The notes: generated by a model from the letters alone, not told the origin. Shown: positions 1 to 64,000, counted from the stretch's first letter. The stretch is 64,000 nucleotides of DNA from Prochlorococcus marinus str. MIT 0918 (GCF_027359415.1 NZ_CP114780.1:310001-374000), one strand, 5' to 3'. Numbers and translations: made by a program.

Positions 1-940
1 CTTTAATGATAATAATATCTTGTGTAGGAGTACCTTCTCCGTCGAAGGTAAAGGCTCCTATATTAGATTTATGAAGTCCATTGTCACTTAGAGATAATAT
101 CTCACTAGCCACTTGATTACCGATTGATTCCTTCGTAGATAAACTAACCCCATCAATCACGGACCTAGCGTTATATATATTACTAAAGGCTGTTATAAGA
201 TCTAGGAAAGCTTCTGGTTTAAAACAAACTAAATACTTTCCTGTTGTTATTGGATGATAATCTAAATGATCGATAGTTCTTGTTGCAGCTTCTTTAATAC
301 AATTATTAATATCAAGTTCATTTACACCATGAGCTAACTTTATTGATCCTGAACTTCTAGGCTTTCTACCATTTTCTTCTGCTCTAGCAAAAAGATATAG
401 ACTGGCTTGTGTTAGTAACATATGTCTTACTGCACCCTCACTATTAATATATACTCGTTCATATCTATTTTCTGACAGTCCATTATATGGAACACTTTTT
501 ATAGAATTATGGCTATTAATAAGATCACTTTCAGCTTCTATTAATAGATTTATTAGTTTTGTTATCCCAACTGATTCTCTAATTGGCCGCTTAATTAATG
601 GAAGATCAGTTTTAGATAGTTTGGAGAAATCAGGAGTTTCATTATTGTTACCAAACATACTAGCTTCTAGAGCTTTATTAAGTGCTTTTCTAAGACCTAC
701 ATCTGATAAATCTGATGTACTTGTTGTTCCAACTAAATTCTCACTATTCCATACTCTTATTGTTATATTACTTTTTTGAGAAGCTTTAGTTTGCTTTGGT
801 TCACCTTTGTCAATTTGTACTGATATGTCATTATTTACTGAAGCTCCAAAGTCCCACTTTTTAATATTAATTTCTTTTGATAAAGTGTTTAACTTATCTT
901 TTAAAAATAATTCATTAATTAGAGTGCTTTTATTATTCAT
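1..940 (-). CDS. tldE: TldE/PmbA-family metalloprotease subunit, N-terminal 313 residues (cut by window edge)
   Basis: Partner of TldD in the TldD/TldE protease, which degrades unfolded peptides and matures modified peptides in other bacteria. The reading frame is open from its ATG at 940 to the window edge, beginning MNNKSTLINELFLKDKLN. It shows the PmbA features: an N-terminal beta-domain and the 'GKYLVCFKPEAF..LI..FS' region followed by 'DGEGTPTQ'. The start overlaps the TldD stop as TAATG, so the two are translationally coupled and TldD is upstream. TldE proteins lack the HExxxH site, consistent with a non-catalytic subunit. The C-terminal third lies outside the window. Confidence 0.88.
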   Translation of the reverse strand, partial: MNNKSTLINELFLKDKLNTLSKEINIKKWDFGASVNNDISVQIDKGEPKQTKASQKSNITIRVWNSENLVGTTSTSDLSDVGLRKALNKALEASMFGNNNETPDFSKLSKTDLPLIKRPIRESVGITKLINLLIEAESDLINSHNSIKSVPYNGLSENRYERVYINSEGAVRHMLLTQASLYLFARAEENGRKPRSSGSIKLAHGVNELDINNCIKEAATRTIDHLDYHPITTGKYLVCFKPEAFLDLITAFSNIYNARSVIDGVSLSTKESIGNQVASEILSLSDNGLHKSNIGAFTFDGEGTPTQDIIIIK

Positions 941-2391
941 TATCTTCCTCCAATGGTTATTGAATCAACCTTTATATGTGGTTGTCCGACGGTAACATTT
1001 ATATTCCCACTGACAGAACCACAGAACCCAGCAGCAAGATCAAGATCATCTGCACACATTGATATTCTGGGCATAATGTCTATTGCTTCTCCAATTAATG
1101 TTGCTCCTTTTACTGGTTCAGTTAATTTGCCATTCTTTATTAGATAACCTTCTTCAACAGAAAAGTTAAATTGTCCTGTTGCTCCAACGCTACCTCCTCC
1201 CATTGATTTGCAATAGATTCCTTGATCAATACTTTCAATTAATTCATTAACTTTATAGGGACCTTTTTCTATATATGTGTTTCTCATACGACTAGCAGCA
1301 GCGAAAGCATAGCTTTGTCTTCTTCCACTACCGGTTCTTGCATGCCCAGTTCGCAACTCTCCTGCTCTATCACTTAGAAATTGTTTTAATACACCATTTT
1401 TGATAAGTATTGTTTTTTGTGTTTCCATACCTTCATCATCCATAGAAATTGATCCAAATGCTCCTTCACTAAGGCCTTCATCTATTGCTGTTACAGCCTT
1501 ATTTGCAATTTGATGGTTTAGTTTATGTTCAAAAGGGGTAGTTCCTCTTTCGATCTGAGTTGTTTCGAGTAGATGACCGCATGCCTCATGAAAAATTACA
1601 CCACCAAATTTATTGGCTAGAACTGCAGGCATTTGTCCAGCATTTACATATTTTGCATAAAGCATTTTATTTGCACTTTCATTAATTTCTTGGGCTGTTT
1701 CATCGGCGTTCCATTCAATAAGAGCACGGGGTTGTGATGATGAACCTAATCTTCTTCCAATTGATGATCGATTCTTTTTGTCTGCTGCTAAAACATTTAC
1801 TCCAATAGATTGATATAATCTTAAATCTCTAGCAAAAGTTCCGTCACTTGAAGCGACAATAACTTCTTGTATGGTTTTTGAATAACTTCCTCTTCTCACA
1901 TTTAATTTTGGACCATACTTCCTTAGATGGTTTGTTGCTTCTAATATTTTTTTACTACTTTCTTGAAGAGATGGACAGTCTGATAGAAATTGGTTTTTAT
2001 TTTTTCCGAAGTCTTTTAGGTTGTTTAACCCTTCAAATGACTCATTATTTAATGTGATCTTTTCTAATCCCAGCATTCCTAAAGCTTGATCTAACGCAAA
2101 TTTCAACCCGGATTCAGAAAAATCATTAGTTGATACAAAACCATCTCTTTTCCCTAAAAAGGCTCTTATTCCAATTCCTTTACCTATGGAAGGATTAACA
2201 CTTGTTACTGTGTCTTGTTCAGCAAGAAGAGAAATGTTGTCTATATTTTCAATGAATATTTCTACGAAATCTGCTCCTGCAGAGATTCCGTATGAAAGTA
2301 GTTCTTCAAGGTGTTTCTTGAAAGTGTCGTCTATGGAATGAGTTTCAAGAAAATTGGGGTTTAAATTGTTCTTAGTTAAAGACACGTACAC
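940..2391 (-). CDS. tldD: TldD metalloprotease subunit
   Basis: Catalytic subunit of the TldD/TldE heteromeric cytosolic protease. The 483-residue length is normal for the family. The zinc motif HEACGH (HExxxH) lies near residue 270, and the C-terminal 'GFCGSVSGNINVTVGQPHI' segment is typical of TldD, where a cysteine supplies a further ligand in the family. The first codon is GTG at 2391; a second in-frame GTG two codons later is possible. It is followed by the overlapping tldE, the usual arrangement for the obligate pair. Confidence 0.93.
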   Translation of the reverse strand: MYVSLTKNNLNPNFLETHSIDDTFKKHLEELLSYGISAGADFVEIFIENIDNISLLAEQDTVTSVNPSIGKGIGIRAFLGKRDGFVSTNDFSESGLKFALDQALGMLGLEKITLNNESFEGLNNLKDFGKNKNQFLSDCPSLQESSKKILEATNHLRKYGPKLNVRRGSYSKTIQEVIVASSDGTFARDLRLYQSIGVNVLAADKKNRSSIGRRLGSSSQPRALIEWNADETAQEINESANKMLYAKYVNAGQMPAVLANKFGGVIFHEACGHLLETTQIERGTTPFEHKLNHQIANKAVTAIDEGLSEGAFGSISMDDEGMETQKTILIKNGVLKQFLSDRAGELRTGHARTGSGRRQSYAFAAASRMRNTYIEKGPYKVNELIESIDQGIYCKSMGGGSVGATGQFNFSVEEGYLIKNGKLTEPVKGATLIGEAIDIMPRISMCADDLDLAAGFCGSVSGNINVTVGQPHIKVDSITIGGR

Positions 2392-2512
2392 ACCTCTTAC
2401 AATTTTATAATAGGCTTTATAACTAAAGATAAATACTTAAGTTGAGATACCCTTTCATTACTTACCTAATCACATAGGCCTATTATCTATATGAAAAGGT
2501 TTATTTTTTTAT

Positions 2513-2845
2513 ATGCCTGATCCAATTCCTCAATACATATTGATTGCCCCAGTTGGTCAATTATGTGGTAACGGCCAATTACGTGAGACTATTTCTGAAC
2601 GTAGAAATAGACAAGGTAATGATGTACCTTTTTGGTATCTTTCTTCTGATTTGGTTCAGAAATTTAATATCTCCACGTCTAACTTTGAAGCTGTAGTTAG
2701 TGATCAGAAAACTGCCATCATATGGCTTCAACTGAGATTTGGTGGTGAGATTATTAATAAGAAATTAGATTTACATCAATTAAGACAATCAGCGATGGAA
2801 CTTCCACCAGCAGCAGCTCATAGAGATATTAGTATTACTGACTAA
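2513..2845 (+). CDS. Small conserved protein of unknown function upstream of the ferredoxin
   Basis: A 110-residue soluble protein beginning MPDPIPQYILIAPVGQL, with no signal peptide or membrane segment. I recognise no catalytic motif. It ends two bases before the GTG start of the ferredoxin gene, so the two are probably cotranscribed and translationally linked. That suggests, without proving, a role related to the ferredoxin or to the neighbouring chlorophyll cyclase. It has the look of a lineage-restricted cyanobacterial protein. Confidence 0.8.
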   Translation: MPDPIPQYILIAPVGQLCGNGQLRETISERRNRQGNDVPFWYLSSDLVQKFNISTSNFEAVVSDQKTAIIWLQLRFGGEIINKKLDLHQLRQSAMELPPAAAHRDISITD

Positions 2846-2847
2846 TC

Positions 2848-3219
2848 GTGGAATCAAACCAAACGCACACCATTACAATTCATTTTCGGCAAGAAAATCG
2901 TACTATTTCTCTCGAAATACCTGAGGGAGAAAGCATTTTGCGTTATTTCGAAGAAAAAGGTGAAACTTTGCCTTTTTCATGTCGAAATGGTTGTTGTACG
3001 ACTTGTGCAGTAAAGGTTATTTCTGGTTCTATGGATCAATCTGATGGTATTGGTTTATCTAAACAGATGCAGGATAATGGTTATGGATTGTTATGTGTAG
3101 CCAAAGTTAATGGCCCTTTAGAGGTAGTAACTCAAGAAGAAGATGAAGTATATGAGCTTCAATTTGGTAAATATCTTGGATCAATTAAAAATAAGGCTGG
3201 TAATCCATTTGATATGTAG
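2848..3219 (+). CDS. [2Fe-2S] ferredoxin with C-terminal extension, FdC2-like
   Basis: Plant-type one-electron carrier of 123 residues. The cluster ligands are visible as CRNGCCTTC (CxxxxCxxC) near residues 40-50 and a fourth cysteine in 'GLLCVAKV'. After that cysteine the chain continues about 30 residues, through 'EEDEVYELQFGKYLG', which is longer than photosynthetic PetF and resembles the FdC2 class. In plants FdC2-type ferredoxins are linked to chlorophyll synthesis, and this gene runs convergently into acsF only 5 bases away. The start is GTG at 2848, with no clear ribosome-binding site; coupling to the upstream gene is likely. The ferredoxin fold is certain; the FdC2 subclass is an inference. 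Confidence 0.92.
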   Translation: MESNQTHTITIHFRQENRTISLEIPEGESILRYFEEKGETLPFSCRNGCCTTCAVKVISGSMDQSDGIGLSKQMQDNGYGLLCVAKVNGPLEVVTQEEDEVYELQFGKYLGSIKNKAGNPFDM

Positions 3220-3224
3220 TTTGT

Positions 3225-4280
3225 TTATCCATAACGAACAGCATTTGTTTTTTCCATTGGTAGAATAAACTGTTTTAATATTAAAGTTACGAATTTTGCC
3301 ATTGCAACAGGTTTTTTGATACCTTTTTCACTTCTCCAAGCTTTAAATGCGTTTAATATTTCTATTCTCATTTCCAAGAATTTACCATCATCAAATTTGT
3401 ATACCCAGGGAAATGCATTTTTAGAAGTATTGTTTGTTTGAATAATTACTTCTTCATCAAACAATACTGGATCTATTCCTAAGAGCTTATAAAAATCTCC
3501 TCTTTCACAAACTGTAAGTGTATGAGTAAGAAATACAGTCCACAGAAAGAATCGACTTAAAATTTTACCTCTAAATCCTTTGGTCATTCCAGGCCAGCAT
3601 CTCATCATCAAATTTATACAATCACCATGTCTATTTTCATCTTGACACCATGGTTCAAAGAAATCAAATAAAGGTGCACAAACCTTTTCAGGATTAGCTT
3701 TTAGGTGCCTATTAATTAAAATATATCTCCAATATCCAATCTTCTCAGATAGATACAAGGAATAAAGAACCCAGCTTAGTGGGAAGAAAGTAGCAGCTCT
3801 TTTTTTGGGTAGGTTTGGTAAATCAACGTTAATACCCTCAGTTTTTAATGCCCTTCCTAGAAATCCAGCGTGACGAGCTTCGTCACGTGCGAGGAATGTA
3901 AAGAATTGTCCTAACTCTGCACGACCTGCTTTTTTAAATCTGTTAGAAATTTCTTTAAAGAGTAAAAAACCAGAAAACTCTGAAACTACTGAACGAACTA
4001 AATAACTTTCATAGACTGCTTTGTCTTCAGCTGATAGATCTTGAAGCCTTTCTAAAGATGCTTTTCTGTCAAAGTGCTTAAGGTTGTAGTCAGCCTCCAT
4101 CTCCTTGAACATTGCTTCGAAATCTTTTCTTGCAATATCTAGATCAGTTTTTGCTGCTTTTTCGAATTCGGTTGTATAAAAGCGAGGAGTTAGAAGGTTT
4201 TCATCAAGATGAGGAGGGAGTTCGTTCCTAGCAAGAGTTGATGGAGCTCCAGATGTTAAGGCTGTCATTTCCTTCTTCAA
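3225..4280 (-). CDS. acsF: Mg-protoporphyrin IX monomethyl ester oxidative cyclase (aerobic)
   Basis: O2-dependent di-iron cyclase that forms the isocyclic E ring of chlorophyll (divinyl protochlorophyllide), acting at the membrane. The 351-residue length fits the family. The di-iron ligands are seen as two ExxH-type motifs: DEARHAGF around residues 132-140 and DENRHGD around 215-221, with partner glutamates in 'VVSEFSG' and 'FFEPW'. The enzyme needs electrons from ferredoxin, and a ferredoxin gene is the convergent neighbour. It is a stand-alone gene with about 120 bp before the next minus-strand gene. Confidence 0.96.
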   Translation of the reverse strand: MKKEMTALTSGAPSTLARNELPPHLDENLLTPRFYTTEFEKAAKTDLDIARKDFEAMFKEMEADYNLKHFDRKASLERLQDLSAEDKAVYESYLVRSVVSEFSGFLLFKEISNRFKKAGRAELGQFFTFLARDEARHAGFLGRALKTEGINVDLPNLPKKRAATFFPLSWVLYSLYLSEKIGYWRYILINRHLKANPEKVCAPLFDFFEPWCQDENRHGDCINLMMRCWPGMTKGFRGKILSRFFLWTVFLTHTLTVCERGDFYKLLGIDPVLFDEEVIIQTNNTSKNAFPWVYKFDDGKFLEMRIEILNAFKAWRSEKGIKKPVAMAKFVTLILKQFILPMEKTNAVRYG

Positions 4281-4400
4281 TTTAGGGGATTATAATAAGA
4301 CTTAAACTGACATTTTTGGTAAAAACTTCATGTAGTGACTAAATTGGCAATTATTAGAACGTATTAATTGGTAAATGGGTTCAGTCTAAGAAAGAAAAAT

Positions 4401-4853
4401 TTAGTTGTTGCCTAGCCATTTCTGACCATTAAGTCTTTGTATAAATCTAGAGGTAATAAGTTTAAGAGTAATTTTCTTTTCATCAATAAGAAAAGATTCT
4501 AAAAGACTAGGTTCTGATTGTGATTCTGAAAGAGCTATGTTCTTCGATGATTTTATATTTGCTTTGTCAAAAGTAATCCAAAATTTCCTTCCATTATCTA
4601 ATGAACCTTGGATCATCCAACAGTCACCTCCAACTACAGGTCGTTGATCTTGTTTTAAAACTATGGAACTTGATCCAACTCCCTTTGAGTTAAGGGCAGA
4701 TTGAAGATCAGGAATAAGATCATCATTAATAAATTCTTCAAAAGGCTTTTCTTCTAATTTTTTGGGCTTTTCTTTTTGAGGTGTTGTGTTTTTAAAGTCA
4801 TTAGTTTGACTTGGTACAAGAGGTAGTGATTCTTCTTCTTGATTAATGGCCAA
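4401..4853 (-). CDS. DUF2996 family protein
   Basis: A 150-residue protein matching the cyanobacterial and plastid DUF2996 family. A low-complexity polar, proline and lysine-rich N-terminus (residues 1-40) is followed by a compact domain with 'DDLIPDLQSALNSKGV' and 'GGDCWMIQGSLDNGRKFWI'. No signal peptide or membrane span. Function is unknown to me. It ends upstream of acsF on the same strand, separated by 120 bp, so shared transcription is possible but not shown. Confidence 0.8.
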   Translation of the reverse strand: MAINQEEESLPLVPSQTNDFKNTTPQKEKPKKLEEKPFEEFINDDLIPDLQSALNSKGVGSSSIVLKQDQRPVVGGDCWMIQGSLDNGRKFWITFDKANIKSSKNIALSESQSEPSLLESFLIDEKKITLKLITSRFIQRLNGQKWLGNN

Positions 4854-4920
4854 TTGAAATGAACTAACTGATTTTATTATAAGATTAAAATGTTATGAAC
4901 AGGTTTAATATTTATAATTT

Positions 4921-5430
4921 TTACCATTTTTCGTCGATAATATCCATCCAGTCATTTTGAGTGGTGATATTACTAAAATCCTTGTTTACTTTATTTGTAT
5001 AAGTATAATCTTTTTGTTCTAAATCTACATTTTTAAATTGTGAATTTTTATCTTTAATTACTTTGTATGGAACTGAAACTGTTGGACTTGGCTCTCTTAT
5101 ATCCCTTTCGAAATACTGTATACTTTCATTAATAATAGGATCTTCATGTTGGTAGCTTTCTGCTGTTGATTGATTAATATTTAATTTAGATTTTGTTTTA
5201 CTTGTATGAGTATTAATTTCATATAATAGGATAATGTTATTGAGAGAAGAAAGAGAAAAGCCGATTAAACCTCCTATAGCTAAAAGCGTACCTAAACTAT
5301 ATTCCTTAGTCTCCCATAATAATATCTTCAGTTTTGATTTTTCTTGTATATTAGTAGCAGAAATTAAAAAGATCAATATAATAGGAGTTAATGAAATAAT
5401 AATAAAACTTTTATTTAATAGATATTTCAT
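4921..5430 (-). CDS. Small membrane protein of unknown function, downstream of ubiX
   Basis: A 169-residue protein with two predicted membrane helices: residues about 8-26 (FIIISLTPIILIFLISA) and about 48-68 (LLAIGGLIGFSLSSLNNIILL). A polar cytosolic tail of about 100 residues follows. The hairpin layout is reminiscent of LapA-like (DUF1049) membrane proteins, but I cannot assign it. Its ATG overlaps the ubiX stop by four bases (ATGA), so it is translationally coupled to ubiX. Confidence 0.72.
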   Translation of the reverse strand: MKYLLNKSFIIISLTPIILIFLISATNIQEKSKLKILLWETKEYSLGTLLAIGGLIGFSLSSLNNIILLYEINTHTSKTKSKLNINQSTAESYQHEDPIINESIQYFERDIREPSPTVSVPYKVIKDKNSQFKNVDLEQKDYTYTNKVNKDFSNITTQNDWMDIIDEKW

Positions 5431-6032
5431 TTAATTCCTTTCCATCTATTTATTTTTGGCAAGTCAAAATCAAATGAATCGAATAGTCTGACTGCCATAA
5501 AATCAATCATTTCGTCTATAGTTTTAGGGTCTGAATACCAAGAAGGTATACAGGGTATTATTTTTGCTCCTGCTTCACATAATAAAGTCATATTTTTAAG
5601 ATGAATAAGATTAAAAGGACTTTCTCTAGGAGAAATTATTAGAGGTCTTCCTTCTTTTAGATGAACATCTGCACATCGTTCAATTAAATCAATAGAACAA
5701 CCTGAGGCAATTCTTCCAAGTGTTCCCATAGAACAAGGAATGATTACCATTCCTTTTGTTGTATAACTTCCACTAGCAATGTTGGCTGAATTATCATTCC
5801 ACTTATGACAAGTAATTTTACCGCTATTATTATTAAGTCTTTCTCGCCAGAAAAGTGCTTGTTTTTTCATTTCTAATGGTATTTGTATTCCTTTCTCAGA
5901 TTTCCATACCTCATATGCTCCTTTACTGATAATTATATCTAAATTTTGATGACTTTTAAGAAGTAGATCGATTGCTCTTTCAGCTATTATTTGTGATGAA
6001 GCTCCAGTTAAAGCTATTACAAGAGAAGACAT
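5427..6032 (-). CDS. ubiX: Flavin prenyltransferase UbiX
   Basis: Attaches dimethylallyl phosphate to FMN to give prenyl-FMN, the cofactor of UbiD-type decarboxylases; in cyanobacteria this serves plastoquinone synthesis. The 201-residue length is normal. The N-terminal flavin motif ALTGASSQIIAERAIDLL and the later 'VIIPCSMGTLGRIASG' and 'PRESPFNLIHLKNM' match the family. It lies 15 bp downstream of the large RNB-like gene and overlaps the following membrane-protein gene, so the three form a likely transcription unit. Confidence 0.95.
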   Translation of the reverse strand: MSSLVIALTGASSQIIAERAIDLLLKSHQNLDIIISKGAYEVWKSEKGIQIPLEMKKQALFWRERLNNNSGKITCHKWNDNSANIASGSYTTKGMVIIPCSMGTLGRIASGCSIDLIERCADVHLKEGRPLIISPRESPFNLIHLKNMTLLCEAGAKIIPCIPSWYSDPKTIDEMIDFMAVRLFDSFDFDLPKINRWKGIK

Positions 6033-6047
6033 AATAATAATTATTAA

Positions 6048-8345
6048 TTAGTTTTTAGTATTACTGATTTTAGCTTCTTCTATTTCAATAGAAGAAGTAT
6101 TATCAGCTGTAAGGTTAATGTCTAAATCTATTTGATTTCTTAGTAAATCTATTTTTAATACTTTTACCATAACTTTATCTCCTAATTGAAATGTCTTCTT
6201 ATTTTTACGTCCTATTAATAGGTTTTGTCTAGATCTGTATTCATACCAGTCATCATTTAATGAACTAACATGTACTAATCCTTCAGCTTTCGATGGTTCA
6301 ATCTCTACAAAAAAACCATAACTCTGAACCCCAGTAATAGTTCCTTCTATAACTTTGTTTATGACATTTTCTACTGCTCTTAGTTGAATCATTGATATTA
6401 AACCTAATTTAAATGATTTAGCTTGATCTTTTTTACTATTTAAATCCTTAATAACCATTTCATTAACTAATTTTGATAATGTTGATAAAATTGATTTTGA
6501 GAATATAGAAGATTCGGATGTATTATCTGTATTTTTTAAACCAAACAAATTTTCATTTCTAACATTTTTCTTTGTTGTTGACTTAGCATCTAGTAGTAGC
6601 TTTACAAGAATATATTGATTAATAATATCTGAATAACTTTGGCCTGGGGATGTCCATGGCGTTTCTATATAACTACTATTATCTTCTATTAAACCTTTAT
6701 CTTCATTGTTATAATTACTAGACAAAACATATTTAGCATCTGGAATTGTATTAGATATCAATTTTTCAATTAATTCTTTATTAGGACTTATATTCATAGC
6801 TTTTATAAGATCTTCGAAACGTACAATTCCATCTTCATTTACTGTGATATTTGATTCTAGAACTAATGCAGATTTGATTATCTCATTAATTTGTATATCT
6901 CGCTGTCCTTTTCTAACTAAAAGTATATGTTCAATTTGGTAAGAATTAAAATGATTTTTTAAAATAATATTTGATAATTTCATAAATTGAGACAATATTG
7001 ATTGTGGATCATTTAAATTTAAGGGTTTATTCCATCCTTCATAATCTTCGCCAGGTGTAAATACATTAAAATCATCTAAATATTTAAGATCGGGATATAA
7101 AATATTTAATTCAATCATTCCTTGTTGTATTAGTGTTTGATTTATTAATTTTGAAGTATGTATTATATTTTCTAACTGTTGAATACTATCTTTTATTGCT
7201 TTTAATTTTGCTGGTATTACTCTGCTCCTTGGCTTTCTATTTAATAATGATTCAATATGACTAGGATTAATTTCATTTTTTGGTTCAACTATACTTAAGT
7301 AGAATTGATATGAATTCACTTCTCCATTCTTACCTAGAATAAATTCTATTGTTACTGCTTCATTAGCTTTATTCAATTGCAAGCAGGATTCTTCATATAA
7401 TTTTTCATTTAATAAATTTTTCCATTCAATAGCTAAACAAATAGATTTTGATCGATCTTTTATCCAATCATCTAATTTACTTCCAAAGTTAATACGTTCA
7501 CTTATTGCTGGTACATGAAGCCAAACTTTCATTCCTCCTTTATAGGGTTCAGTATAGATTGCTGGAAGTAATGGCGAATCTTTTGATACCCAGCTTTTTA
7601 ATAATAAACATGGCTGACTTTGTAAATTAATGCGAGGTTTTAAAATAGGTTGTTTTAAGGCGACATTAGGAGCTTTACTTTCATTTAATAAATTATATTT
7701 TGTCTTTATTATTTCTAAATCTCCTTCTAATCCATTATCCAAAGTTAGTTTTCTAGAAACTTCGCCAGTAGCCCTAAGTTGTGCTATAGGGTACCTGGTG
7801 ATTTTTATATCTACAATGTTTTGGTTTTCTTTTTCTAGGTATTCATTATCTATATGAGGTAATTCTATTAATGAAAGTATTCTTTCATCTAATGGATCTC
7901 CGTATAGGATATTTTCTTCTTCTCTAAGTGTTGCAAGAACATTCTGTTTTGACCTTTCAAGTATACATAGAACCTTACCTTCAGGAGATCTCCTTCTAAC
8001 AGCTTCTCTATTTATTTTTACTAGTACCTTATCACCGTGCCATGCTTGATTAAGGTTTTTCTCTCGTACATATATATCCTCACCACCGTCATCTCTAACA
8101 GCAAAACAGAATCCCTTGCTACTACTTCTAATTCTTGCTGAAATATAGTTGATATCATTGGTTTTTTCTATGAACTCTTCTTCTTTTGTTTGAATAATCC
8201 CTAATTTAGTAAGAGCTTGTATTGCTATATGAAGTCTAGATCTTTCTAACTTTTTGGTTAGTTTAAGCATTTTTTCAATTGACTTTATCTCTAGGCTCCC
8301 TTCATTGGGTAGCAGTTCTAGAATTTTGGCTACCGTAAACATCAT
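6048..8345 (-). CDS. RNase II/R-family protein with degenerate catalytic core
   Basis: A 765-residue protein with the RNase R architecture: an N-terminal winged-helix-like region (1-60), a cold-shock-like OB fold ('GFCFAVRDDGGEDIYVREKNL', 78-98), an RNB-like core (about 245-620) and a C-terminal S1 domain ('GTITGVQSYGFFVEIEPS'). The core lacks the metal-binding aspartates. Where active enzymes have TIDPxDARDFDDA, this one has KDSPLLPAIYTEP (residues 255-267). Where they have TSPIRRYxD, it has TSPGQSYSD (about 565-573). It is therefore probably not an exoribonuclease but an RNA-binding or regulatory paralogue. An intact RNB enzyme is at 27788-29071. It leads the ubiX unit. Confidence 0.88.
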   Translation of the reverse strand: MMFTVAKILELLPNEGSLEIKSIEKMLKLTKKLERSRLHIAIQALTKLGIIQTKEEEFIEKTNDINYISARIRSSSKGFCFAVRDDGGEDIYVREKNLNQAWHGDKVLVKINREAVRRRSPEGKVLCILERSKQNVLATLREEENILYGDPLDERILSLIELPHIDNEYLEKENQNIVDIKITRYPIAQLRATGEVSRKLTLDNGLEGDLEIIKTKYNLLNESKAPNVALKQPILKPRINLQSQPCLLLKSWVSKDSPLLPAIYTEPYKGGMKVWLHVPAISERINFGSKLDDWIKDRSKSICLAIEWKNLLNEKLYEESCLQLNKANEAVTIEFILGKNGEVNSYQFYLSIVEPKNEINPSHIESLLNRKPRSRVIPAKLKAIKDSIQQLENIIHTSKLINQTLIQQGMIELNILYPDLKYLDDFNVFTPGEDYEGWNKPLNLNDPQSILSQFMKLSNIILKNHFNSYQIEHILLVRKGQRDIQINEIIKSALVLESNITVNEDGIVRFEDLIKAMNISPNKELIEKLISNTIPDAKYVLSSNYNNEDKGLIEDNSSYIETPWTSPGQSYSDIINQYILVKLLLDAKSTTKKNVRNENLFGLKNTDNTSESSIFSKSILSTLSKLVNEMVIKDLNSKKDQAKSFKLGLISMIQLRAVENVINKVIEGTITGVQSYGFFVEIEPSKAEGLVHVSSLNDDWYEYRSRQNLLIGRKNKKTFQLGDKVMVKVLKIDLLRNQIDLDINLTADNTSSIEIEEAKISNTKN

Positions 8346-8455
8346 TATTAAAGAATCCTGTTTTGGATAGTTTTAGTTATTAGAGATTGTTCAATAATTA
8401 TATTGCAGTACCTCTTTATTATTGATAAAAGATCCAAATCTGCATAGAAAGGAAT

Positions 8456-8758
8456 TTATTTGGCATCTTGGTTAATCTCAGATTGTTCGGGAGTACCTAT
8501 TAATAATGTTATACCTATTACCAGAAAACCAATTGCAGCAAGTGATTTTATAATTGATTCTGGTATGAAGTTCGCAAATGATCCACCTAGTAATACTCCA
8601 ATAAGACTTGCAATTATAAGCGCAGTTGAGGAGCCAATGAATACAGCTAAGGGTTTTTTACTGGTTCCACTTATTGCCAGAGTTGCAATTTGAGTCTTGT
8701 CACCTAATTCGGCTAGAAAAATAGTTATAAATGTAGATATTATTATTGATTTAGTCAT
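8456..8758 (-). CDS. Half-size Gdt1/TMEM165 (UPF0016) cation exporter subunit, copy 2
   Basis: A 100-residue membrane protein with one copy of the UPF0016 signature, ELGDKTQIATL, at residues 16-26. About three membrane helices are visible (residues 3-20, 38-58 and 67-87). UPF0016 proteins move Mn2+ or Ca2+ and full-length members carry two such motifs. This gene and its upstream neighbour each carry one, so they probably assemble as a heterodimer, like the hemi-manganese exchangers described in other cyanobacteria. It starts two bases after the stop of the other half. Confidence 0.9.
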   Translation of the reverse strand: MTKSIIISTFITIFLAELGDKTQIATLAISGTSKKPLAVFIGSSTALIIASLIGVLLGGSFANFIPESIIKSLAAIGFLVIGITLLIGTPEQSEINQDAK

Positions 8759-8760
8759 TG

Positions 8761-9114
8761 TTAGATGATTCCAAAATTAAATAAATTACTTACTTCTATG
8801 AAAATAACTATACTTAATATAATCATAATAATACCAGCAGATTTATTAAAGATATTCTCTGGTATTTTATTTGCAAGCCATGAGCCTATTAAGACACCTA
8901 TTAGACTTGTACATATTAATGCTAATGAAGATCCTATGAAAACAAGTTTAGGATCTCCTGTTTCAGCAGCTAAAAGGAGAGTCGCAATTTGAGTCTTATC
9001 ACCAAGTTCAGCTAGAAATACTGCAGTAAATGTTTTAATAATAACTGAAAGGAAATCTTCATTATCAGTATTCTTGATAGAAAAAAGGTTTAAGAATTGC
9101 TCTTTCTCAGTCAT
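8761..9114 (-). CDS. Half-size Gdt1/TMEM165 (UPF0016) cation exporter subunit, copy 1
   Basis: A 117-residue membrane protein with the single UPF0016 motif ELGDKTQIATL at residues 36-46, after an N-terminal polar extension of about 20 residues. Membrane spans are near 25-42, 54-78 and 88-110. It is paired with the adjacent half-size protein; together they would supply the two acidic motifs of one transport site. The likely role is export of excess Mn2+ from the cytosol to protect or supply photosystem II, inferred from the family. It lies 3 bp downstream of the YkgJ-type gene. Confidence 0.9.
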   Translation of the reverse strand: MTEKEQFLNLFSIKNTDNEDFLSVIIKTFTAVFLAELGDKTQIATLLLAAETGDPKLVFIGSSLALICTSLIGVLIGSWLANKIPENIFNKSAGIIMIILSIVIFIEVSNLFNFGII

Positions 9115-9117
9115 ATA

Positions 9118-9474
9118 TTATGAAAAAGTATGTTTTTTAAAGGTTTTCATTACCTTACTCCGACCGCCGTATATATGCCTTATTTGTTGTTTACAGCAAG
9201 TAATAGCAAATTGATTGATATCTTTTGACTTGATGTTAAATAATTTCGTTAAGTTTGAGACATGACAAAAATCTGGTCTGTCTTTATATATACGGCATGC
9301 CTTTGTTGATTTATTGTAAAAACGGCACCATCCATCTTCGCCTACTAATGAAAAATAAAAGGTTTGTTGTTCAACTGATAATGCGTTTAGAGCTTCATTC
9401 CTATCCTCAGGAGCTAGTTTGCAGCAAGCCCCACAATTTTTGATGCATCCCCATTTTGCTGATTCTTTTGTCAT
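9118..9474 (-). CDS. YkgJ-family cysteine-cluster protein
   Basis: A 118-residue protein of the YkgJ (CxxxCxxCC) zinc/iron-chelating family. The cysteines are CIKNCGACC at residues 10-18, then 'WCRFYNKSTKACRIYKDRP' and 'FCHVSN', with further cysteines in 'TCCKQQ'. The cluster pattern fits metal binding or an Fe-S centre. The biochemical role is unknown. It is the first gene before the two half-size Mn exporters (3 bp gap), so a link to metal handling is plausible but inferred. Confidence 0.85.
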   Translation of the reverse strand: MTKESAKWGCIKNCGACCKLAPEDRNEALNALSVEQQTFYFSLVGEDGWCRFYNKSTKACRIYKDRPDFCHVSNLTKLFNIKSKDINQFAITCCKQQIRHIYGGRSKVMKTFKKHTFS

Positions 9475-9573
9475 GTAAAGGAGTTTAATTATTTACACAT
9501 GCAACAATGAGATTACAAAAAGCCTATGGATGCTACGTGTGAGTTTATTATAAGTGAAGTAAAAAATCGATCA

Positions 9574-9657
9574 ATGGGAAACCTATTACCTCTTGCTGCA
9601 GTAGCTTTAGCAGGACCAGCTATTATAGCTTTAGTCTTCTATAGAAGAGGCGCATAA
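9574..9657 (+). CDS. psb30: Photosystem II protein Psb30 (Ycf12)
   Basis: A 27-residue single-helix protein. Its end, 'LAGPAIIALVFYRRGA', matches the diagnostic Psb30/Ycf12 pattern (GPxVIALxxxRxGxL in plastid versions). Psb30 sits at the edge of the photosystem II core near cytochrome b559 and PsbJ in known structures. ATG at 9574 gives 27 residues; an in-frame ATG at 9526 would give 43. The family is about 33 residues, so the start is uncertain. The gene is monocistronic, flanked by minus-strand genes on both sides. Confidence 0.8.
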   Translation: MGNLLPLAAVALAGPAIIALVFYRRGA

Positions 9658-9724
9658 CACTAAAATTTCTCTAGATTAAATTATTGAATAGTAATATTCG
9701 ATAATATAATGAAAATAAATAGGA

Positions 9725-11596
9725 TTATTTGATACCTAATAATATTTTGCTATTTAATATAATTAGATCAATATAATCATTATTAATTAGTTTGTTGTCA
9801 ATATATGCCTTATTATTATTAATATTATAATTAATTTTTTTCCCTTTTGAGTTTACTATTAATATAGAACCATCTTGGTTATTAGAACACTTATAGACTT
9901 TGTCATTTAATATAAACGTCTCTCCTTCGCTATAATATTTATATGAAAGGATCTCTATAGAAGCTCTTCTTGATCTTTTATTGTTTATAATTTTCAAATT
10001 AAATAAGATATCAATACAGTCATTTAACTTGATTAAAATATCTTTTGCTTCCCATAAAATACAATTATATTGAATTTGTGCTTGCTCAAGAGTTAATATT
10101 AATTCGCCAAAGTATCCATATTTTATAAATTTAACTAAGCAATTTTTTGTACAGAATAATGGTTTAGGATTACCTATACCAAATGGTTCTAGTCGTTCTA
10201 TGTCATTTAGTAAGGTATCATCAATTTGATTAAAATTGATAAATGCCTCAGGATTTAAAGATTGGCATTTATTTTTATTATCTAGTAGTTCTTTACTAGT
10301 TGATAGCTTTTCTTGAAGTGTCATTAAATTGTTAGCTTTTACAGTAAATCCTGCTGCTGCGGAATGACCTCCATATTTGATTAGTAGATTAGAACATTCA
10401 CCTAATATATTCATTAAATTGTATCCTTTTGGGGCTCTTGCAGATCCTCTCATCACACCATTTCCATCACTAGTTAATATAGCTGTTGGCTTTGAGTATT
10501 TTTGAGATATTTTTGAAGCAACAATTCCTATTACGCCATTATGCCAATTGCTGTTTGCTAAAAGAATGAAATTCTCTATTGATTTACTTTTCTCAATCAA
10601 GTTTAGAGCCTCTATTTCTATAGCACATGTAATTTTTTTTCTATTATCATTTATATCCTCACAATATTTTATCTTGTCATTAATCGCTGATTCGTCTTTT
10701 TCTAGAAGCAATTCAATTATAAAGTTGGGATCGTCAATTCTCCCTATAGAATTGATTCTAGGGGCAATTTTAAAACTTATATCATGTGAATTTATTTTCT
10801 TCTGTATAATTTTTGAATTAGTTAATATTCCTTTTAGTCCCATAGATTCAGTATTGGAAATATTATTGATCCATTTCTTTAACCAATATCTATTTGCTCC
10901 ATTAAGATTTGCCATATCAGCAATTGTTCCAATACAAAATAAATCTTGGGATAACTTTAAGGTTTCTTCTTTATTCAATCTTGTCGCAACTTCTTCCGCT
11001 AATATATATGCAATACCTACGCCGGCTAAAGATTTATATTGTGAATCCCTTGGAGTTGTTTCAGGATGTATAAGAGCATATAAATTGTTTATTTTATCCT
11101 TAATTTTATGATGATCTGTAACTATAACATTTATTCCTTTAGCATGAGCAAGATCTAGGGCTTCAATTGCTGAAACACCATTATCTACTGTTATTAGTAA
11201 CGATATTCCTTTTTGTTTTAATTTATTTATAATATTTTTATTAAGACCATATCCCTCATCCTTTCTAGATGGAATTATTGGCAATGTTTCTATTTGAAGC
11301 TTTGTTAATACATCAATAAGTAATGTTGTGCTTGTCATTCCATCAGCATCATAGTCTCCACATATTGCAATTATTTCTTTTCTTTCTTTTGCTATAAGAA
11401 TCCGTTCTACTGCTTTATTAAGTTGTGGAAAATCTCTTATGGCCCTAGGAGGCTTTGTAGGATTTAAGTATTTTTCTATTTTATCATTAGTTCTTAAACC
11501 TCTTCTATAAAGTATTTCTATAATTACATTAGACAGTTTTATATTATCAATAGAACTGATATCTATTGAATCTGGTATATTCCATTTGCTAAGCAA
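9725..11596 (-). CDS. recJ: Single-stranded-DNA exonuclease RecJ
   Basis: 5'-3' single-strand DNA exonuclease for recombination and repair. The 623 residues carry the DHH phosphoesterase motifs: GDYDADGMTSTTLL (about 82-95), VTVDNG, VTDHHK (about 160-165) and later 'GGHSAAAGFT' of the DHHA1 domain. The C-terminal OB-fold region follows ('FGIGNPKPLF'). Length is within the cyanobacterial range. It is divergent from cbbY, with 60 bp between the two starts. Confidence 0.95.
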   Translation of the reverse strand: MLSKWNIPDSIDISSIDNIKLSNVIIEILYRRGLRTNDKIEKYLNPTKPPRAIRDFPQLNKAVERILIAKERKEIIAICGDYDADGMTSTTLLIDVLTKLQIETLPIIPSRKDEGYGLNKNIINKLKQKGISLLITVDNGVSAIEALDLAHAKGINVIVTDHHKIKDKINNLYALIHPETTPRDSQYKSLAGVGIAYILAEEVATRLNKEETLKLSQDLFCIGTIADMANLNGANRYWLKKWINNISNTESMGLKGILTNSKIIQKKINSHDISFKIAPRINSIGRIDDPNFIIELLLEKDESAINDKIKYCEDINDNRKKITCAIEIEALNLIEKSKSIENFILLANSNWHNGVIGIVASKISQKYSKPTAILTSDGNGVMRGSARAPKGYNLMNILGECSNLLIKYGGHSAAAGFTVKANNLMTLQEKLSTSKELLDNKNKCQSLNPEAFINFNQIDDTLLNDIERLEPFGIGNPKPLFCTKNCLVKFIKYGYFGELILTLEQAQIQYNCILWEAKDILIKLNDCIDILFNLKIINNKRSRRASIEILSYKYYSEGETFILNDKVYKCSNNQDGSILIVNSKGKKINYNINNNKAYIDNKLINNDYIDLIILNSKILLGIK

Positions 11597-11656
11597 TTAA
11601 TTACCTCAGTCAATTTTATATAGTATATTATATTTAAATATTTATGCTATTTTAAT

Positions 11657-12412
11657 ATGCATTTATTAAAGTCTGTTTTTTGGGACTTGGATGGAACAAT
11701 AGCTGAAACTGAGATCTCAGGGCATAGAATTGCTTTCAACAAAGCTTTTAAGGATAATTCTCTTAATTGGTTTTGGGATGAAAAGATCTATGTAGATTTA
11801 TTAGAGATAGGTGGTGGTAAAAATAGAATTAAGTATTATTGTAATAAGTTAGCACTACCAATTAATGATAATTTAGTAGATAGAATTCATAGTAAGAAGA
11901 GTGAATATTATCAAGAAATTATGAAAAAAGGTAATTTACCCTTAAGGAAGGGAGTGATTAGATTAATGACTGAATTAACAGCTAGAAATGTAAGTCAATG
12001 GATTGTTACTACTTCTACCAGAAAATCTGTTGATATTCTTATCGCTACTTATTTAAAAAATAATAATATAAGATTAGATGGTATTATAACTTCAGATGAT
12101 GTTCAATTGCATAAGCCTCATCCTGAAGCATATTTACTAGCTCTAAGTCTAAGTAATTCAAGCAAAGAAAATTCTATAGTTATAGAGGATTCTTCAATTG
12201 GACTAGCTGCAGCTAAATCGGCAGGTCTGAAATGTGTAATTACATTGTCTCCTTGGTTAAATTATTTACCATCTAAAATGTCAAAAGCAGATTTAGTTGT
12301 AGATAGTTTAGGAGATTTCAATAATAAGTTTAAGGTTTTCTATGGACACACTTCAGAAGATGTGGTTAATTATAATTGTTTAAAAGCTTTAAATGATATT
12401 TGCTCCAAATGA
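11657..12412 (+). CDS. cbbY: HAD-family sugar phosphatase CbbY
   Basis: A 251-residue HAD hydrolase. Motif I is FWDLDGTIAETE, with the two catalytic aspartates at about 10 and 12. It is followed by the CbbY signature 'GHRIAFNKAF..LLEIGGGKNRI'. Motif II is 'VTTSTR', motif III 'KPHPEAY' and motif IV 'IEDSSIG'. CbbY removes phosphate from xylulose-1,5-bisphosphate, an inhibitory by-product of Rubisco, so it protects carbon fixation. The stop overlaps the ATG of the next gene by four bases. Confidence 0.92.
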   Translation: MHLLKSVFWDLDGTIAETEISGHRIAFNKAFKDNSLNWFWDEKIYVDLLEIGGGKNRIKYYCNKLALPINDNLVDRIHSKKSEYYQEIMKKGNLPLRKGVIRLMTELTARNVSQWIVTTSTRKSVDILIATYLKNNNIRLDGIITSDDVQLHKPHPEAYLLALSLSNSSKENSIVIEDSSIGLAAAKSAGLKCVITLSPWLNYLPSKMSKADLVVDSLGDFNNKFKVFYGHTSEDVVNYNCLKALNDICSK

Positions 12413-12744
12413 AATATTATAAGACAAGTTTTTCTAATTTTGTTGATTATTTATATTCTACTTTTTCTAGGATCATAGTAGGCTCCTGGAAAAAAAGGAG
12501 TTTGGGCTTAATTTCTTTACTAATTGGTTTTTATGTTTCTAGTACTTTTAATTCATATATGCTTCAAGTAATAAGTCAGAGAATAATTGTTGTTATCTTA
12601 TTAATTTTATTTATAGAATTTCTCGTAAGAGTTCGAAACTATATGTTTAATGGCAAATTAGATCTCTACTTGAATGTTATTGATAACTTTAGAATTGGAA
12701 TTATTTATGCAATTGTTCTAGAGGCATTTAAGTTAGGTTCATAG
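12409..12744 (+). CDS. ycf20: DUF565 / Ycf20-like membrane protein
   Basis: A protein of 111 residues if translation begins at ATG 12409, which overlaps the cbbY stop as ATGA. An upstream TTG at 12400 would add three residues, but the ATG is preferred. It has the DUF565 pattern 'SLGLISLLIGFYVSST' followed by a second hydrophobic stretch ('IIVVILLILFIEFLV') and 'NVIDNFRIGIIYAIVLEAFKLGS'. Ycf20 homologues in algae and plants affect non-photochemical quenching; the bacterial function is not settled. Confidence 0.87.
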   Translation: MKYYKTSFSNFVDYLYSTFSRIIVGSWKKRSLGLISLLIGFYVSSTFNSYMLQVISQRIIVVILLILFIEFLVRVRNYMFNGKLDLYLNVIDNFRIGIIYAIVLEAFKLGS

Positions 12745-12757
12745 GCTTTATTCAAAC

Positions 12758-12934
12758 CTAGTTTTCTTCATCTTCATTTTCATCTAAAGGGTATACAAAA
12801 CCTTGAGCTCTTCCACTTAGGATTGATTTACCTAGTGATAATGCCTTTTGTGCTGCTTGTCCTGCCTTAGCTTTCCAAACAGCATGCCGCTGATTTCTCT
12901 TTCCTTTAGAAGTCTTTTTCTTAGGTACAGCCAT
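12758..12934 (-). CDS. rpmF: 50S ribosomal protein L32
   Basis: A 58-residue basic ribosomal protein beginning [20 protein letters not shown], the standard bL32 N-terminus. Cyanobacterial and plastid L32 proteins of this type lack the zinc cysteines, as here. The C-terminus is acidic (DENEDEEN). It stands alone between the convergent ycf20 gene (13 bp away) and the divergent ftsH-like gene. Confidence 0.95.
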
Positions 12935-13095
12935 TTAGAAATATCATCCAATCTAATTATCCATGCTGATTACCCCAAAAGTCAAATTGCAAAGAACATA
13001 ATTTGTTTTAATAGCTAGTATAAACTTGTATAAGGCAATTAAAACATTTATTATTTTGATAATAATATTAAATTCAGTGGAGAATTTTAAGGCCA

Positions 13096-14856
13096 GTGCG
13101 CAATAGCTTTTTCCAAAAAGAAAATAATAAAGTAATTAGCTATAGTGAGCTTATTAATGAAATTAGCTCTGGCAATATTGAATCTCTAATACTAATTCCA
13201 TCTAGAAACCAAGTTTTAGCTAATTTTAAGAATGGTAATTCAGTTCTAGTATCAACATTCTCAAGGGATCAGACTATTTTAAGTATAGCTAAAACTACTG
13301 CTACACCTTTAATTGTTAAAGATGTAAGAAAAGAGGAGGCCATGTCGAATTTTATAGTTAACTATTCAATTATATTAGTATTTATATTTATATTAAGTCT
13401 TTTTTTTAGGAAAATTCTAAACATTGCAAATAAGAACCTTTCTTTTGTCTCAGGTAATTCTAGAATTCATGATTCTTCAACAATTGATACTAGATTTGAA
13501 GATTTTGCTGGTAATTTAGAGGCTGTCGAGGAAGTTAAAGAAGTTGTATCTTTTTTAAAAGAACCAGAGATATATAACAAGTTAGGTGCGTCAATTCCTA
13601 AAGGAATTCTTTTGGTTGGTCCTCCAGGTACAGGCAAAACATTATTAGCTCAAGCTATTGCAGGAGAAGCTGAATGTCCATTCTTTTCAACTTCAGGTTC
13701 TGAATTTGTAGAATTGTTTGTTGGAATAGGTGCTAGTCGTGTTAGAAGTTTGTTTTTAAAGGCAAGGGAAAAAACTCCTTCAATTATTTTTATAGATGAA
13801 ATTGATTCTATAGGAAGAAAGAGAGGGTATGGAATAGGAGGTGGAAATGATGAGAGAGAGCAAACTCTGAATCAATTACTTACCCAAATGGATGGAATTA
13901 ATACTAACTCAGGCTTAATAGTTATAGCAGCCACCAATAGATATGACGTTTTAGATAGTGCTTTGACAAGACCAGGTCGTTTTGACAGGTGTATTGAAGT
14001 AACTTTACCTGATATTCATGGTCGATTATCAATTCTATCTTTGCAGGCTAGAACTAAACCATTATTAGATAATGTTAATCTTAAAGAATTAGCTTCTAAA
14101 ACAGTAGGTTTCTCTGGTGCAGAATTAGGAAACCTTTTAAATGAAGCAGCTATACTTACAGCGAGAGACAATAAGAAAAAAATTTCAAATTATTATTTAG
14201 ACTTAGCTTTTGAAAGAATTACTTTAGGTTTATCTCATTCATCATTTAGTAGTTATAGTCATAAGAGAATTATTGCTTATTATGAAATTGGAAGAGCTTT
14301 AGTTTCTTTACTACTTCCTCATACAGATAAATTAAATAAAATATCAATTCTTCGTAGAGGTAATAATTTAGGTGGATATAGTCAATTTATCCCTTTAGAT
14401 AGTGATATTTCACTTCATACTCAGAAATATTACCTTTCTAGTATAATTCTTGCAATGGCAGGTAGAGCAACTGAATTATTGATGCTAGGTAAATCAGAAG
14501 TTACACAATTATCCGTAAAAGATATAGAAAAAGCAACTTATTTAGCAAGACAAATGATAACCAAATATGGTTTTCAAGACCTTTCTTTTATATCAGTAAG
14601 CAAACGAACCGCTAATATAGATTTAGGTATCGATCTCTTAAGGAGTAAATCTATTAATGCCAATAAAACTTATAATTTGTTAGATCAAAAAGTAATTTCC
14701 TTATTAAAAAGTTCATTAAATCAAGCATTAGAATTGTTAGATCCGTTTCAATATAAAATTGATCTATTAGCAGACGCATTATTGGAAGATGAAACGATGA
14801 GTGTCAAAAGGTTTTCTGACATGGCATTATTATCTGTTGAAAATAAGCAATCATGA
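13096..14856 (+). CDS. FtsH-like AAA+ protein with inactivated protease site
   Basis: A 586-residue FtsH paralogue. A single membrane helix lies near residues 92-113; the first FtsH helix is missing. The AAA+ domain is intact: Walker A GPPGTGKT at 175-182, Walker B 'IIFIDEIDSIG', and the second region of homology 'ATNRYDVLDSALTRPGRFDR'. The zinc motif HEAGH is YEIGR (residues 396-400), so both histidine ligands are lost, and the later 'GRAAEE' is GRATEL. It should hydrolyse ATP but not cut proteins, like chloroplast FtsHi proteins. The start is GTG 13096 after a short AAGG. It overlaps the next gene by four bases. Confidence 0.93.
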   Translation: MRNSFFQKENNKVISYSELINEISSGNIESLILIPSRNQVLANFKNGNSVLVSTFSRDQTILSIAKTTATPLIVKDVRKEEAMSNFIVNYSIILVFIFILSLFFRKILNIANKNLSFVSGNSRIHDSSTIDTRFEDFAGNLEAVEEVKEVVSFLKEPEIYNKLGASIPKGILLVGPPGTGKTLLAQAIAGEAECPFFSTSGSEFVELFVGIGASRVRSLFLKAREKTPSIIFIDEIDSIGRKRGYGIGGGNDEREQTLNQLLTQMDGINTNSGLIVIAATNRYDVLDSALTRPGRFDRCIEVTLPDIHGRLSILSLQARTKPLLDNVNLKELASKTVGFSGAELGNLLNEAAILTARDNKKKISNYYLDLAFERITLGLSHSSFSSYSHKRIIAYYEIGRALVSLLLPHTDKLNKISILRRGNNLGGYSQFIPLDSDISLHTQKYYLSSIILAMAGRATELLMLGKSEVTQLSVKDIEKATYLARQMITKYGFQDLSFISVSKRTANIDLGIDLLRSKSINANKTYNLLDQKVISLLKSSLNQALELLDPFQYKIDLLADALLEDETMSVKRFSDMALLSVENKQS

Positions 14857-15683
14857 ACTTTATTCCTACTACAAGTAAGGCACTTAATATCTTAATAAGG
14901 AAATCAATCTTTTATTTCTTATTATTTTCTTTACCCTATATTATAGGAAGAGTATTTTATAATATAATTATTGCAAATATTAATTCTATAGATTCTTCTT
15001 ATCAATATTCTTTCGAAAAATTTGACTTCTTAATTTTTATTCTAACCATTACGCCAATATTTCTTAGCATTATATGGCTTAATCAATGGAGGAAACTTGA
15101 TACTCCCCTATATAATGATATTGATTTCCAACCTCCTTTAATTTCTACTAAAAACTATACTTATTCAATTTTAGCAGTTTTATCTTTTCTTTATGTTATC
15201 AATATATCGTTTTTTATTAACTCATACCATATTTTAAATAATTCTTTTACCTTAAAAAATTTATTTGATCTTAATAACCTAGTTATACATTTAGTTTCTT
15301 TGAAATACTTTTCTGTTTTTATAATAATTTTTCTAATATGTGTGTTTAGAAAGTCGGTATATATATCATATTCAATAAGTGCTATATTAGTATCTTTTAA
15401 TCTTTATAATATACTAGTGAGAATTGGAATTGATAAGGTAAATAGTCTTGATTATATAGATACTATTAAGATATCAAATTATTCTCTTATGCTGCCAATT
15501 TTCATTATATTAATGAATTTTATATTAATAATGTTAAATGCAATTTTAAATTATTTAATATCTTATAATCGTTTTTCTGATTGGAGATGTGAGCTATTAA
15601 CTTCCTATCTAAAAAATCATATTTTTAATTTAGGGTATATCATAATTGCTAGCCTTTCTTGTTTAATTGGTCTAACAAGATAA
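14853..15683 (+). CDS. Polytopic membrane protein of unknown function, coupled to the ftsH-like gene
   Basis: A 276-residue, highly hydrophobic protein with about six or seven predicted membrane helices (residues about 18-40, 58-75, 104-125, 142-168, 173-190, 210-235 and 255-275). I recognise no family signature. The ATG lies inside the stop of the ftsH-like gene (ATGA overlap), so both are made from one transcript. A physical partnership with the pseudo-protease is a reasonable inference. A terminator hairpin overlaps its end. Confidence 0.8.
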   Translation: MNFIPTTSKALNILIRKSIFYFLLFSLPYIIGRVFYNIIIANINSIDSSYQYSFEKFDFLIFILTITPIFLSIIWLNQWRKLDTPLYNDIDFQPPLISTKNYTYSILAVLSFLYVINISFFINSYHILNNSFTLKNLFDLNNLVIHLVSLKYFSVFIIIFLICVFRKSVYISYSISAILVSFNLYNILVRIGIDKVNSLDYIDTIKISNYSLMLPIFIILMNFILIMLNAILNYLISYNRFSDWRCELLTSYLKNHIFNLGYIIIASLSCLIGLTR

Positions 15684-15704
15684 ATATGTTAGACCAGTTT
15701 TTAT
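15668..15704 (+). terminator. Rho-independent terminator after the ftsH-like operon
   Basis: A 9-bp perfect inverted repeat, GGTCTAACA ... TGTTAGACC, with a 9-base loop. It is extended by one T-A pair and followed by AGTTTTTA. It begins inside the last codons of the upstream membrane-protein gene and ends the two-gene unit before the convergent peroxiredoxin gene. Confidence 0.8.
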
Positions 15705-15712
15705 CTAGTTAA

Positions 15713-16312
15713 TTAAAGACTAGCAAAATATTCTTTACTACCTTTTGGATCTTCTAGCATGGTTTTATCACCAGGTGTCCAGTTGGCTGGACAGACTTGA
15801 TCAGGATTGGATGCAACATACTGATAACCTTGAAGTATTCTTAGTGTTTCATCTACATTTCTGCCAACAGGTGCCTTGTTAACAGTAGAGTGCATGATTA
15901 TACCTTCTGGATTGATTAGAAATAATCCTCTATCTGCTTCCCCATCATCATTAAGAACATTATAAGAGGTTGATATTTCTCTTTTTAAATCTGATACTAA
16001 TGGATAATTTATATCTCCTATTCCTCCTCGATTCCGAGGAGTTTGAATCCAGGCTAGATGGCAATGCTTGCTATCTACTGATACACCAAGAATTTCTGTA
16101 TTTTTTGAAGAGAAATCAGAATAACGATCACTAAATGCTGTTATTTCAGTAGGGCATACAAAAGTAAAGTCCAGAGGGTAGAAAAATAAAACAACCCACT
16201 TCCCTTTGTATTGTGATAAAGAGATTTTCTCAAATTCTTGATCGATCACTGCTTCTGCAGAGAAATCTGGTGCCAACTGGCCAACTCTCAAACATCCTTC
16301 TGTCATGGTCAA
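15713..16312 (-). CDS. 2-Cys peroxiredoxin
   Basis: Thiol peroxidase that reduces hydrogen peroxide and alkyl hydroperoxides using thioredoxin. The 199 residues include the peroxidatic cysteine in 'DFTFVCPTE' (about residue 54) and the resolving cysteine in 'DQVCPANW' (about 176). The '[13 protein letters not shown]' motif marks the typical 2-Cys class. The C-terminus ends 'GSKEYFASL' in place of a YF-helix of the fully hyperoxidation-sensitive eukaryotic form; the YF pair is present. It is monocistronic. Confidence 0.95.
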
Positions 16313-16425
16313 TAAGTAAATGGGATCAAGTAATTGATTTTAGCTTGTATCGTTACAAACCTTTGTCAATTTACCATGTTTATAGCAATAATGTGATCAC
16401 ATAAACGAAATGCACTGGTTCATTT

Positions 16426-16617
16426 ATGAAAAATACTAAATGGCATTTTTCTATATTAAAAAAATATAATTCAACATCCCATAACAAATTATTATCTTTC
16501 TTAAAAAACGAATTAATTAATCATCCTCTACCAAGTATAGATAAAACTAAAGCTAAAGCCAACTTATCAGATCATATAAATAACTCTAATAGGAATAAGA
16601 AAAATTATAATCTATGA
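16426..16617 (+). CDS. Possible small basic protein, unsupported by homology
   Basis: An open frame of 63 codons from ATG 16426 encoding a polar, lysine- and asparagine-rich product (MKNTKWHFSILKKYNSTSHN...). No membrane segment or known motif. In such AT-rich DNA asparagine and lysine codons arise by chance, so the frame may be non-coding. There is no clear Shine-Dalgarno sequence. Listed because it fills the space between the peroxiredoxin promoter side and the tRNA. Confidence 0.3.
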   Translation: MKNTKWHFSILKKYNSTSHNKLLSFLKNELINHPLPSIDKTKAKANLSDHINNSNRNKKNYNL

Positions 16618-16715
16618 AAAATAATATTCAAGTATACATAATATATTCAATATAATATCGTTTAAGAATTTATATCAAGAAGTTATTATATATATAGCTT
16701 TATCAGGATTTAAAA

Positions 16716-16789
16716 TGTCAGTGGAGAGACTTGAACTCTCGACCTCAGCGTTATGAATGCTGTGCTCTAACCAGCTGAGCTACACTGAC
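16716..16789 (-). tRNA. tRNA with CAU anticodon, probably elongator tRNA-Met
   Basis: A 74-nt cloverleaf on the minus strand. The acceptor arm GTCAGTG pairs with CACTGAC (discriminator A), the D-arm is GCTC...GAGC, the anticodon loop is TTCATAA giving CAU, and the T-arm contains GTTCAAGTC. CCA is not encoded. The anticodon stem lacks the three G-C pairs of initiator tRNA, so it is not tRNA-fMet; elongator Met is most likely, with lysidine-type tRNA-Ile as an alternative. The innermost anticodon-stem pair reads A-C. The surrounding 16618-16978 stretch otherwise shows nothing recognisable. Confidence 0.92.
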
Positions 16790-16978
16790 AAGCTATAGAA
16801 GCCACACTATTGTAAGCTATTGTGGAATTAAAATAAATCCCGCACTCTATTAATAAAGGATTTACTGACATTGCTAATGAACACAAGAAAAAGTCTTGGT
16901 AACCATATTTCATTTTTTACAATAATCATTTAAAAAGCTAGAATAATAATAGTATAGCTTCAATTACTGAATAATTAA

Positions 16979-17176
16979 ATGGCTAAAGAAAAGAAAAAAT
17001 TTAAAAATAAATTAAAATATAAGAAAAAATTTATTTATATTTATTCATTACTCAAAGCAACTTCTATGCTCATTTCTACTATCGCATTAGTTGCAATTTC
17101 TTTACAAGTTAAATCAATGAATAATGAATCAAAGTCATATAATAATTCAGTAGAGGAAATTCTATTTAAAAACTAA
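16979..17176 (+). CDS. Small single-helix membrane protein, hypothetical
   Basis: A 65-residue product with a strongly basic N-terminus (MAKEKKKFKNKLKYKKKF), then one hydrophobic helix (about residues 30-46, 'SMLISTIALVAISLQV') and a short polar tail. The positive-inside rule predicts the N-terminus in the cytosol. No homology is recognised. The basic-then-hydrophobic layout argues weakly for a real gene. Confidence 0.5.
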   Translation: MAKEKKKFKNKLKYKKKFIYIYSLLKATSMLISTIALVAISLQVKSMNNESKSYNNSVEEILFKN

Positions 17177-17202
17177 ACTATTCATTAGCCGCTAGTTATT
17201 GT

Positions 17203-17211
17203 AAAGGAGGT
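17203..17211 (+). promoter_or_regulatory. Strong Shine-Dalgarno-like sequence without an evident gene
   Basis: The run TAAAGGAGGT is complementary to the 16S rRNA tail, yet no start codon lies 5-10 bases downstream. The nearest ATG (about 17234) opens only seven codons. It may be a remnant of a lost gene or chance. Confidence 0.3.
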
Positions 17212-17299
17212 ATTTGGAATAAATAATAATACTAATGTTTATATTACTATGTAGATTAATAACTTATTGTTACTATGACATTGTAAATTTAATATTTCT

Positions 17300-17446
17300 A
17301 TGAATTTAATAATAAAACATAAACAATTAATCACTTGGTATCAAAAGAAGCTTGGCTTAACTCATTATGGATTACTATGGCTGGTCTTTTTTAAAGGAGT
17401 AGTTGTTACACTTATTATAAATCATTCGTTTTTTCGATGTTCATAA
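17300..17446 (+). CDS. Possible small membrane protein, 48 residues
   Basis: An open frame from ATG 17300 reading MNLIIKHKQLITWYQKKLGL, then a hydrophobic stretch 'YGLLWLVFFKGVVVTLIINH' and a stop at 17444. An amphipathic basic segment before a single helix looks like the small membrane proteins common in picocyanobacteria. It is the only coding candidate in the 392-bp space between 17177 and 17568. No ribosome-binding site is obvious and homology is untested. Confidence 0.45.
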   Translation: MNLIIKHKQLITWYQKKLGLTHYGLLWLVFFKGVVVTLIINHSFFRCS

Positions 17447-17568
17447 AGTGCTTTCATAGCAGTGCTTTTGAAGCGTATCCCAATTAAAATGACTTTCAGA
17501 GGGTTAGTGATTATTAATTAAGCAATAATGTAGTAGAATAGATTCTAGTATTAATTTAAATTTTAACT

Positions 17569-18249
17569 TTGAACAATAATATCCTTACAAATTTTTCCTT
17601 TGATTCCACTCAACTATCTAGTAGTTCATTTGCTTTTTCTATTCTTTTATCATTCTCTCTCTCTTATTTGCTTTCAAAGTTATATAAATCGCAATCGCAT
17701 TCTTTATCAAATCCAGAAACATTAGCTAGAGTATTTCCTATTCTCAGTATTGGAACAACAATAATAATTGCAGTAGTAAAGTCATCATTAGCATTGTCGC
17801 TAGGTTTAGTCGGGGCTTTATCAATTGTAAGATTTAGAACTCCAGTAAAGGAACCAGAGGAATTAACATATATATTTCTTTGTATAGGTATTGGCTTAGC
17901 TACAGGAGCGGATCAATACTCGGCAGCAATCATTGGCTTATTACTCACGTCATTTTTTGTTTATTTTTATAATTGGTTATCTGGAAGAAAAAAAATACAA
18001 AATTTAATAAGAATCTCTGTCAACGGTATTAATCCAGATGAAATTAATACATTAATTTCAATTCTGTCTACAAACTGCTTAAGAGTTAACTTTAATAATC
18101 TGTCAGTTAATAATTCCACTAAAGACAGGTTTACTACAATGACACTTTCTATCTTACCCAATAGATTTATTGATATAGATTCTATAACTAAAGAAGTATC
18201 TGCAGCATTTCCTAATGCTAGTTTTACTATTGTAGATAGCAATTATTAG
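17569..18249 (+). CDS. DUF4956 family membrane protein
   Basis: A 226-residue protein with an N-terminal half of about four membrane helices (residues 18-38, 52-72, 76-92 and 99-135). It contains the conserved 'SLALSLGLVGALSIVRFRTPVKEPEELTY' region of DUF4956, here spanning residues about 70-98. A soluble C-terminal domain of about 80 residues follows. Function is unproven. DUF4956 genes commonly neighbour VTC-domain and CotH genes in other bacteria, as here (20-bp gap to the CotH gene). The only plausible start is TTG at 17569. Confidence 0.87.
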   Translation: MNNNILTNFSFDSTQLSSSSFAFSILLSFSLSYLLSKLYKSQSHSLSNPETLARVFPILSIGTTIIIAVVKSSLALSLGLVGALSIVRFRTPVKEPEELTYIFLCIGIGLATGADQYSAAIIGLLLTSFFVYFYNWLSGRKKIQNLIRISVNGINPDEINTLISILSTNCLRVNFNNLSVNNSTKDRFTTMTLSILPNRFIDIDSITKEVSAAFPNASFTIVDSNY

Positions 18250-18269
18250 TCCTCCATATAATTTAACTT

Positions 18270-20933
18270 ATGTTAGTTTTTGAAAAAAAAATTAAAAATA
18301 ATACTAGATCTCTTAGGATCTTAGATTATTTATCAAAAATAAATAGGAAATCTATTTTCCTTAAGACGTTAATAGGTTTTACTTCTATAGGTATAATCCT
18401 GATTCCATTAGATTTTGGTAAACCATCTAATCCAAATATATCAAATATTATAAGTAAAACCTTAAATAAGATTGATACCAGAATAGGTTATCTTGGTAAT
18501 GAAACATATTTATTTGGTGGAAATCTATTATCTATTGGAACTAATTATATAAAGTCATTTATAATTAAGCAGAATGACATTAGATTAAATATTAGTATCA
18601 AGAACCTTAATAAAATTAAAAATATTAGAAATAAGGCTATTAAAGATGGAATTTTAATTAGATCAGATGATGATCAGGTCAATGGCTCAATTAGTTATAA
18701 AGGTACTAATTATCCAATTGAATTAAGATTAAAAGGTGATTGGACAGATCACCTTTTAGGAGATAAATGGTCATTTAGAATCCAAACAAAAAAAGACACT
18801 TCATTCGAAGGTATGTATGAGTTTTCACTTCAGCATCCCAGAACAAGAAACTATATTAATGAGTATGTATTTCATAAGTTACTTAAATATGAAAATCTTC
18901 CATATTTAAGATATGACTTTAAACCATTTTATCTTAATGGTAAATATTTAGGTGTATATGCAATAGAGGAACATTTTGGTAAAGCAGTAATTGAAAATAG
19001 TAAGTTTAGAGAAGGTCCTATAATAAAACTTTCAGACCAGGATCTTAGAAATGAGAGACAAAGGATGCTAGAAATTGATAATAGTCGTTTCAACTATTTT
19101 ACAGTAAACCAAAACAACTCAGATATAGATACATTTAATCAAAATAAAATTTCAACAAATCCTCAACAAATATCACAATATAATCTTGCTAAGGACTTAT
19201 TTAATGATTTTCTTAAAAATAAATATAAATCTTCAGATGTATTTGATCTTGAATTAACAGCAAAATATTTCGCGTTATTAGATCTATTACAAGCTGGAAA
19301 AGCTAATACATGGTATGATATGAGGTTTTATTTTAATCCTATTATTGCTAGATTACTACCAATTGGCTATGACGCACAATATCCTATAAGAACACAACAA
19401 AGAATTCTATCGTCTGATTTAAATACATTAAATATATTTAATGATCCATTATTTGTAAAAGAATATATCTCTAACTTACAAAGATTAACTTCACCTGGAT
19501 ACCTAGAGAATTTTTTAGATTATATTAATAAAGATTTAAAAGTTACATTAACTAAAATTCACAGATCCTACCCTCATGTAAAGTTTCTTAATTCTGAACT
19601 ATATAAAAATAGAAAATATATACTAACAAGATTAACACCCGATAAACCTATTGGCTTAGTTTTAAATAGTCCTATAAACGGTAATAATATTTTAGATCTT
19701 GAGTTATATAACAAAACTACACTTCCACTAAATATTAAATCATTAGAATATAATGGAATTCATTATTATCCATCAGCACAAGAAATTTTAGAACCATTAG
19801 ATAGATTTAATAGACTACGCTCTAGAAATATTAAATTTATTTCTAAAAATTCTAATTATCCTTCTGCTAATTCATTATCTAATAATTTAATTAATATTAA
19901 ATATAATCTTATCGGCTCAACGTCTATTCAAACAATTTCACTTAAGACATTACCATTTTCAAATCAAACTACACCCACTAATTATTTAGTAAGAAGACGT
20001 ACTAATATTAAGGATTTCGAATTTTTAAAGGTAGATAAGAAAGCTAAGGAGATTACTATTGGTACTAGTGTGGTTATTGATAAACCTTTAATTATGCCTA
20101 CTAACTATAAACTTAAGATACTTAAAGGTGTCTCCATTACCCTTAAAAATAATGCACTAATTTTAATTCAGGGACCACTATTTTTACAAGGATCTAGAGA
20201 TCTTCCTATTTATATCAATAATGATTCGACAGGAAAAGGATTAATTGTAATTAATGCTAATTCTCGATCGGTTATAACACATTCATTTTTTAATAGTTTA
20301 TCTGAACCATCCATTGCTTCTATAAACATCACAGGAGGTTTAACATTTTACAATTCTCCAGTTACAATAGAGGATTCTACTTTTTCACAGGCATCTTCTG
20401 AAGATTCTCTTAACCTAGTACGCTCTCCTTTTCTAATTAATAATACTAAATTTATAGGCTCAGCATCAGATGCTATAGATATTGATTTTTCTAATGGTAC
20501 TATATCTAACTCAAGCTTTTCAAATACTGGTAATGATTCAATAGATATTTCTGGTGCAGATGTTACTCTAAATAATATCAGCATTATCTCCTCAGGCGAC
20601 AAGGCAATAAGTGTTGGCGAAGAGGGTAATGTTATAGCTAATAATATTAAAGTTTCTGACTCATTTATAGGAATTGCCAGTAAGGATCTCTCTAATGTAA
20701 AAATCTCAAATATATCTATTAATAATGTTGAATTTTGCCTGACAGCATATAAAAAGAAACCAGAATATGGACCAGCGTCAATTAAATTGTTATCAAATAG
20801 TTCCACCTGTCATTCTAAATATTTATTAGAACCTGGTTCAACAATTTCCTCTAAATATAATATCTTTATACCTAACAGTATTAACGTCTATAATCAACTT
20901 TATATAAAGGAGGATATTAATGGATCTAAATAA
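18270..20933 (+). CDS. CotH-family protein with C-terminal beta-helix domain
   Basis: An 887-residue protein predicted to be membrane-anchored. One hydrophobic helix (about 33-50) is followed by an extracytoplasmic CotH domain (about 115-450) with 'IELRLKGDWTDH', 'YLNGKYLGVYAIEEHFGK' and 'RFYFNPIIARLLPIGYDAQY'. CotH proteins are atypical secreted kinases in spore coats. Residues about 600-850 form a run of short repeats rich in 'ISNSSFSNTGNDSIDISGA'-like strands, matching a right-handed parallel beta-helix that may bind polysaccharide. The gene lies between DUF4956 and VTC genes; its last 14 bases overlap the VTC gene. Confidence 0.85.
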   Translation: MLVFEKKIKNNTRSLRILDYLSKINRKSIFLKTLIGFTSIGIILIPLDFGKPSNPNISNIISKTLNKIDTRIGYLGNETYLFGGNLLSIGTNYIKSFIIKQNDIRLNISIKNLNKIKNIRNKAIKDGILIRSDDDQVNGSISYKGTNYPIELRLKGDWTDHLLGDKWSFRIQTKKDTSFEGMYEFSLQHPRTRNYINEYVFHKLLKYENLPYLRYDFKPFYLNGKYLGVYAIEEHFGKAVIENSKFREGPIIKLSDQDLRNERQRMLEIDNSRFNYFTVNQNNSDIDTFNQNKISTNPQQISQYNLAKDLFNDFLKNKYKSSDVFDLELTAKYFALLDLLQAGKANTWYDMRFYFNPIIARLLPIGYDAQYPIRTQQRILSSDLNTLNIFNDPLFVKEYISNLQRLTSPGYLENFLDYINKDLKVTLTKIHRSYPHVKFLNSELYKNRKYILTRLTPDKPIGLVLNSPINGNNILDLELYNKTTLPLNIKSLEYNGIHYYPSAQEILEPLDRFNRLRSRNIKFISKNSNYPSANSLSNNLINIKYNLIGSTSIQTISLKTLPFSNQTTPTNYLVRRRTNIKDFEFLKVDKKAKEITIGTSVVIDKPLIMPTNYKLKILKGVSITLKNNALILIQGPLFLQGSRDLPIYINNDSTGKGLIVINANSRSVITHSFFNSLSEPSIASINITGGLTFYNSPVTIEDSTFSQASSEDSLNLVRSPFLINNTKFIGSASDAIDIDFSNGTISNSSFSNTGNDSIDISGADVTLNNISIISSGDKAISVGEEGNVIANNIKVSDSFIGIASKDLSNVKISNISINNVEFCLTAYKKKPEYGPASIKLLSNSSTCHSKYLLEPGSTISSKYNIFIPNSINVYNQLYIKEDINGSK

Positions 20934-21606
20934 TATAGTTTATAGACACGAAAAGAAATTTGTTGATAATTCTAATTTAGAATCTCTTGATATTTTACAA
21001 ACAATTATACCTTCAGGTATTTCAGAGATTTATTCAGAAAGGAGAATTAATTCTATTTATTATGATACTGATTCTTTATATTTAGCAAACTTAAATATTG
21101 ATGGTATAGGTTATAGAGATAAGTTTAGAATTAGATACTATGGCTCTAAAACTGATTTAGAGAAACCTAAACTTGAAATTAAATCTAAAAGAGGTCTAGT
21201 AGGTCATAAGATAAATATTGATATTAACATAGAATCTCTATTTAAGAATCAATTTAATCTTTCATTTCTTGCTATTGATTCAAATATCCCTAATAACCTT
21301 ACTAACTTACTTTATATAATTAAACCTTTAATCATAGTTTCTTATAATAGACGCTATTATTTATCTAATTGTTCTGCATATAGAGTTACTTTTGATAAGG
21401 ATATTGAATATAATTTGTTTAATTATGACCTACAGAATAGAAAAATACCTTTAATAGGTTCTATTCCAGATAGTAACCGTATAATAGAAATTAAATATAA
21501 TGCTAAAGATTCTAATGATGCATCTCTAATATCTCAGAATTTTCCATATAGACTTACATCATGTTCAAAATATATTAATGGATTAACCTGTTTAGGTTTA
21601 ATATAA
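20920..21606 (+). CDS. VTC-domain (polyphosphate polymerase-like) protein
   Basis: A 228-residue VTC domain of the triphosphate-tunnel superfamily. The tunnel residues are visible: 'YRHEKKF' at the N-terminus, 'FRIRYYG', 'KLEIKSKRG', 'VSYNRRYYL', 'YRVTFDKDI' and 'IIEIKYNA' near the end. The yeast Vtc4 domain makes inorganic polyphosphate from ATP; bacterial stand-alone VTC proteins are little studied. A strong AAAGGAGG lies 7 bases before the ATG, inside the end of the CotH gene (14-bp overlap), which fixes the start and shows coexpression. Confidence 0.9.
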   Translation: MDLNNIVYRHEKKFVDNSNLESLDILQTIIPSGISEIYSERRINSIYYDTDSLYLANLNIDGIGYRDKFRIRYYGSKTDLEKPKLEIKSKRGLVGHKINIDINIESLFKNQFNLSFLAIDSNIPNNLTNLLYIIKPLIIVSYNRRYYLSNCSAYRVTFDKDIEYNLFNYDLQNRKIPLIGSIPDSNRIIEIKYNAKDSNDASLISQNFPYRLTSCSKYINGLTCLGLI

Positions 21607-21634
21607 GTTATAGGAAATTTTAATTAATTTGATA

Positions 21635-23248
21635 TTATTTATAGATAACTGTAATCATTGGACGTTCTGTTATGGCTTTCCATTTCTCAGATCTAATTAT
21701 TAGATTAGAATTATCATTTGCCCTTAATAACCATCCATAATTAGGGGCGCCTTTCTGCCATCTTTTTATACTATCTGTAACATCTATACTTTTAGTGCCA
21801 TTAATATTATTTATGTATTTATCTATAACTAGTAATTTTGAAGTATCAATTTTATCTCGTTTATGATTCGATTTAATTATATTTTTCCAGTTGTCATTAA
21901 TTTCATATAATCCATAACTACCCTTTGCTTTTGAATCTCCTTCTATTGTTAATGTAAGTATTGCTTTAACTATATTTACGTTTTTTGGAATTTGAAATTT
22001 AGGATTTGTATGAATTCCATTAAATTTAATTAGGGCATAATCTTCATTTGTTTGTGTATTTGATAATAAAATATCTTTATTGGATTTTAAAGCATTATTA
22101 TTCTTATAATTTATTGTTTTTACAATATTTCCTTTATATATATTATTTCTAAGTATTTGACCTTCCCTATAGTGTATAAGCTGATGTTTTTTTAAAAATT
22201 CTATATTTTTCTTTATATGTAATTCTGTAGTATAATTACCAAATTTATCAAGATATCTATTAGGTATATTATTTGATGAATAAATATAATTAGGAGAATA
22301 GCTTTTTACATTTAAGATATTTTTAGAGGTATTTATATTAAGTATTTTAAGCCAGCCATTTCCGCCATTAGGATCAAATTGATAGTCAGCTAATATTTGT
22401 ATTACATCTCTGTTTAAAATAGTCTGCGTCTTTAATAAAGCATCTCCTTGATAATGACCTGATAACACCATAAAGATTTGAGGGAATGGTTCTATAAGCT
22501 TCTTAAACAATTCCTTAGGGCTATTATTACCTGTATCATGAGGCGTATTCCCTACCTTATCTATAGATACTTTTTTCTTAGATTTTAAATATTGGTGAGT
22601 AGTTAATATAACTGGTATTTTAGGATTATCTAACATAATGTTCTGTGCAAATTCTATTGATTTATCAGAAGGTAACCACTCTAATCCGATATGAATAAAG
22701 GGCTCACCATTAGCATTAAACCTTTGAGCAAAACTACTTTGATTAGTGTCATATCCTAAAAACCAATTTCTTTTTAAATATCTTTGAGCTCCAAAATATT
22801 TTTTAAAGTTCTCATTATATTTTTTATTATTCCAACAATCATAATCCATATTACCTGGTACTACAGAATATGGTATTGGTGCATTGTTAACTTCTAAATG
22901 ACGTAAAGAATTTAGGGCTCTTTTCCATCTAATATTATTATTTGTGATATATTTGAATAAAAATTTAGGACAGACATTATCAATTTTAATTAGTTCTTCT
23001 AATTTATTTGGTGGATTGTCTATTACGTCTCCTACATGAGAAATGAATACTATATTTAACTTTTCTTTGTTTTGAACTATCCATTTTATTTGATTTTCAA
23101 AATAAGTTATATTTTCTTTCTTCTTTGTATATGATTGTGTATCTGGAATTAAAATAATAGAGAATTCATCTGCTTTTATGGGTGTTGATATATTAAAAGT
23201 ATATAGAGACAATGTTATAAATAATGACTTAATTAATCCTCGCTTCAT
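21635..23248 (-). CDS. Secreted metallophosphoesterase with DNRLRE-type C-terminal domain
   Basis: A 537-residue calcineurin-like phosphoesterase. A signal peptide is predicted (residues 1-26, cleavage near PIKA). Metal-site motifs are 'PDTQ' (DxQ), 'HVGDVID' (GDxxD), 'VPGNMDYD' (GNxD), 'LTTHQY' and 'LSGHYQGD' (GHxxG). From about residue 395 the protein has a DNRLRE-like beta-sandwich ('NVNIVKAILTLTIEG' to 'IDVTDSIKRWQKGAPNYGWLLRA'), a module seen on cell-surface proteins. It is convergent with the VTC gene 28 bp away. Substrate unknown; a phosphorylated surface polymer or polyphosphate is possible. Confidence 0.85.
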   Translation of the reverse strand: MKRGLIKSLFITLSLYTFNISTPIKADEFSIILIPDTQSYTKKKENITYFENQIKWIVQNKEKLNIVFISHVGDVIDNPPNKLEELIKIDNVCPKFLFKYITNNNIRWKRALNSLRHLEVNNAPIPYSVVPGNMDYDCWNNKKYNENFKKYFGAQRYLKRNWFLGYDTNQSSFAQRFNANGEPFIHIGLEWLPSDKSIEFAQNIMLDNPKIPVILTTHQYLKSKKKVSIDKVGNTPHDTGNNSPKELFKKLIEPFPQIFMVLSGHYQGDALLKTQTILNRDVIQILADYQFDPNGGNGWLKILNINTSKNILNVKSYSPNYIYSSNNIPNRYLDKFGNYTTELHIKKNIEFLKKHQLIHYREGQILRNNIYKGNIVKTINYKNNNALKSNKDILLSNTQTNEDYALIKFNGIHTNPKFQIPKNVNIVKAILTLTIEGDSKAKGSYGLYEINDNWKNIIKSNHKRDKIDTSKLLVIDKYINNINGTKSIDVTDSIKRWQKGAPNYGWLLRANDNSNLIIRSEKWKAITERPMITVIYK

Positions 23249-23421
23249 TTAATTATTTTAATTTAGTATTTATATTTATAATCTATTGCCTGTATGAAAT
23301 AAGTCAATATTTTTGTTTTATATATATAGAAATATATTAATTCATGGTAAATTAATATAGAATTCATTTGAAATAATGTTTGTTCAAAATAGATTAATAT
23401 GTATATTTACTTTAGATAATA

Positions 23422-23901
23422 TTACGAACATGATCTCATTGCATAGTATGCCGCGATTCCACATGCTACTGATAAATTAAGGCTTCTAACCCCAGATTTA
23501 TTACGTATTGAATGATACTTTGAAGGCATTTGTATTGTAGCTACAAGATTACATTTACTCTTTACTGAATTGGGTAGACCATTATCTTCTCTACCAAATA
23601 ATAAACAATCATCTTTTTTGAATATCAATGAATCAAGATTAATATCACCATCTTTGCTGAAAGCTATAATACGAGAATTTTTTACATATTCTTGATAATT
23701 TGTAAAATTTTTATGTGTAGTTAAATTTACATTTTTCCAATAATCTAGACCAGCTCTCTTTAAGTATGAATTATCTAATGAAAAACCCAAGGGATAAATT
23801 AAATCTAGAGGAAAATTAAATGCAAGGCATGTTCTACCAATATTTCCAGTATTTTGTGGTATACGAGGTTCAAAAAGTCCTATTCTGATATTGTGAATCA
23901 T
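23422..23901 (-). CDS. trmL: tRNA (cytidine(34)-2'-O)-methyltransferase
   Basis: SPOUT-class enzyme that 2'-O-methylates the wobble base of tRNA-Leu isoacceptors using S-adenosylmethionine. The 159-residue length is standard. The N-terminal 'GLFEPRIPQNTGNIGRTCLAF', 'LLFGREDNGLP' and knot motif 'VRSLNLSVACGI' are typical; a few extra residues sit between 'IQMP' and 'RSLNLS'. It is two bases downstream of cobU. Confidence 0.92.
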   Translation of the reverse strand: MIHNIRIGLFEPRIPQNTGNIGRTCLAFNFPLDLIYPLGFSLDNSYLKRAGLDYWKNVNLTTHKNFTNYQEYVKNSRIIAFSKDGDINLDSLIFKKDDCLLFGREDNGLPNSVKSKCNLVATIQMPSKYHSIRNKSGVRSLNLSVACGIAAYYAMRSCS

Positions 23902-23903
23902 CT

Positions 23904-24452
23904 TTAATAGGTATTTATATTTAAGCTATTAGTATTTAGATTTATAGCTCTACCATGAACCACTAACCAACTATCTGTTGAAATAGAATCAATTTCTTGG
24001 GTCAATTCTCCTAGTCTATCTCTAAATCTATTTCCAATTTTTGTATGAGGTGATACAGACCATCCTGTTTCTTCGGATACTATTACTGAAAATCCTTTAT
24101 ATTTTTTTAGTGATAAAATAATATTCTTCTTAATTATATTCCATTCGTTTTGTTCACAGTGGATATAGTAAGATACAATTCCACCCAGGGAATCTATTAA
24201 TATTGCTTGAGAATTATCGATATCACTAATTACTTTTATAATATCTGGTGTTTCTATAGTATGCCATTCTTTAGGCCGTCTTTTCTTATGTTGCTCTAAT
24301 CTAATCTTCCATTCCTTACTATTATCATTGATATGAGTTGCTATATAAGTGATATCTTTGTTTTGAGAAATTATTTTTTCTGCCCATTTACTTTTACCAC
24401 TTTTTACAGGACCGGAAATAAGTATTAGATTAACCTTAGAATTATAAATCAC
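23904..24452 (-). CDS. cobU: Adenosylcobinamide kinase / guanylyltransferase
   Basis: Bifunctional enzyme of cobalamin nucleotide-loop assembly, giving adenosyl-GDP-cobinamide. The 182 residues start with a P-loop 'LISGPVKSGKSKWAEKI' (the family usually has GGxRSGKS). 'ILIDSLGGIVSYY' and the end 'EEIDSIS' with 'GWSVSPHTKIGNRFRDRLGELTQ' (usual 'G.GIVP....RFRD..G..NQ') confirm it. The motif shifts are mild. It supplies B12 used by MetH in this window and partners with CobN. Confidence 0.92.
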   Translation of the reverse strand: MIYNSKVNLILISGPVKSGKSKWAEKIISQNKDITYIATHINDNSKEWKIRLEQHKKRRPKEWHTIETPDIIKVISDIDNSQAILIDSLGGIVSYYIHCEQNEWNIIKKNIILSLKKYKGFSVIVSEETGWSVSPHTKIGNRFRDRLGELTQEIDSISTDSWLVVHGRAINLNTNSLNINTY

Positions 24453-24468
24453 TTAGCTATTAATTATA

Positions 24469-24783
24469 TTACTTTGAAAAGAACCACCAAGCTCCTAATG
24501 GAGCTGCAACTGCTAATAAGAGAATTCCAACTACAAGAGGAATTGCCAATCCCTTATTTAATTCTTTTTTTCTCATAACATTGAAGTTAGGATCTATTAC
24601 GGGATTATTTAATGTTGTAGGATCTTTTGCTTCATAGTTAAGAGTTATAAGATATGAAAAGTCATTGGTTTTTATATTATGATAAAGTGAGTGGTAATCT
24701 AAAGCATATAATTTTGGTACAAAAATTATATTTGAAAATAAAATTACTAGTGTGCATATAAGTAAAGAAGCTTTTTTAATCAC
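24469..24783 (-). CDS. Small exported or membrane protein, hypothetical
   Basis: A 104-residue protein with an N-terminal signal-like helix ('ASLLICTLVILFSNIIFVP', cleavage near LYA) and a C-terminal membrane helix (about residues 79-101, 'LAIPLVVGILLLAVAAPLGAWWFF'). A short polar loop lies between them. No known motif. It precedes cobU on the same strand (16 bp gap) and is divergent from the CCB gene, with a 146-bp shared upstream region. Confidence 0.72.
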   Translation of the reverse strand: MIKKASLLICTLVILFSNIIFVPKLYALDYHSLYHNIKTNDFSYLITLNYEAKDPTTLNNPVIDPNFNVMRKKELNKGLAIPLVVGILLLAVAAPLGAWWFFSK

Positions 24784-24929
24784 GTTTTTATAGGAGATTA
24801 ATCAATATATTGGCATTTACTTGTTTTTTTGTCTATATTTATTAAGTAAAATAGCATAATGAGTAAAGTGAATAAAGCTAGAATCTCTACATAGGCTATC
24901 CCTATATCAAAATGACACTTGTATAATTT

Positions 24930-25565
24930 ATGAATTTTTCTTCTAGATTCGCCTTAATAATAGGCTTTTTAATGATAACTCTTATATTTATCAATTCATT
25001 TACTATCACAGAAATAACACCAGCAATTCAAAGATCTCAAGTTATAGCAGCATTAACCTCAGTTAGTATATTATTAATTGGTTTTCTTCTACAGACAAAT
25101 AATAATACACAGGACAACCTTATTAAAGAAGATTTAATAGCAGAAGAAGGGTTCTATTTAACTAAAGAAATAGATGAAGATTTAAGATTAGAATTAGCAT
25201 GGGGTAGTCAGTTAATTCTATCTGCAACAGCTGCCTCTACGATATTAATATACTACAATAAAACAATAATTCTAAGGAGAGGTCTTATAACCTCAAATGA
25301 ATTTAGACCTGGTAATATTTGTATAGAATCATCTAGGAAATCTAAATATATTTCTTTAGTTAACATGAAGTTCTTTCCAGGTAGATCAGAGTTTGATCCA
25401 ATAGTACCTAATCTACCTTCCGTAATTGTTAATCCATTAGATAATCATGGTTGGTTAATTGTTGGTGGATGGACTGATAGATGCTTTACAAAATCAGATG
25501 AAATTTGGATAGAGGGATGGAGTAAAAAGATCTACCAAAAACTTTCAAACTTATATACTAATTAA
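24930..25565 (+). CDS. Cofactor assembly of complex C subunit B (CCB family)
   Basis: A 211-residue protein resembling the CCB2/CCB4-type family (DUF2930) that helps attach heme c(i)/c(n) to cytochrome b6 of the b6f complex. Two N-terminal membrane helices (residues about 7-25 and 37-57) are followed by a soluble domain with 'LRLELAWGSQLILSATAASTILI' spread over residues 83-106 and 'PNLPSVIVNPLDNHGWLIVGGWTDRCFTKSDEIW'-type residues near 150-185. It overlaps the convergent lptC gene by 8 bp. Confidence 0.85.
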   Translation: MNFSSRFALIIGFLMITLIFINSFTITEITPAIQRSQVIAALTSVSILLIGFLLQTNNNTQDNLIKEDLIAEEGFYLTKEIDEDLRLELAWGSQLILSATAASTILIYYNKTIILRRGLITSNEFRPGNICIESSRKSKYISLVNMKFFPGRSEFDPIVPNLPSVIVNPLDNHGWLIVGGWTDRCFTKSDEIWIEGWSKKIYQKLSNLYTN

Positions 25566-26196
25566 ATAATTTTATCTTTGTTATTACAGGTTTAGTAGTA
25601 GATGTAAAAACCAACCTGTTTAAAGATCCATCCCATATTACATGGTTAGAAATTATATTTATTAATGTATTTCTATTTTTATATGAATATTCCTGTATAT
25701 TAATAAATTTAATTTGATCTTTTTTATGGTTATAAATTGCCTCACTAGATTTTATTAGAGAATCATTTACTATAGCTACAATATTTCCTTTAACTATTGC
25801 ATTGAATTTTTTCTTATCCCATTCTATAGATCTTCCTCTAACATCAATATCTCCATTGTTTATTGATTTAAAGATTACATTACCTGTAAAGTTTATATTG
25901 TCTCCATTATTTATTATGGTAGATTTATCAGAATTAATCTTATAAGAAGGTATATTATCTTGATAAAATATTAGTATTGTTTTATTAGCTTTTGCTGTTT
26001 GGTTATTTGGCTCAATATATGCTGATTGACTTGTTAGTTCAAATTCCTTTTTACCGTTATTATTATATTGTTGAACGTTAAACTCCTTTAAATCATATGA
26101 AGAATTATTATTTGATTTTATAGTAGTAGACTTACTACAACCTGATAGTAAAACTACGGTTATTATCAGAGCTGAATATAATCTGGAAATTATCAT
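25558..26196 (-). CDS. lptC: LPS export protein LptC
   Basis: A 212-residue lipoprotein-like LptC/KdsC-associated protein. The N-terminal lipobox is 'VVLLSGCSKS', with cysteine about residue 20. A beta-jellyroll follows with repeated 'ANKTILIFYQDN', 'GDNINFTGNVIFKS' and 'DVRGRSIEWDKKKFNAIVKGN' patterns. LptC hands lipopolysaccharide from the LptBFG transporter to LptA in the periplasm. The E. coli protein is membrane-anchored rather than lipidated; the lipobox form is common in cyanobacteria. It overlaps metG by one base. Confidence 0.85.
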   Translation of the reverse strand: MIISRLYSALIITVVLLSGCSKSTTIKSNNNSSYDLKEFNVQQYNNNGKKEFELTSQSAYIEPNNQTAKANKTILIFYQDNIPSYKINSDKSTIINNGDNINFTGNVIFKSINNGDIDVRGRSIEWDKKKFNAIVKGNIVAIVNDSLIKSSEAIYNHKKDQIKFINIQEYSYKNRNTLINIISNHVIWDGSLNRLVFTSTTKPVITKIKLFN

Positions 26197-27722
26197 TATT
26201 CAATTCTGTTTAATATTGGCTTTGGAATTGGAAGTTTAGTACCTTCTTTTAGCCTACCCCATTTTAATTCATCCTTCCATTCATTTAGTATATTTTTATA
26301 ACCAAGTTGACGTAGTATCTCTTGGCTTATTTTTGGAAGGATGGGATTTATTAAGAGAGCTATAATTCTACAACTTTCTAAAACATTATAAATATATTGA
26401 CTTACTTCACCAATTCTATTATTATCTTTTATAAGTTTCCATGGCTGCTTATCATTTAAATACAAATTAGAAGCTGATGATAACTTAATCAAAAGTTGAC
26501 ATACTTCCTTAAAGGATAGATTTTCATAATAAACTAGTGAATCATTTATAATAGATTTAGCTAATACTTTTAATTCATTATCATTATTATAATCAATATC
26601 TGTTGGTATAGAATTATTAAACCACTTTCTAGACATATTTAAAGTTCTATTGAGTAAGTTTCCTATTGTATTTGCAAGGTCATTATTAACTAACTCTATA
26701 AACCTTTTTTGCTGAAAATCTCCATCTTGTCCAAATTTTATATCACTTAATAAAAACCATCTGAGTGGCTCATCTCCGTATTTATCCAATAATTCTTTTG
26801 GATCTAATACATTACCTAATGATTTACCCATTTTTAATCCTTCTCTTGTCAGAAAACCATGTCCAAATACTTTTTGAGGAATATCCAAACCAGCAGACAT
26901 TAACATAGCTGGCCAATATACAGCATGAAATCTCAATATATCCTTCCCGATAACGTGAATAGCATTTGGCCACCCTTTTAATTTACCTTTTTCTAGAATA
27001 ATATTTTGTTGATTGTCACTGAGGGCACTAATATAACCTAATAATGCATCAAACCATACGTAAAATGTATGTCCTTTGTACCCAGGCACTGGGATACCCC
27101 ATTTGACGTTAATTCTTGATATTGAGAAATCTTTTAGGCCTTTAGAAACAAAGTTTATAATCTCGTTTCTTCTTGTTGAAGGCTGTATAAATGAGGAATC
27201 AGATACTAACTTTTCAATTTCTTTTTGATATTTTGATAAACAAAAGAAAAGGTTTTCTTCATCTCTCCACTCTAACATTGTTAGATGAATAGGGCATTCA
27301 GGTGAATTATTATTAGCCTTTACTTCTTTATATTCTTCGCAACCTACACAATACCATCCTTTCTGATTACCAATTCGTATGTCGCCATTATCATTTACCT
27401 TTTTGAAAAATCTTTCTACTAAATCTATATGTTGGTGAGATGTCGTCCTTACAAAATGATCATTGGAAATAAACCATTGGCTCCAAAGGTCCTGATATTC
27501 TTTTGAAATAGAATCACAGTGTTCTATTGGTTTAATATTTTTCGATTCAGCTGTTCTTTGAATTTTTTGTCCATGTTCATCTACTCCAGTAATAAATTCA
27601 ACTTTATTGCCAATTAATCTATGATATCTAGCAAATGCATCACAAGCTATCGTTGTATAAGTACTACCTAAATGTGGTTTATCATTTACATAATATAAAG
27701 GCGTGGTAATTGTTATATGCAT
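26196..27722 (-). CDS. metG: Methionyl-tRNA synthetase
   Basis: Class I aminoacyl-tRNA synthetase of 508 residues. The HIGH signature reads HLGS in 'YYVNDKPHLGSTYTT' and the KMSKS loop reads KMGKS in 'LKMGKSLGNVLDP'; both are variants I recall from this short-form MetRS group. The knuckle insert contains 'CVGCEEYKE' and 'CPIH'. It ends without the C-terminal dimerisation/tRNA-binding domain. The stop overlaps lptC by one base. Confidence 0.95.
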   Translation of the reverse strand: MHITITTPLYYVNDKPHLGSTYTTIACDAFARYHRLIGNKVEFITGVDEHGQKIQRTAESKNIKPIEHCDSISKEYQDLWSQWFISNDHFVRTTSHQHIDLVERFFKKVNDNGDIRIGNQKGWYCVGCEEYKEVKANNNSPECPIHLTMLEWRDEENLFFCLSKYQKEIEKLVSDSSFIQPSTRRNEIINFVSKGLKDFSISRINVKWGIPVPGYKGHTFYVWFDALLGYISALSDNQQNIILEKGKLKGWPNAIHVIGKDILRFHAVYWPAMLMSAGLDIPQKVFGHGFLTREGLKMGKSLGNVLDPKELLDKYGDEPLRWFLLSDIKFGQDGDFQQKRFIELVNNDLANTIGNLLNRTLNMSRKWFNNSIPTDIDYNNDNELKVLAKSIINDSLVYYENLSFKEVCQLLIKLSSASNLYLNDKQPWKLIKDNNRIGEVSQYIYNVLESCRIIALLINPILPKISQEILRQLGYKNILNEWKDELKWGRLKEGTKLPIPKPILNRIE

Positions 27723-27787
27723 CTTATATAGCTTAATGAAATGAGTTCTAATTTTATTATAATCAAGAAAATTGACTAGTGTTGTAA

Positions 27788-29071
27788 TTAATTTACTTTT
27801 TTTATATATATAAGGTTTGGCTTACTGTTTAGATAATCTATTGAAACAAGTATATTTTGGCTAATAACAATTTCACTTGGTGGGTAATATTTACAGGCTA
27901 GATCAATATATACATCATTAAAATGAAAGAGTGCTATTGAATCTTCGTACTTTAACCAACTTAAGAATGTAACTTCAAATTCATTTATACTTTGTTTTTT
28001 AAACCAGCATAATAAATTATAATTCTTGGATTCTCTAGCCGCAGAAATGATATTTTTTTGAGCCGTTATATACTGATTAATTCTTAATTGTAATTCATCT
28101 TTACTCAAACCAATATTACCGTTTAAATTGCAAATAAACTGGTATTGGGTAATAAAATCTATATATCTTCTAATTGGAGATGTTACTTGTGTATATTCAG
28201 ATAAACCTAAACTATGGTGTTTTATTGGTCTTATGTCTATTGTTGATTTGCTTAGGGATTTCTTTACTAGATAATTCATTACATATTTGTTTTCATAATA
28301 TACATTATTATCTTTATTATAATTTTCTCTCTCCAATTGATTTCTATAAGGAATTAGTATGTTTTTTTCCTTACTAATTTTAGCAAACAATGAACCGTAT
28401 AATATCATTGCTTCCGCTACTAACTTCCTTGATACTGTCCTATCTATTATTTTTAGGAATAATTGACTATTTTTTTCAATGATTTTACCTTGTGATTCTT
28501 CTAATTCTATTGCTCCATTGGTAATTCTCTTTTTATGTTGTGACTTTAGAAATTCATTTATTAGCAATAGTTCTTTTTCCTGTTTTGGTTGATAATCTAG
28601 AATTTCATCTGCTTCTTCATACGTTAATTTATAATTTGGTTCAATCAAAGCTTTAAAAAATTCTGCTGAAATGATATCTTTCTTTTTATTGAATAGTATC
28701 TTTAGACTAAGTGTTGGATTCTTTCTGCCGTGTTCAATACTCAATTGAGATTTAATAATTTCTTCGGGAAATAAATATATATTTTTATCTATTAGGTAAG
28801 TTGTAGATGATTTCAATAATGCATTATTATCTAGTTTTGAATTTAATTTAATATAAAAGCTAGGACAAGCGATATGTATCCATAGGATATTATTAGAACC
28901 ATTAATATCTAAAGATATAGCATCATCTATTTCTAATGAATCTTTATCATCTATAGTGTAAGTTTTTAATTCTGAGAGATCAATAAAATCTTTATAATCT
29001 TTTGATGATTGGATATTAATGCCATTCTTTATATCTATAGTATTGTCTATATATTCTATATTATTAATCAT
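27788..29071 (-). CDS. rnb: RNB-domain exoribonuclease (RNase II family), intact active site
   Basis: A 427-residue 3'-5' exoribonuclease reduced nearly to the RNB catalytic core. The metal-binding motif 'TIDDKDSLEIDDAIS' (residues 39-53) keeps the aspartates, and the RNA-end motif 'QVTSPIRRYIDF' (near 315) is intact. No N-terminal cold-shock pair and no clear S1 domain are present, making it much shorter than E. coli RNase II (644). It lies 54 bp downstream of rpsR, the order often seen in related cyanobacteria. It is likely the active partner of the degenerate RNB protein at 6048-8345. Confidence 0.9.
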   Translation of the reverse strand: MINNIEYIDNTIDIKNGINIQSSKDYKDFIDLSELKTYTIDDKDSLEIDDAISLDINGSNNILWIHIACPSFYIKLNSKLDNNALLKSSTTYLIDKNIYLFPEEIIKSQLSIEHGRKNPTLSLKILFNKKKDIISAEFFKALIEPNYKLTYEEADEILDYQPKQEKELLLINEFLKSQHKKRITNGAIELEESQGKIIEKNSQLFLKIIDRTVSRKLVAEAMILYGSLFAKISKEKNILIPYRNQLERENYNKDNNVYYENKYVMNYLVKKSLSKSTIDIRPIKHHSLGLSEYTQVTSPIRRYIDFITQYQFICNLNGNIGLSKDELQLRINQYITAQKNIISAARESKNYNLLCWFKKQSINEFEVTFLSWLKYEDSIALFHFNDVYIDLACKYYPPSEIVISQNILVSIDYLNSKPNLIYIKKVN

Positions 29072-29125
29072 TTATATTTGTTCTATTAGATCCTTTACTC
29101 ATTTTAATTATCAATACTAATTTAT

Positions 29126-29347
29126 CTATCCTTCTGGATTTACAAAAGGTAGTAAGGCAATTATTCTAGCTCTCTTAACAGCAGTAGTAATGTCTCTTTG
29201 TTGTTTCGCTGTTAGTCCTGTTAGTCTTCTTGGAAGAATCTTTCCTCTTTCAGTTATGAATTTTTTTAGTGTTTCAACATCCTTATAATCTATTGGATCA
29301 CCTGGTTTAATAGGTGATAATTTCTTTTTAAATAATGAGTTAGGCAT
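29126..29347 (-). CDS. rpsR: 30S ribosomal protein S18
   Basis: A 73-residue bS18 with '[22 protein letters not shown]' across residues 20-41 and the diagnostic '[26 protein letters not shown]'-type end at residues 43-68. An AAGGA ribosome-binding site is 9 bases before the ATG. In related genomes rpmG precedes it; here only a relic of rpmG is present upstream. Confidence 0.96.
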
Positions 29348-29378
29348 AAGTTAAATTCCTTTTTAAAAGGTAATTGGT

Positions 29379-29574
29379 TTATTTGTTCTCCTTAATTAAG
29401 GAGAGATCATTTTAATACAAGAGAAACTTAAGGTTTCAAGTTTCCAGCTTGTTTTTTAATGATTTTGCTCTATAAGATGCACTTTTATAGGTGCCTATAG
29501 ACCAATTGGCTGGTTTGGACCGGTAATCGCTGCAATTGAGTGGATACGAACCGGACGCCCTTTTTATTTGCCAT
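29379..29574 (-). pseudogene. rpmG: Decayed rpmG (ribosomal protein L33)
   Basis: The stretch from ATG 29574 starts MANKKGVRFVST, close to the L33 start MAKKGTRVVVT, but the frame closes after 29 codons. Downstream, other frames carry L33-like pieces: 'KLETLSFSCIKM' (compare RLELKKFNPHLNKM) and the last codons KENK-stop (compare KEIK-stop). The whole footprint is 196 nt, one base more than a normal 64-codon-plus-stop L33 gene. At least two stops fall inside. The place, immediately before rpsR on the same strand, is the usual rpmG position. I conclude a frameshifted relic. Confidence 0.75.
29387..29404. repeat. 18-bp perfect palindrome upstream of rpsR
   Basis: TCTCCTTAATTAAGGAGA is an exact palindrome with no loop, located in the end of the rpmG relic and 40 bp before rpsR. 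It could be a protein-binding site or a chance product of decay. No T-run follows on the minus strand, so it is not a typical terminator. Confidence 0.55.
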
Positions 29575-29691
29575 AAGGACGTGACATGGCTTATGCGATA
29601 AGTAATATTAAGCTACTATCCTACAAGCTGAGCTGTATTTTTTAAACTAAAGCTTTGAATAAGTAGGATCTATGGATAATCATCAAACGAT

Positions 29692-32163
29692 ATGAAGGTT
29701 TCAATTAATTGGCTAAGAGAATTAGTAGAGATCCCATCTGACATAACAGATCTAGCTGAATCCCTTTCAATGTCAGGCTTTGAGGTTGAGGATGTACTCG
29801 ATTTAGCATCCGATCTTGATGGGGTCATTGTTGGATTTGTAGAAGAAATATCCTCACATCCAAATGCTGATAAATTAAATGTTTGCAAAGTACAGATAGG
29901 TAATGAAAATTCACTTCAAATTGTTTGCGGTGCAAGAAACGTTAGGCATTCCACTCATGTATTGGTAGCTACTGAAGGCAGTTTTTTAAAATCAATAGGA
30001 TTGAATATAAAAACAACAAAATTAAGAGATGTTATTAGTGAGGGTATGATTTGCTCTTTAGCAGAACTAGGGATTTCAAATAATTCTGAGGGAATTGCAA
30101 TTTTGGAAGAGATGGATGTCAAAATCCCAAAGGTTGGGACACCAGCATCAACAGCACTAAACCTAAGGGATATTATTCTTGATTTGGCTATTACAGCTAA
30201 TAGACCAGATGGAATGTCAATGGTAGGGATAGCTAGAGAAGTATCAGCAATAAAGAGAAGTAAACTTAATCTACCTAAAATATCAAATTCAATTAAATAT
30301 AAATTGTTCGAATCTAAAATAATTTCTGATAACTTAATTACTGAGGATTCAATTTATAGCATTCATCATATAACTAATTTAAGAGGAGATATTAGTTCAC
30401 CTAATTGGCTAATAGATAGGCTTGAAAAGTTAGGTATAAATAGTATTAACACTATAGTTGATATAACAAATTATGTAATGATAGAGCAGGGACAGCCTCT
30501 ACATGCATTTGATGCTGATCAGCTCAATAAATTAGCAGGGAAGGAAATTACTCAAAATGATTTTGGAGTTAGAAAATCAGAATCAGGTGAGAAATTTATC
30601 GCAATTGACAAAAAAGAGTATATACTACCAGATAATATAACTGTAATTACCTGTGCGAATAAGATAATAGCTATAGCTGGTGTAATAGGTGGATTAAATT
30701 CTGCAGTAAACCATAATACAAAAAATATATGGTTAGAAGCTGCATTATTTACTCAACAATCTATTAGAAATTCTTCAAGAGAAATAGGTCTTAGAACAGA
30801 ATCAAGTAGTAGATTTGAAAAAGGAATAAGTCCCCAAACAACTATAATTGCAGCATCTCGAGCAATGGACTTAATAAAGGAAAATTTTCCTGATTCTATT
30901 TTTAATGGCCAATGGTGGACTAGAGAAATAAGAAAACAAAATTTTTATATTGATTTAAGAAGGGATAGAATACATGATTTGCTAGGTCCAGTGAAAATAA
31001 ATAATAATAATAGCAAATTAATAAATAAAGAGCATTATTTACCTGATTCACAGATTAAAGATTTTTTAACATTAATAGGATGTATTGTTAAAGAAACAGA
31101 TATTGGTTGGCATATTCAACCACCATCAAATAGATTAATTGACCTAAAAAGAGAAATTGATCTTATAGAAGAAATAGCTAGGTTAGTAGGTTATGATAAT
31201 TTTGATTCAAATCTACCTGATCCAATTAAACCAGGTGGTTTAAATAGTAGTCAAATAGCTGAAAGAAGGATTAGATCTAATCTTTCATCCAGTGGATTAA
31301 ATGAAATAACAACATTTTCATTGGTTTCAGAAGATGATAGAGATAAAGAAAGAATTTCTATATCAAATCCATTACTTAGTGAAACAAGTCATTTGAGAAC
31401 AAACTTATGGGATGAACATATAAATGTATGTAGAAGGAATATAGATAGCGGGCAAAAAGCATGCTGGATTTATGAGATCGGAAATGTATATAAAAAAATA
31501 AATAATGAATTCTGTGAAATTAAAATTCTCTCTGGAGCTTTGATTGGGATAAAACGGCAAGGTCAATGGCAGAATAACTCTAAAGAACAAGTTCTGGATT
31601 ATTATATGGCAAGAGGTTTAATTGAACGGTCATTAAATGCATTAAGAATAGATATTATAGATAAACCCTTAGAAAGCAATTTAATATTACACCCTGGAAA
31701 GTCTGCAAGTTTAAACATAGAGGGTAAATTAGCAGGATTTTTTGGACAATTACATCCTAAATTTATGGATAAATATGGATTCACTAGCCCATTATTTTTA
31801 TTTCAGATCGATTTAAAAAATCTAATAATAGCTTCTACAAGAAAAAATAAATGGACTGTTGATTTCAAGAAATACCCTACAGTTCCATCCATGGAAAGAG
31901 ATATCTCTCTTGTATTACCTAATAAATGTAATTCTATAGATGTGATAAATATTATTAGGAAAGTAGGTAAGCCACTCGTCAAAGATGTAAATTTAATTGA
32001 TAGATATGAAGGAAATAATATAGAAGATAATAAAGTAAGCCAAACATTTAGGATTACATATCGTAAAGATAATAGAACACTAAAAGATATAGAATTAAAC
32101 CCAGTTCATGACAAGATAATCGATAAGTTAAAAACAACATTATTAGCTGAACTTAGAATTTAA
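29692..32163 (+). CDS. pheT: Phenylalanyl-tRNA synthetase beta subunit
   Basis: An 823-residue PheT. An N-terminal tRNA-binding OB fold ('EEISSHPNADKLNVCKVQIG', residues 51-70), the B3/B4 editing region and B5 domain ('IGCIVKETD..WHIQPPSNR'), a core with 'EEIARLVGYDN', and the C-terminal anticodon-binding fold ('YPTVPSMERDISLVLPN') are all visible. It works with PheS, which is not in this window. The gene is divergent from the rpsR/rpmG locus and its end overlaps the convergent rRNA methyltransferase by 21 bases. Confidence 0.95.
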   Translation: MKVSINWLRELVEIPSDITDLAESLSMSGFEVEDVLDLASDLDGVIVGFVEEISSHPNADKLNVCKVQIGNENSLQIVCGARNVRHSTHVLVATEGSFLKSIGLNIKTTKLRDVISEGMICSLAELGISNNSEGIAILEEMDVKIPKVGTPASTALNLRDIILDLAITANRPDGMSMVGIAREVSAIKRSKLNLPKISNSIKYKLFESKIISDNLITEDSIYSIHHITNLRGDISSPNWLIDRLEKLGINSINTIVDITNYVMIEQGQPLHAFDADQLNKLAGKEITQNDFGVRKSESGEKFIAIDKKEYILPDNITVITCANKIIAIAGVIGGLNSAVNHNTKNIWLEAALFTQQSIRNSSREIGLRTESSSRFEKGISPQTTIIAASRAMDLIKENFPDSIFNGQWWTREIRKQNFYIDLRRDRIHDLLGPVKINNNNSKLINKEHYLPDSQIKDFLTLIGCIVKETDIGWHIQPPSNRLIDLKREIDLIEEIARLVGYDNFDSNLPDPIKPGGLNSSQIAERRIRSNLSSSGLNEITTFSLVSEDDRDKERISISNPLLSETSHLRTNLWDEHINVCRRNIDSGQKACWIYEIGNVYKKINNEFCEIKILSGALIGIKRQGQWQNNSKEQVLDYYMARGLIERSLNALRIDIIDKPLESNLILHPGKSASLNIEGKLAGFFGQLHPKFMDKYGFTSPLFLFQIDLKNLIIASTRKNKWTVDFKKYPTVPSMERDISLVLPNKCNSIDVINIIRKVGKPLVKDVNLIDRYEGNNIEDNKVSQTFRITYRKDNRTLKDIELNPVHDKIIDKLKTTLLAELRI

Positions 32164-33522
32164 TTTTCTTAGTATAGTTAAAGATTCTAAGTGAGTTGTT
32201 TGAGGGAAGAAGTCCAGAGTTGAAATATTATCTATAGTATAATTACCATTCTCTATAATTGATGTTAAATCTCTTCTTAATGAAGAGGGGTTACAGCTTT
32301 GATAAATAATTAAATCTGGCATTCTTTCTAAAATAATATTTGTTGTTTTAACAGATAAACCTTTTCTAGGAGGGTCAATAATAAGTGCATCACTTTCTTC
32401 AAGAAGATCATATAGATATTTTTCTACATCACCGCAATAGAAATTAATATTAGTTATATGATTTAATTTTGCATTTATAATTGCTAATTTATTAGACTCT
32501 ATATTGTTTTCTATAGAGAGAACATCATAACCAATATTTGCAAGAGGTATTGATATTGTACCTATACCAGAATAAGCATCTATTACTCTCTTATCCTTAC
32601 TAAGAAATTTTGTAATTAACTTAATAATTTGTTCAGCAAGATTAAGATTTGGTTGAAAAAAAGAAGTAACTCCTATTCTAAATCTGAGATTACAGAATTT
32701 CTCTAATAAATATGGTCTCCCAAATAATACAAATGTTTCATCTCCAAAAATAACATTAGTTCTGTTAGGCTGAATATTATTTACAATTCCTACAATATTA
32801 GTGTGAATTGATGTTATGTTAGATACTAATGTTCGTAATTTATTCTTAAGTTTGTAACTAGAAATAAAGGTAATTAATATTTCATTTGTATTTATTCCTA
32901 ATCGTATGCTGATATGCCTAAGAGCATTATCTTGGGATAGATCATTATCGGCATATATATTTGAGTTTGATAGTTGATTGATTATTGTATCTAATATATT
33001 ATTAATTCTATTATCTAATACAGGGCAGCTATCTATATTAATTATATCATGAGTATTATATTTGTAATAACCTATAGATATAGTTGATGGAGTGTTAGAC
33101 CTTACAGGCATAATCGCTTTATTTCTATAATTAAGATTTAATGAAGAGGGATAGGAATTAATAATAAAATTTTTATCTATCAAATTTGTTCTGACCAGCT
33201 CATTGTAAAATTGAGTATTTTTAATTATAAATTGATTCTTATCATTAATATGTTGTAAAGTACATCCCCCACATTCTTCTGCTACAGGACAAATTGGAAC
33301 TGTTCTTGATTTAGAGTATAAAATTATTTTTTCAATTTTAGCTATCCAGTACGATTTTATACGTAATTCACATTTGATGATAGCCTCTTCATTAGGTATT
33401 AATCCAGGGACTTTAATAACACAAGAATTCCATTTACAAACTCCGTAACCAGCATGATCGATATCTATACATTTAACAGTAAGGGAGGTATTTAAAGGTG
33501 GAGTGACTGTGCCTTTTTTCAA
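32143..33522 (-). CDS. 23S rRNA (uracil-5-)-methyltransferase, RumA/RlmD family
   Basis: A 459-residue TRAM-RumA enzyme. A TRAM domain is at residues 8-65 ('DIDHAGYGVCKW'), and a [4Fe-4S] cluster region has 'CPVAEECGGCTLQHI' (about 75-90). The SAM-binding core has 'FFQPNLNLAE', 'DAYSGIGTISIP' and 'IDPPRKGL', and the catalytic cysteine is in 'YQSCNPSSLRRDL'. It makes m5U in 23S rRNA (RlmD or RlmC type). The same fold could include tRNA-specific paralogues. An upstream 675-bp gap separates it from the next gene. Confidence 0.92.
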   Translation of the reverse strand: MKKGTVTPPLNTSLTVKCIDIDHAGYGVCKWNSCVIKVPGLIPNEEAIIKCELRIKSYWIAKIEKIILYSKSRTVPICPVAEECGGCTLQHINDKNQFIIKNTQFYNELVRTNLIDKNFIINSYPSSLNLNYRNKAIMPVRSNTPSTISIGYYKYNTHDIINIDSCPVLDNRINNILDTIINQLSNSNIYADNDLSQDNALRHISIRLGINTNEILITFISSYKLKNKLRTLVSNITSIHTNIVGIVNNIQPNRTNVIFGDETFVLFGRPYLLEKFCNLRFRIGVTSFFQPNLNLAEQIIKLITKFLSKDKRVIDAYSGIGTISIPLANIGYDVLSIENNIESNKLAIINAKLNHITNINFYCGDVEKYLYDLLEESDALIIDPPRKGLSVKTTNIILERMPDLIIYQSCNPSSLRRDLTSIIENGNYTIDNISTLDFFPQTTHLESLTILRKLNSKFS

Positions 33523-34197
33523 TAATTTGGCTTAGAGAAAAATTAATATCAGTAGTCTCATTCAGGACTCAATAAGAGTCTTATGATGGGTTTTAAATAA
33601 GAATACCAAGACAATTATCTTTTAATTAATTATATTCTAGAAAATATAAAATAAAAAAAAATGCATTGTAGTCTTAGAAGTATCATTTAAGTCCAAAAGT
33701 AAGTCTTATTGTAAGATATACATAAGATCAATGATAAGAGGTGAGCGTAGTTAGATAAGCTATTAAATTTCTACAAACTATATTAAAAATAGATGAATAA
33801 TCTTTAAATTGAAGGAATTACAATAATTCTAGTAAAATCACTCTTTCTATATCATTATTAATCTATCTAAAGAAAATTGATGCTTTTATAGTCATTTTAA
33901 ATTTGCGTAACTGTCTTATAAGCAGTTACGCAATTAATAAACTGCTTTAATAGCAATGTATTTGAATGATTCATTATGATTTGGACAGCACAAGGACGAA
34001 TCTTTGGATTTTAGGCTTATTTTTATATTACGTTAGCCCCCATTTATTAGGTAGTTAATTTAAAAATGACAGTTTTTACTGCTTTAGGATTGATGCTTTG
34101 TCTCTTTGTTATTAATATAAATTAATTCTCTCTCATAGGTCTTGAATGATTCTCGTTATGAGTCCCGAATTGAAACATATATGATACTCCTAAGATT
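33523..34197. other. 675-bp gap without a convincing gene
   Basis: Extremely AT-rich. The only candidate frames are a 12-codon MIWTAQGRIFGF near 33977 and a 19-codon hydrophobic MTVFTALGLMLCLFVININ at 34066-34125. Neither has a strong ribosome-binding site. The stretch contains the perfect hairpin at 33903-33933. It could hold a small RNA or decayed genes. Confidence 0.5.
33903..33933. repeat. Perfect 11-bp hairpin in a long intergenic gap
   Basis: TTGCGTAACTG and CAGTTACGCAA form an 11-bp perfect stem around the loop TCTTATAAG. It is not followed by a T-run on the plus strand; on the minus strand the downstream sequence is only moderately T-rich. It lies about 260 bp beyond any coding end, so it may be part of a non-coding RNA or a binding site. 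Confidence 0.7.
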
Positions 34198-35223
34198 CTA
34201 TTTTTTCTTGTATAAATCCTTTAATAGTTGATATGCTTCATTTATTTGTCTCATTGACTCAGTTGATCCTCCTGAATCAGGATGATTAGCTAATGCTTTT
34301 ATCTTGTAGGCATCTCTAATATTGGTTAATGAAATTGACTTCCCGGCTGTTATTGGTAGATCTAATAACTTAAGTGCACCATGGACTGTCATTGTTGACT
34401 CCAAAGTTTCAAAGGAGGTAACATTTCTTCTCCTTTTAAAGCAATTTACGAATCGTTTTACGAGAGAGGGTAATCTATTTTTTAAATTAATACTTCCTAA
34501 AGGGTCCTCTAAGACTCCTGCCATTACAATTATATTTTCAAACGACGGTTTTTTATTTTGCCAGCTTGGGCATAAGCGACTCATAACGTATATAGCTGCA
34601 TTCCATGTAAAAGGAATATTTTCTGAATCATCAATATATGGCCATATGTCTCTTGCAAACCAAATCATTGCAGCTTCTATAACTTCTTCCTTTGGATTGT
34701 TACCATAAAGAGAAACCCAATGATTTAATGTTTTATCTATGCATTGTTCAATATCCTCTTCATTTATACCCGTAATTATAGATTCATAATTAGGTTCCTT
34801 TTTAACCCCTTTGCTCAAACTAGTTTTAAGTTTATTTGCTCTTCTATTTACAAAATTCGGTAAGTCTATACCAACTACCTTTTTTTCTTTTGTTTTTTTA
34901 TTAAAAATTGTCTCTTCATAATGCTGATCTGTACTTTTAGCTAATTTGTCTGTTGAGATAAGAACAATTGAATTATCTTCAAGATAACTATCTGACGCAA
35001 TATCAGATGATTCTAATGAGGAATATTCAAATTGCTTATTAGATATTTCTTTATCGTTTTCATGAATTTCTTCTTCATCAAAGAGAGTTTCTAACAGTCT
35101 TTCCAATACCGCACCTCTTTTTCTTAAACCCCAAGCCTTTTTAAGTTCGTCAAAACGTTCTATTAATTCGTTTGGTAAATCTACAGATATTCTTCTTGAA
35201 CCTTCATTGGCCGGGGTTGCCAC
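34198..35223 (-). CDS. Ribbon-helix-helix and J-domain protein
   Basis: A 341-residue protein with an N-terminal ribbon-helix-helix-like segment ('RRISVDLPNELIERFDELKK', residues 10-29, then 'RGAVLERLLE'). A middle region rich in charged and serine residues precedes a helical domain, and the C-terminus is a J-domain-like helix pair with the HPD motif in 'KALANHPDSGGSTESMRQINEAY' at about 313-335. J-domains recruit DnaK. The J-domain at the C-terminus is the reverse of classic DnaJ. A link between DNA/RNA binding and chaperone recruitment is inferred. Confidence 0.8.
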   Translation of the reverse strand: MATPANEGSRRISVDLPNELIERFDELKKAWGLRKRGAVLERLLETLFDEEEIHENDKEISNKQFEYSSLESSDIASDSYLEDNSIVLISTDKLAKSTDQHYEETIFNKKTKEKKVVGIDLPNFVNRRANKLKTSLSKGVKKEPNYESIITGINEEDIEQCIDKTLNHWVSLYGNNPKEEVIEAAMIWFARDIWPYIDDSENIPFTWNAAIYVMSRLCPSWQNKKPSFENIIVMAGVLEDPLGSINLKNRLPSLVKRFVNCFKRRRNVTSFETLESTMTVHGALKLLDLPITAGKSISLTNIRDAYKIKALANHPDSGGSTESMRQINEAYQLLKDLYKKK

Positions 35224-35421
35224 AATTATCTAACGGTTATTTATACACTATATCCATTAAGACAAGCATACACATCTATTTATTTCTTTTTACATAATGA
35301 AAACTAGCTATGATTTTTAATTTCAGTTACCAAAACTGATTTGATCAAATATCCTGAAATATATATTAGAATCACATTCTTGCATTTATTTTCCTAGTAT
35401 ATGTTTAGTTGATGTTTAACA

Positions 35422-35610
35422 ATGTTTATTTCTGATCTCTGCTCAACCTCTGTTTCTGCTGAAAAAAGAAGGAATAATTTTCACAAACGTAAATTAGAAG
35501 TTTTATTATTTTACAAGGATTCATTAGAAAGAAGATTAGCAGCTTTATCTGCTTCGATTGATAAATTACAAGAACAAATTTCTAGAGATGATATAGAACT
35601 TGCAAATTAA
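35422..35610 (+). CDS. Small coiled-coil protein, hypothetical
   Basis: A 62-residue product with a basic first half (AEKRRNNFHKRKLEVLLFYKD) followed by a helix with heptad-like spacing ('LERRLAALSASIDKLQEQIS'). The pattern suggests a short coiled coil that could oligomerise. No homology is recognised. It ends 16 bp before the convergent Ap4A phosphorylase gene. Confidence 0.6.
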   Translation: MFISDLCSTSVSAEKRRNNFHKRKLEVLLFYKDSLERRLAALSASIDKLQEQISRDDIELAN

Positions 35611-35626
35611 TATTTTAAACCTATTA

Positions 35627-36460
35627 TTATACAACATTTTCTAATATATTTAATGGTCCATTTGAGTTAAGCCATTTAATATTTGAATCATTAGTTGCTA
35701 ATAGATAACCTGCAAATCCTAAGGCATTTATACTAAAACCATTAATATATTCCTTAGAACGTCTTATTATAACAATCCATTTATTACTTATAAGTAAATT
35801 ATAAGGTAACTTTGGATTGGAATCAGAAGAAGGCTGACCAATGCCTAATTTATTACATAAATATAAATATTTTTCATATATGTCTTGTGAAGATTCTTTA
35901 TTTTGATCTCTATAAATTATTAGTATATTATCCAATATTTTATTATTAAATAACTTTTGATTTTTTAAGTTATTATAAGAATCCTCTAAGGGACAAATTT
36001 TCATTTTATTATTACGGGGTAGTAACTGTATATGTCTATGGGGCTGACTAGCTCCTGATTCACTACAACTATTAAAAAACCATAATCCATTTGTATCATT
36101 ATCAACAATCTTAAATGCTTTCCAATCTTGATAAGACAACCAACCATTTTGTGGTTGCCATTCTTTAGTTATTAAGAGCATATGACATAGTTGAACTGGG
36201 TATTTATTTAAAATTAATATGTGATTATCTCCTACCAGATCTACTTCTAGATTTTTATCCCATGGTTTAAAGGGATTAATTTTAGGACCATATATCCTTT
36301 TGATTTTCCAACTATCAGAAATTACTTTTCTAAATTCAAAATAATTAGACTCATTTATTTTAATATTACTGACTATGGTTTTAATAGGTTTTAATGAAGA
36401 ATTTTCTACTGCTTGTTCTGTAACTATTTTTGCCTTTTCCCAGTAGTATCCTTTAGTCAT
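35627..36460 (-). CDS. ATP adenylyltransferase (Ap4A phosphorylase)
   Basis: A 277-residue member of the APA1/2 family in the HIT superfamily. The active-site motif is 'GASQPHRHIQLLP' (HxHxQ, about residues 140-152), preceded by 'NKYPVQLCHMLLITKEW', which fits the family's 'NKF.....H.L.vt..f' pattern. It phosphorolyses diadenosine tetraphosphate to ADP and ATP, clearing a stress nucleotide. A 527-bp gap lies upstream. Confidence 0.88.
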   Translation of the reverse strand: MTKGYYWEKAKIVTEQAVENSSLKPIKTIVSNIKINESNYFEFRKVISDSWKIKRIYGPKINPFKPWDKNLEVDLVGDNHILILNKYPVQLCHMLLITKEWQPQNGWLSYQDWKAFKIVDNDTNGLWFFNSCSESGASQPHRHIQLLPRNNKMKICPLEDSYNNLKNQKLFNNKILDNILIIYRDQNKESSQDIYEKYLYLCNKLGIGQPSSDSNPKLPYNLLISNKWIVIIRRSKEYINGFSINALGFAGYLLATNDSNIKWLNSNGPLNILENVV

Positions 36461-36987
36461 AAATCATCGAGACTTATTACTAATTATATTATTATACAAG
36501 TAGTTAGATTAATTAAATATTTTCATTTTTTAAATATTTTAAATTTTCCTCATATATTGCTTACATAATCTGACCAGTGTTATTAGAGTAATCATTCATA
36601 AACGTATTTAGACTAATGATAGCTTCATCGATTATTCATATTTGACTAAACTCCTTTTATATATGACCTAACAGTGTTTATAAGATGATATGTACAAAAA
36701 TAACCGATGCTAATATTATTGGATTTTCATTAAAATTAAAAATTGATAAATAACAAATGAATGAGAACTACACTTATAACATGAATGAATAGTATTTAAA
36801 GCATGTAACAAACTATACTAGCTACTGGTTTAATCTATGACGTAGAATCCCTTTCATATCAACCGATCTAAGCCAATCAGTAATAGAAATCAATTAAAAT
36901 AAAAAATACATTCAGACAATTTTCTTAAACAAAGGTTGACGAAACCGGGGGGTGAACGATTAAACATCAATCAGTAATATCTCCTCA
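36461..36987. other. 527-bp gap without a convincing gene
   Basis: No frame with plausible composition or ribosome-binding site is seen on either strand. The only notable base run is CCGGGGGG near 36946, unusual in such AT-rich DNA, about 40 bp before the small gene at 36988. It may contain a promoter or small RNA; nothing can be assigned. Confidence 0.45.
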
Positions 36988-37218
36988 ATGGATTGGGAGT
37001 TCTCAGAAGACGCAGCATTTAAAGCTCTGAGCGATTCTTTTCGTGAGAGTGGTGAAAACTCTGCTATAGAATTTTTGGCTAGTGCAGAGGGGGCATTCCA
37101 CTATCTAGAATTGGTACAGAATGCTGCAGGAGAAGGGGTAGATCTAAGTGATTCTGAAGAAATGAATGACTTTCAAATTGAGATAATAGAAACTCTTCAA
37201 TTACTATGCACTGAATGA
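36988..37218 (+). CDS. Small acidic protein, hypothetical
   Basis: A 76-residue acidic protein beginning MDWEFSEDAAFKALSDSFRE. Helical throughout, with 'FLASAEGAFHYLELVQNAAG'-type segments and no membrane span. Codon use is less asparagine/lysine-biased than chance frames, so it looks real. It is convergent with metH and ends 15 bp before it. Function unknown. Confidence 0.68.
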   Translation: MDWEFSEDAAFKALSDSFRESGENSAIEFLASAEGAFHYLELVQNAAGEGVDLSDSEEMNDFQIEIIETLQLLCTE

Positions 37219-37233
37219 ATCGCTAGTCAAAAA

Positions 37234-40200
37234 CTATGCACTAAAGTATTTTGCTTGGCTATGAAGTGAAATTATTGCTGTCGTACTTTGTTCTGGTATT
37301 AGTTGATCTGATTTATCCATTCTAAGTCCAATTCTATCTGCATCTAACCATTTTAATTGCTTAAAAGAGTCACTAACTTGAGGACAAGCTGGGTAACCAA
37401 AAGAATATCGACATCCCTGGTATTTTTGAGACAATATTCCTCTTATATTGTCAGGTTCATTACTAGAAAATCCACATTCCTTTCTAATAATAGAATGTGA
37501 ATATTCAGCTAATGCTTCAGCTAATTGTACAGTTAATCCGTGGAAGTATAAGTAATCTAAGTATTTGTTTTGATTAAATAATGATTGAGCATAATTTGAA
37601 GCAATTTCTCCCATTGTGACTGCTTGCATGGGTATAAAATCATTAGGTTTATTAGAATCTGCCTTATTAAAAAAATCTGATATGCAATACCTACTAGAAC
37701 CTTTTTGTCTCGGAAAAATAAAACTACCTAATAAATCCTTTTTATTAAAGTTATATACATCTAATGAATTACCATTTCTAGCACAAGGGAAATAGCCATA
37801 TACTATTGCTGGTGATATAAGACTCTTAGATTTAATAATATTGATCCATTTATTTAATATAGGTTCGGCTTTATCGTCTAAAAAAACTTCATAATCTTGT
37901 TTAGATTGATTTTTATTTCTTTTTAATTGCCATTGTCCTACAAAAAGAGCTTTTTTATCAAGGTAATAAACTATATCATCTATTTTAATATCTTTACCTA
38001 TTATAACTTTTGTACCAATAAAAGGAGGTGTTATTGACTGTTCATTTTTAATTAGATGAGATTTTTTTGTAGAAGAAGTATTAATTGAATTATTATTATT
38101 AATAGTAATAATATTATTAGCTGATGATTTTAATTTCTGAGAAGAACTCAAATTTGATAATTTAAAATCATTATTAAGCTTAGTATTATTAATAAAACCA
38201 TTTTTATCATCCCAACTACTTTCAGATTTAGATTTCATAAGAACATCCATAAATCGTAAATCTGTAAATGCATCTTTGCCATATATTACTTGTCCCATAT
38301 AAACACTATTACAATCAACATTAACAAATTTTGGAGTTAAGGCTGCTCCTCCTAAAATTACTGGGGTTGTTATACCTTCATTATTTAATGTTAAAAGATT
38401 ATCTTTCATAAATGCTGTTGATTTTACTAATAATCCACTCATTGCTATACAGTCTGGCCTATATTTCTTGTGAGCCGTAATTATTTCTGAAATATCCTGT
38501 TTTATTCCTAGATTTATTACCTGATATCCATTATTTGTCAAAATAATATCTACTAAGTTTTTTCCTATATCATGGACATCACCTTTAACTGTTGCAATAA
38601 GCAGAATACCTTTTGAATTATTAGCATCAGATATATCATCCATGTACGGTTCTAATATACTAACTGCAAACTTCATTGTTTCGGCTGATTGCAAGACGAA
38701 AGGGAGCTGCATTTGGCCAGATCCAAATAACTCTCCAACTTCCTTCATTCCATCTAATAGATAACTATTGATTATAGTCAGAGGTTGATATTTTTTTAAA
38801 GCCTCTTTTAGATTATCTTCTAAAGAAGTTCTTTCTCCATCTATAATATGTTGTTTAAGCTTATCCTCAAGAGGTAACAAATTAAAATCTTCATTACTAT
38901 CACGTAGATTTTTTGTTGTGATATCAGTGAATTCTGTTGTTAATTCTGTTAATGGATCATATTTACAAATTGAATCTTTAATAATTCTTTTATCATAAAT
39001 TAAATCCAAACATAATTTAAGATGTTTTGGATCAATCTTTGATAATGGCAATATTTTAGCAGGTGATATTATGGCAGAATCTAAACCGCATTTTATGCAT
39101 TCATTTAAGAAAACAGAATTGAGAGTAATTCGTGCAGATGAATTTAATCCAAAGCTTATATTGGATATACCAAGAACAATATGTACATTTGGATATTTTT
39201 CTTTTATTTGCGATATAGCTTTTAATGTCTCTGATGCATTTTTTCTATCTTCTTCTAAGCCTGTAGAAATTGGGAGTACAAGTGGATCATAGAAAAGGTC
39301 GTATTCTGAAATGCCACAATTAATACATTCTTTATACGATCGATTTACAATATCAATCTTTTTAGAAGCTGATCTTGCCATTCCATCTTCATCTATTGTT
39401 CCTATTACAAGAGCTGATCCATAATCCCTGGCTAGATCTAAAAATTTCTTAAATCGAATTTCACCATCTTCATAGTTTGTAGAATTAATAATACATTTTC
39501 CTCCAGCATTTTTTAAACCACTTTCAATCTTATTAATATCTGTTGAATCTAACATCAAAGGTAAATTAACATTAGAAACTAATCTCCTCACAATTTCTTT
39601 CATATCATTTACTCCATTTCTTCCTACATAATCAACATTTACATCTAATATATGTGCTTGCTCTTTTACTTGACTTTTAGCTACAGAAATTAAACCATCC
39701 CAATCATCATTATTCAATAAATCTCTTACTTTTTTTGAACCACTAGCATTTAACCTTTCTCCAATTATTAAAAATGATTTATCTTGATAATATAATGTCT
39801 TTTCATAAATAGAAGAGACACCATTTTCATAATTAATTGATCTTTTGAGATCTAGTTCAGATTTCAATAAATCATTCTTCAAAGAAACTAAATTTTTAAT
39901 ATGATCCGGTGTAGTACCACAGCAACCACCAATAACTCTTACACCTAAATCTTGAATAAAGTGCATTAGTTGCATCCTTAATTCTATAGGTGTTAATTTA
40001 TAATGAGCTGTACCTCCTATATTTTCTGGTAATCCAGCATTAGGTATACAACTAATTGGGAAATGTGAATGTTCAGATAAGTATTTTATATGAGATTTCA
40101 TTTGCTCTGGACCTGTCGCACAGTTTAAACCTAATATGTCAATATTATAGGGTTCTAAAATATTTAAAACAGCTGCAATATCTGTTCCTATAAGCATTGT

Positions 40201-40800
40201 ACCTGTAGTTTCCATTGTTACAGATACCATAACTGGAAGAGTCAAAGATGTGGAATTAAATGCTTTTTTTATTGCTATTAATGCTGCTTTAATCTGTAAA
40301 ACGTCTTGACAAGTTTCTACTGTTAATAAATCTACTTTTCCTTCTATTAATGCTTCAACCTGCTGCTGAAATGAAGAGATCATATCATCTAAACTTATAT
40401 GCCCTAATGTAGGAAGTTTGGTAGTAGGACCTATCGAACCAGCAACAAATCTTGGTTGTGCTTTAGTTGAATATTTTTTAGCAATATTTTTAGCTATAGA
40501 AGCTGCCTTAATATTTAATTCATAAGCATCGTTACTAATTCCATATTCGTCAAGAACAATTGATGTTGCTCCAAATGTATTTGTTTCTATAACATCACAT
40601 CCTGCAATTAAATAATCTTCATGAACTTTTTCAACTGCCAATGGGTTAGTTCTTACTAAATTTTCATTACACCCTTCAAGAGCAATACCCCCAAAATCAT
40701 TTGCATTTAAGTCAAGAGATTGTAATGAGGTACCCATAGCACCATCAAATATAAAGATTCTTGATGGATCAGAATTAAAATAATCTTTAAAGTTCAGCAT
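37234..40800 (-). CDS. metH: Cobalamin-dependent methionine synthase
   Basis: A 1188-residue MetH. Homocysteine-binding domain: '[11 protein letters not shown]' near 18 and the zinc cysteines in 'LGLNCATGP' and 'IGGCCGTT'. Pterin domain: '[14 protein letters not shown]'. B12-binding domain: '[11 protein letters not shown]' carries the DxHxxG cobalt-ligand histidine (about residue 748). A C-terminal activation domain has '[15 protein letters not shown]'. It transfers methyl from methyltetrahydrofolate to homocysteine and uses the cobalamin made with CobU and CobN encoded nearby. Its ATG overlaps the ilvE stop by one base. Confidence 0.97.
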
Positions 40801-41729
40801 TAAGTTACATCAATAGACGAAACCCAATGACTAAAATCATTACTTTTGTTCTCAGTAATTAATATTAATTTTTCTTTTAATACGTTCATAATAGGACGTT
40901 TCGTAGTTAATTTTGTAGATTCAATTTGTTTTATAGGCGTAATCTTTGCTGCTGTACCAGTTAAAAAAACCTCATCAGCAATAAATAATTCAGTCTTATC
41001 TACAGGTCTCTCAATGACATTTATTTCAAGTGATTTAGCAATTTCTATTACACTTGCTCTTGTTATCCCTTCTAATATATCTTGATCTACTCCTGGAGTG
41101 ATAAGAACTCCATCTCTTACTATAAAAAGATTCATACCACTAGCCTCACTTACTTTACCTCTAGTATTCAATAAAAGCGCCTCATCAAAGCCTGATAGAA
41201 CAGCTTCTGTTTTTGCTAATGAACTTGTAATATATGCACCACTTATCTTACCTCTGAGAGGTAGAGAACAATCCTCTTGTCTTCTAAGACTACTAATTCG
41301 ACATGTTACCCCTTCAGGTGATAAGTAATCACCTAATTCCATTCCATAAATTAAGAAATCAGTCTCTATATTATGTAGTCTCGGTGCAATACCTAAATCA
41401 CTTGTATAAATAAATGGTCTTATATAAATTGGTTTTCTAGGCTGATTTGCTTTTAACCATTTTGAGAGACTATCTAAAATCTCCTCTTCATTAATTTCAG
41501 ATAATAGTAATTTCGCACTTTGACTTAGTCTTTTAGCATGTCTATCAGCTCTAAAAAGTAAAAAGCGCTTATCATCCATTGGATCTGGTATAGCCCTCAT
41601 GCCTCCAAAAGCGGCTGTCCCATAATGGAGAGCATGAGTTGCAATTGATATCTTAGCTTCGTCAAAGGGAACGCATTTCCCTTTAAACCATGCATATGGT
41701 AGAAATTTATGCATTGGTGATGTGGTCAT
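40800..41729 (-). CDS. ilvE: Branched-chain amino acid aminotransferase
   Basis: A 309-residue class IV PLP aminotransferase for the last step of valine, leucine and isoleucine synthesis. '[16 protein letters not shown]' near 33-48, the PLP lysine in '[13 protein letters not shown]' (about 160) and '[14 protein letters not shown]' are typical. D-amino acid transaminase or ADC lyase share the fold, but length and motifs favour IlvE. It is upstream of metH and overlaps it by one base, so the two amino-acid genes are cotranscribed. Confidence 0.92.
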
Positions 41730-41754
41730 AGATCACAATATTCTCTCTTTAAAG

Positions 41755-41770
41755 CTCGTAAAAAGACGAG
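41755..41770. repeat. Small hairpin between ilvE and cobN
   Basis: CTCGT...ACGAG forms a 5-bp stem with a six-base A-rich loop in the 60-bp divergent region. It could shape either leader; too short to classify. Confidence 0.35.
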
Positions 41771-41789
41771 ATAGGTAGATAATAGATTA

Positions 41790-44700
41790 ATGCATCGCAT
41801 AGCATCTCTTCCAAGTGAAGAACAATCTGAAAATTTAGAGTTTATACAGCAACCAGAGGCACCTGTTCTGTTTTTAACAAGTGCATCGTCTGATATCGCA
41901 ACATTATCTTATGTATTGCAACAAGATAAACATATTAAATTAAAAAATAATGTTAGGGCCCTACAACTAACATCCTTAAGTCATAATGCTCAAATTGATC
42001 ATTATATTTCAACAACAGCTTTAAATGCAAAAATAATAGTTGTAAGGTTCCTTGGGAGTAAATCAGATTGGTCTTATGGGTTTGAAAAACTCCAAGAATG
42101 GTCTAGTAAAGGCAAAGAAAGATTTTTATTAATCCTATCTGGGACTGAAGAACAAGATTTAGAGTTAAATGGAATGAGTAATTTATCTTTCGAATTCTCT
42201 TTAAATCTTTCGAAGTTATTAAGGGCTGGGGGGTTCGAAAATATGTCAAATTTTTTGTCTATAGTTAATGAACTATTAAATAATCAAGATCCGCAAACAA
42301 AACCAGTAGAAATTAATAAACTATCAGATCCATATAAATGGGATTGGAGAAATGAAAAAGGACAAAAGGTTGGTCTAATCTTTTATACATCTATTTTAAA
42401 TTCTGGAGATTATGATTTAGCTAATGAAATAATCAAGGTTTTAAGAAATAATAGCTTAGTTCCAAGATGTATATGGGTTAGCAGCCTTAAAAACAAAAGT
42501 GTCCAATCAGAAATAATAAGACTATTTAAACAGGAAGAAATTAGTTGTATATTATGCTCCACATATTTTTCAACTATAAATATTGATCAAGAATGTGATG
42601 ATAAATTTATATGGGATATATTAAATGTTCCAATATTACAACTATTAACATCAAATAAAGATCGTACTAATTGGAAAAGATCCTCTAGAGGATTAAACCC
42701 GTTAGATTTTACAATACAAGTTGTATTACCTGAGATTGACGGCCGTATTACTACTAAAATAGGTGGTTTTAAAACATTAGAAGAAGATAATTTTGAATTA
42801 TATTCACCAATATACAAAATAAAGCCTGATAAATATGGTATAAATTGGATAAAGGATTTTATTCTAGCATGGTTATCTCTTCAAAATACTAAGAGAAAAA
42901 ATGTTAAAGCTTCAATTGTTCTTTCTAATTATCCAATAAAAGATGGAAGAATAGCTAATGGAGTAGGTTTAGATACACCTCAGAGTTTATTACATATATT
43001 ACAGATATTAGAAAATGATGGATATTATCTAGGTAATGATAGATTGCCAAATTCTAGTAAAGAGTTAATAAGAATAATTCTCAATGCTAGAACAAATTCA
43101 TATGAAACATTAAATAACAAAACATTATCCTATGTTAAACTTGATGATTATAATGAATATTTTAATAGTCTACCAGAAGAATCAAAAGAAATAATAATAA
43201 AAAAATGGGGTTATCCAGATAATAGTGATGACTTAGAAAAATACGGCTTTCCAATTAGTGGAATAAATTTTGGAAACATTTCAATTATTATTCAACCATC
43301 AAGGGGTCATAATGAAGATAACATAATTGATATTCACTCTACAACAATTCCTCCAACTCATAGTTATTTAGCCCATTATTTATGGATATATAAAATTAAT
43401 AATTCTAATCTATTAATACATCTAGGCAAACACGGTACAGCTGAATGGCTTCCAGGTAAAAGTATAGGACTAAGTGAAAACTGCTACCCTCAAATAATTG
43501 TGCCTCCCATACCACATATCTATCCATTTATTGTTAATGATCCTGGTGAGGGTTCTCAGGCTAAAAGAAGGACTCATGCGGTTATTATTGACCACTTAAC
43601 TCCGCCTTTAGGAAGAGCAGGTTTAACTTCAGATCTTGCTCATATTGAATCACTACTTGATGAATATAATGAATCCATTATGCTTGACTCAGAAAGAACT
43701 ACCATTTTAAAGGAAAAATTAGATTTATTAATTAGAAATTATAATTTTACAAATCTATTAGATAAAGATGACAATATAAATACCAAGGATAATATTTATA
43801 ATAGATTAGATTCTTATTTATGTGAAATAAAAGAATCGCAAATTAGAATAGGGTTACATGTTTTTGGGAAATTACCTACATTTAATAATACAAAAGAGTT
43901 AATTTTATCTATAGCTTTAACTCCATCATTTAACTCTAAAGGATTAAGTCAGATCATAGCTGCTCATTTAAATTTAGATCTAGATCCTTGGTTGGATAAT
44001 TATATTGATAAACTAACTAATAATGATTTAAACAATATGTCTAAGTTAAATAACAATATATATGCCAATAATGGAGATTTAATAACATGGATTAATGATC
44101 AAGCAGAGATTATTATTTACTATTTATTATGTAATTATATCCACAAAGAAATCGATCAAGATATCATTAATAAATTACACAAGAAATTAAAAAAGCTCCT
44201 TTATAGTAATAATAATTGCCTTCAACGAATAAAAGAAAAGATTATACCTAATATTTTATTGTCACCTAAGAGTGAGATTAAATCATTAATTCAGTCCTTA
44301 AGAGGATTTAGAGTATCTAGTGGACCTTCAGGTGCTCCAACTAGGGGTAAAATCGAAGTATTACCTACCGGAAAAAATTTCTATAGTGTTGATCTTAGAT
44401 GTATTCCAACACAAGCAGCATGGGATTTAGGAAGAAAAAGTGCTAATAATATCATTGAACTTTACTTGTTAGAAAATGGAGAAAACCTTACTAATTTAGC
44501 CATGTCTGTTTGGGCCACTTCTACCATGAGAAATGGAGGAGAAGATATATGCCAATTATTATCATTAATTGGCATAAGACCTGTTTGGGATAACTTAACA
44601 TCTAAAATAATTAGTCTTGAAGTTATACCAATTAATATTCTAGGTAGACCAAGAGTTGATGTTACATTAAGGATATCTGGATTATTTAGAGATGCATTTC

Positions 44701-45530
44701 CACAGTTGATAGATCTATTAAATAATGCTTTATCAATGATAAAGCATTTAGATGAACCATCTGATATTAATCCCTATGCAGCAAGTGTAAACTCAGGTGA
44801 GCCAACTGGAAGGATATATGGGTCAGCTCCAGAAACATATGGAACCGGTTTACAAGAAATTATTAATTTAGGGACCTGGGAAACCACAAAAGATCTCTCT
44901 GAATGTTATTTAAAATCTAGCCAATGGTTATATAATAATAATGATGACCCTACTAAAGATAGAATTGGATTAGAATATACTTTATCTAAAACTAATGTTG
45001 TACTTCATAGTCAGGATAATAGAGAACATGACATTTTAGACTCAGATGATTACTACCAATTCCATGGAGGATTGGCTAATTCCGTAGAACAATTATCTGG
45101 CAATAAACCACACGTATATTTTTCTGATAACTCAAAGTTTGGCAGCCCTAAGGTACATTCTCTATATAAAGAAATAGATAAAGTAGTAAGAAGTCGTATG
45201 TTAAATGACAAATGGATTAATGGAATGATCAAACATGGATATAAAGGAGCATTTGAAATGTCAGCTAGTTTAGATTATTTATTTGCTTTTGATGCTACAA
45301 CTAATGATGTACCTGATTGGTGTTATTCTTCATTAATCAAGAAATGGTTATTAAACAATACTGTAAAGAATTTTATTCTAAACGAAAATCCTTGGGTACT
45401 TAGAGATATTACTGAAAGATTATTGGAGGCAAATAATAGAAAGATGTGGGAAGCATCTCAAGAAGAACTAGAAACTATAAAAGAAATATTATTAGAATCT
45501 GAAAAAAACATAGAGCAATCACTTTATTAG
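41790..45530 (+). CDS. cobN: Cobaltochelatase subunit CobN
   Basis: A 1246-residue CobN/ChlH-like chelatase subunit that inserts cobalt into the corrin ring. 'DGRIANGVGLDTPQSLL' (about 390), 'LIHLGKHGTAEWLPGKS' (about 545), 'GPSGAPTRGKIEVLPTGKNFYS' (850 region), 'VWATSTMRNGGED' and 'YGSAPETYGTGLQ' are CobN signatures. The size matches cobalt rather than magnesium chelatase (ChlH about 1330). In cyanobacteria the ATPase subunits are probably shared with ChlI/ChlD. It is monocistronic. Confidence 0.93.
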   Translation: MHRIASLPSEEQSENLEFIQQPEAPVLFLTSASSDIATLSYVLQQDKHIKLKNNVRALQLTSLSHNAQIDHYISTTALNAKIIVVRFLGSKSDWSYGFEKLQEWSSKGKERFLLILSGTEEQDLELNGMSNLSFEFSLNLSKLLRAGGFENMSNFLSIVNELLNNQDPQTKPVEINKLSDPYKWDWRNEKGQKVGLIFYTSILNSGDYDLANEIIKVLRNNSLVPRCIWVSSLKNKSVQSEIIRLFKQEEISCILCSTYFSTINIDQECDDKFIWDILNVPILQLLTSNKDRTNWKRSSRGLNPLDFTIQVVLPEIDGRITTKIGGFKTLEEDNFELYSPIYKIKPDKYGINWIKDFILAWLSLQNTKRKNVKASIVLSNYPIKDGRIANGVGLDTPQSLLHILQILENDGYYLGNDRLPNSSKELIRIILNARTNSYETLNNKTLSYVKLDDYNEYFNSLPEESKEIIIKKWGYPDNSDDLEKYGFPISGINFGNISIIIQPSRGHNEDNIIDIHSTTIPPTHSYLAHYLWIYKINNSNLLIHLGKHGTAEWLPGKSIGLSENCYPQIIVPPIPHIYPFIVNDPGEGSQAKRRTHAVIIDHLTPPLGRAGLTSDLAHIESLLDEYNESIMLDSERTTILKEKLDLLIRNYNFTNLLDKDDNINTKDNIYNRLDSYLCEIKESQIRIGLHVFGKLPTFNNTKELILSIALTPSFNSKGLSQIIAAHLNLDLDPWLDNYIDKLTNNDLNNMSKLNNNIYANNGDLITWINDQAEIIIYYLLCNYIHKEIDQDIINKLHKKLKKLLYSNNNCLQRIKEKIIPNILLSPKSEIKSLIQSLRGFRVSSGPSGAPTRGKIEVLPTGKNFYSVDLRCIPTQAAWDLGRKSANNIIELYLLENGENLTNLAMSVWATSTMRNGGEDICQLLSLIGIRPVWDNLTSKIISLEVIPINILGRPRVDVTLRISGLFRDAFPQLIDLLNNALSMIKHLDEPSDINPYAASVNSGEPTGRIYGSAPETYGTGLQEIINLGTWETTKDLSECYLKSSQWLYNNNDDPTKDRIGLEYTLSKTNVVLHSQDNREHDILDSDDYYQFHGGLANSVEQLSGNKPHVYFSDNSKFGSPKVHSLYKEIDKVVRSRMLNDKWINGMIKHGYKGAFEMSASLDYLFAFDATTNDVPDWCYSSLIKKWLLNNTVKNFILNENPWVLRDITERLLEANNRKMWEASQEELETIKEILLESEKNIEQSLY

Positions 45531-45547
45531 TAGATAGATAATAAGTA

Positions 45548-46207
45548 TTAACGTCGTAAAAGTGAATATCCGTGTGTATCTGTACCACAAGTTTTCAATA
45601 AATTATATCTTGAAATATAATTATCAATTGAATTACATATTAATTCTGATGGTTTCCAATTGCTAGAGAAACTATAGTCATACCAAACTTCTACACCATT
45701 AATTCCAAGTAAATATGCTTCATCAATCAATTTTTTATAATCAATTCTATACCGAGCAGGGTGAGCTAAAATCGATAAGCCATTAGCTAATTTAATAGCT
45801 TTGATAACATTCTCTGCTCTTAATGATAAACCTATAGAAGCTTCATTATTAATATAAGGAGATATTGCTGGTGAAGCTATATCAAATCCTAATCCAATAA
45901 TATGTACAAGGCAATTTTTTAATATGCAACTAATTTCTATTCCACTCCAAATTTGTGGTAAGAAAAAATTAATATTATTTTCTTGTTTCCATGAATTAAT
46001 TAATTTATATGCTGTTATCGAATGATGATCTGTTATCGCAAAATGTTGTAAACCTAATTTACTAGCTTGCTTTAATAAACTAATAGGATCTAGACTCCCA
46101 TCGCTATAAATAGTATGCATATGTAAGTTAATATTTAAAGGACAACTATATTGATTGATATTATATATAACTTTAACTAATGGATGTTTTAGTCTATCTG
46201 ACATCAA
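45548..46207 (-). CDS. PHP-domain metallophosphoesterase
   Basis: A 219-residue PHP-family protein. Metal-binding motifs are 'LHMHTIYSDGS' (HxH with D, residues 24-34), 'ITDHHSIT' (about 57-64), 'GIEISC', 'LAHPARYR' (about 145) and 'GTDTHGYS' at the C-terminus. Family members hydrolyse nucleoside 3',5'-bisphosphates or RNA oligonucleotides (TrpH/RNase AM-type). The substrate is not shown by sequence. It is 3 bp downstream of hemJ. Confidence 0.88.
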   Translation of the reverse strand: MMSDRLKHPLVKVIYNINQYSCPLNINLHMHTIYSDGSLDPISLLKQASKLGLQHFAITDHHSITAYKLINSWKQENNINFFLPQIWSGIEISCILKNCLVHIIGLGFDIASPAISPYINNEASIGLSLRAENVIKAIKLANGLSILAHPARYRIDYKKLIDEAYLLGINGVEVWYDYSFSSNWKPSELICNSIDNYISRYNLLKTCGTDTHGYSLLRR

Positions 46208-46210
46208 ATA

Positions 46211-46777
46211 TTAGAGGGCTTTTGATTGATTCAGTCGCCTAAACCTAGCATAAAATTGAATAGATAAAGCCATGAGGATTATTAATAAGACTATAAACCA
46301 AGTAACTGCACTTGTAGGGAAACTATTTTTAAAGACAACAAGCATAACTACACATACTAAGAAGAGTGTAGGCAACTCATTTAAAACTCTTAATTGTTTA
46401 CCAGTCATCTTACATTCTTTTTTTCTAAGATTATTCATTATTTTATAACAGTAGAAATGATAAATTAACAGTAATAGAACAAAACCTAATTTAATTTGCA
46501 TCCATATTTGACTAAGCCAAGTAGGTTCAATAACTAATAAGCCTATTGCCATCGATGTAGTTAGTATCATACCCGGAGTGGTAATTATATTAGCTAACCT
46601 TAATTCCATTAATGAATATTGTTTATGAAATGCTTCCTGAATATTTTGTTCTAACTCTTGTGATTCTACATGGTAGATAAAAAGCCTAACTAAATAGAAA
46701 AGACCGGCAAACCATACAACAACACCTATTATATGAAGGGATTTAAACCATAAATAAGCTTCTGGTGGTAAATTCAT
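46211..46777 (-). CDS. hemJ: Protoporphyrinogen IX oxidase HemJ
   Basis: A 188-residue membrane enzyme (UPF0093) that oxidises protoporphyrinogen IX to protoporphyrin IX before the heme/chlorophyll branch. About four membrane helices are seen. The conserved 'WFKSLHIIGVVVWFAGLFYLVRLF' region at residues 10-33 includes the heme-ligand histidine near residue 16. 'NIITTPGMILT' and 'WMQIKLGFVLLLLIYH' follow. It feeds the pathway in which AcsF acts. It leads the PHP gene. Confidence 0.94.
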   Translation of the reverse strand: MNLPPEAYLWFKSLHIIGVVVWFAGLFYLVRLFIYHVESQELEQNIQEAFHKQYSLMELRLANIITTPGMILTTSMAIGLLVIEPTWLSQIWMQIKLGFVLLLLIYHFYCYKIMNNLRKKECKMTGKQLRVLNELPTLFLVCVVMLVVFKNSFPTSAVTWFIVLLIILMALSIQFYARFRRLNQSKAL

Positions 46778-46888
46778 AATTTATTTATATTATTAATAAG
46801 ATACTCTTTGATAACTGAATTGTCACCTTATTTTAATAATAGATTATTTATATTTAGAGATAATAGCAGTATTTTTATTTATTGGAAG

Positions 46889-48811
46889 TTAATTATGAAA
46901 ATATTTCCATATATTATAAGCAAGTTCATTTCCGATACCAGGTACCTTTTCTATATCTTTTAAACTTGCTATCTTTAATGCTTCTATAGACGTAAAGTGG
47001 GCTAATAGTGTTTTAATACGTTTATTTCCTATTCCTTCTATATCAGTTAAATGTGATCTAGTAATGTTTTTAGATCTCTTGTTTTGATGAAAAGTAAGAG
47101 CAAATCTGTGTGCTTCATCTCTAATTCTCCGTAATAACATAATTGAAGGATCAGTTATTTCTGTGTCTAAAGAAGTATTTGAACCTATAATAAATACTTC
47201 TTCATTTTTTTTTGCTAAAGAACATAATAAAATATCATTTTCAAGATTTAATTTTTCTAACGCTTTAAAAGCAGAATTAAGTTGACCTTTCCCACCATCA
47301 ATTAATACGAGATCCGGTAAGTCTTTTATGGTTATAGGGTCTAATATACTATTATTATTAGCTTTAATATTTAGAATATCTATTCCATCCTTTTTGTAAT
47401 TTGACCATCTTAAGAATCTTCTAGTAATAACTTCTTCAATTGATAAATAATCATCACTATGTCCTATTTGGACAAAACTTGATTTAATATTATATTTTCT
47501 ATAATGTTGTTTAGCAGGTATACCATCTATAAAAACAACTTGAGATGCTACTGCGTCACTTCCCTGAATATGACTAATATCATACCCTTCTATCCGATGA
47601 GGAATTGTATTTAAATCTAATAACTCTGTTAAAGCTTCTAATTCCAAGTGTGCTTTTTCAATAGATTGAGTTGTTTTGATTAATTCATGATGAGCATTCT
47701 TTTTTACTAAATTAATTAGTTTTAGTTTTTTATTTCTCTTAGGTACTATTAACCTAACTTTTCTTTTTCTCAATTCTGATAACCAATCCTCTATTAAACT
47801 ATTTTGTTGTAATTTTTCTTCAATAATTATTTCGGGAGGGATTTCTATAGAATCCATTTCAGTGTAATGCTCCTCCATGACTCTTTGTATAATTAATAAT
47901 TTATCTACATCATTAATCTCATTTGTAAATGCTAATCTACCTATCAATTTCCCTGATCTAATTTGAAATAATTGAATACATATTGTTTTATCATTTGATG
48001 AAGATGCAATCACATCTCTATTAATATTAGAATCTGGATCAGTTATATTTTGTGTTTGACCTAGTCGTTTTAATCCTCTCAATTGATCTCTTATTTTAAT
48101 TGCTGATTCATATTTCATGTCATCAGAAAAATTCTTCATCTTAGTTTCTAGTTCACTTATAAGTATTTCTGTTCTACCTTGAAATATCATTTCTATATTT
48201 TTTATTGTCTTTTTATATTCTTCTGAACTAATTAATTCCTGACAAACGCCTGGGCATCTATTAATAGAATAGTTCAGGCAAGGCTTATCTTTATATAAAG
48301 GCGTAAATCTTTGTCTGACAGGAAAGATCTTTTTTAATAGTCCTAAAGTATTTCTAAGCAATGTCACATCAACAAAAGGCCCAAAATATCTATCTTTTAT
48401 ATTTCTATTTCTTCTTCTCCTAGTAAGAAATATCCTAGGATACTTTTCGCTCCATGTTATACAGACAAAAGGATATTTCTTATCATCTTTAAGTAATATA
48501 TTAAAATAAGGTTTATTAGTTTTAATTAAATTAGATTCTAATGTTAAGGCTTCATCTTCATTATTAGTTATTATATATTCTATATCAAATATCTGTCTTA
48601 CCATTAGTGATATCCTAGCACTAATTTCATTTTGATTATTAAAATATGTTTTTACTCTATTACGTAAGCTTTTAGATTTACCTATATACAATATTCTATC
48701 ATTATAGTCTTTAAATAAATAGCAGCCAGGCAGTAAAGGTATTAACTTTATGATCTTTTTTAATCTATCTAAATCATGTTTTAATGATTGAAGATTTGAA
48801 GAAGAGCACAA
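46889..48811 (-). CDS. uvrC: Excinuclease ABC subunit C
   Basis: A 640-residue UvrC making the 3' and 5' incisions in nucleotide excision repair. N-terminal GIY-YIG domain: 'PGCYLFKDYNDRILYIGKSK' (28-47). Cysteine-rich 'CLNYSINRCPGVCQ' (178-191) for an Fe-S centre. UvrB-interaction segment 'MKYESAIKIRDQLRGL' (UVR motif). RNase H-like domain 'EGYDISHIQGSDAVAS' and 'LVLIDGGKGQLN'. C-terminal helix-hairpin-helix 'IEGIGNKRIKTLLAHF'. It lies 7 bp downstream of the flavin-reductase-like gene. Confidence 0.96.
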   Translation of the reverse strand: MCSSSNLQSLKHDLDRLKKIIKLIPLLPGCYLFKDYNDRILYIGKSKSLRNRVKTYFNNQNEISARISLMVRQIFDIEYIITNNEDEALTLESNLIKTNKPYFNILLKDDKKYPFVCITWSEKYPRIFLTRRRRNRNIKDRYFGPFVDVTLLRNTLGLLKKIFPVRQRFTPLYKDKPCLNYSINRCPGVCQELISSEEYKKTIKNIEMIFQGRTEILISELETKMKNFSDDMKYESAIKIRDQLRGLKRLGQTQNITDPDSNINRDVIASSSNDKTICIQLFQIRSGKLIGRLAFTNEINDVDKLLIIQRVMEEHYTEMDSIEIPPEIIIEEKLQQNSLIEDWLSELRKRKVRLIVPKRNKKLKLINLVKKNAHHELIKTTQSIEKAHLELEALTELLDLNTIPHRIEGYDISHIQGSDAVASQVVFIDGIPAKQHYRKYNIKSSFVQIGHSDDYLSIEEVITRRFLRWSNYKKDGIDILNIKANNNSILDPITIKDLPDLVLIDGGKGQLNSAFKALEKLNLENDILLCSLAKKNEEVFIIGSNTSLDTEITDPSIMLLRRIRDEAHRFALTFHQNKRSKNITRSHLTDIEGIGNKRIKTLLAHFTSIEALKIASLKDIEKVPGIGNELAYNIWKYFHN

Positions 48812-48818
48812 AATAAGC

Positions 48819-49301
48819 TCAACCTCCGTATGACCAGCCTGTTGAAGAAAGGTTCAGTGATTCTGAATCTTTTATAAGGTCTGCTGATATAACTTCAGCT
48901 ACAAAGACAGAATGATCACCTTGTGATATTGAACCAACAACTTTACATTCTATTCCTCCTATAGCATCTTCTAATATAGGTAATCCAAATTCACCGAACT
49001 TATATGGTGTTGATTCAAAACGACCTCCAAGCCCTTTTTGAGGCTTGAAAAATATTGCTGCAAGGTCTTTTTGATCAGATCTAAGAACGTTCAGACAAAA
49101 CTTATTTGTTCTTTTAATAATTTCGTGACTAGAACCTTCTTTTCGAACAGCCATAACTACCAAGGGAGGTACGAATGAGCCTTGGGTTACCCAACTCGCT
49201 GTAAAACCATTAATGTCTTCTCCTTCACGAAGAGTACAAATGAAGATTCCATGAGGTATCTTTCTCAGTAGTACCTTCTTTGCTTCTAAATTCAGAGTCA
49301 T
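48819..49301 (-). CDS. Flavin reductase-like FMN-binding protein
   Basis: A 160-residue protein with a single flavin reductase-like domain. 'IPHGIFICTLREGEDINGFTASWVTQGSFVPPLVV' residues 15-49 contain the FMN phosphate-binding TASW segment. 'FCLNVLRSDQKDL' and 'GDHSVFVAEV' are also typical. In cyanobacteria this domain is usually the C-terminus of longer flavodiiron proteins; here it stands alone. The partner oxidase is unknown. It is cotranscribed with uvrC by spacing. Confidence 0.85.
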   Translation of the reverse strand: MTLNLEAKKVLLRKIPHGIFICTLREGEDINGFTASWVTQGSFVPPLVVMAVRKEGSSHEIIKRTNKFCLNVLRSDQKDLAAIFFKPQKGLGGRFESTPYKFGEFGLPILEDAIGGIECKVVGSISQGDHSVFVAEVISADLIKDSESLNLSSTGWSYGG

Positions 49302-49367
49302 AGTCGTATATTAATTAAACTGACTCTAATCTCAAATCCTAAATATTAACAACCATCAACTTAAATA

Positions 49368-49850
49368 ATGAAAGTTTTATACCCAGGTAGTTTCGATCCA
49401 CTAACATATGGACATCTTGATCTAGTCCAAAGAGCCTCTGAGCGATTTGGAGATGTAATAATTGCTATTTTAGATAATCCTACAAAAGTTCCCACATTTT
49501 CTATCGAAAGACGAATTCAGCAAATTAATTCCTCAATAAGCAATTTGCAAGGTATTAGAGTTATTAGCTATAGAGGCTTAACAGTACAATGTGCAAAAAA
49601 GTACAAAGTTGATCTAATATTAAGGGGACTAAGAGCTATGAGTGATTTTGAGTATGAACTTCAGATAGCTCATACAAATAGGACTTTGGATAATTCAATA
49701 GAAACTATATTTTTAGCAACAGAATCACATCATAGTTTTTTAAGTAGTTCAGTAGTTAAAGAAGTAGCACTGTTTGGGGGCAAGGTAGATCATATGGTTC
49801 CACCGATTGTTGCTACTGATCTTTATCAAATAAATAATAAAAATAAATAA
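49368..49850 (+). CDS. coaD: Phosphopantetheine adenylyltransferase
   Basis: A 160-residue enzyme that makes dephospho-CoA from phosphopantetheine and ATP. The nucleotidyl-transferase motif '[16 protein letters not shown]' (TxGH, residues 4-19), '[15 protein letters not shown]' (about 86) and the ISST-type '[15 protein letters not shown]' (about 123) are clear. It is divergent from the flavin reductase gene and convergent with dacB (4 bp gap). Confidence 0.96.
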
Positions 49851-49854
49851 TTAA

Positions 49855-51138
49855 TTAATAATTACATTTTTTTTGGTTGTAAATAGCTGAAAGAATATCA
49901 TTAAAGTAATTTAAATTAATAAAACTATTATTTTGTATAATACTCAAGATTAAATTACCATTAGGAGTATTTACAATATAGCCTGATAGTGATCTTACAT
50001 TTTGAAGAGTACCTGTCTTTCCAATGAAGTTACCATAAGTTTCTTTTGAAATATAATTATTTCTAAGTGTTCCTCTATATCCAACTAAAGAAAATGATGA
50101 TACGTAATACTTTCGGTGTTTATGATTATCCATATAATAAAGAATTTTGGCTAATGATAATGTTGTACTTCTATTTTTTCTTGATAGACCACTACCATCA
50201 AATAAAGAAAATCCATGCTTTTGTATACCAATATTACTTAGCCAAGATGATAATCTCTTAATTGCTATTTTATTATTCCAAGACTTAGCAGAATTTCGTA
50301 ATAAAATTTCACTAGTAAAATTATGACTTTCAGAATTGGCTAAATTTAGCAACATGTAAATAGGGGCAGAATTTATCACATATATAATATCTCTATTATA
50401 ATTAGTATTAAATAAATTTAGGTCTAAATATTTAATAGGAATTTCAATATTACTAGTAGATAAATAAGAAGCTAGGATATTAGAAAATCGATTAATAGGA
50501 TTCTGAACTGAATTAGTATTAGAATTACTTGTAAGGGCTAATTTAGTTATTGGAGCTCCATAGGATTCTAACTTGTCATTCTTATGCCAGTATTCAGGCC
50601 ACCAATATTCCTTTTTTATCTCATAGAGTAAGATTTTATTATTTTTTTTGTATAAAAATTTATTATTAATAATAGAATCTGAAATTTCTTTTACATGATT
50701 TATATTTAAATCTGGATCTCCTTGTCCTAATACTTCGTAATTTCCAGAAGAATTTTTATATACCTTTGTAGATAAAGTAGAGTTCGGACCTAATTTTGAA
50801 AGTGCATATGCTGTTGAAAATAATTTAGTATTCGATGCTGGGATTAATTGTTTATTACTATTAATATCTACAATTATATCTGAATTATCCTTAATTAAGG
50901 TAATGCCCCATGAATTTTCATATGGATATATAATACTTCTAATTTTATTATCAAGTGGTATACAGATATTTTTATTAAAATCACTTGTTTTTAAGACATA
51001 CTTAGTATATTCATTATATATAAAGTCAGGTATTAGATTTTTAAAATTAAAATTATTCTTATTTAAGGAGAAGGAAAAAATACCTGTAAATATACTTAAT
51101 AAAATTAATCTCTTTCTCATAAACCTATTAATCAACAT
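49855..51138 (-). CDS. dacB: D-alanyl-D-alanine carboxypeptidase/endopeptidase (PBP4 type)
   Basis: A 427-residue class C penicillin-binding protein. N-terminal signal/anchor 'RLILLSIFTGIFSFSL' (10-25). Active-site motifs are SNTK in 'LIPASNTKLFSTAYAL' (about 102), SHN in 'ANSESHNFTSEILLR' (about 275), and KTGT in 'FIGKTGTLQNVRSLSGYI' (about 377). It trims peptidoglycan crosslinks in the periplasm. It is the last gene of a four-gene minus-strand unit (dapF, cysteine desulfurase, DUF1995, dacB). Confidence 0.92.
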   Translation of the reverse strand: MLINRFMRKRLILLSIFTGIFSFSLNKNNFNFKNLIPDFIYNEYTKYVLKTSDFNKNICIPLDNKIRSIIYPYENSWGITLIKDNSDIIVDINSNKQLIPASNTKLFSTAYALSKLGPNSTLSTKVYKNSSGNYEVLGQGDPDLNINHVKEISDSIINNKFLYKKNNKILLYEIKKEYWWPEYWHKNDKLESYGAPITKLALTSNSNTNSVQNPINRFSNILASYLSTSNIEIPIKYLDLNLFNTNYNRDIIYVINSAPIYMLLNLANSESHNFTSEILLRNSAKSWNNKIAIKRLSSWLSNIGIQKHGFSLFDGSGLSRKNRSTTLSLAKILYYMDNHKHRKYYVSSFSLVGYRGTLRNNYISKETYGNFIGKTGTLQNVRSLSGYIVNTPNGNLILSIIQNNSFINLNYFNDILSAIYNQKKCNY

Positions 51139-51139
51139 T

Positions 51140-51778
51140 TTAATCAGACAAGGCTATTGTTATAGATTCTTTATCAGGTCTTGATGTAAATGATTCCTTA
51201 AACCTAAATCCATCTCTAGAATAAGAGTATAATAACCAATCATTGTCATACTTTTTATAAAGTGCTCCTGTATTGAATGGTTCTAACCAATAAAGTTTAT
51301 ACCAGGACTTAATAAAGTTTATTCTTCGTTCTCTTCCTACATAACCTACTCCAATAGCTGTCTCTTCTAGTTTGCCATTTATCATAATACTAGGGACATG
51401 TATAGAGTTAATTAATTTCTCATAATCATCATATTCATATGGCTGAGGTGATACAGATATAACTAAATTATAATTTATAGTAGATATATTATCTGATAAT
51501 TCTTTATATGAATAAATGATTGATGATAGTTCGGGATAATCTCGTTTAGCTAGCGCTGTGTTTCCTGAATCAGAAAAGATAACAATAGGACTATAATTAC
51601 TATTAAAAAGACTTTTATATAGTCTAAATGTAATGGGCATCAATTTTAAACCTTGAAAACCAAGAAATATTGAAAATCTATTATTATTAGCATCTTTTAA
51701 TGCAGATAATAATGAGAATAAAATTTCCTCTTCACAAAGTTGTAAGTCAGATGGAAGGTTAATTTTATTAGTACTCAT
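51140..51778 (-). CDS. DUF1995 family protein (LPA3-like)
   Basis: A 212-residue protein of the cyanobacterial/plastid DUF1995 family. 'AKRDYPELSSIIYSYKEL' and 'LVISVSPQPYEYDDYEKLI' match, as does the C-terminal 'GALYKKYDNDWLLYS'. The plant homologue LPA3 aids photosystem II assembly; a similar role is inferred only. No membrane span. It overlaps the cysteine desulfurase gene by four bases and is 1 bp from dacB. Confidence 0.8.
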   Translation of the reverse strand: MSTNKINLPSDLQLCEEEILFSLLSALKDANNNRFSIFLGFQGLKLMPITFRLYKSLFNSNYSPIVIFSDSGNTALAKRDYPELSSIIYSYKELSDNISTINYNLVISVSPQPYEYDDYEKLINSIHVPSIMINGKLEETAIGVGYVGRERRINFIKSWYKLYWLEPFNTGALYKKYDNDWLLYSYSRDGFRFKESFTSRPDKESITIALSD

Positions 51779-52971
51779 AAATCCATATTAAATAACTTTG
51801 TTATTGTAGAGTCTATAATATTAGCCACCTGAATTGTATCTAGGTTTAAATTCCATGAACCAAGACTTATTCTAATTGATGAACCTAACAGTTTATCCTC
51901 TATTCCAATTGCTTTTAAAACATAGCTTTTCTTATTATTGTATGAGGAACAAGCTGTCCCACTACTAATATATATACCTTTATTTGAAAGTTCTAAAACT
52001 AGTTTATTTGCTGATAGTACCTTATTATTTCTTGGAAGTATGATCAATGATATATGATTTGGAAGACGATTTATATTATCGCCAGTAAATACAATACCTT
52101 CAATTTTATTTATTCTTTCCCTTAATTGTGTGGTCTTCTTTGAAATATCACTGGATTCAAATATAAAATCACCAGAATTTATAGAGGAACATTTATTAAT
52201 TTGATGTAACGCAATTGACATCCCATAAACTAATGATACAGATTGTGTTCCAGAACGTAAACCTGACTCTTGACCTCCTCCCCCAAGTATTGGAGTAAAG
52301 GACTTTATATTCTTATTATCTATTATTAATAACCCTATTCCCTTTGGACCTCTAAATTTATGAGCTGACGCAGATAAACTGTTAATATTCAAATCATTAA
52401 AATTAAATATTCCTTGTGAAATCACCTGAGTAGCATCTGTATGGATATAAATATTTCTTTTCTTACATTCAGAAGCTATTGAAAAAATAGGTTGAATAGT
52501 CCCTATTTCACTCTGACCCAATATTAAAGAAACAATTTTTGTTGGGTAATCTAGCATTTCCTCCATATATGACAAATCTATACGACCATTTCTATTTACA
52601 GGCCAGTAAAGCAATTGCCATCCTTCATTCTTTAACTGTTCAGCTGCATATTTGACGGCAGGATGTTCTACAGAACTAATTACAATGCGTCCTGGTTTTA
52701 TAGACCTTGCCTTTCCTATTAAAGCAAGATGAATAGATTCAGTAGCATTTGATGTGAAAATTATTTGCTCTGCTGAAACATTAAATAGTTGGCCAATCTT
52801 AAATCTACTTTGTTCTAAAATCTCAGCTGCCTTAATTCCTTCTAAATGTATACTAGAAGCATTACCCCAATATATTCTTTCAGTTTTACTAATCTCCTCT
52901 ATTACTGATGGGTGAGGTGGAGATGTTGAACAAGCATCTAAATAATTCGTATTATTTGTTTCTACAAGCAT
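51775..52971 (-). CDS. Cysteine desulfurase (NifS/IscS family)
   Basis: A 398-residue PLP enzyme that removes sulfur from cysteine for Fe-S clusters and tRNA thiolation. The N-terminal 'YLDACSTSPPHPSVIEEI' (10-27), the PLP lysine in 'SASAHKFRGPKGIGLL' (about residue 203) and the persulfide cysteine in 'YISSGTACSSY' (about 338) are visible. Group I features ('SGLRSGTQSV') point to IscS-like rather than SufS. It is 6 bp downstream of dapF. Confidence 0.93.
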   Translation of the reverse strand: MLVETNNTNYLDACSTSPPHPSVIEEISKTERIYWGNASSIHLEGIKAAEILEQSRFKIGQLFNVSAEQIIFTSNATESIHLALIGKARSIKPGRIVISSVEHPAVKYAAEQLKNEGWQLLYWPVNRNGRIDLSYMEEMLDYPTKIVSLILGQSEIGTIQPIFSIASECKKRNIYIHTDATQVISQGIFNFNDLNINSLSASAHKFRGPKGIGLLIIDNKNIKSFTPILGGGGQESGLRSGTQSVSLVYGMSIALHQINKCSSINSGDFIFESSDISKKTTQLRERINKIEGIVFTGDNINRLPNHISLIILPRNNKVLSANKLVLELSNKGIYISSGTACSSYNNKKSYVLKAIGIEDKLLGSSIRISLGSWNLNLDTIQVANIIDSTITKLFNMDL

Positions 52972-52977
52972 ATATAT

Positions 52978-53835
52978 CTAAATTTCTATTGAACCTGAGA
53001 AAACATATTTAGCTGGTCCACTCATATATATATCTCCACTTTTATTTGGCCATTCTATAAATAAAGTACCTCCGGGCAAAATAATGTTAGCTTTTTCATT
53101 ACATAATTGTAATGTTGCTGAAACAGCTAATGATGCACATGCTCCGGTACCACAAGCAAGTGTAGGACCACAACCTCTTTCCCATACTAATAATTCAAGT
53201 GTTTCTCTATTAACTATTTTTACAAAATGAACATTTGTCTTTTCAGGAAAATATGAACTATTCTCTAATACTGGCCCTAATTTTTCAAAGCGTATAGAAT
53301 CAAAATCATCTATAAAAGTAACTAAATGTGGGTTACCCATGCCAGCAGCATAAATCTGTAAACTTGTATTTTCTATATTAATAATACCTGTAGGAAGATT
53401 ATCCTTACCCGTAGCTAAAGTTGTAGGTATATTATTAGGGGTAAAAGTTGGTTCACCCATATTTACTTTAATATCTCCATTAGTTTGAAATCTTGCATTT
53501 AATAATCCAGCAAGGGTTTCAATATTAAATTCAGTTTGGTTATGTAAATTATTAGTATCAATAATATATTTAACTAGGCATCTAATACCATTCCCACACA
53601 TTTCAGCTAAGGATCCATCGGAGTTATAAATAATCATCTTAGATATTCCATTATGATCTGGTTTGGCATTAATAATAATTCCATCAGCTCCAACACCATA
53701 ATGTCTATCACATAAGCTTTTAATTAAATCTCTTTTAATACTAAATAGTTTATTAGCTTCTGGAGATTTAAATCCATCAATAATTATAAAATCATTACCT
53801 GTACCTTCATATTTCTTAAATTTTATGGGTGTCAT
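52978..53835 (-). CDS. dapF: Diaminopimelate epimerase
   Basis: A 285-residue enzyme interconverting LL- and meso-diaminopimelate for lysine and peptidoglycan. The two catalytic cysteines are in 'AEMCGNGIRCL' (about residue 81) and 'ACGTGACASL' (about 229). 'KYEGTGNDFIIID' opens the protein. First gene of the unit with the desulfurase, DUF1995 and dacB. Confidence 0.96.
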   Translation of the reverse strand: MTPIKFKKYEGTGNDFIIIDGFKSPEANKLFSIKRDLIKSLCDRHYGVGADGIIINAKPDHNGISKMIIYNSDGSLAEMCGNGIRCLVKYIIDTNNLHNQTEFNIETLAGLLNARFQTNGDIKVNMGEPTFTPNNIPTTLATGKDNLPTGIINIENTSLQIYAAGMGNPHLVTFIDDFDSIRFEKLGPVLENSSYFPEKTNVHFVKIVNRETLELLVWERGCGPTLACGTGACASLAVSATLQLCNEKANIILPGGTLFIEWPNKSGDIYMSGPAKYVFSGSIEI

Positions 53836-53952
53836 AGAATTAAAATAATTAAATGAAAATAAGTATTATTATATTTTATTATGGGTGCAACTATTAATAA
53901 ATGTCTTGTAAAATAAGAATAAAGCAATCTTTTATTTCATTACAGAGCATAA

Positions 53953-56529
53953 GTGATCGCAGAATCCTCAAACAAACCTTTATCTAAAGGAATCTCTAAT
54001 ACATACAACCATGCTGATTTAGAAAAAAAATGGCAACAAAAATGGATTGAAAGTTCCTTATATAAGACTAGGCAACCCCAAAAGGATCAAAAAACCTTTT
54101 ATGCATTATCAATGTTTCCATATCCATCTGGAAATCTTCATATGGGACATGTAAGAAATTATGTAATCACAGATGTCTTGGCAAGAATGCATCGCATGAA
54201 AGGTGAAGCAGTTCTTCACCCTATGGGCTGGGATGCATTTGGATTACCAGCCGAGAATGCAGCTATAGATAGAGGGATTGATCCAGATATATGGACTAAA
54301 AAAAATATATCTCAGATGAAAACCCAACTAAATAGTCTTGGGTTATCAGTAGATTGGGAGAGAGAAATTACAACATGTGATGAAGAATATTATAAATGGA
54401 CCCAATATCTATTCCTTGAATTATTTGATGCTGGATTAGCCTACCAAAAATCAGCGACTGTTAATTGGGACCCTATTGACAAGACTGTATTAGCTAATGA
54501 ACAAGTTGATATAAATGGAAAATCGTGGCGATCAGGTGCAATTGTTCAAAAAAAAGAGTTAAAGCAATGGTTCTTAAAAATAACAGATTATGCCGAAGAA
54601 TTACTTAAAGGCTTAAATAAGCTAAGTGGTTGGCCAGATAATGTAAAAACTATGCAAGAGAACTGGATAGGTAAGTCTCAAGGAGTAGAGGTTAAATTTA
54701 AAGTTAAAAATAGTCCTAATCTATTGATAAATGTATTTACAACTAGAATAGATACAATATATGGTGTAAATTATCTGGTTTTAGCTCCTGATCATCATTT
54801 AGTAGATAAATTAATAGCTGATGAAAATAAAGACTCTCTTAAAATTTTTAGAGATAAAGTTAATAGACTTAGTGAACAAGATAGAACATCAGATTCAAAA
54901 CAGAAGCAAGGGTTGGATTTAGGAGCTAAAGCTATAAATCCTATAAATGGAAAATCAATTCCAATTTGGATCGGAGATTATGTACTTTCTTCATATGCCA
55001 CAGGAGCTGTTATGGCAGTTCCAGCTCATGATTTAAGAGATTATGAATTTGCTAAAAAATATACATTACCTATAACATATGTAATTAAGGGAAATAGTAG
55101 TCTAGTTGATGAGACAAGACCATTTACATCAAAAGGTATATTAATCAATTCTGGAAAATTTAATGGGCTAAAGTCTAAAATAGCTATATCAGAAATAACA
55201 AGTGTAGGTATAAATGATGGATGGGCACAGAACAAAGTTAGTTATAAACTTAGAGATTGGTTGATATCACGTCAAAGATATTGGGGATGTCCAATACCAA
55301 TTATTCATTGTGATAAATGTGGAGTAGTACCAGTTCCAATAAAGGATTTACCTATCAAACTTAATAAAGATAAATCTATTAAAAGTATAACTTGTCCAAA
55401 ATGTTCATGTAAGGCAAAATTAGAAACAGACACAATGGATACATTCATGTGTTCATCCTGGTATTTTTTACGATATGTAGACGCAACTAATAAAAATGAA
55501 CCTTTTAATAAAGAGTTAGCAGATAAATGGCTTCCAGTAGATCAATATGTTGGAGGTATTGAACATGCAATATTACATCTCTTATATTCTAGATTTTTTG
55601 TAAAAGCTTTAAAAACTAAGAAACTTATTAATGTAAATGAACCATTTAAAAAGTTATTAACGCAAGGAATGGTTCAAGGAATTACATATAAGAATCCATC
55701 ATCTCAAAAATATATCAAAAATAATGATATAAAAGACCATAAGAATCCATTAGACCCATTAACTGGAGAAAAACTACAAATAGTTTATGAAAAAATGTCA
55801 AAATCTAAATATAATGGAGTTGATCCATCTGATGTGATTAACAAATTTGGAAGCGATACAGCAAGGATGTTTATACTTTTCAAAGCCCCTCCAGAAAAGG
55901 ATTTAGAATGGGACGATTCTGATGTAGAAGGTCAATATAGATTCTTAAATCGTGTATGGAGAATTTTTAATGATCTTCTAAGAGATAGAACTATAGACCT
56001 TTCGAATTCATCTCAGAGCATAGTATATACAGATTTAAATAGTAAAGAATCAAATCTACGTAGAATAGTCCACTTATCAATAAAAAACATATCTAATGAC
56101 CTGGAGGAGAATGCTCAGTTTAATACAGCAATTTCTCAATTAATGATACTTACAAATACACTATATGAAACTGTAGAATATGTCCGAGATTCCCTAATCA
56201 TAGAATCTTTAGAAGTATTAACATTATTATTAGCACCTTTTGCTCCACATTTATCAGAAGAATTTTGGTTTTTGTTAAAAGGCAATGGAAGTGTCCATGA
56301 CCAAAAGTGGCCTAAATTTGATTCAAGGGCAATTATAGAAGATAATTATAATTTAGTGATACAAATTAATGGAAAAGTTAGGGGTATGATTAAAGTCAAT
56401 ATAAATGAATCTGATATTCAGCTAAAGGATAAGGTTTTAAATTCTGAGGTAACTAAGAAGTGGATAGGAGCTAAGCCTATAAAGAGATATATATCAGTTA
56501 AAGGAAAATTAATAAATATTGTAATTTAA
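53953..56529 (+). CDS. leuS: Leucyl-tRNA synthetase
   Basis: A class I synthetase of 858 residues. HIGH motif in '[16 protein letters not shown]' (about 58-73), the editing domain with '[10 protein letters not shown]' (about 249), zinc cysteines 'CDKCGVV' and 'CPKCSCK' (about 455-480), and KMSKS in '[13 protein letters not shown]' (about 615). The start is GTG at 53953. It overlaps the convergent pgi gene by four bases. Confidence 0.96.
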
Positions 56530-58136
56530 TTAGTTCTTTTAATAATTAATGATGAAGGTTCTGACCAATCTCCATTAATCGTGTAAAAATCTTGATTTAC
56601 AGATATGTGCCTTATTATAAGAAAGACACTCTCACAGGATGAATGATTTAGCTTAGAGACAATGTCATTAATAGAGTATGGTTTTTTATCAGAAAGAATA
56701 TTCTCTATCTGTAGTTTAAGAGAAATTAAATTAGAAGCCGCTTTTTTACCAGCCTCTACTCCTGGTTGATGGTAGGCGTTAATATCAATTAATTCAGCAT
56801 ATAATCCTACAGATCTTTCAAATAAAGCAATTAAGGCTCCTAAAGAAAATGCATTAAATTTTCTAAGACTAATTGTTATACTTTGTCGACCATTTTCTGA
56901 AAGAGCGAGTCTAGTGCCTTGTAAGAACCCAGATAAGTAATCTCCTGGTGATTTATCATTTAATGTAGGAATATCCTTGTTATCTTGTAAAATTTCTATA
57001 AATGTAACAAAAAAGTTATCTATACCATCTCTTAATTGCTGAACATATGCATGTTGATCAGTAGAGCCTTTATTTCCATAAACTGATAAGCCTTGATTTA
57101 CTATATTACCGCTTCTGTCTTCCTGCTTCCCTAAGGATTCCATAATTAATTGTTGAAGGTATTTACTAAAAACTTCCAATCTGTCTTGATATGGAAGTAC
57201 AACCATATCTCTAAGTCCTTTACCATCCCCAGAGTAATACCAAGCAGAAGCTAATAATGCTGATGGGTTTTGGTAAATATTTTTTTCCCTTGTTATTGAA
57301 TCCATAGTTGATGCTCCTTTAAGAAAATCATAAATATTTTCATCAATTAAAGCTAAAGGAAGGAGGCCTACAGATCCAGTTATACTTGTTCTTCCACCTA
57401 CCCAATCAGGCAGATCAAACCTTTTTAGCCATGATTCCGATTTAGCAATTTTGTCTAATAAACTATCTTTCATTGTTATTGCTATTGATCTTTTAGACCA
57501 TTCAATATTATTTCTCAACAAGAAATGCTTAGCTTGATCCATTGCTATTTGTGGTTCTGGTGTACCTCCAGATTTACTAACTACAACAAATAAAGTTGTT
57601 TTAAGATTATTTTTTAATGAAACTAACTTATCATTAATACCATTTGTATCAACATTATCAATAAAAATAAAATTCAAACCTTTAGTTGATTTCTTTAATG
57701 CATTTATTATTAAAATAGGACCTAAACCACTACCCCCAATACCTATCCAACAAACATCTGTAAATGGCTTATTATCTTCATTTTTAATTTTACCTGAGAG
57801 TATATTTCTTCCAAATTCAGCTATATCTGAAATTCCTTCTGTTACAAGATTAGATATTTCTTTTGTAGGTGCAAGTAAAGAATCTCTTAACCAGTAATGA
57901 CCAACTTGTCTGTTTTCATCTGCATTTGATATAGCTCCTTTTTCTAATTTATCAATAGCATCAAAAGCTTTGTTAAAAGGTGTTGATAATGATTCTATAT
58001 TAGATGAAGTGATTTTCATTCTACTAATATCAAGCCACAAGCCCAACTCATCATTAAAATAAAGCAAGTTAGAAAAGCGTTTCCATTGTAGATTGGCATT
58101 ATCGCTGCTGAAGTCTGGGAAGTTCATATTTGGCAA
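56526..58136 (-). CDS. pgi: Glucose-6-phosphate isomerase
   Basis: A 536-residue enzyme interconverting glucose-6-phosphate and fructose-6-phosphate. '[17 protein letters not shown]' (about 128-144), '[12 protein letters not shown]' (about 190), the catalytic lysine/histidine region '[18 protein letters not shown]' (about 355) and '[16 protein letters not shown]' (about 460) match the family. It ends four bases inside the leuS stop on the other strand. Confidence 0.96.
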
Positions 58137-58279
58137 AAACTCTGTCGTTTATTCTCAACTGCTTATAGTATGAATGATTTAGCAGAAAAATACGAGGAAT
58201 TATTAAAGAAACAAATTAATTGGACAGTTATCATTATTAACTATATTATTAATTAATCAGTAATGATACTTACTTCTAT

Positions 58280-58927
58280 ATGAATAATCTAGAATCTAAA
58301 ACAATAATTAGCCCAGCCTATAAAAAGCCAATATCCTTTTCTCCTAGGATAAAATTAGCTATAATGGCATCAGGTAAAGGATCAAATTTTAATACTATAT
58401 TAACAGATATACAGAATGGATACCTTGATGCAGATATAATATGCCTAATAGTTAATAATAAAAACTGTGGGGCTTATAAAATCGCGAAAAAAAATAGTAT
58501 CCCTATATTATATCTAGACCATAATTGTTATGTTTCAAGACAGGAATTTGATAAAGCAATAATTAATAAGCTTAATAATTTTTACGTAGAAGGAATAGTA
58601 ATGGTTGGTTGGAATAGAATTGTTACTAATATCTTATTAAATGAATATCAAGGTAGAGTAGTTAATCTCCATCCTTCCCTACTTCCTAGTTTTAAAGGTA
58701 ATAATGCTATAAAAAAGGCTATAGAAGCTAATGTTTGTATAAGTGGATGTACTGTACATTTAGTAGAAGAAAAGGTAGATTCTGGTGAAATTTTAATTCA
58801 ATCTGCAGTTCCTATTGATATTGAAGATGATGAAACTTCTCTTTTAAGAAATATTCAAATACAAGAGCATAAAATTATAAGTATTGGAATTTCTCTTGCT
58901 GCACAAAAATGGAGAAGAAATATTTAA
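58280..58927 (+). CDS. purN: Phosphoribosylglycinamide formyltransferase
   Basis: A 215-residue GAR transformylase for purine synthesis. 'IMASGKGSNFNTIL' (about 30-43) binds ribose phosphate. The catalytic motif 'GWNRIVTNILL..YQGRVVNLHPSLLPSFKG' covers residues about 110-142, with the HPS histidine. 'GCTVHLVEEKVDSGEILIQ' is also typical. An N-terminal extension of about 20 residues precedes the fold. It overlaps the convergent argC gene by four bases. Confidence 0.95.
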   Translation: MNNLESKTIISPAYKKPISFSPRIKLAIMASGKGSNFNTILTDIQNGYLDADIICLIVNNKNCGAYKIAKKNSIPILYLDHNCYVSRQEFDKAIINKLNNFYVEGIVMVGWNRIVTNILLNEYQGRVVNLHPSLLPSFKGNNAIKKAIEANVCISGCTVHLVEEKVDSGEILIQSAVPIDIEDDETSLLRNIQIQEHKIISIGISLAAQKWRRNI

Positions 58928-60003
58928 GGATAGAAATTTGATGTAGGCAATCCTGTATTTATATTTAACCCTGCCATTATATTTAAACATTGAATAGCTT
59001 GACCAGCTTGTCCTTTAAGTAAATTATCTATAACAGACATTAAAATAATCCTTCCATTTCGTTTATCTACCTCAACACTTAATAAGGTATTATTAGTATT
59101 TTTTACCCATTTTGTCATGGGATAAGTACCAACAGGTAAAATTTTGATTGAAGGGTAATTTCTATATACAGTTTCTAATACTGTCTTACAATCCTCTGCT
59201 GTTAAACAAGGATCTCTTAACCTTGCATATACAGTGCAAAGCATTCCTCTAACCATTGGAACCAAATGAGGAGTAAATTGAATTTGAATTGAGTTACCAG
59301 TTATATGATTTAATTCTTGTTCTATTTCTGAAGTATGACGATGTCCAATAACACCATATGGTGATATTGATTCTGAACACTCAGATAACAATAGATGCTG
59401 TTTAGGGTCTCTACCTCCGCCAGATGTACCTGTCTTAGCATCTATAATTATGCCATCATTTTCTATTAATCCTTGTTTGAGAAAAGGTATTAAAGGTAAT
59501 AAACTTGCTGTTGGAAAACATCCTGGTGAGGCTATAATTTTTGCTTTTGAAATATTTTCATAATTCCATTCTGGTAGTCCATATATAGCATTTTTACATA
59601 AGACCTCATCACTCCTAAAATATTTAGTTGATTCTTCTGTATAAACATCTCTCCATTTATCTAATGATCTATATCTATAATCAGCTGAAAGATCTATAAC
59701 CCTAACATTTTTATTTATCAATTCAGGAACTAACTGAGATGATAATCCATTAGGCAGACTAAGTATAACATAACTGGCTTTATCAGAGATTATATTAGGA
59801 TCAGGAGATTCAATAATAGGATTATTTTCTAATTGCAAAAATGGATGTAGTTCATTCCATCTTGAATTAGCAGTTTTATTCCCACCAAGAAATGTAATCT
59901 CAAAGGATGGATGATGTTTTAGTATTTCAAGAGCTTGAATGCCTCCATAACCTGAAGCTCCTACAACAGCAATATGATTAGATGTATTCTTTAATGAGTT
60001 CAT
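58924..60003 (-). CDS. argC: N-acetyl-gamma-glutamyl-phosphate reductase
   Basis: A 359-residue NADPH-dependent reductase in arginine synthesis. NADP motif 'GASGYGGIQALEIL' (16-29), the catalytic cysteine in 'IASPGCFPTASLL' (about 155), 'DAKTGTSGGGRDPK' and 'RHTSEIEQEL' with the catalytic histidine. It is divergent from ribBA (102 bp apart). Confidence 0.96.
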   Translation of the reverse strand: MNSLKNTSNHIAVVGASGYGGIQALEILKHHPSFEITFLGGNKTANSRWNELHPFLQLENNPIIESPDPNIISDKASYVILSLPNGLSSQLVPELINKNVRVIDLSADYRYRSLDKWRDVYTEESTKYFRSDEVLCKNAIYGLPEWNYENISKAKIIASPGCFPTASLLPLIPFLKQGLIENDGIIIDAKTGTSGGGRDPKQHLLLSECSESISPYGVIGHRHTSEIEQELNHITGNSIQIQFTPHLVPMVRGMLCTVYARLRDPCLTAEDCKTVLETVYRNYPSIKILPVGTYPMTKWVKNTNNTLLSVEVDKRNGRIILMSVIDNLLKGQAGQAIQCLNIMAGLNINTGLPTSNFYP

Positions 60004-60105
60004 ACTAAAATAATATAGTTCAAAATTAGAACTTTTTTTAAATTTATGCTAATGATATCTATAACCTGACATTAGCAACGTTTCATCAATTTCAAGAGGT
60101 ACTAA

Positions 60106-61752
60106 TTGAACAGAAAAGAAGAACTAAATGTTTTATTCGACCCAATAGCAGATGCATTAGCTGCTATAAGAAATGGCGAATGTATTGTCGTAGTCGATGA
60201 TGAAAGTCGTGAAAATGAAGGGGATCTAATATGTGCAGCCCAATTTGCTACACCACAACAAATAAATTTCATGGCAAAGGAAGGCAGGGGATTGATATGT
60301 CTAGCTATGGATGGAGAAAGATTGGATCAATTAGATCTCCCTTTAATGGTTGATAGGAATACAGATTCTAATGAAACAGCATTTACTGTAAGTATTGATG
60401 CTGGCCCTGAATATTCGGTGTCAACAGGTATTTCAGCAGAAGATAGAGCAAGAACAATACAGGTAGCAATCAGTCCAAATACAAAACCAAATGATCTAAG
60501 AAGGCCTGGCCATATATTTCCCTTAAGAGCAAAAAAGGGAGGTGTTTTAAAAAGAGCTGGTCACACAGAAGCAGCTGTAGATCTGGCCCAATTATCAGGT
60601 TTATCTCAAGCAGGGGTTATATGTGAAATTCAAAATGCAGATGGCTCTATGGCCCGTTTGCCTGAATTAAGAAATTATGCAAAGAAATGGCAATTAAAAA
60701 TAATAAGTATTGCTGATCTTATTAAATACAGATTAGAGAATGAGAGATTTGTTTTTCGTATGGCAACAACCAAATTGCCAAGTATTTTTGGTGATTTTGA
60801 AGCTATTGGTTATTCAAATAAGTTAGATGGTACAGAACATATTGCATTAGTAAAAGGAACACTAGGAAAATTTAAAGAGCCTGTTCTAGTAAGAATGCAT
60901 TCGGAGTGTTTAACTGGTGATGCTTTTGGATCATTAAGATGCGATTGCCGACCTCAATTAGAAGCTGCATTATCACGAGTTACAGAAGAGGGAGAAGGAA
61001 TAGTCGTATATTTAAGACAAGAAGGTAGAGGAATTGGATTAATTAATAAATTAAAAGCTTATAGTTTGCAAGATGGAGGCCTAGATACAGTTGAAGCTAA
61101 TGAAAGGCTTGGCTTTCCAGCAGACCTTAGAAATTATGGAGTTGGTGCACAGATACTAACTGACCTAGGTATCCAGAGACTAAGATTATTGACAAATAAT
61201 CCAAGAAAAATAGCTGGTCTTGGTGGTTATGGACTAAAAGTTGAAAGTAGAGAACCATTAGTTATTTGTCCTGGAGATCATAATGCTGATTATTTATATG
61301 TTAAGAGAACAAAGCTAGGTCATTTTATAGATGAGAATTATCAATATGAATCCAATAACTATTATGTAATTTATTGGGATGGTACATCTACAAATAACAA
61401 TTTATCTGTCCTTAAAAACAACGCAGAAGCAATAGCTAGAGAATATCAATTGAAACTTAGTCCAGAAAACTCACCAAGACTTTTAGCTCTATGGGAAAGG
61501 CCAAATTTCGTTTGGAGAGTAGATAATTGCAAAGATATAAACTCAATTTACGATTTATTGTTGTTGATTAGTAACTGGGAAGGTACAAATAGGGTTGGAA
61601 TATTTAGTTCAAATAACAAACAACAAGCTATACACCCATCTCAAAACTTAGAAAATAACACTTATACTTTAAATGATCTAAAGGATAAGAAAAAAGAGGC
61701 GCTTGATTTAATCTCTAAGAAAAAATTACCATATATAATTACCTGGAAATAA
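60106..61752 (+). CDS. ribBA: Bifunctional riboflavin enzyme RibBA
   Basis: A 548-residue protein with an N-terminal dihydroxybutanone-phosphate synthase domain ('[14 protein letters not shown]' residues 28-41; '[17 protein letters not shown]' about 137) and a central GTP cyclohydrolase II domain ('[19 protein letters not shown]', zinc cysteines at about 269, 280 and 282; '[13 protein letters not shown]'). About 150 extra residues at the C-terminus are seen in picocyanobacterial RibBA. The start is TTG at 60106 after AGAGG. Confidence 0.94.
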
Positions 61753-61761
61753 ATAGAAACC

Positions 61762-62199
61762 CTAGTCGATTATTGTTAAAGTTTTTATCTCTGTACCATT
61801 TTGAATATTAAGAACAGCAGATATATCATCTGTTTTTCCAAATACAGTGTGCACCCCATCTAAATGAGGTTGAGCCTCATGAACTAGGAAGAATTGACTA
61901 CCTCCTGTATTTTTGCCTGCATGTGCCATAGACAATGAGCCAGGAAGATGTTTGTTCTTATTGATTTCACAATCAATGCTATAGCCAGGTCCTCCTGTCC
62001 CTGGTATTCCACTTGAACCTTTTCTACTATTAGGACACCCACCTTGCGCCATAAACCCAGGTATAACACGATGAAATGAAAGACCATTATAAAAACCTTC
62101 TTTAGATAGCTTTACAAAATTAGCTACTGTATTAGGTGCTTCTTCATCAAATAACTCTATGTTAATCTGACCTACATCAGTATCCATGATGGCTTTCAT
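61762..62199 (-). CDS. Cyclophilin-type peptidyl-prolyl isomerase
   Basis: A 145-residue single-domain cyclophilin without a signal peptide, so cytosolic. '[20 protein letters not shown]' (38-57) contains the catalytic arginine, then '[10 protein letters not shown]', '[17 protein letters not shown]' and '[11 protein letters not shown]' follow. It accelerates proline isomerisation. It is convergent with ribBA (9 bp apart). Confidence 0.94.
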
Positions 62200-62296
62200 T
62201 TTTTTTAAAAGTTAAAGTTCAAAGATAATTATATCCTATATTCATTATCTAAATAGAAAATATTTTTAACCCAATATAAAAGAAATTATATGAATA

Positions 62297-63247
62297 TCAT
62301 GTTCTTATACCTAACTTAGAAAGTGTATTTGGCAAGTGATCATTGTTTTCCTTTAATTCTTTTATTGAATTAACATAGTTCATTCCAGATAATCTCATCA
62401 AAATAGAAACTTTAACGGAACCTCTAGATTCCTCTAAGAGTTTTATAGCTGCGTCACGATCAATATTCAATAAATCACATAAAATTCTTATAGATCTATC
62501 TAAAAGTTTGTTATTAGTTACAGAAAGGTCTATCATTCTATTCTTATATACTTTACCTAATTTAATCATTACTCCTGAGGAAATAATATTTAGTGCCATC
62601 TTTGCTGCTGTTGCTGCTTTCAAGCGTGTAGATCCAGCTATTATTTCTGGACCTGTAATCAATCTTATATCTATATCTGTACTGAAATTAGATTGATCTT
62701 TTGTGACTGATGTTATTAATATAGTAAGTGCACCTAATTTTTTGGCATATTCCAAACTGGAAATTACATATGGTGTTGTTCCACCAGCTGTTATTCCTAT
62801 CAAGCAGTCATTTGAAGTGAATTTACGATCTTTTAGTTCTTTTATTGATATTTCAGTATTATCTTCTGCTTGTTCTGAACTCTTAACTAAGCTTTCATAA
62901 CCACCTGCAATAATTGCTTGCACCAGATCAGGAGATGTACAAAATGTAGGTGGACATTCACTAGCATCAAGAACAGCAAGCCTACCTGACGTGCCTGCTC
63001 CAATATAAAACAATCTTCCTTTATTATTTAATCTATTATAAATCATATCTATGGACTTAACTAGGTTCTTTTTGGAATATTTAATAGCTAATTGAGGTTT
63101 CAAATCTTCTTCTATAAATACATCAACCAACTTATCTGTATTATATAAGTGTATATTTTCACTATTATCATTTTGTTGTTCAGTAATAAGATGTCCTCTA
63201 TCCTTTATCTCGTTAATTTCTCTAGCGTAATCTTCAAATCTATTCAT
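62297..63247 (-). CDS. murQ: N-acetylmuramic acid 6-phosphate etherase
   Basis: A 316-residue SIS-domain lyase that cleaves lactate from MurNAc-6-phosphate during peptidoglycan recycling. 'RLFYIGAGTSGRLAVLDASE' (79-98) and 'CPPTFCT' mark the active site; 'IGITAGGTTPYVISSLEYAK' and 'GPEIIAGSTRLKAATAAKM' are typical. Its partners AnmK or MurP are not in this window. It directly follows the DUF3110 gene on the same strand. Confidence 0.93.
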   Translation of the reverse strand: MNRFEDYAREINEIKDRGHLITEQQNDNSENIHLYNTDKLVDVFIEEDLKPQLAIKYSKKNLVKSIDMIYNRLNNKGRLFYIGAGTSGRLAVLDASECPPTFCTSPDLVQAIIAGGYESLVKSSEQAEDNTEISIKELKDRKFTSNDCLIGITAGGTTPYVISSLEYAKKLGALTILITSVTKDQSNFSTDIDIRLITGPEIIAGSTRLKAATAAKMALNIISSGVMIKLGKVYKNRMIDLSVTNNKLLDRSIRILCDLLNIDRDAAIKLLEESRGSVKVSILMRLSGMNYVNSIKELKENNDHLPNTLSKLGIRT

Positions 63248-63649
63248 TTACAATAGATTCTCTAATTGATTTCTAATAGTATCTAATTGATTATTATTAA
63301 GTTCGTTAACTTGATTACTTCTATCATTTATATGTTCATCTAGTAGATTAAAGTCTAAATTCTTCTCTGGTGGGGCTATTAAAAGTCTATCTTCCTCTGA
63401 TTTAGGTATAAAACCTTTTTCTACAAAGCGAGATTCATAGCCGGCTTCCTTACAAAAAGAATCTATCTCTGATTCTTCTATTGCTTCAATTGTTGGTTTA
63501 GGAAAGTCCTGAGCTTCTAAAAGTCCGCAATACCTTTCAGCATCATCCTTATTTTCAAACATTAGTACAATTGTTTTTCCATTTAATTCAATCGAATGAA
63601 TACCTTCATTCTTATCACCTATTTCATAAAGCAGGACATGTACAAGCAT
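63248..63649 (-). CDS. DUF3110 family protein
   Basis: A 133-residue cyanobacterial DUF3110 protein from ATG 63649; a TTG nine bases upstream is less likely. The conserved block 'MLVHVLLYEIG..NEGIHS' and 'FENKDDAERYCGLLEAQDFP' are clear. Polar C-terminus rich in N, D and Q. Function unknown. It starts 29 bp after the DnaJ-family gene ends and abuts murQ, so the three likely share a transcript. Confidence 0.85.
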   Translation of the reverse strand: MLVHVLLYEIGDKNEGIHSIELNGKTIVLMFENKDDAERYCGLLEAQDFPKPTIEAIEESEIDSFCKEAGYESRFVEKGFIPKSEEDRLLIAPPEKNLDFNLLDEHINDRSNQVNELNNNQLDTIRNQLENLL

Positions 63650-63678
63650 TTTTATCAACTTAAAGAAAATTGATGAGA

Positions 63679-64000
63679 CTAATTATCATCATATGATAAT
63701 TCCTGAAGCCTTTTATATAAGGCTAATTCTGAGTCTGTTAGATCAGCTGGTAACACTATAACAACCTCTACAATTTGATCACCTACTAATTCTTCATATT
63801 CAAGTCCACGTCCCCTTAATCGTAGTAATCGCCCTGAAGATGACTTGGGAGGAACCTGCAATATAACAGGTCCTTCTAGGGTTGGTATTTCAACTCCACA
63901 ACCAAATAAAGCATCTTGTGGAAATAATTCCAATCGGTATAAAACTCTTAAGCCATCTATCCTTAATCCATCATCAGTTTCTACTCTTAGTTGAATAAAA
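63679..64000 (-). CDS. DnaJ/CbpA-family chaperone, C-terminal end (cut by window edge)
   Basis: The frame is open to the window end, so about 106 C-terminal residues are present. They match the DnaJ C-terminal substrate-binding domain II: 'GLRVLYRLELFPQDALFG', 'VEIPTLEGPVILQVPP' and 'SGRLLRLRGRGLEYEE'. Residues before the TTG at 63933 continue in frame (…LRVETDDGLRIDGLRVLYR), showing that TTG is internal and not a start. J-domain and any zinc region lie outside. It ends 29 bp before DUF3110. Confidence 0.88.
   Translation of the reverse strand, partial: FIQLRVETDDGLRIDGLRVLYRLELFPQDALFGCGVEIPTLEGPVILQVPPKSSSGRLLRLRGRGLEYEELVGDQIVEVVIVLPADLTDSELALYKRLQELSYDDN

Follow-up and report, generated by a model that had tools for sequence, protein, structure and literature searches.

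What do four adjacent genes encoding a DUF4956 membrane protein, a CotH/β-helix protein, a VTC protein and an exported phosphoesterase do in Prochlorococcus marinus str. MIT 0918? A sequence-only reading of the window, by which we mean the whole stretch of 64,000 nucleotides that was analysed (GCF_027359415.1 NZ_CP114780.1:310001-374000), had suggested that this set could build, phosphorylate and trim a phosphate-rich or phosphorylated surface polymer. We considered each of the four proteins, the occurrence of their genes in other genomes and the site at which they lie, and we weighed that suggestion against other explanations.

Organization of the locus

The host is a Prochlorococcus-like genome of 1,789,313 bp in one contig. 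On the plus strand of the window, the gene for the DUF4956 protein (17569-18249; 226 aa, TTG start) is followed after a gap of 20 bp by the CotH/β-helix gene (18270-20933; 887 aa, ATG start), which overlaps by 14 bp the gene for a soluble VTC protein (20920-21606; 228 aa). The Shine-Dalgarno sequence of the VTC gene is AAAGGAGG. The phosphoesterase gene (21635-23248; 537 aa) lies 28 bp beyond VTC on the minus strand and is convergent with the operon. The open reading frames, gaps and overlap thus match exactly the tight three-gene operon and facing phosphoesterase that had been described before. The domain identities were also borne out, with scores above the cut-off for DUF4956 (PF16316, 56.7 bits against a cut-off of 30.6), VTC (PF09359, 77.5 bits against 23), Metallophos (PF00149, 25.4 bits against 21.5; all Pfam) and the C-terminal DNRLRE/CBM96-like module of the phosphoesterase (NCBIfam, 49.2 bits against 34). 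The Pfam score for CotH itself (PF08757, 23.0 bits) is just under the cut-off of 23.8; both folds of the proposed membrane-anchored fusion of CotH to a right-handed β-helix are present in the AlphaFold2 model of the protein. Promoter and terminator scans gave matches no more numerous than those in shuffled sequences. Between the neighbouring tRNA-Met and the operon there is an open reading frame of 48 aa on the plus strand (17300-17446, MNLIIKHKQLITWYQKKLGLTHYGLLWLVFFKGVVVTLII...) that resembles a short picocyanobacterial membrane peptide.

Conservation of the three-gene module

Across 300 genomes of the family, VTC is present in 16 and DUF4956 in 16, and 15 genomes are shared between the two (hypergeometric p 3e-23). 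At 16 genomes in 300, the set is unusual for picocyanobacteria, as had been supposed. Outside the picocyanobacteria, a motif search for DUF4956 found at least 80 loci in bacterial genomes and one viral contig. We ranked 81 loci by their likeness to the Prochlorococcus DUF4956, so the fractions given here describe that subfamily and not all DUF4956 proteins. Among the matches listed, DUF4956, CotH/β-helix and VTC genes are all present in 42 of the 81 loci, and they stand in exactly the order of the window (DUF4956-CotH/β-helix-VTC) in 24 of the 81, with CotH-DUF4956-VTC and DUF4956-VTC-CotH as common variants. Where a listed locus has more than 4.5 kb on each side (n = 45), VTC is found in 43 and CotH in 38. 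The triad spreads over at least 11 phyla, Prochlorococcus included; the matches listed come from Bacteroidota, Pseudomonadota (including SAR11), Verrucomicrobiota, Chloroflexota, Planctomycetota, Margulisiibacteriota, Myxococcota, Calditrichota, Acidobacteriota and Nitrospinota, and the module also occurs in SAR11 single cells. The earlier expectation that these three families co-occur is supported by the same arrangement across at least 11 phyla and by 15 of the 16 VTC-bearing genomes of the family, and DUF4956-CotH/β-helix-VTC is a real conserved module.

Four loci from other cyanobacteria (L048, L049, L050 and L051) combine VTC-DUF4956 with between one and four canonical CotH genes, and L050 also encodes, upstream of the module, a protein like a phosphate-selective porin (Porin_O_P). 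The sole viral contig among the matches listed (L133, IMG/VR) has VTC-DUF4956 beside a MiaB-like gene; viral carriage of the module was rejected, as this lone contig is probably host DNA, either misassigned or a flank.

The same three families are contiguous in Gram-positive pel loci, in which CotH, poly-phosphate polymerase and DUF4956 genes, with DUF4832 or DGC/PDE, are accessory genes that adjoin an exopolysaccharide system (Whitfield et al. 2020, PMC7112168). This combination of genes had therefore already been noted in 2020. The window differs from the pel set in that it has neither pel genes nor DUF4832, in that its host is a Gram-negative marine bacterium, in that its CotH domain lacks the catalytic Asp and carries a fused β-helix, and in that an exported phosphoesterase is adjacent. 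Its neighbours are FtsH, peroxiredoxin, tRNA-Met and RNA methyltransferase genes, with no adjacent pel operon. Locus lists for C. perfringens also include VTC and CotH genes. Our literature search on CotH with polyphosphate or TTM, on Prochlorococcus with CotH, and on DUF4956 returned only the pel paper, the C. perfringens gene lists and incidental mentions in transcriptome studies.

The VTC protein has a complete set of catalytic residues

The nearest solved relative of the VTC protein is yeast Vtc4, the catalytic subunit (E 1e-16). Residues K13, R70, R72, R144, R155, E190 and K217 of the window protein correspond to K200, R264, R266, R361, R373, E426 and K458 of Vtc4. In our alignment, the equivalents of K200, R264, R266, R361 and R373 are kept in 87 of 87 bacterial VTCs, and those of E426 and K458 in all 85 of the bacterial rows that cover the C-terminal part. 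Substitution at R264/R266/E426 impairs yeast VTC (PMC9911596). The basic residues expected of a VTC tunnel are thus present as a complete set at the level of sequence, and it is likely on this basis that the window VTC makes polyphosphate. PPK1 is also encoded by the host genome, so VTC would be dispensable for ordinary cytoplasmic polyphosphate.

The module resembles the eukaryotic VTC complex (Vtc1/Vtc3/Vtc4; PDB 3g3q, 8i6v; PMC9911596) in that it has a tunnel polymerase with every tested catalytic residue and a gene-linked candidate for a membrane partner. It differs from that complex in lacking an SPX domain, TM helices on VTC itself and Vtc1/DUF202, and in that its DUF4956 is MgtC-like. 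A different context, of storage type, is seen on a short contig from cyanobacterium G343 (L052:2729-5177), where the VTC gene immediately follows one for a Ppx/GppA exopolyphosphatase and no DUF4956 was seen.

The DUF4956 protein is a candidate membrane partner

Besides its match to PF16316, the DUF4956 protein matches MgtC (PF02308) with 23.7 bits, which is below the cut-off of 31.4. Its AlphaFold2 model (pLDDT 87) consists of a TM bundle of five predicted helices and a C-terminal ACT/ferredoxin-like domain, and the top Foldseek match is a weak one to the C-terminal domain of MgtC (E 1.9e-3). No structural match to Vtc1 or to a TM domain appeared in this fold search, whose list was filled by matches to the ACT-like domain. 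The motif GALSxxRFR (G82-S85, R88-R90) is invariant, and K71 and K94 are nearly so.

The PF06439 jelly-roll fold is usual in extracytoplasmic carbohydrate proteins. In Chloroflexota (L066, L077 and L129), a PF06439 jelly-roll of the 3-keto-disaccharide hydrolase type is fused to the N-terminus of DUF4956, which fits a topology with the N-terminus outside and the C-terminus inside and would place R88/R90 and K94 on the cytoplasmic side. VTC would dock where these residues lie. Gene linkage, topology and charge together suggest that DUF4956 may conduct polyphosphate.

The catalytic Asp of the kinase is replaced in the CotH domain

The 887-aa protein comprises an N-terminal TM segment, a CotH fold at residues ~99-457, a linker and a β-helix at residues ~579-872. 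In the AlphaFold2 model, which was built from 41 sequences (pLDDT 82), the CotH part matches B. cereus CotH (5jd9/5jda) with a Z of 26.5 over ~320 aligned residues and an rmsd of 3.0-3.4. When D228 of B. subtilis CotH is changed to Gln, the kinase is inactive (PMC7821199). We mapped this residue and D251, the second essential Asp in B. subtilis, from a sequence alignment and a spacing of 23 residues in B. cereus CotH. In 49 of 56 fused relatives the D228 position holds His, and in the window protein it holds Lys; none of the 56 fused proteins keeps the Asp, whereas it is present in all 8 stand-alone CotH proteins compared, each of which comes from a survey locus that also carries VTC and DUF4956. 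The D251 equivalent, D368 here, is D or E in 54 of the 56 fused proteins.

The sequence-only reading had taken CotH proteins to be secreted kinases, and in this respect it is not supported for the window protein: with the Asp at D228 gone, the CotH domain is either a pseudokinase or performs different chemistry. What the fused subfamily shares with the spore-coat kinase is the fold and the Asp equivalent to D251; what sets it apart is the replacement of Asp228 by His or Lys, residues of its own (H161, R193 and E233), the β-helix fusion and the membrane anchor.

The β-helix resembles those of polysaccharide enzymes

No Pfam family matches the β-helix part of the window protein; this fold is seen in the AlphaFold2 model, where pLDDT is mostly above 90 for residues 590-860. 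Its nearest solved folds are the alginate epimerases AlgG (4nk6, Z 26.4) and AlgE4, with Z values of ~25-26, and RbmB-type folds; other polysaccharide enzymes and tailspikes come close after these. The β-helix is the best-conserved part of the protein, as it contains 19 of the 27 residues that are invariant among 16 Prochlorococcus-type proteins. Ladder geometry derived from a 22-residue register and DSSP suggests the stacks D712-D734-D756-K778, N715-D737-D759-S781, D739-S761-G783-K805 and E784-D806, the last followed by K829/K830, and the Asp ladders run over four coils. Stacked in this way along one face, the acidic and basic residues resemble a putative binding or catalytic groove.

A right-handed β-helix with conserved acidic residues along one face is shared with the AlgG/AlgE4 C5-epimerases and with other polysaccharide β-helix enzymes. 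However, the DPH[DE] epimerase motif occurs in none of 41 CotH/β-helix proteins, and the conserved D/K pattern matches no known family. A C5-epimerase identity, which the fold would fit, was rejected on account of the absent motif. We found none of the known catalytic motifs in the β-helix, a fold that is common to many enzymes and binders. The neighbours of the module in Prochlorococcus include genes for a glycosyltransferase, a UDP-sugar dehydrogenase, a polysaccharide deacetylase and an MBOAT protein; taken with the stacked residues and the pel loci, these glycan-related neighbours point to a glycan as the partner of the β-helix.

Phosphoesterases recur beside the module

The exported phosphoesterase of the window carries the motifs DTQ, GDVIDN, GNMD and GHYQ. 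It departs from the GNH[DE] motif, with GNMD where GNHD is canonical, and the other metal motifs are present. This protein is found in 1 of the 300 genomes of the family; sequence searches of the PDB, of viral contigs and of the other 299 genomes yielded no relatives, and two unannotated phage records gave weak matches. BLAST detected no homology between it and the phosphoesterases of other module loci.

Enzymes of the same broad class are nevertheless frequent at such loci. Among the matches listed, Metallophos is the commonest Pfam family in the 121 ORFs that directly flank modules (9 ORFs) and inorganic pyrophosphatase is the second (5 ORFs), while neither is among the 25 families listed for 122 distant ORFs of the same loci, which limits each to at most 3 there. 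A motif search and an HMM found 8-9 phosphoesterases near modules and none in the more distant set of 122 (p 0.0016 for 9 against 0). By BLAST, a phosphoesterase is present in 20 of the 81 loci among the matches listed, always within 1.6 kb of the module; most of these 20 adjoin the module directly on its own strand, nearly all have a signal sequence or lipobox at the start, and in L058 and L085 the phosphoesterase gene is internal to a complete operon. Other Prochlorococcus loci with a phosphoesterase are G001, L039 (which has two) and L045. An inorganic pyrophosphatase is encoded directly upstream of the module at L106:9211-9813 and L111:9186-9866 (a Flavobacteriales bacterium and a SAR11 cell). 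An enzyme of this broad class thus recurs with the module, although not at every locus. The window phosphoesterase looks like a same-class substitute and not an orthologue, and its role may be the same as that of its counterparts.

The four genes lie in an insert next to tRNA-Met

An insert of ~6.65 kb (16791-23440), absent from sister genomes, lies between tRNA-Met and a SpoU-type methyltransferase gene. The tRNA-Met gene (CAT; 16715-16790, minus strand) forms its left border, and the same tRNA-Met is at the junction in five relatives. Alignments by blastn with four genomes (G002, G012, G001 and G089) stop at the 5' end of the tRNA and resume at ~23446, inside the methyltransferase gene. The spacer at this site is ~0.2-1 kb in relatives and ~0.2 kb in G002. 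Antisense frames aside, the four genes are the only ORFs of more than 100 codons in the insert. Mobile islands associated with tRNA genes are known in Prochlorococcus, and three other triads (L034, L039 and L047) also lie ~0.1-0.7 kb from a tRNA gene. No tRNA copy of 11 or more bases and no att repeat was found within the insert, which moreover is on the 5' side of the tRNA; a tRNA-derived attachment repeat, and with it integration by a recombinase acting at a tRNA 3' end, thus finds no support.

Proposed mechanism and alternatives

We propose that the locus encodes a trans-envelope phosphate-polymer module that modifies surface polysaccharide, and we assign this overall scheme a probability of about 0.45. 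VTC would polymerize polyphosphate from ATP in the cytoplasm, a step for which the complete catalytic residues argue strongly. DUF4956 may be its membrane partner or conduit, in the position that is filled in yeast by Vtc1 and by the Vtc3/4 TM domains. Outside, the groove of the anchored CotH/β-helix protein would hold a polysaccharide, to which the rewired CotH domain might transfer or attach phosphate or polyphosphate, with the exported polyphosphate as a potential energy-rich phosphate source where ATP is absent. The co-acquired exported phosphoesterase would remove or recycle phosphate. In this proposed logic alone, the module is like MBOAT/SGNH O-acetylation systems (AlgI/AlgJ/AlgX, DltB/DltD), which have a cytoplasmic donor, a membrane conduit and a periplasmic transferase, and an MBOAT gene does lie behind the second operon of this genome. 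The module differs from those systems in that it would handle a phosphate polymer and not an acyl group, and in that the triad shares no protein family with them.

Module conservation, the complete Vtc4 set, the phosphoesterase and pyrophosphatase neighbours and the presence of four genes in one insert count for this scheme, and its polysaccharide link draws on the AlgG-like β-helix, the Chloroflexota jelly-roll fusion, the glycan-gene neighbours and the pel loci. Against it count the CotH domain without its catalytic Asp, MgtC and not Vtc1 as the best match of DUF4956, a widely shared β-helix fold with no known catalytic motif, the PPK1 of the host, and a window phosphoesterase that has GNMD and is not homologous by BLAST to those of other loci. 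Of the original surface-polymer proposal, the conserved triad, the complete VTC and a recurring class of phosphoesterase are supported; the CotH protein as a secreted kinase, in that wording, is not. The second operon and its acyltransferase link, the Asp ladders of the polysaccharide-enzyme-like β-helix and the island had not been noticed in the sequence-only reading. We are rather doubtful of a more specific form of the scheme, in which polyphosphate, not ATP, is the phosphoryl donor, passes DUF4956 and is used by the kinase-fold protein with its Asp-to-His/Lys change to phosphorylate polysaccharide held by the β-helix.

The complete VTC and its phosphoesterase and pyrophosphatase neighbours would also suit a polyphosphate store or acidic coat at the surface or in the periplasm, which the CotH/β-helix protein binds or anchors and from which the phosphoesterase releases phosphate; the missing catalytic Asp makes such a binding role for CotH plausible. 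An extracytoplasmic phosphate buffer has been described in marine Prochlorococcus and SAR11 (PMC7250820), and SAR11 cells carry the module. Yet that buffer is described as orthophosphate, a module present in only ~5% of family genomes cannot explain a general buffer, and the Asp-lined face of the β-helix is acidic, which would be odd for polyphosphate binding; we consider a store unlikely. Another explanation is that VTC and DUF4956 regulate polysaccharide export or modification, with DUF4956 as an MgtC-like ACT protein that would sense phosphate or nucleotides and thereby govern a CotH/β-helix enzyme acting on glycans. The MgtC-like character of DUF4956 and its ACT/ferredoxin-like domain agree with this, and CotH has been suggested to act as a regulator in pel loci (Whitfield et al. 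2020, PMC7112168). Retention of all catalytic tunnel residues, however, favours an enzymatic role for VTC, and the recurrent phosphoesterase and pyrophosphatase partners also speak against regulation, which we regard as quite improbable.

The CotH protein might be an ordinary secreted kinase, accompanied by accessory genes, that phosphorylates surface proteins in the way known from spore coats; this was set aside as the leading explanation because of the missing catalytic Asp. The fold match (Z 26.5) and the D or E at the D251 position in 54 of 56 proteins favour a kinase, but the loss of D228 in all 56 fused proteins set against its retention in 8 of 8 stand-alone ones, and the fact that ATP is not expected beyond the inner membrane, make this explanation very improbable. 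A separate matter, compatible with any of these explanations, is whether the phosphoesterase is an unrelated neighbour that reached a hotspot independently of the triad. Its gene is private to this genome, is on the opposite strand at an indel-prone site beside a tRNA, and encodes a protein non-homologous to the phosphoesterases of other modules. Still, apart from the triad no other sizeable gene is present in the insert, and it lies 28 bp from VTC; exported enzymes of the same superfamily occur at 20 of 81 other modules among the matches listed and at three other Prochlorococcus ones. We think an independent arrival somewhat unlikely.

Significance

VTC is known mainly from polyphosphate storage in yeast and protists. 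If the trans-envelope scheme is true, VTC would have a surface role in bacteria, functions would be at hand for DUF4956 and for a large class of CotH/β-helix proteins, and bacteria would have a way to obtain energy-rich phosphate outside the membrane, where ATP is absent. Polyphosphate-driven extracytoplasmic phosphorylation would then be a counterpart of MBOAT-dependent O-acetylation in at least 11 phyla, and the spending of phosphate on the cell surface in phosphate-starved oceans would be ecologically striking. The patchy distribution on islands suggests selection by phage or grazers. As far as the literature searched shows, what is new here is the β-helix-fused CotH subfamily without the catalytic Asp, the partnership of the module with phosphoesterases and pyrophosphatases, its occurrence in at least 11 phyla, with SAR11 and Prochlorococcus among the carriers, and its island context.

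A second operon in the same genome

A second triad with the same gene order and divergent sequence is located at 598.8-602.9 kb of this genome (L006); its genes are separated by 4 bp at one junction and overlap by 1 bp at the other. The MBOAT acyltransferase gene follows 10 bp on, and after it comes the gene for a 305-aa protein that looks, by eye, SGNH/AlgX-like; the two probably form a polysaccharide O-acetylation unit joined to this second module. In a tree of DUF4956+VTC, the two operons of the genome fall into different well-supported groups, on which ground a recent duplication was rejected; this indicates that they were acquired or inherited separately. In the surrounding region (L006:3788-11254; G000:C1 ~597.8-605.3 kb), a transglutaminase-like membrane protein with a weak match to DUF553 is encoded upstream of the second triad.
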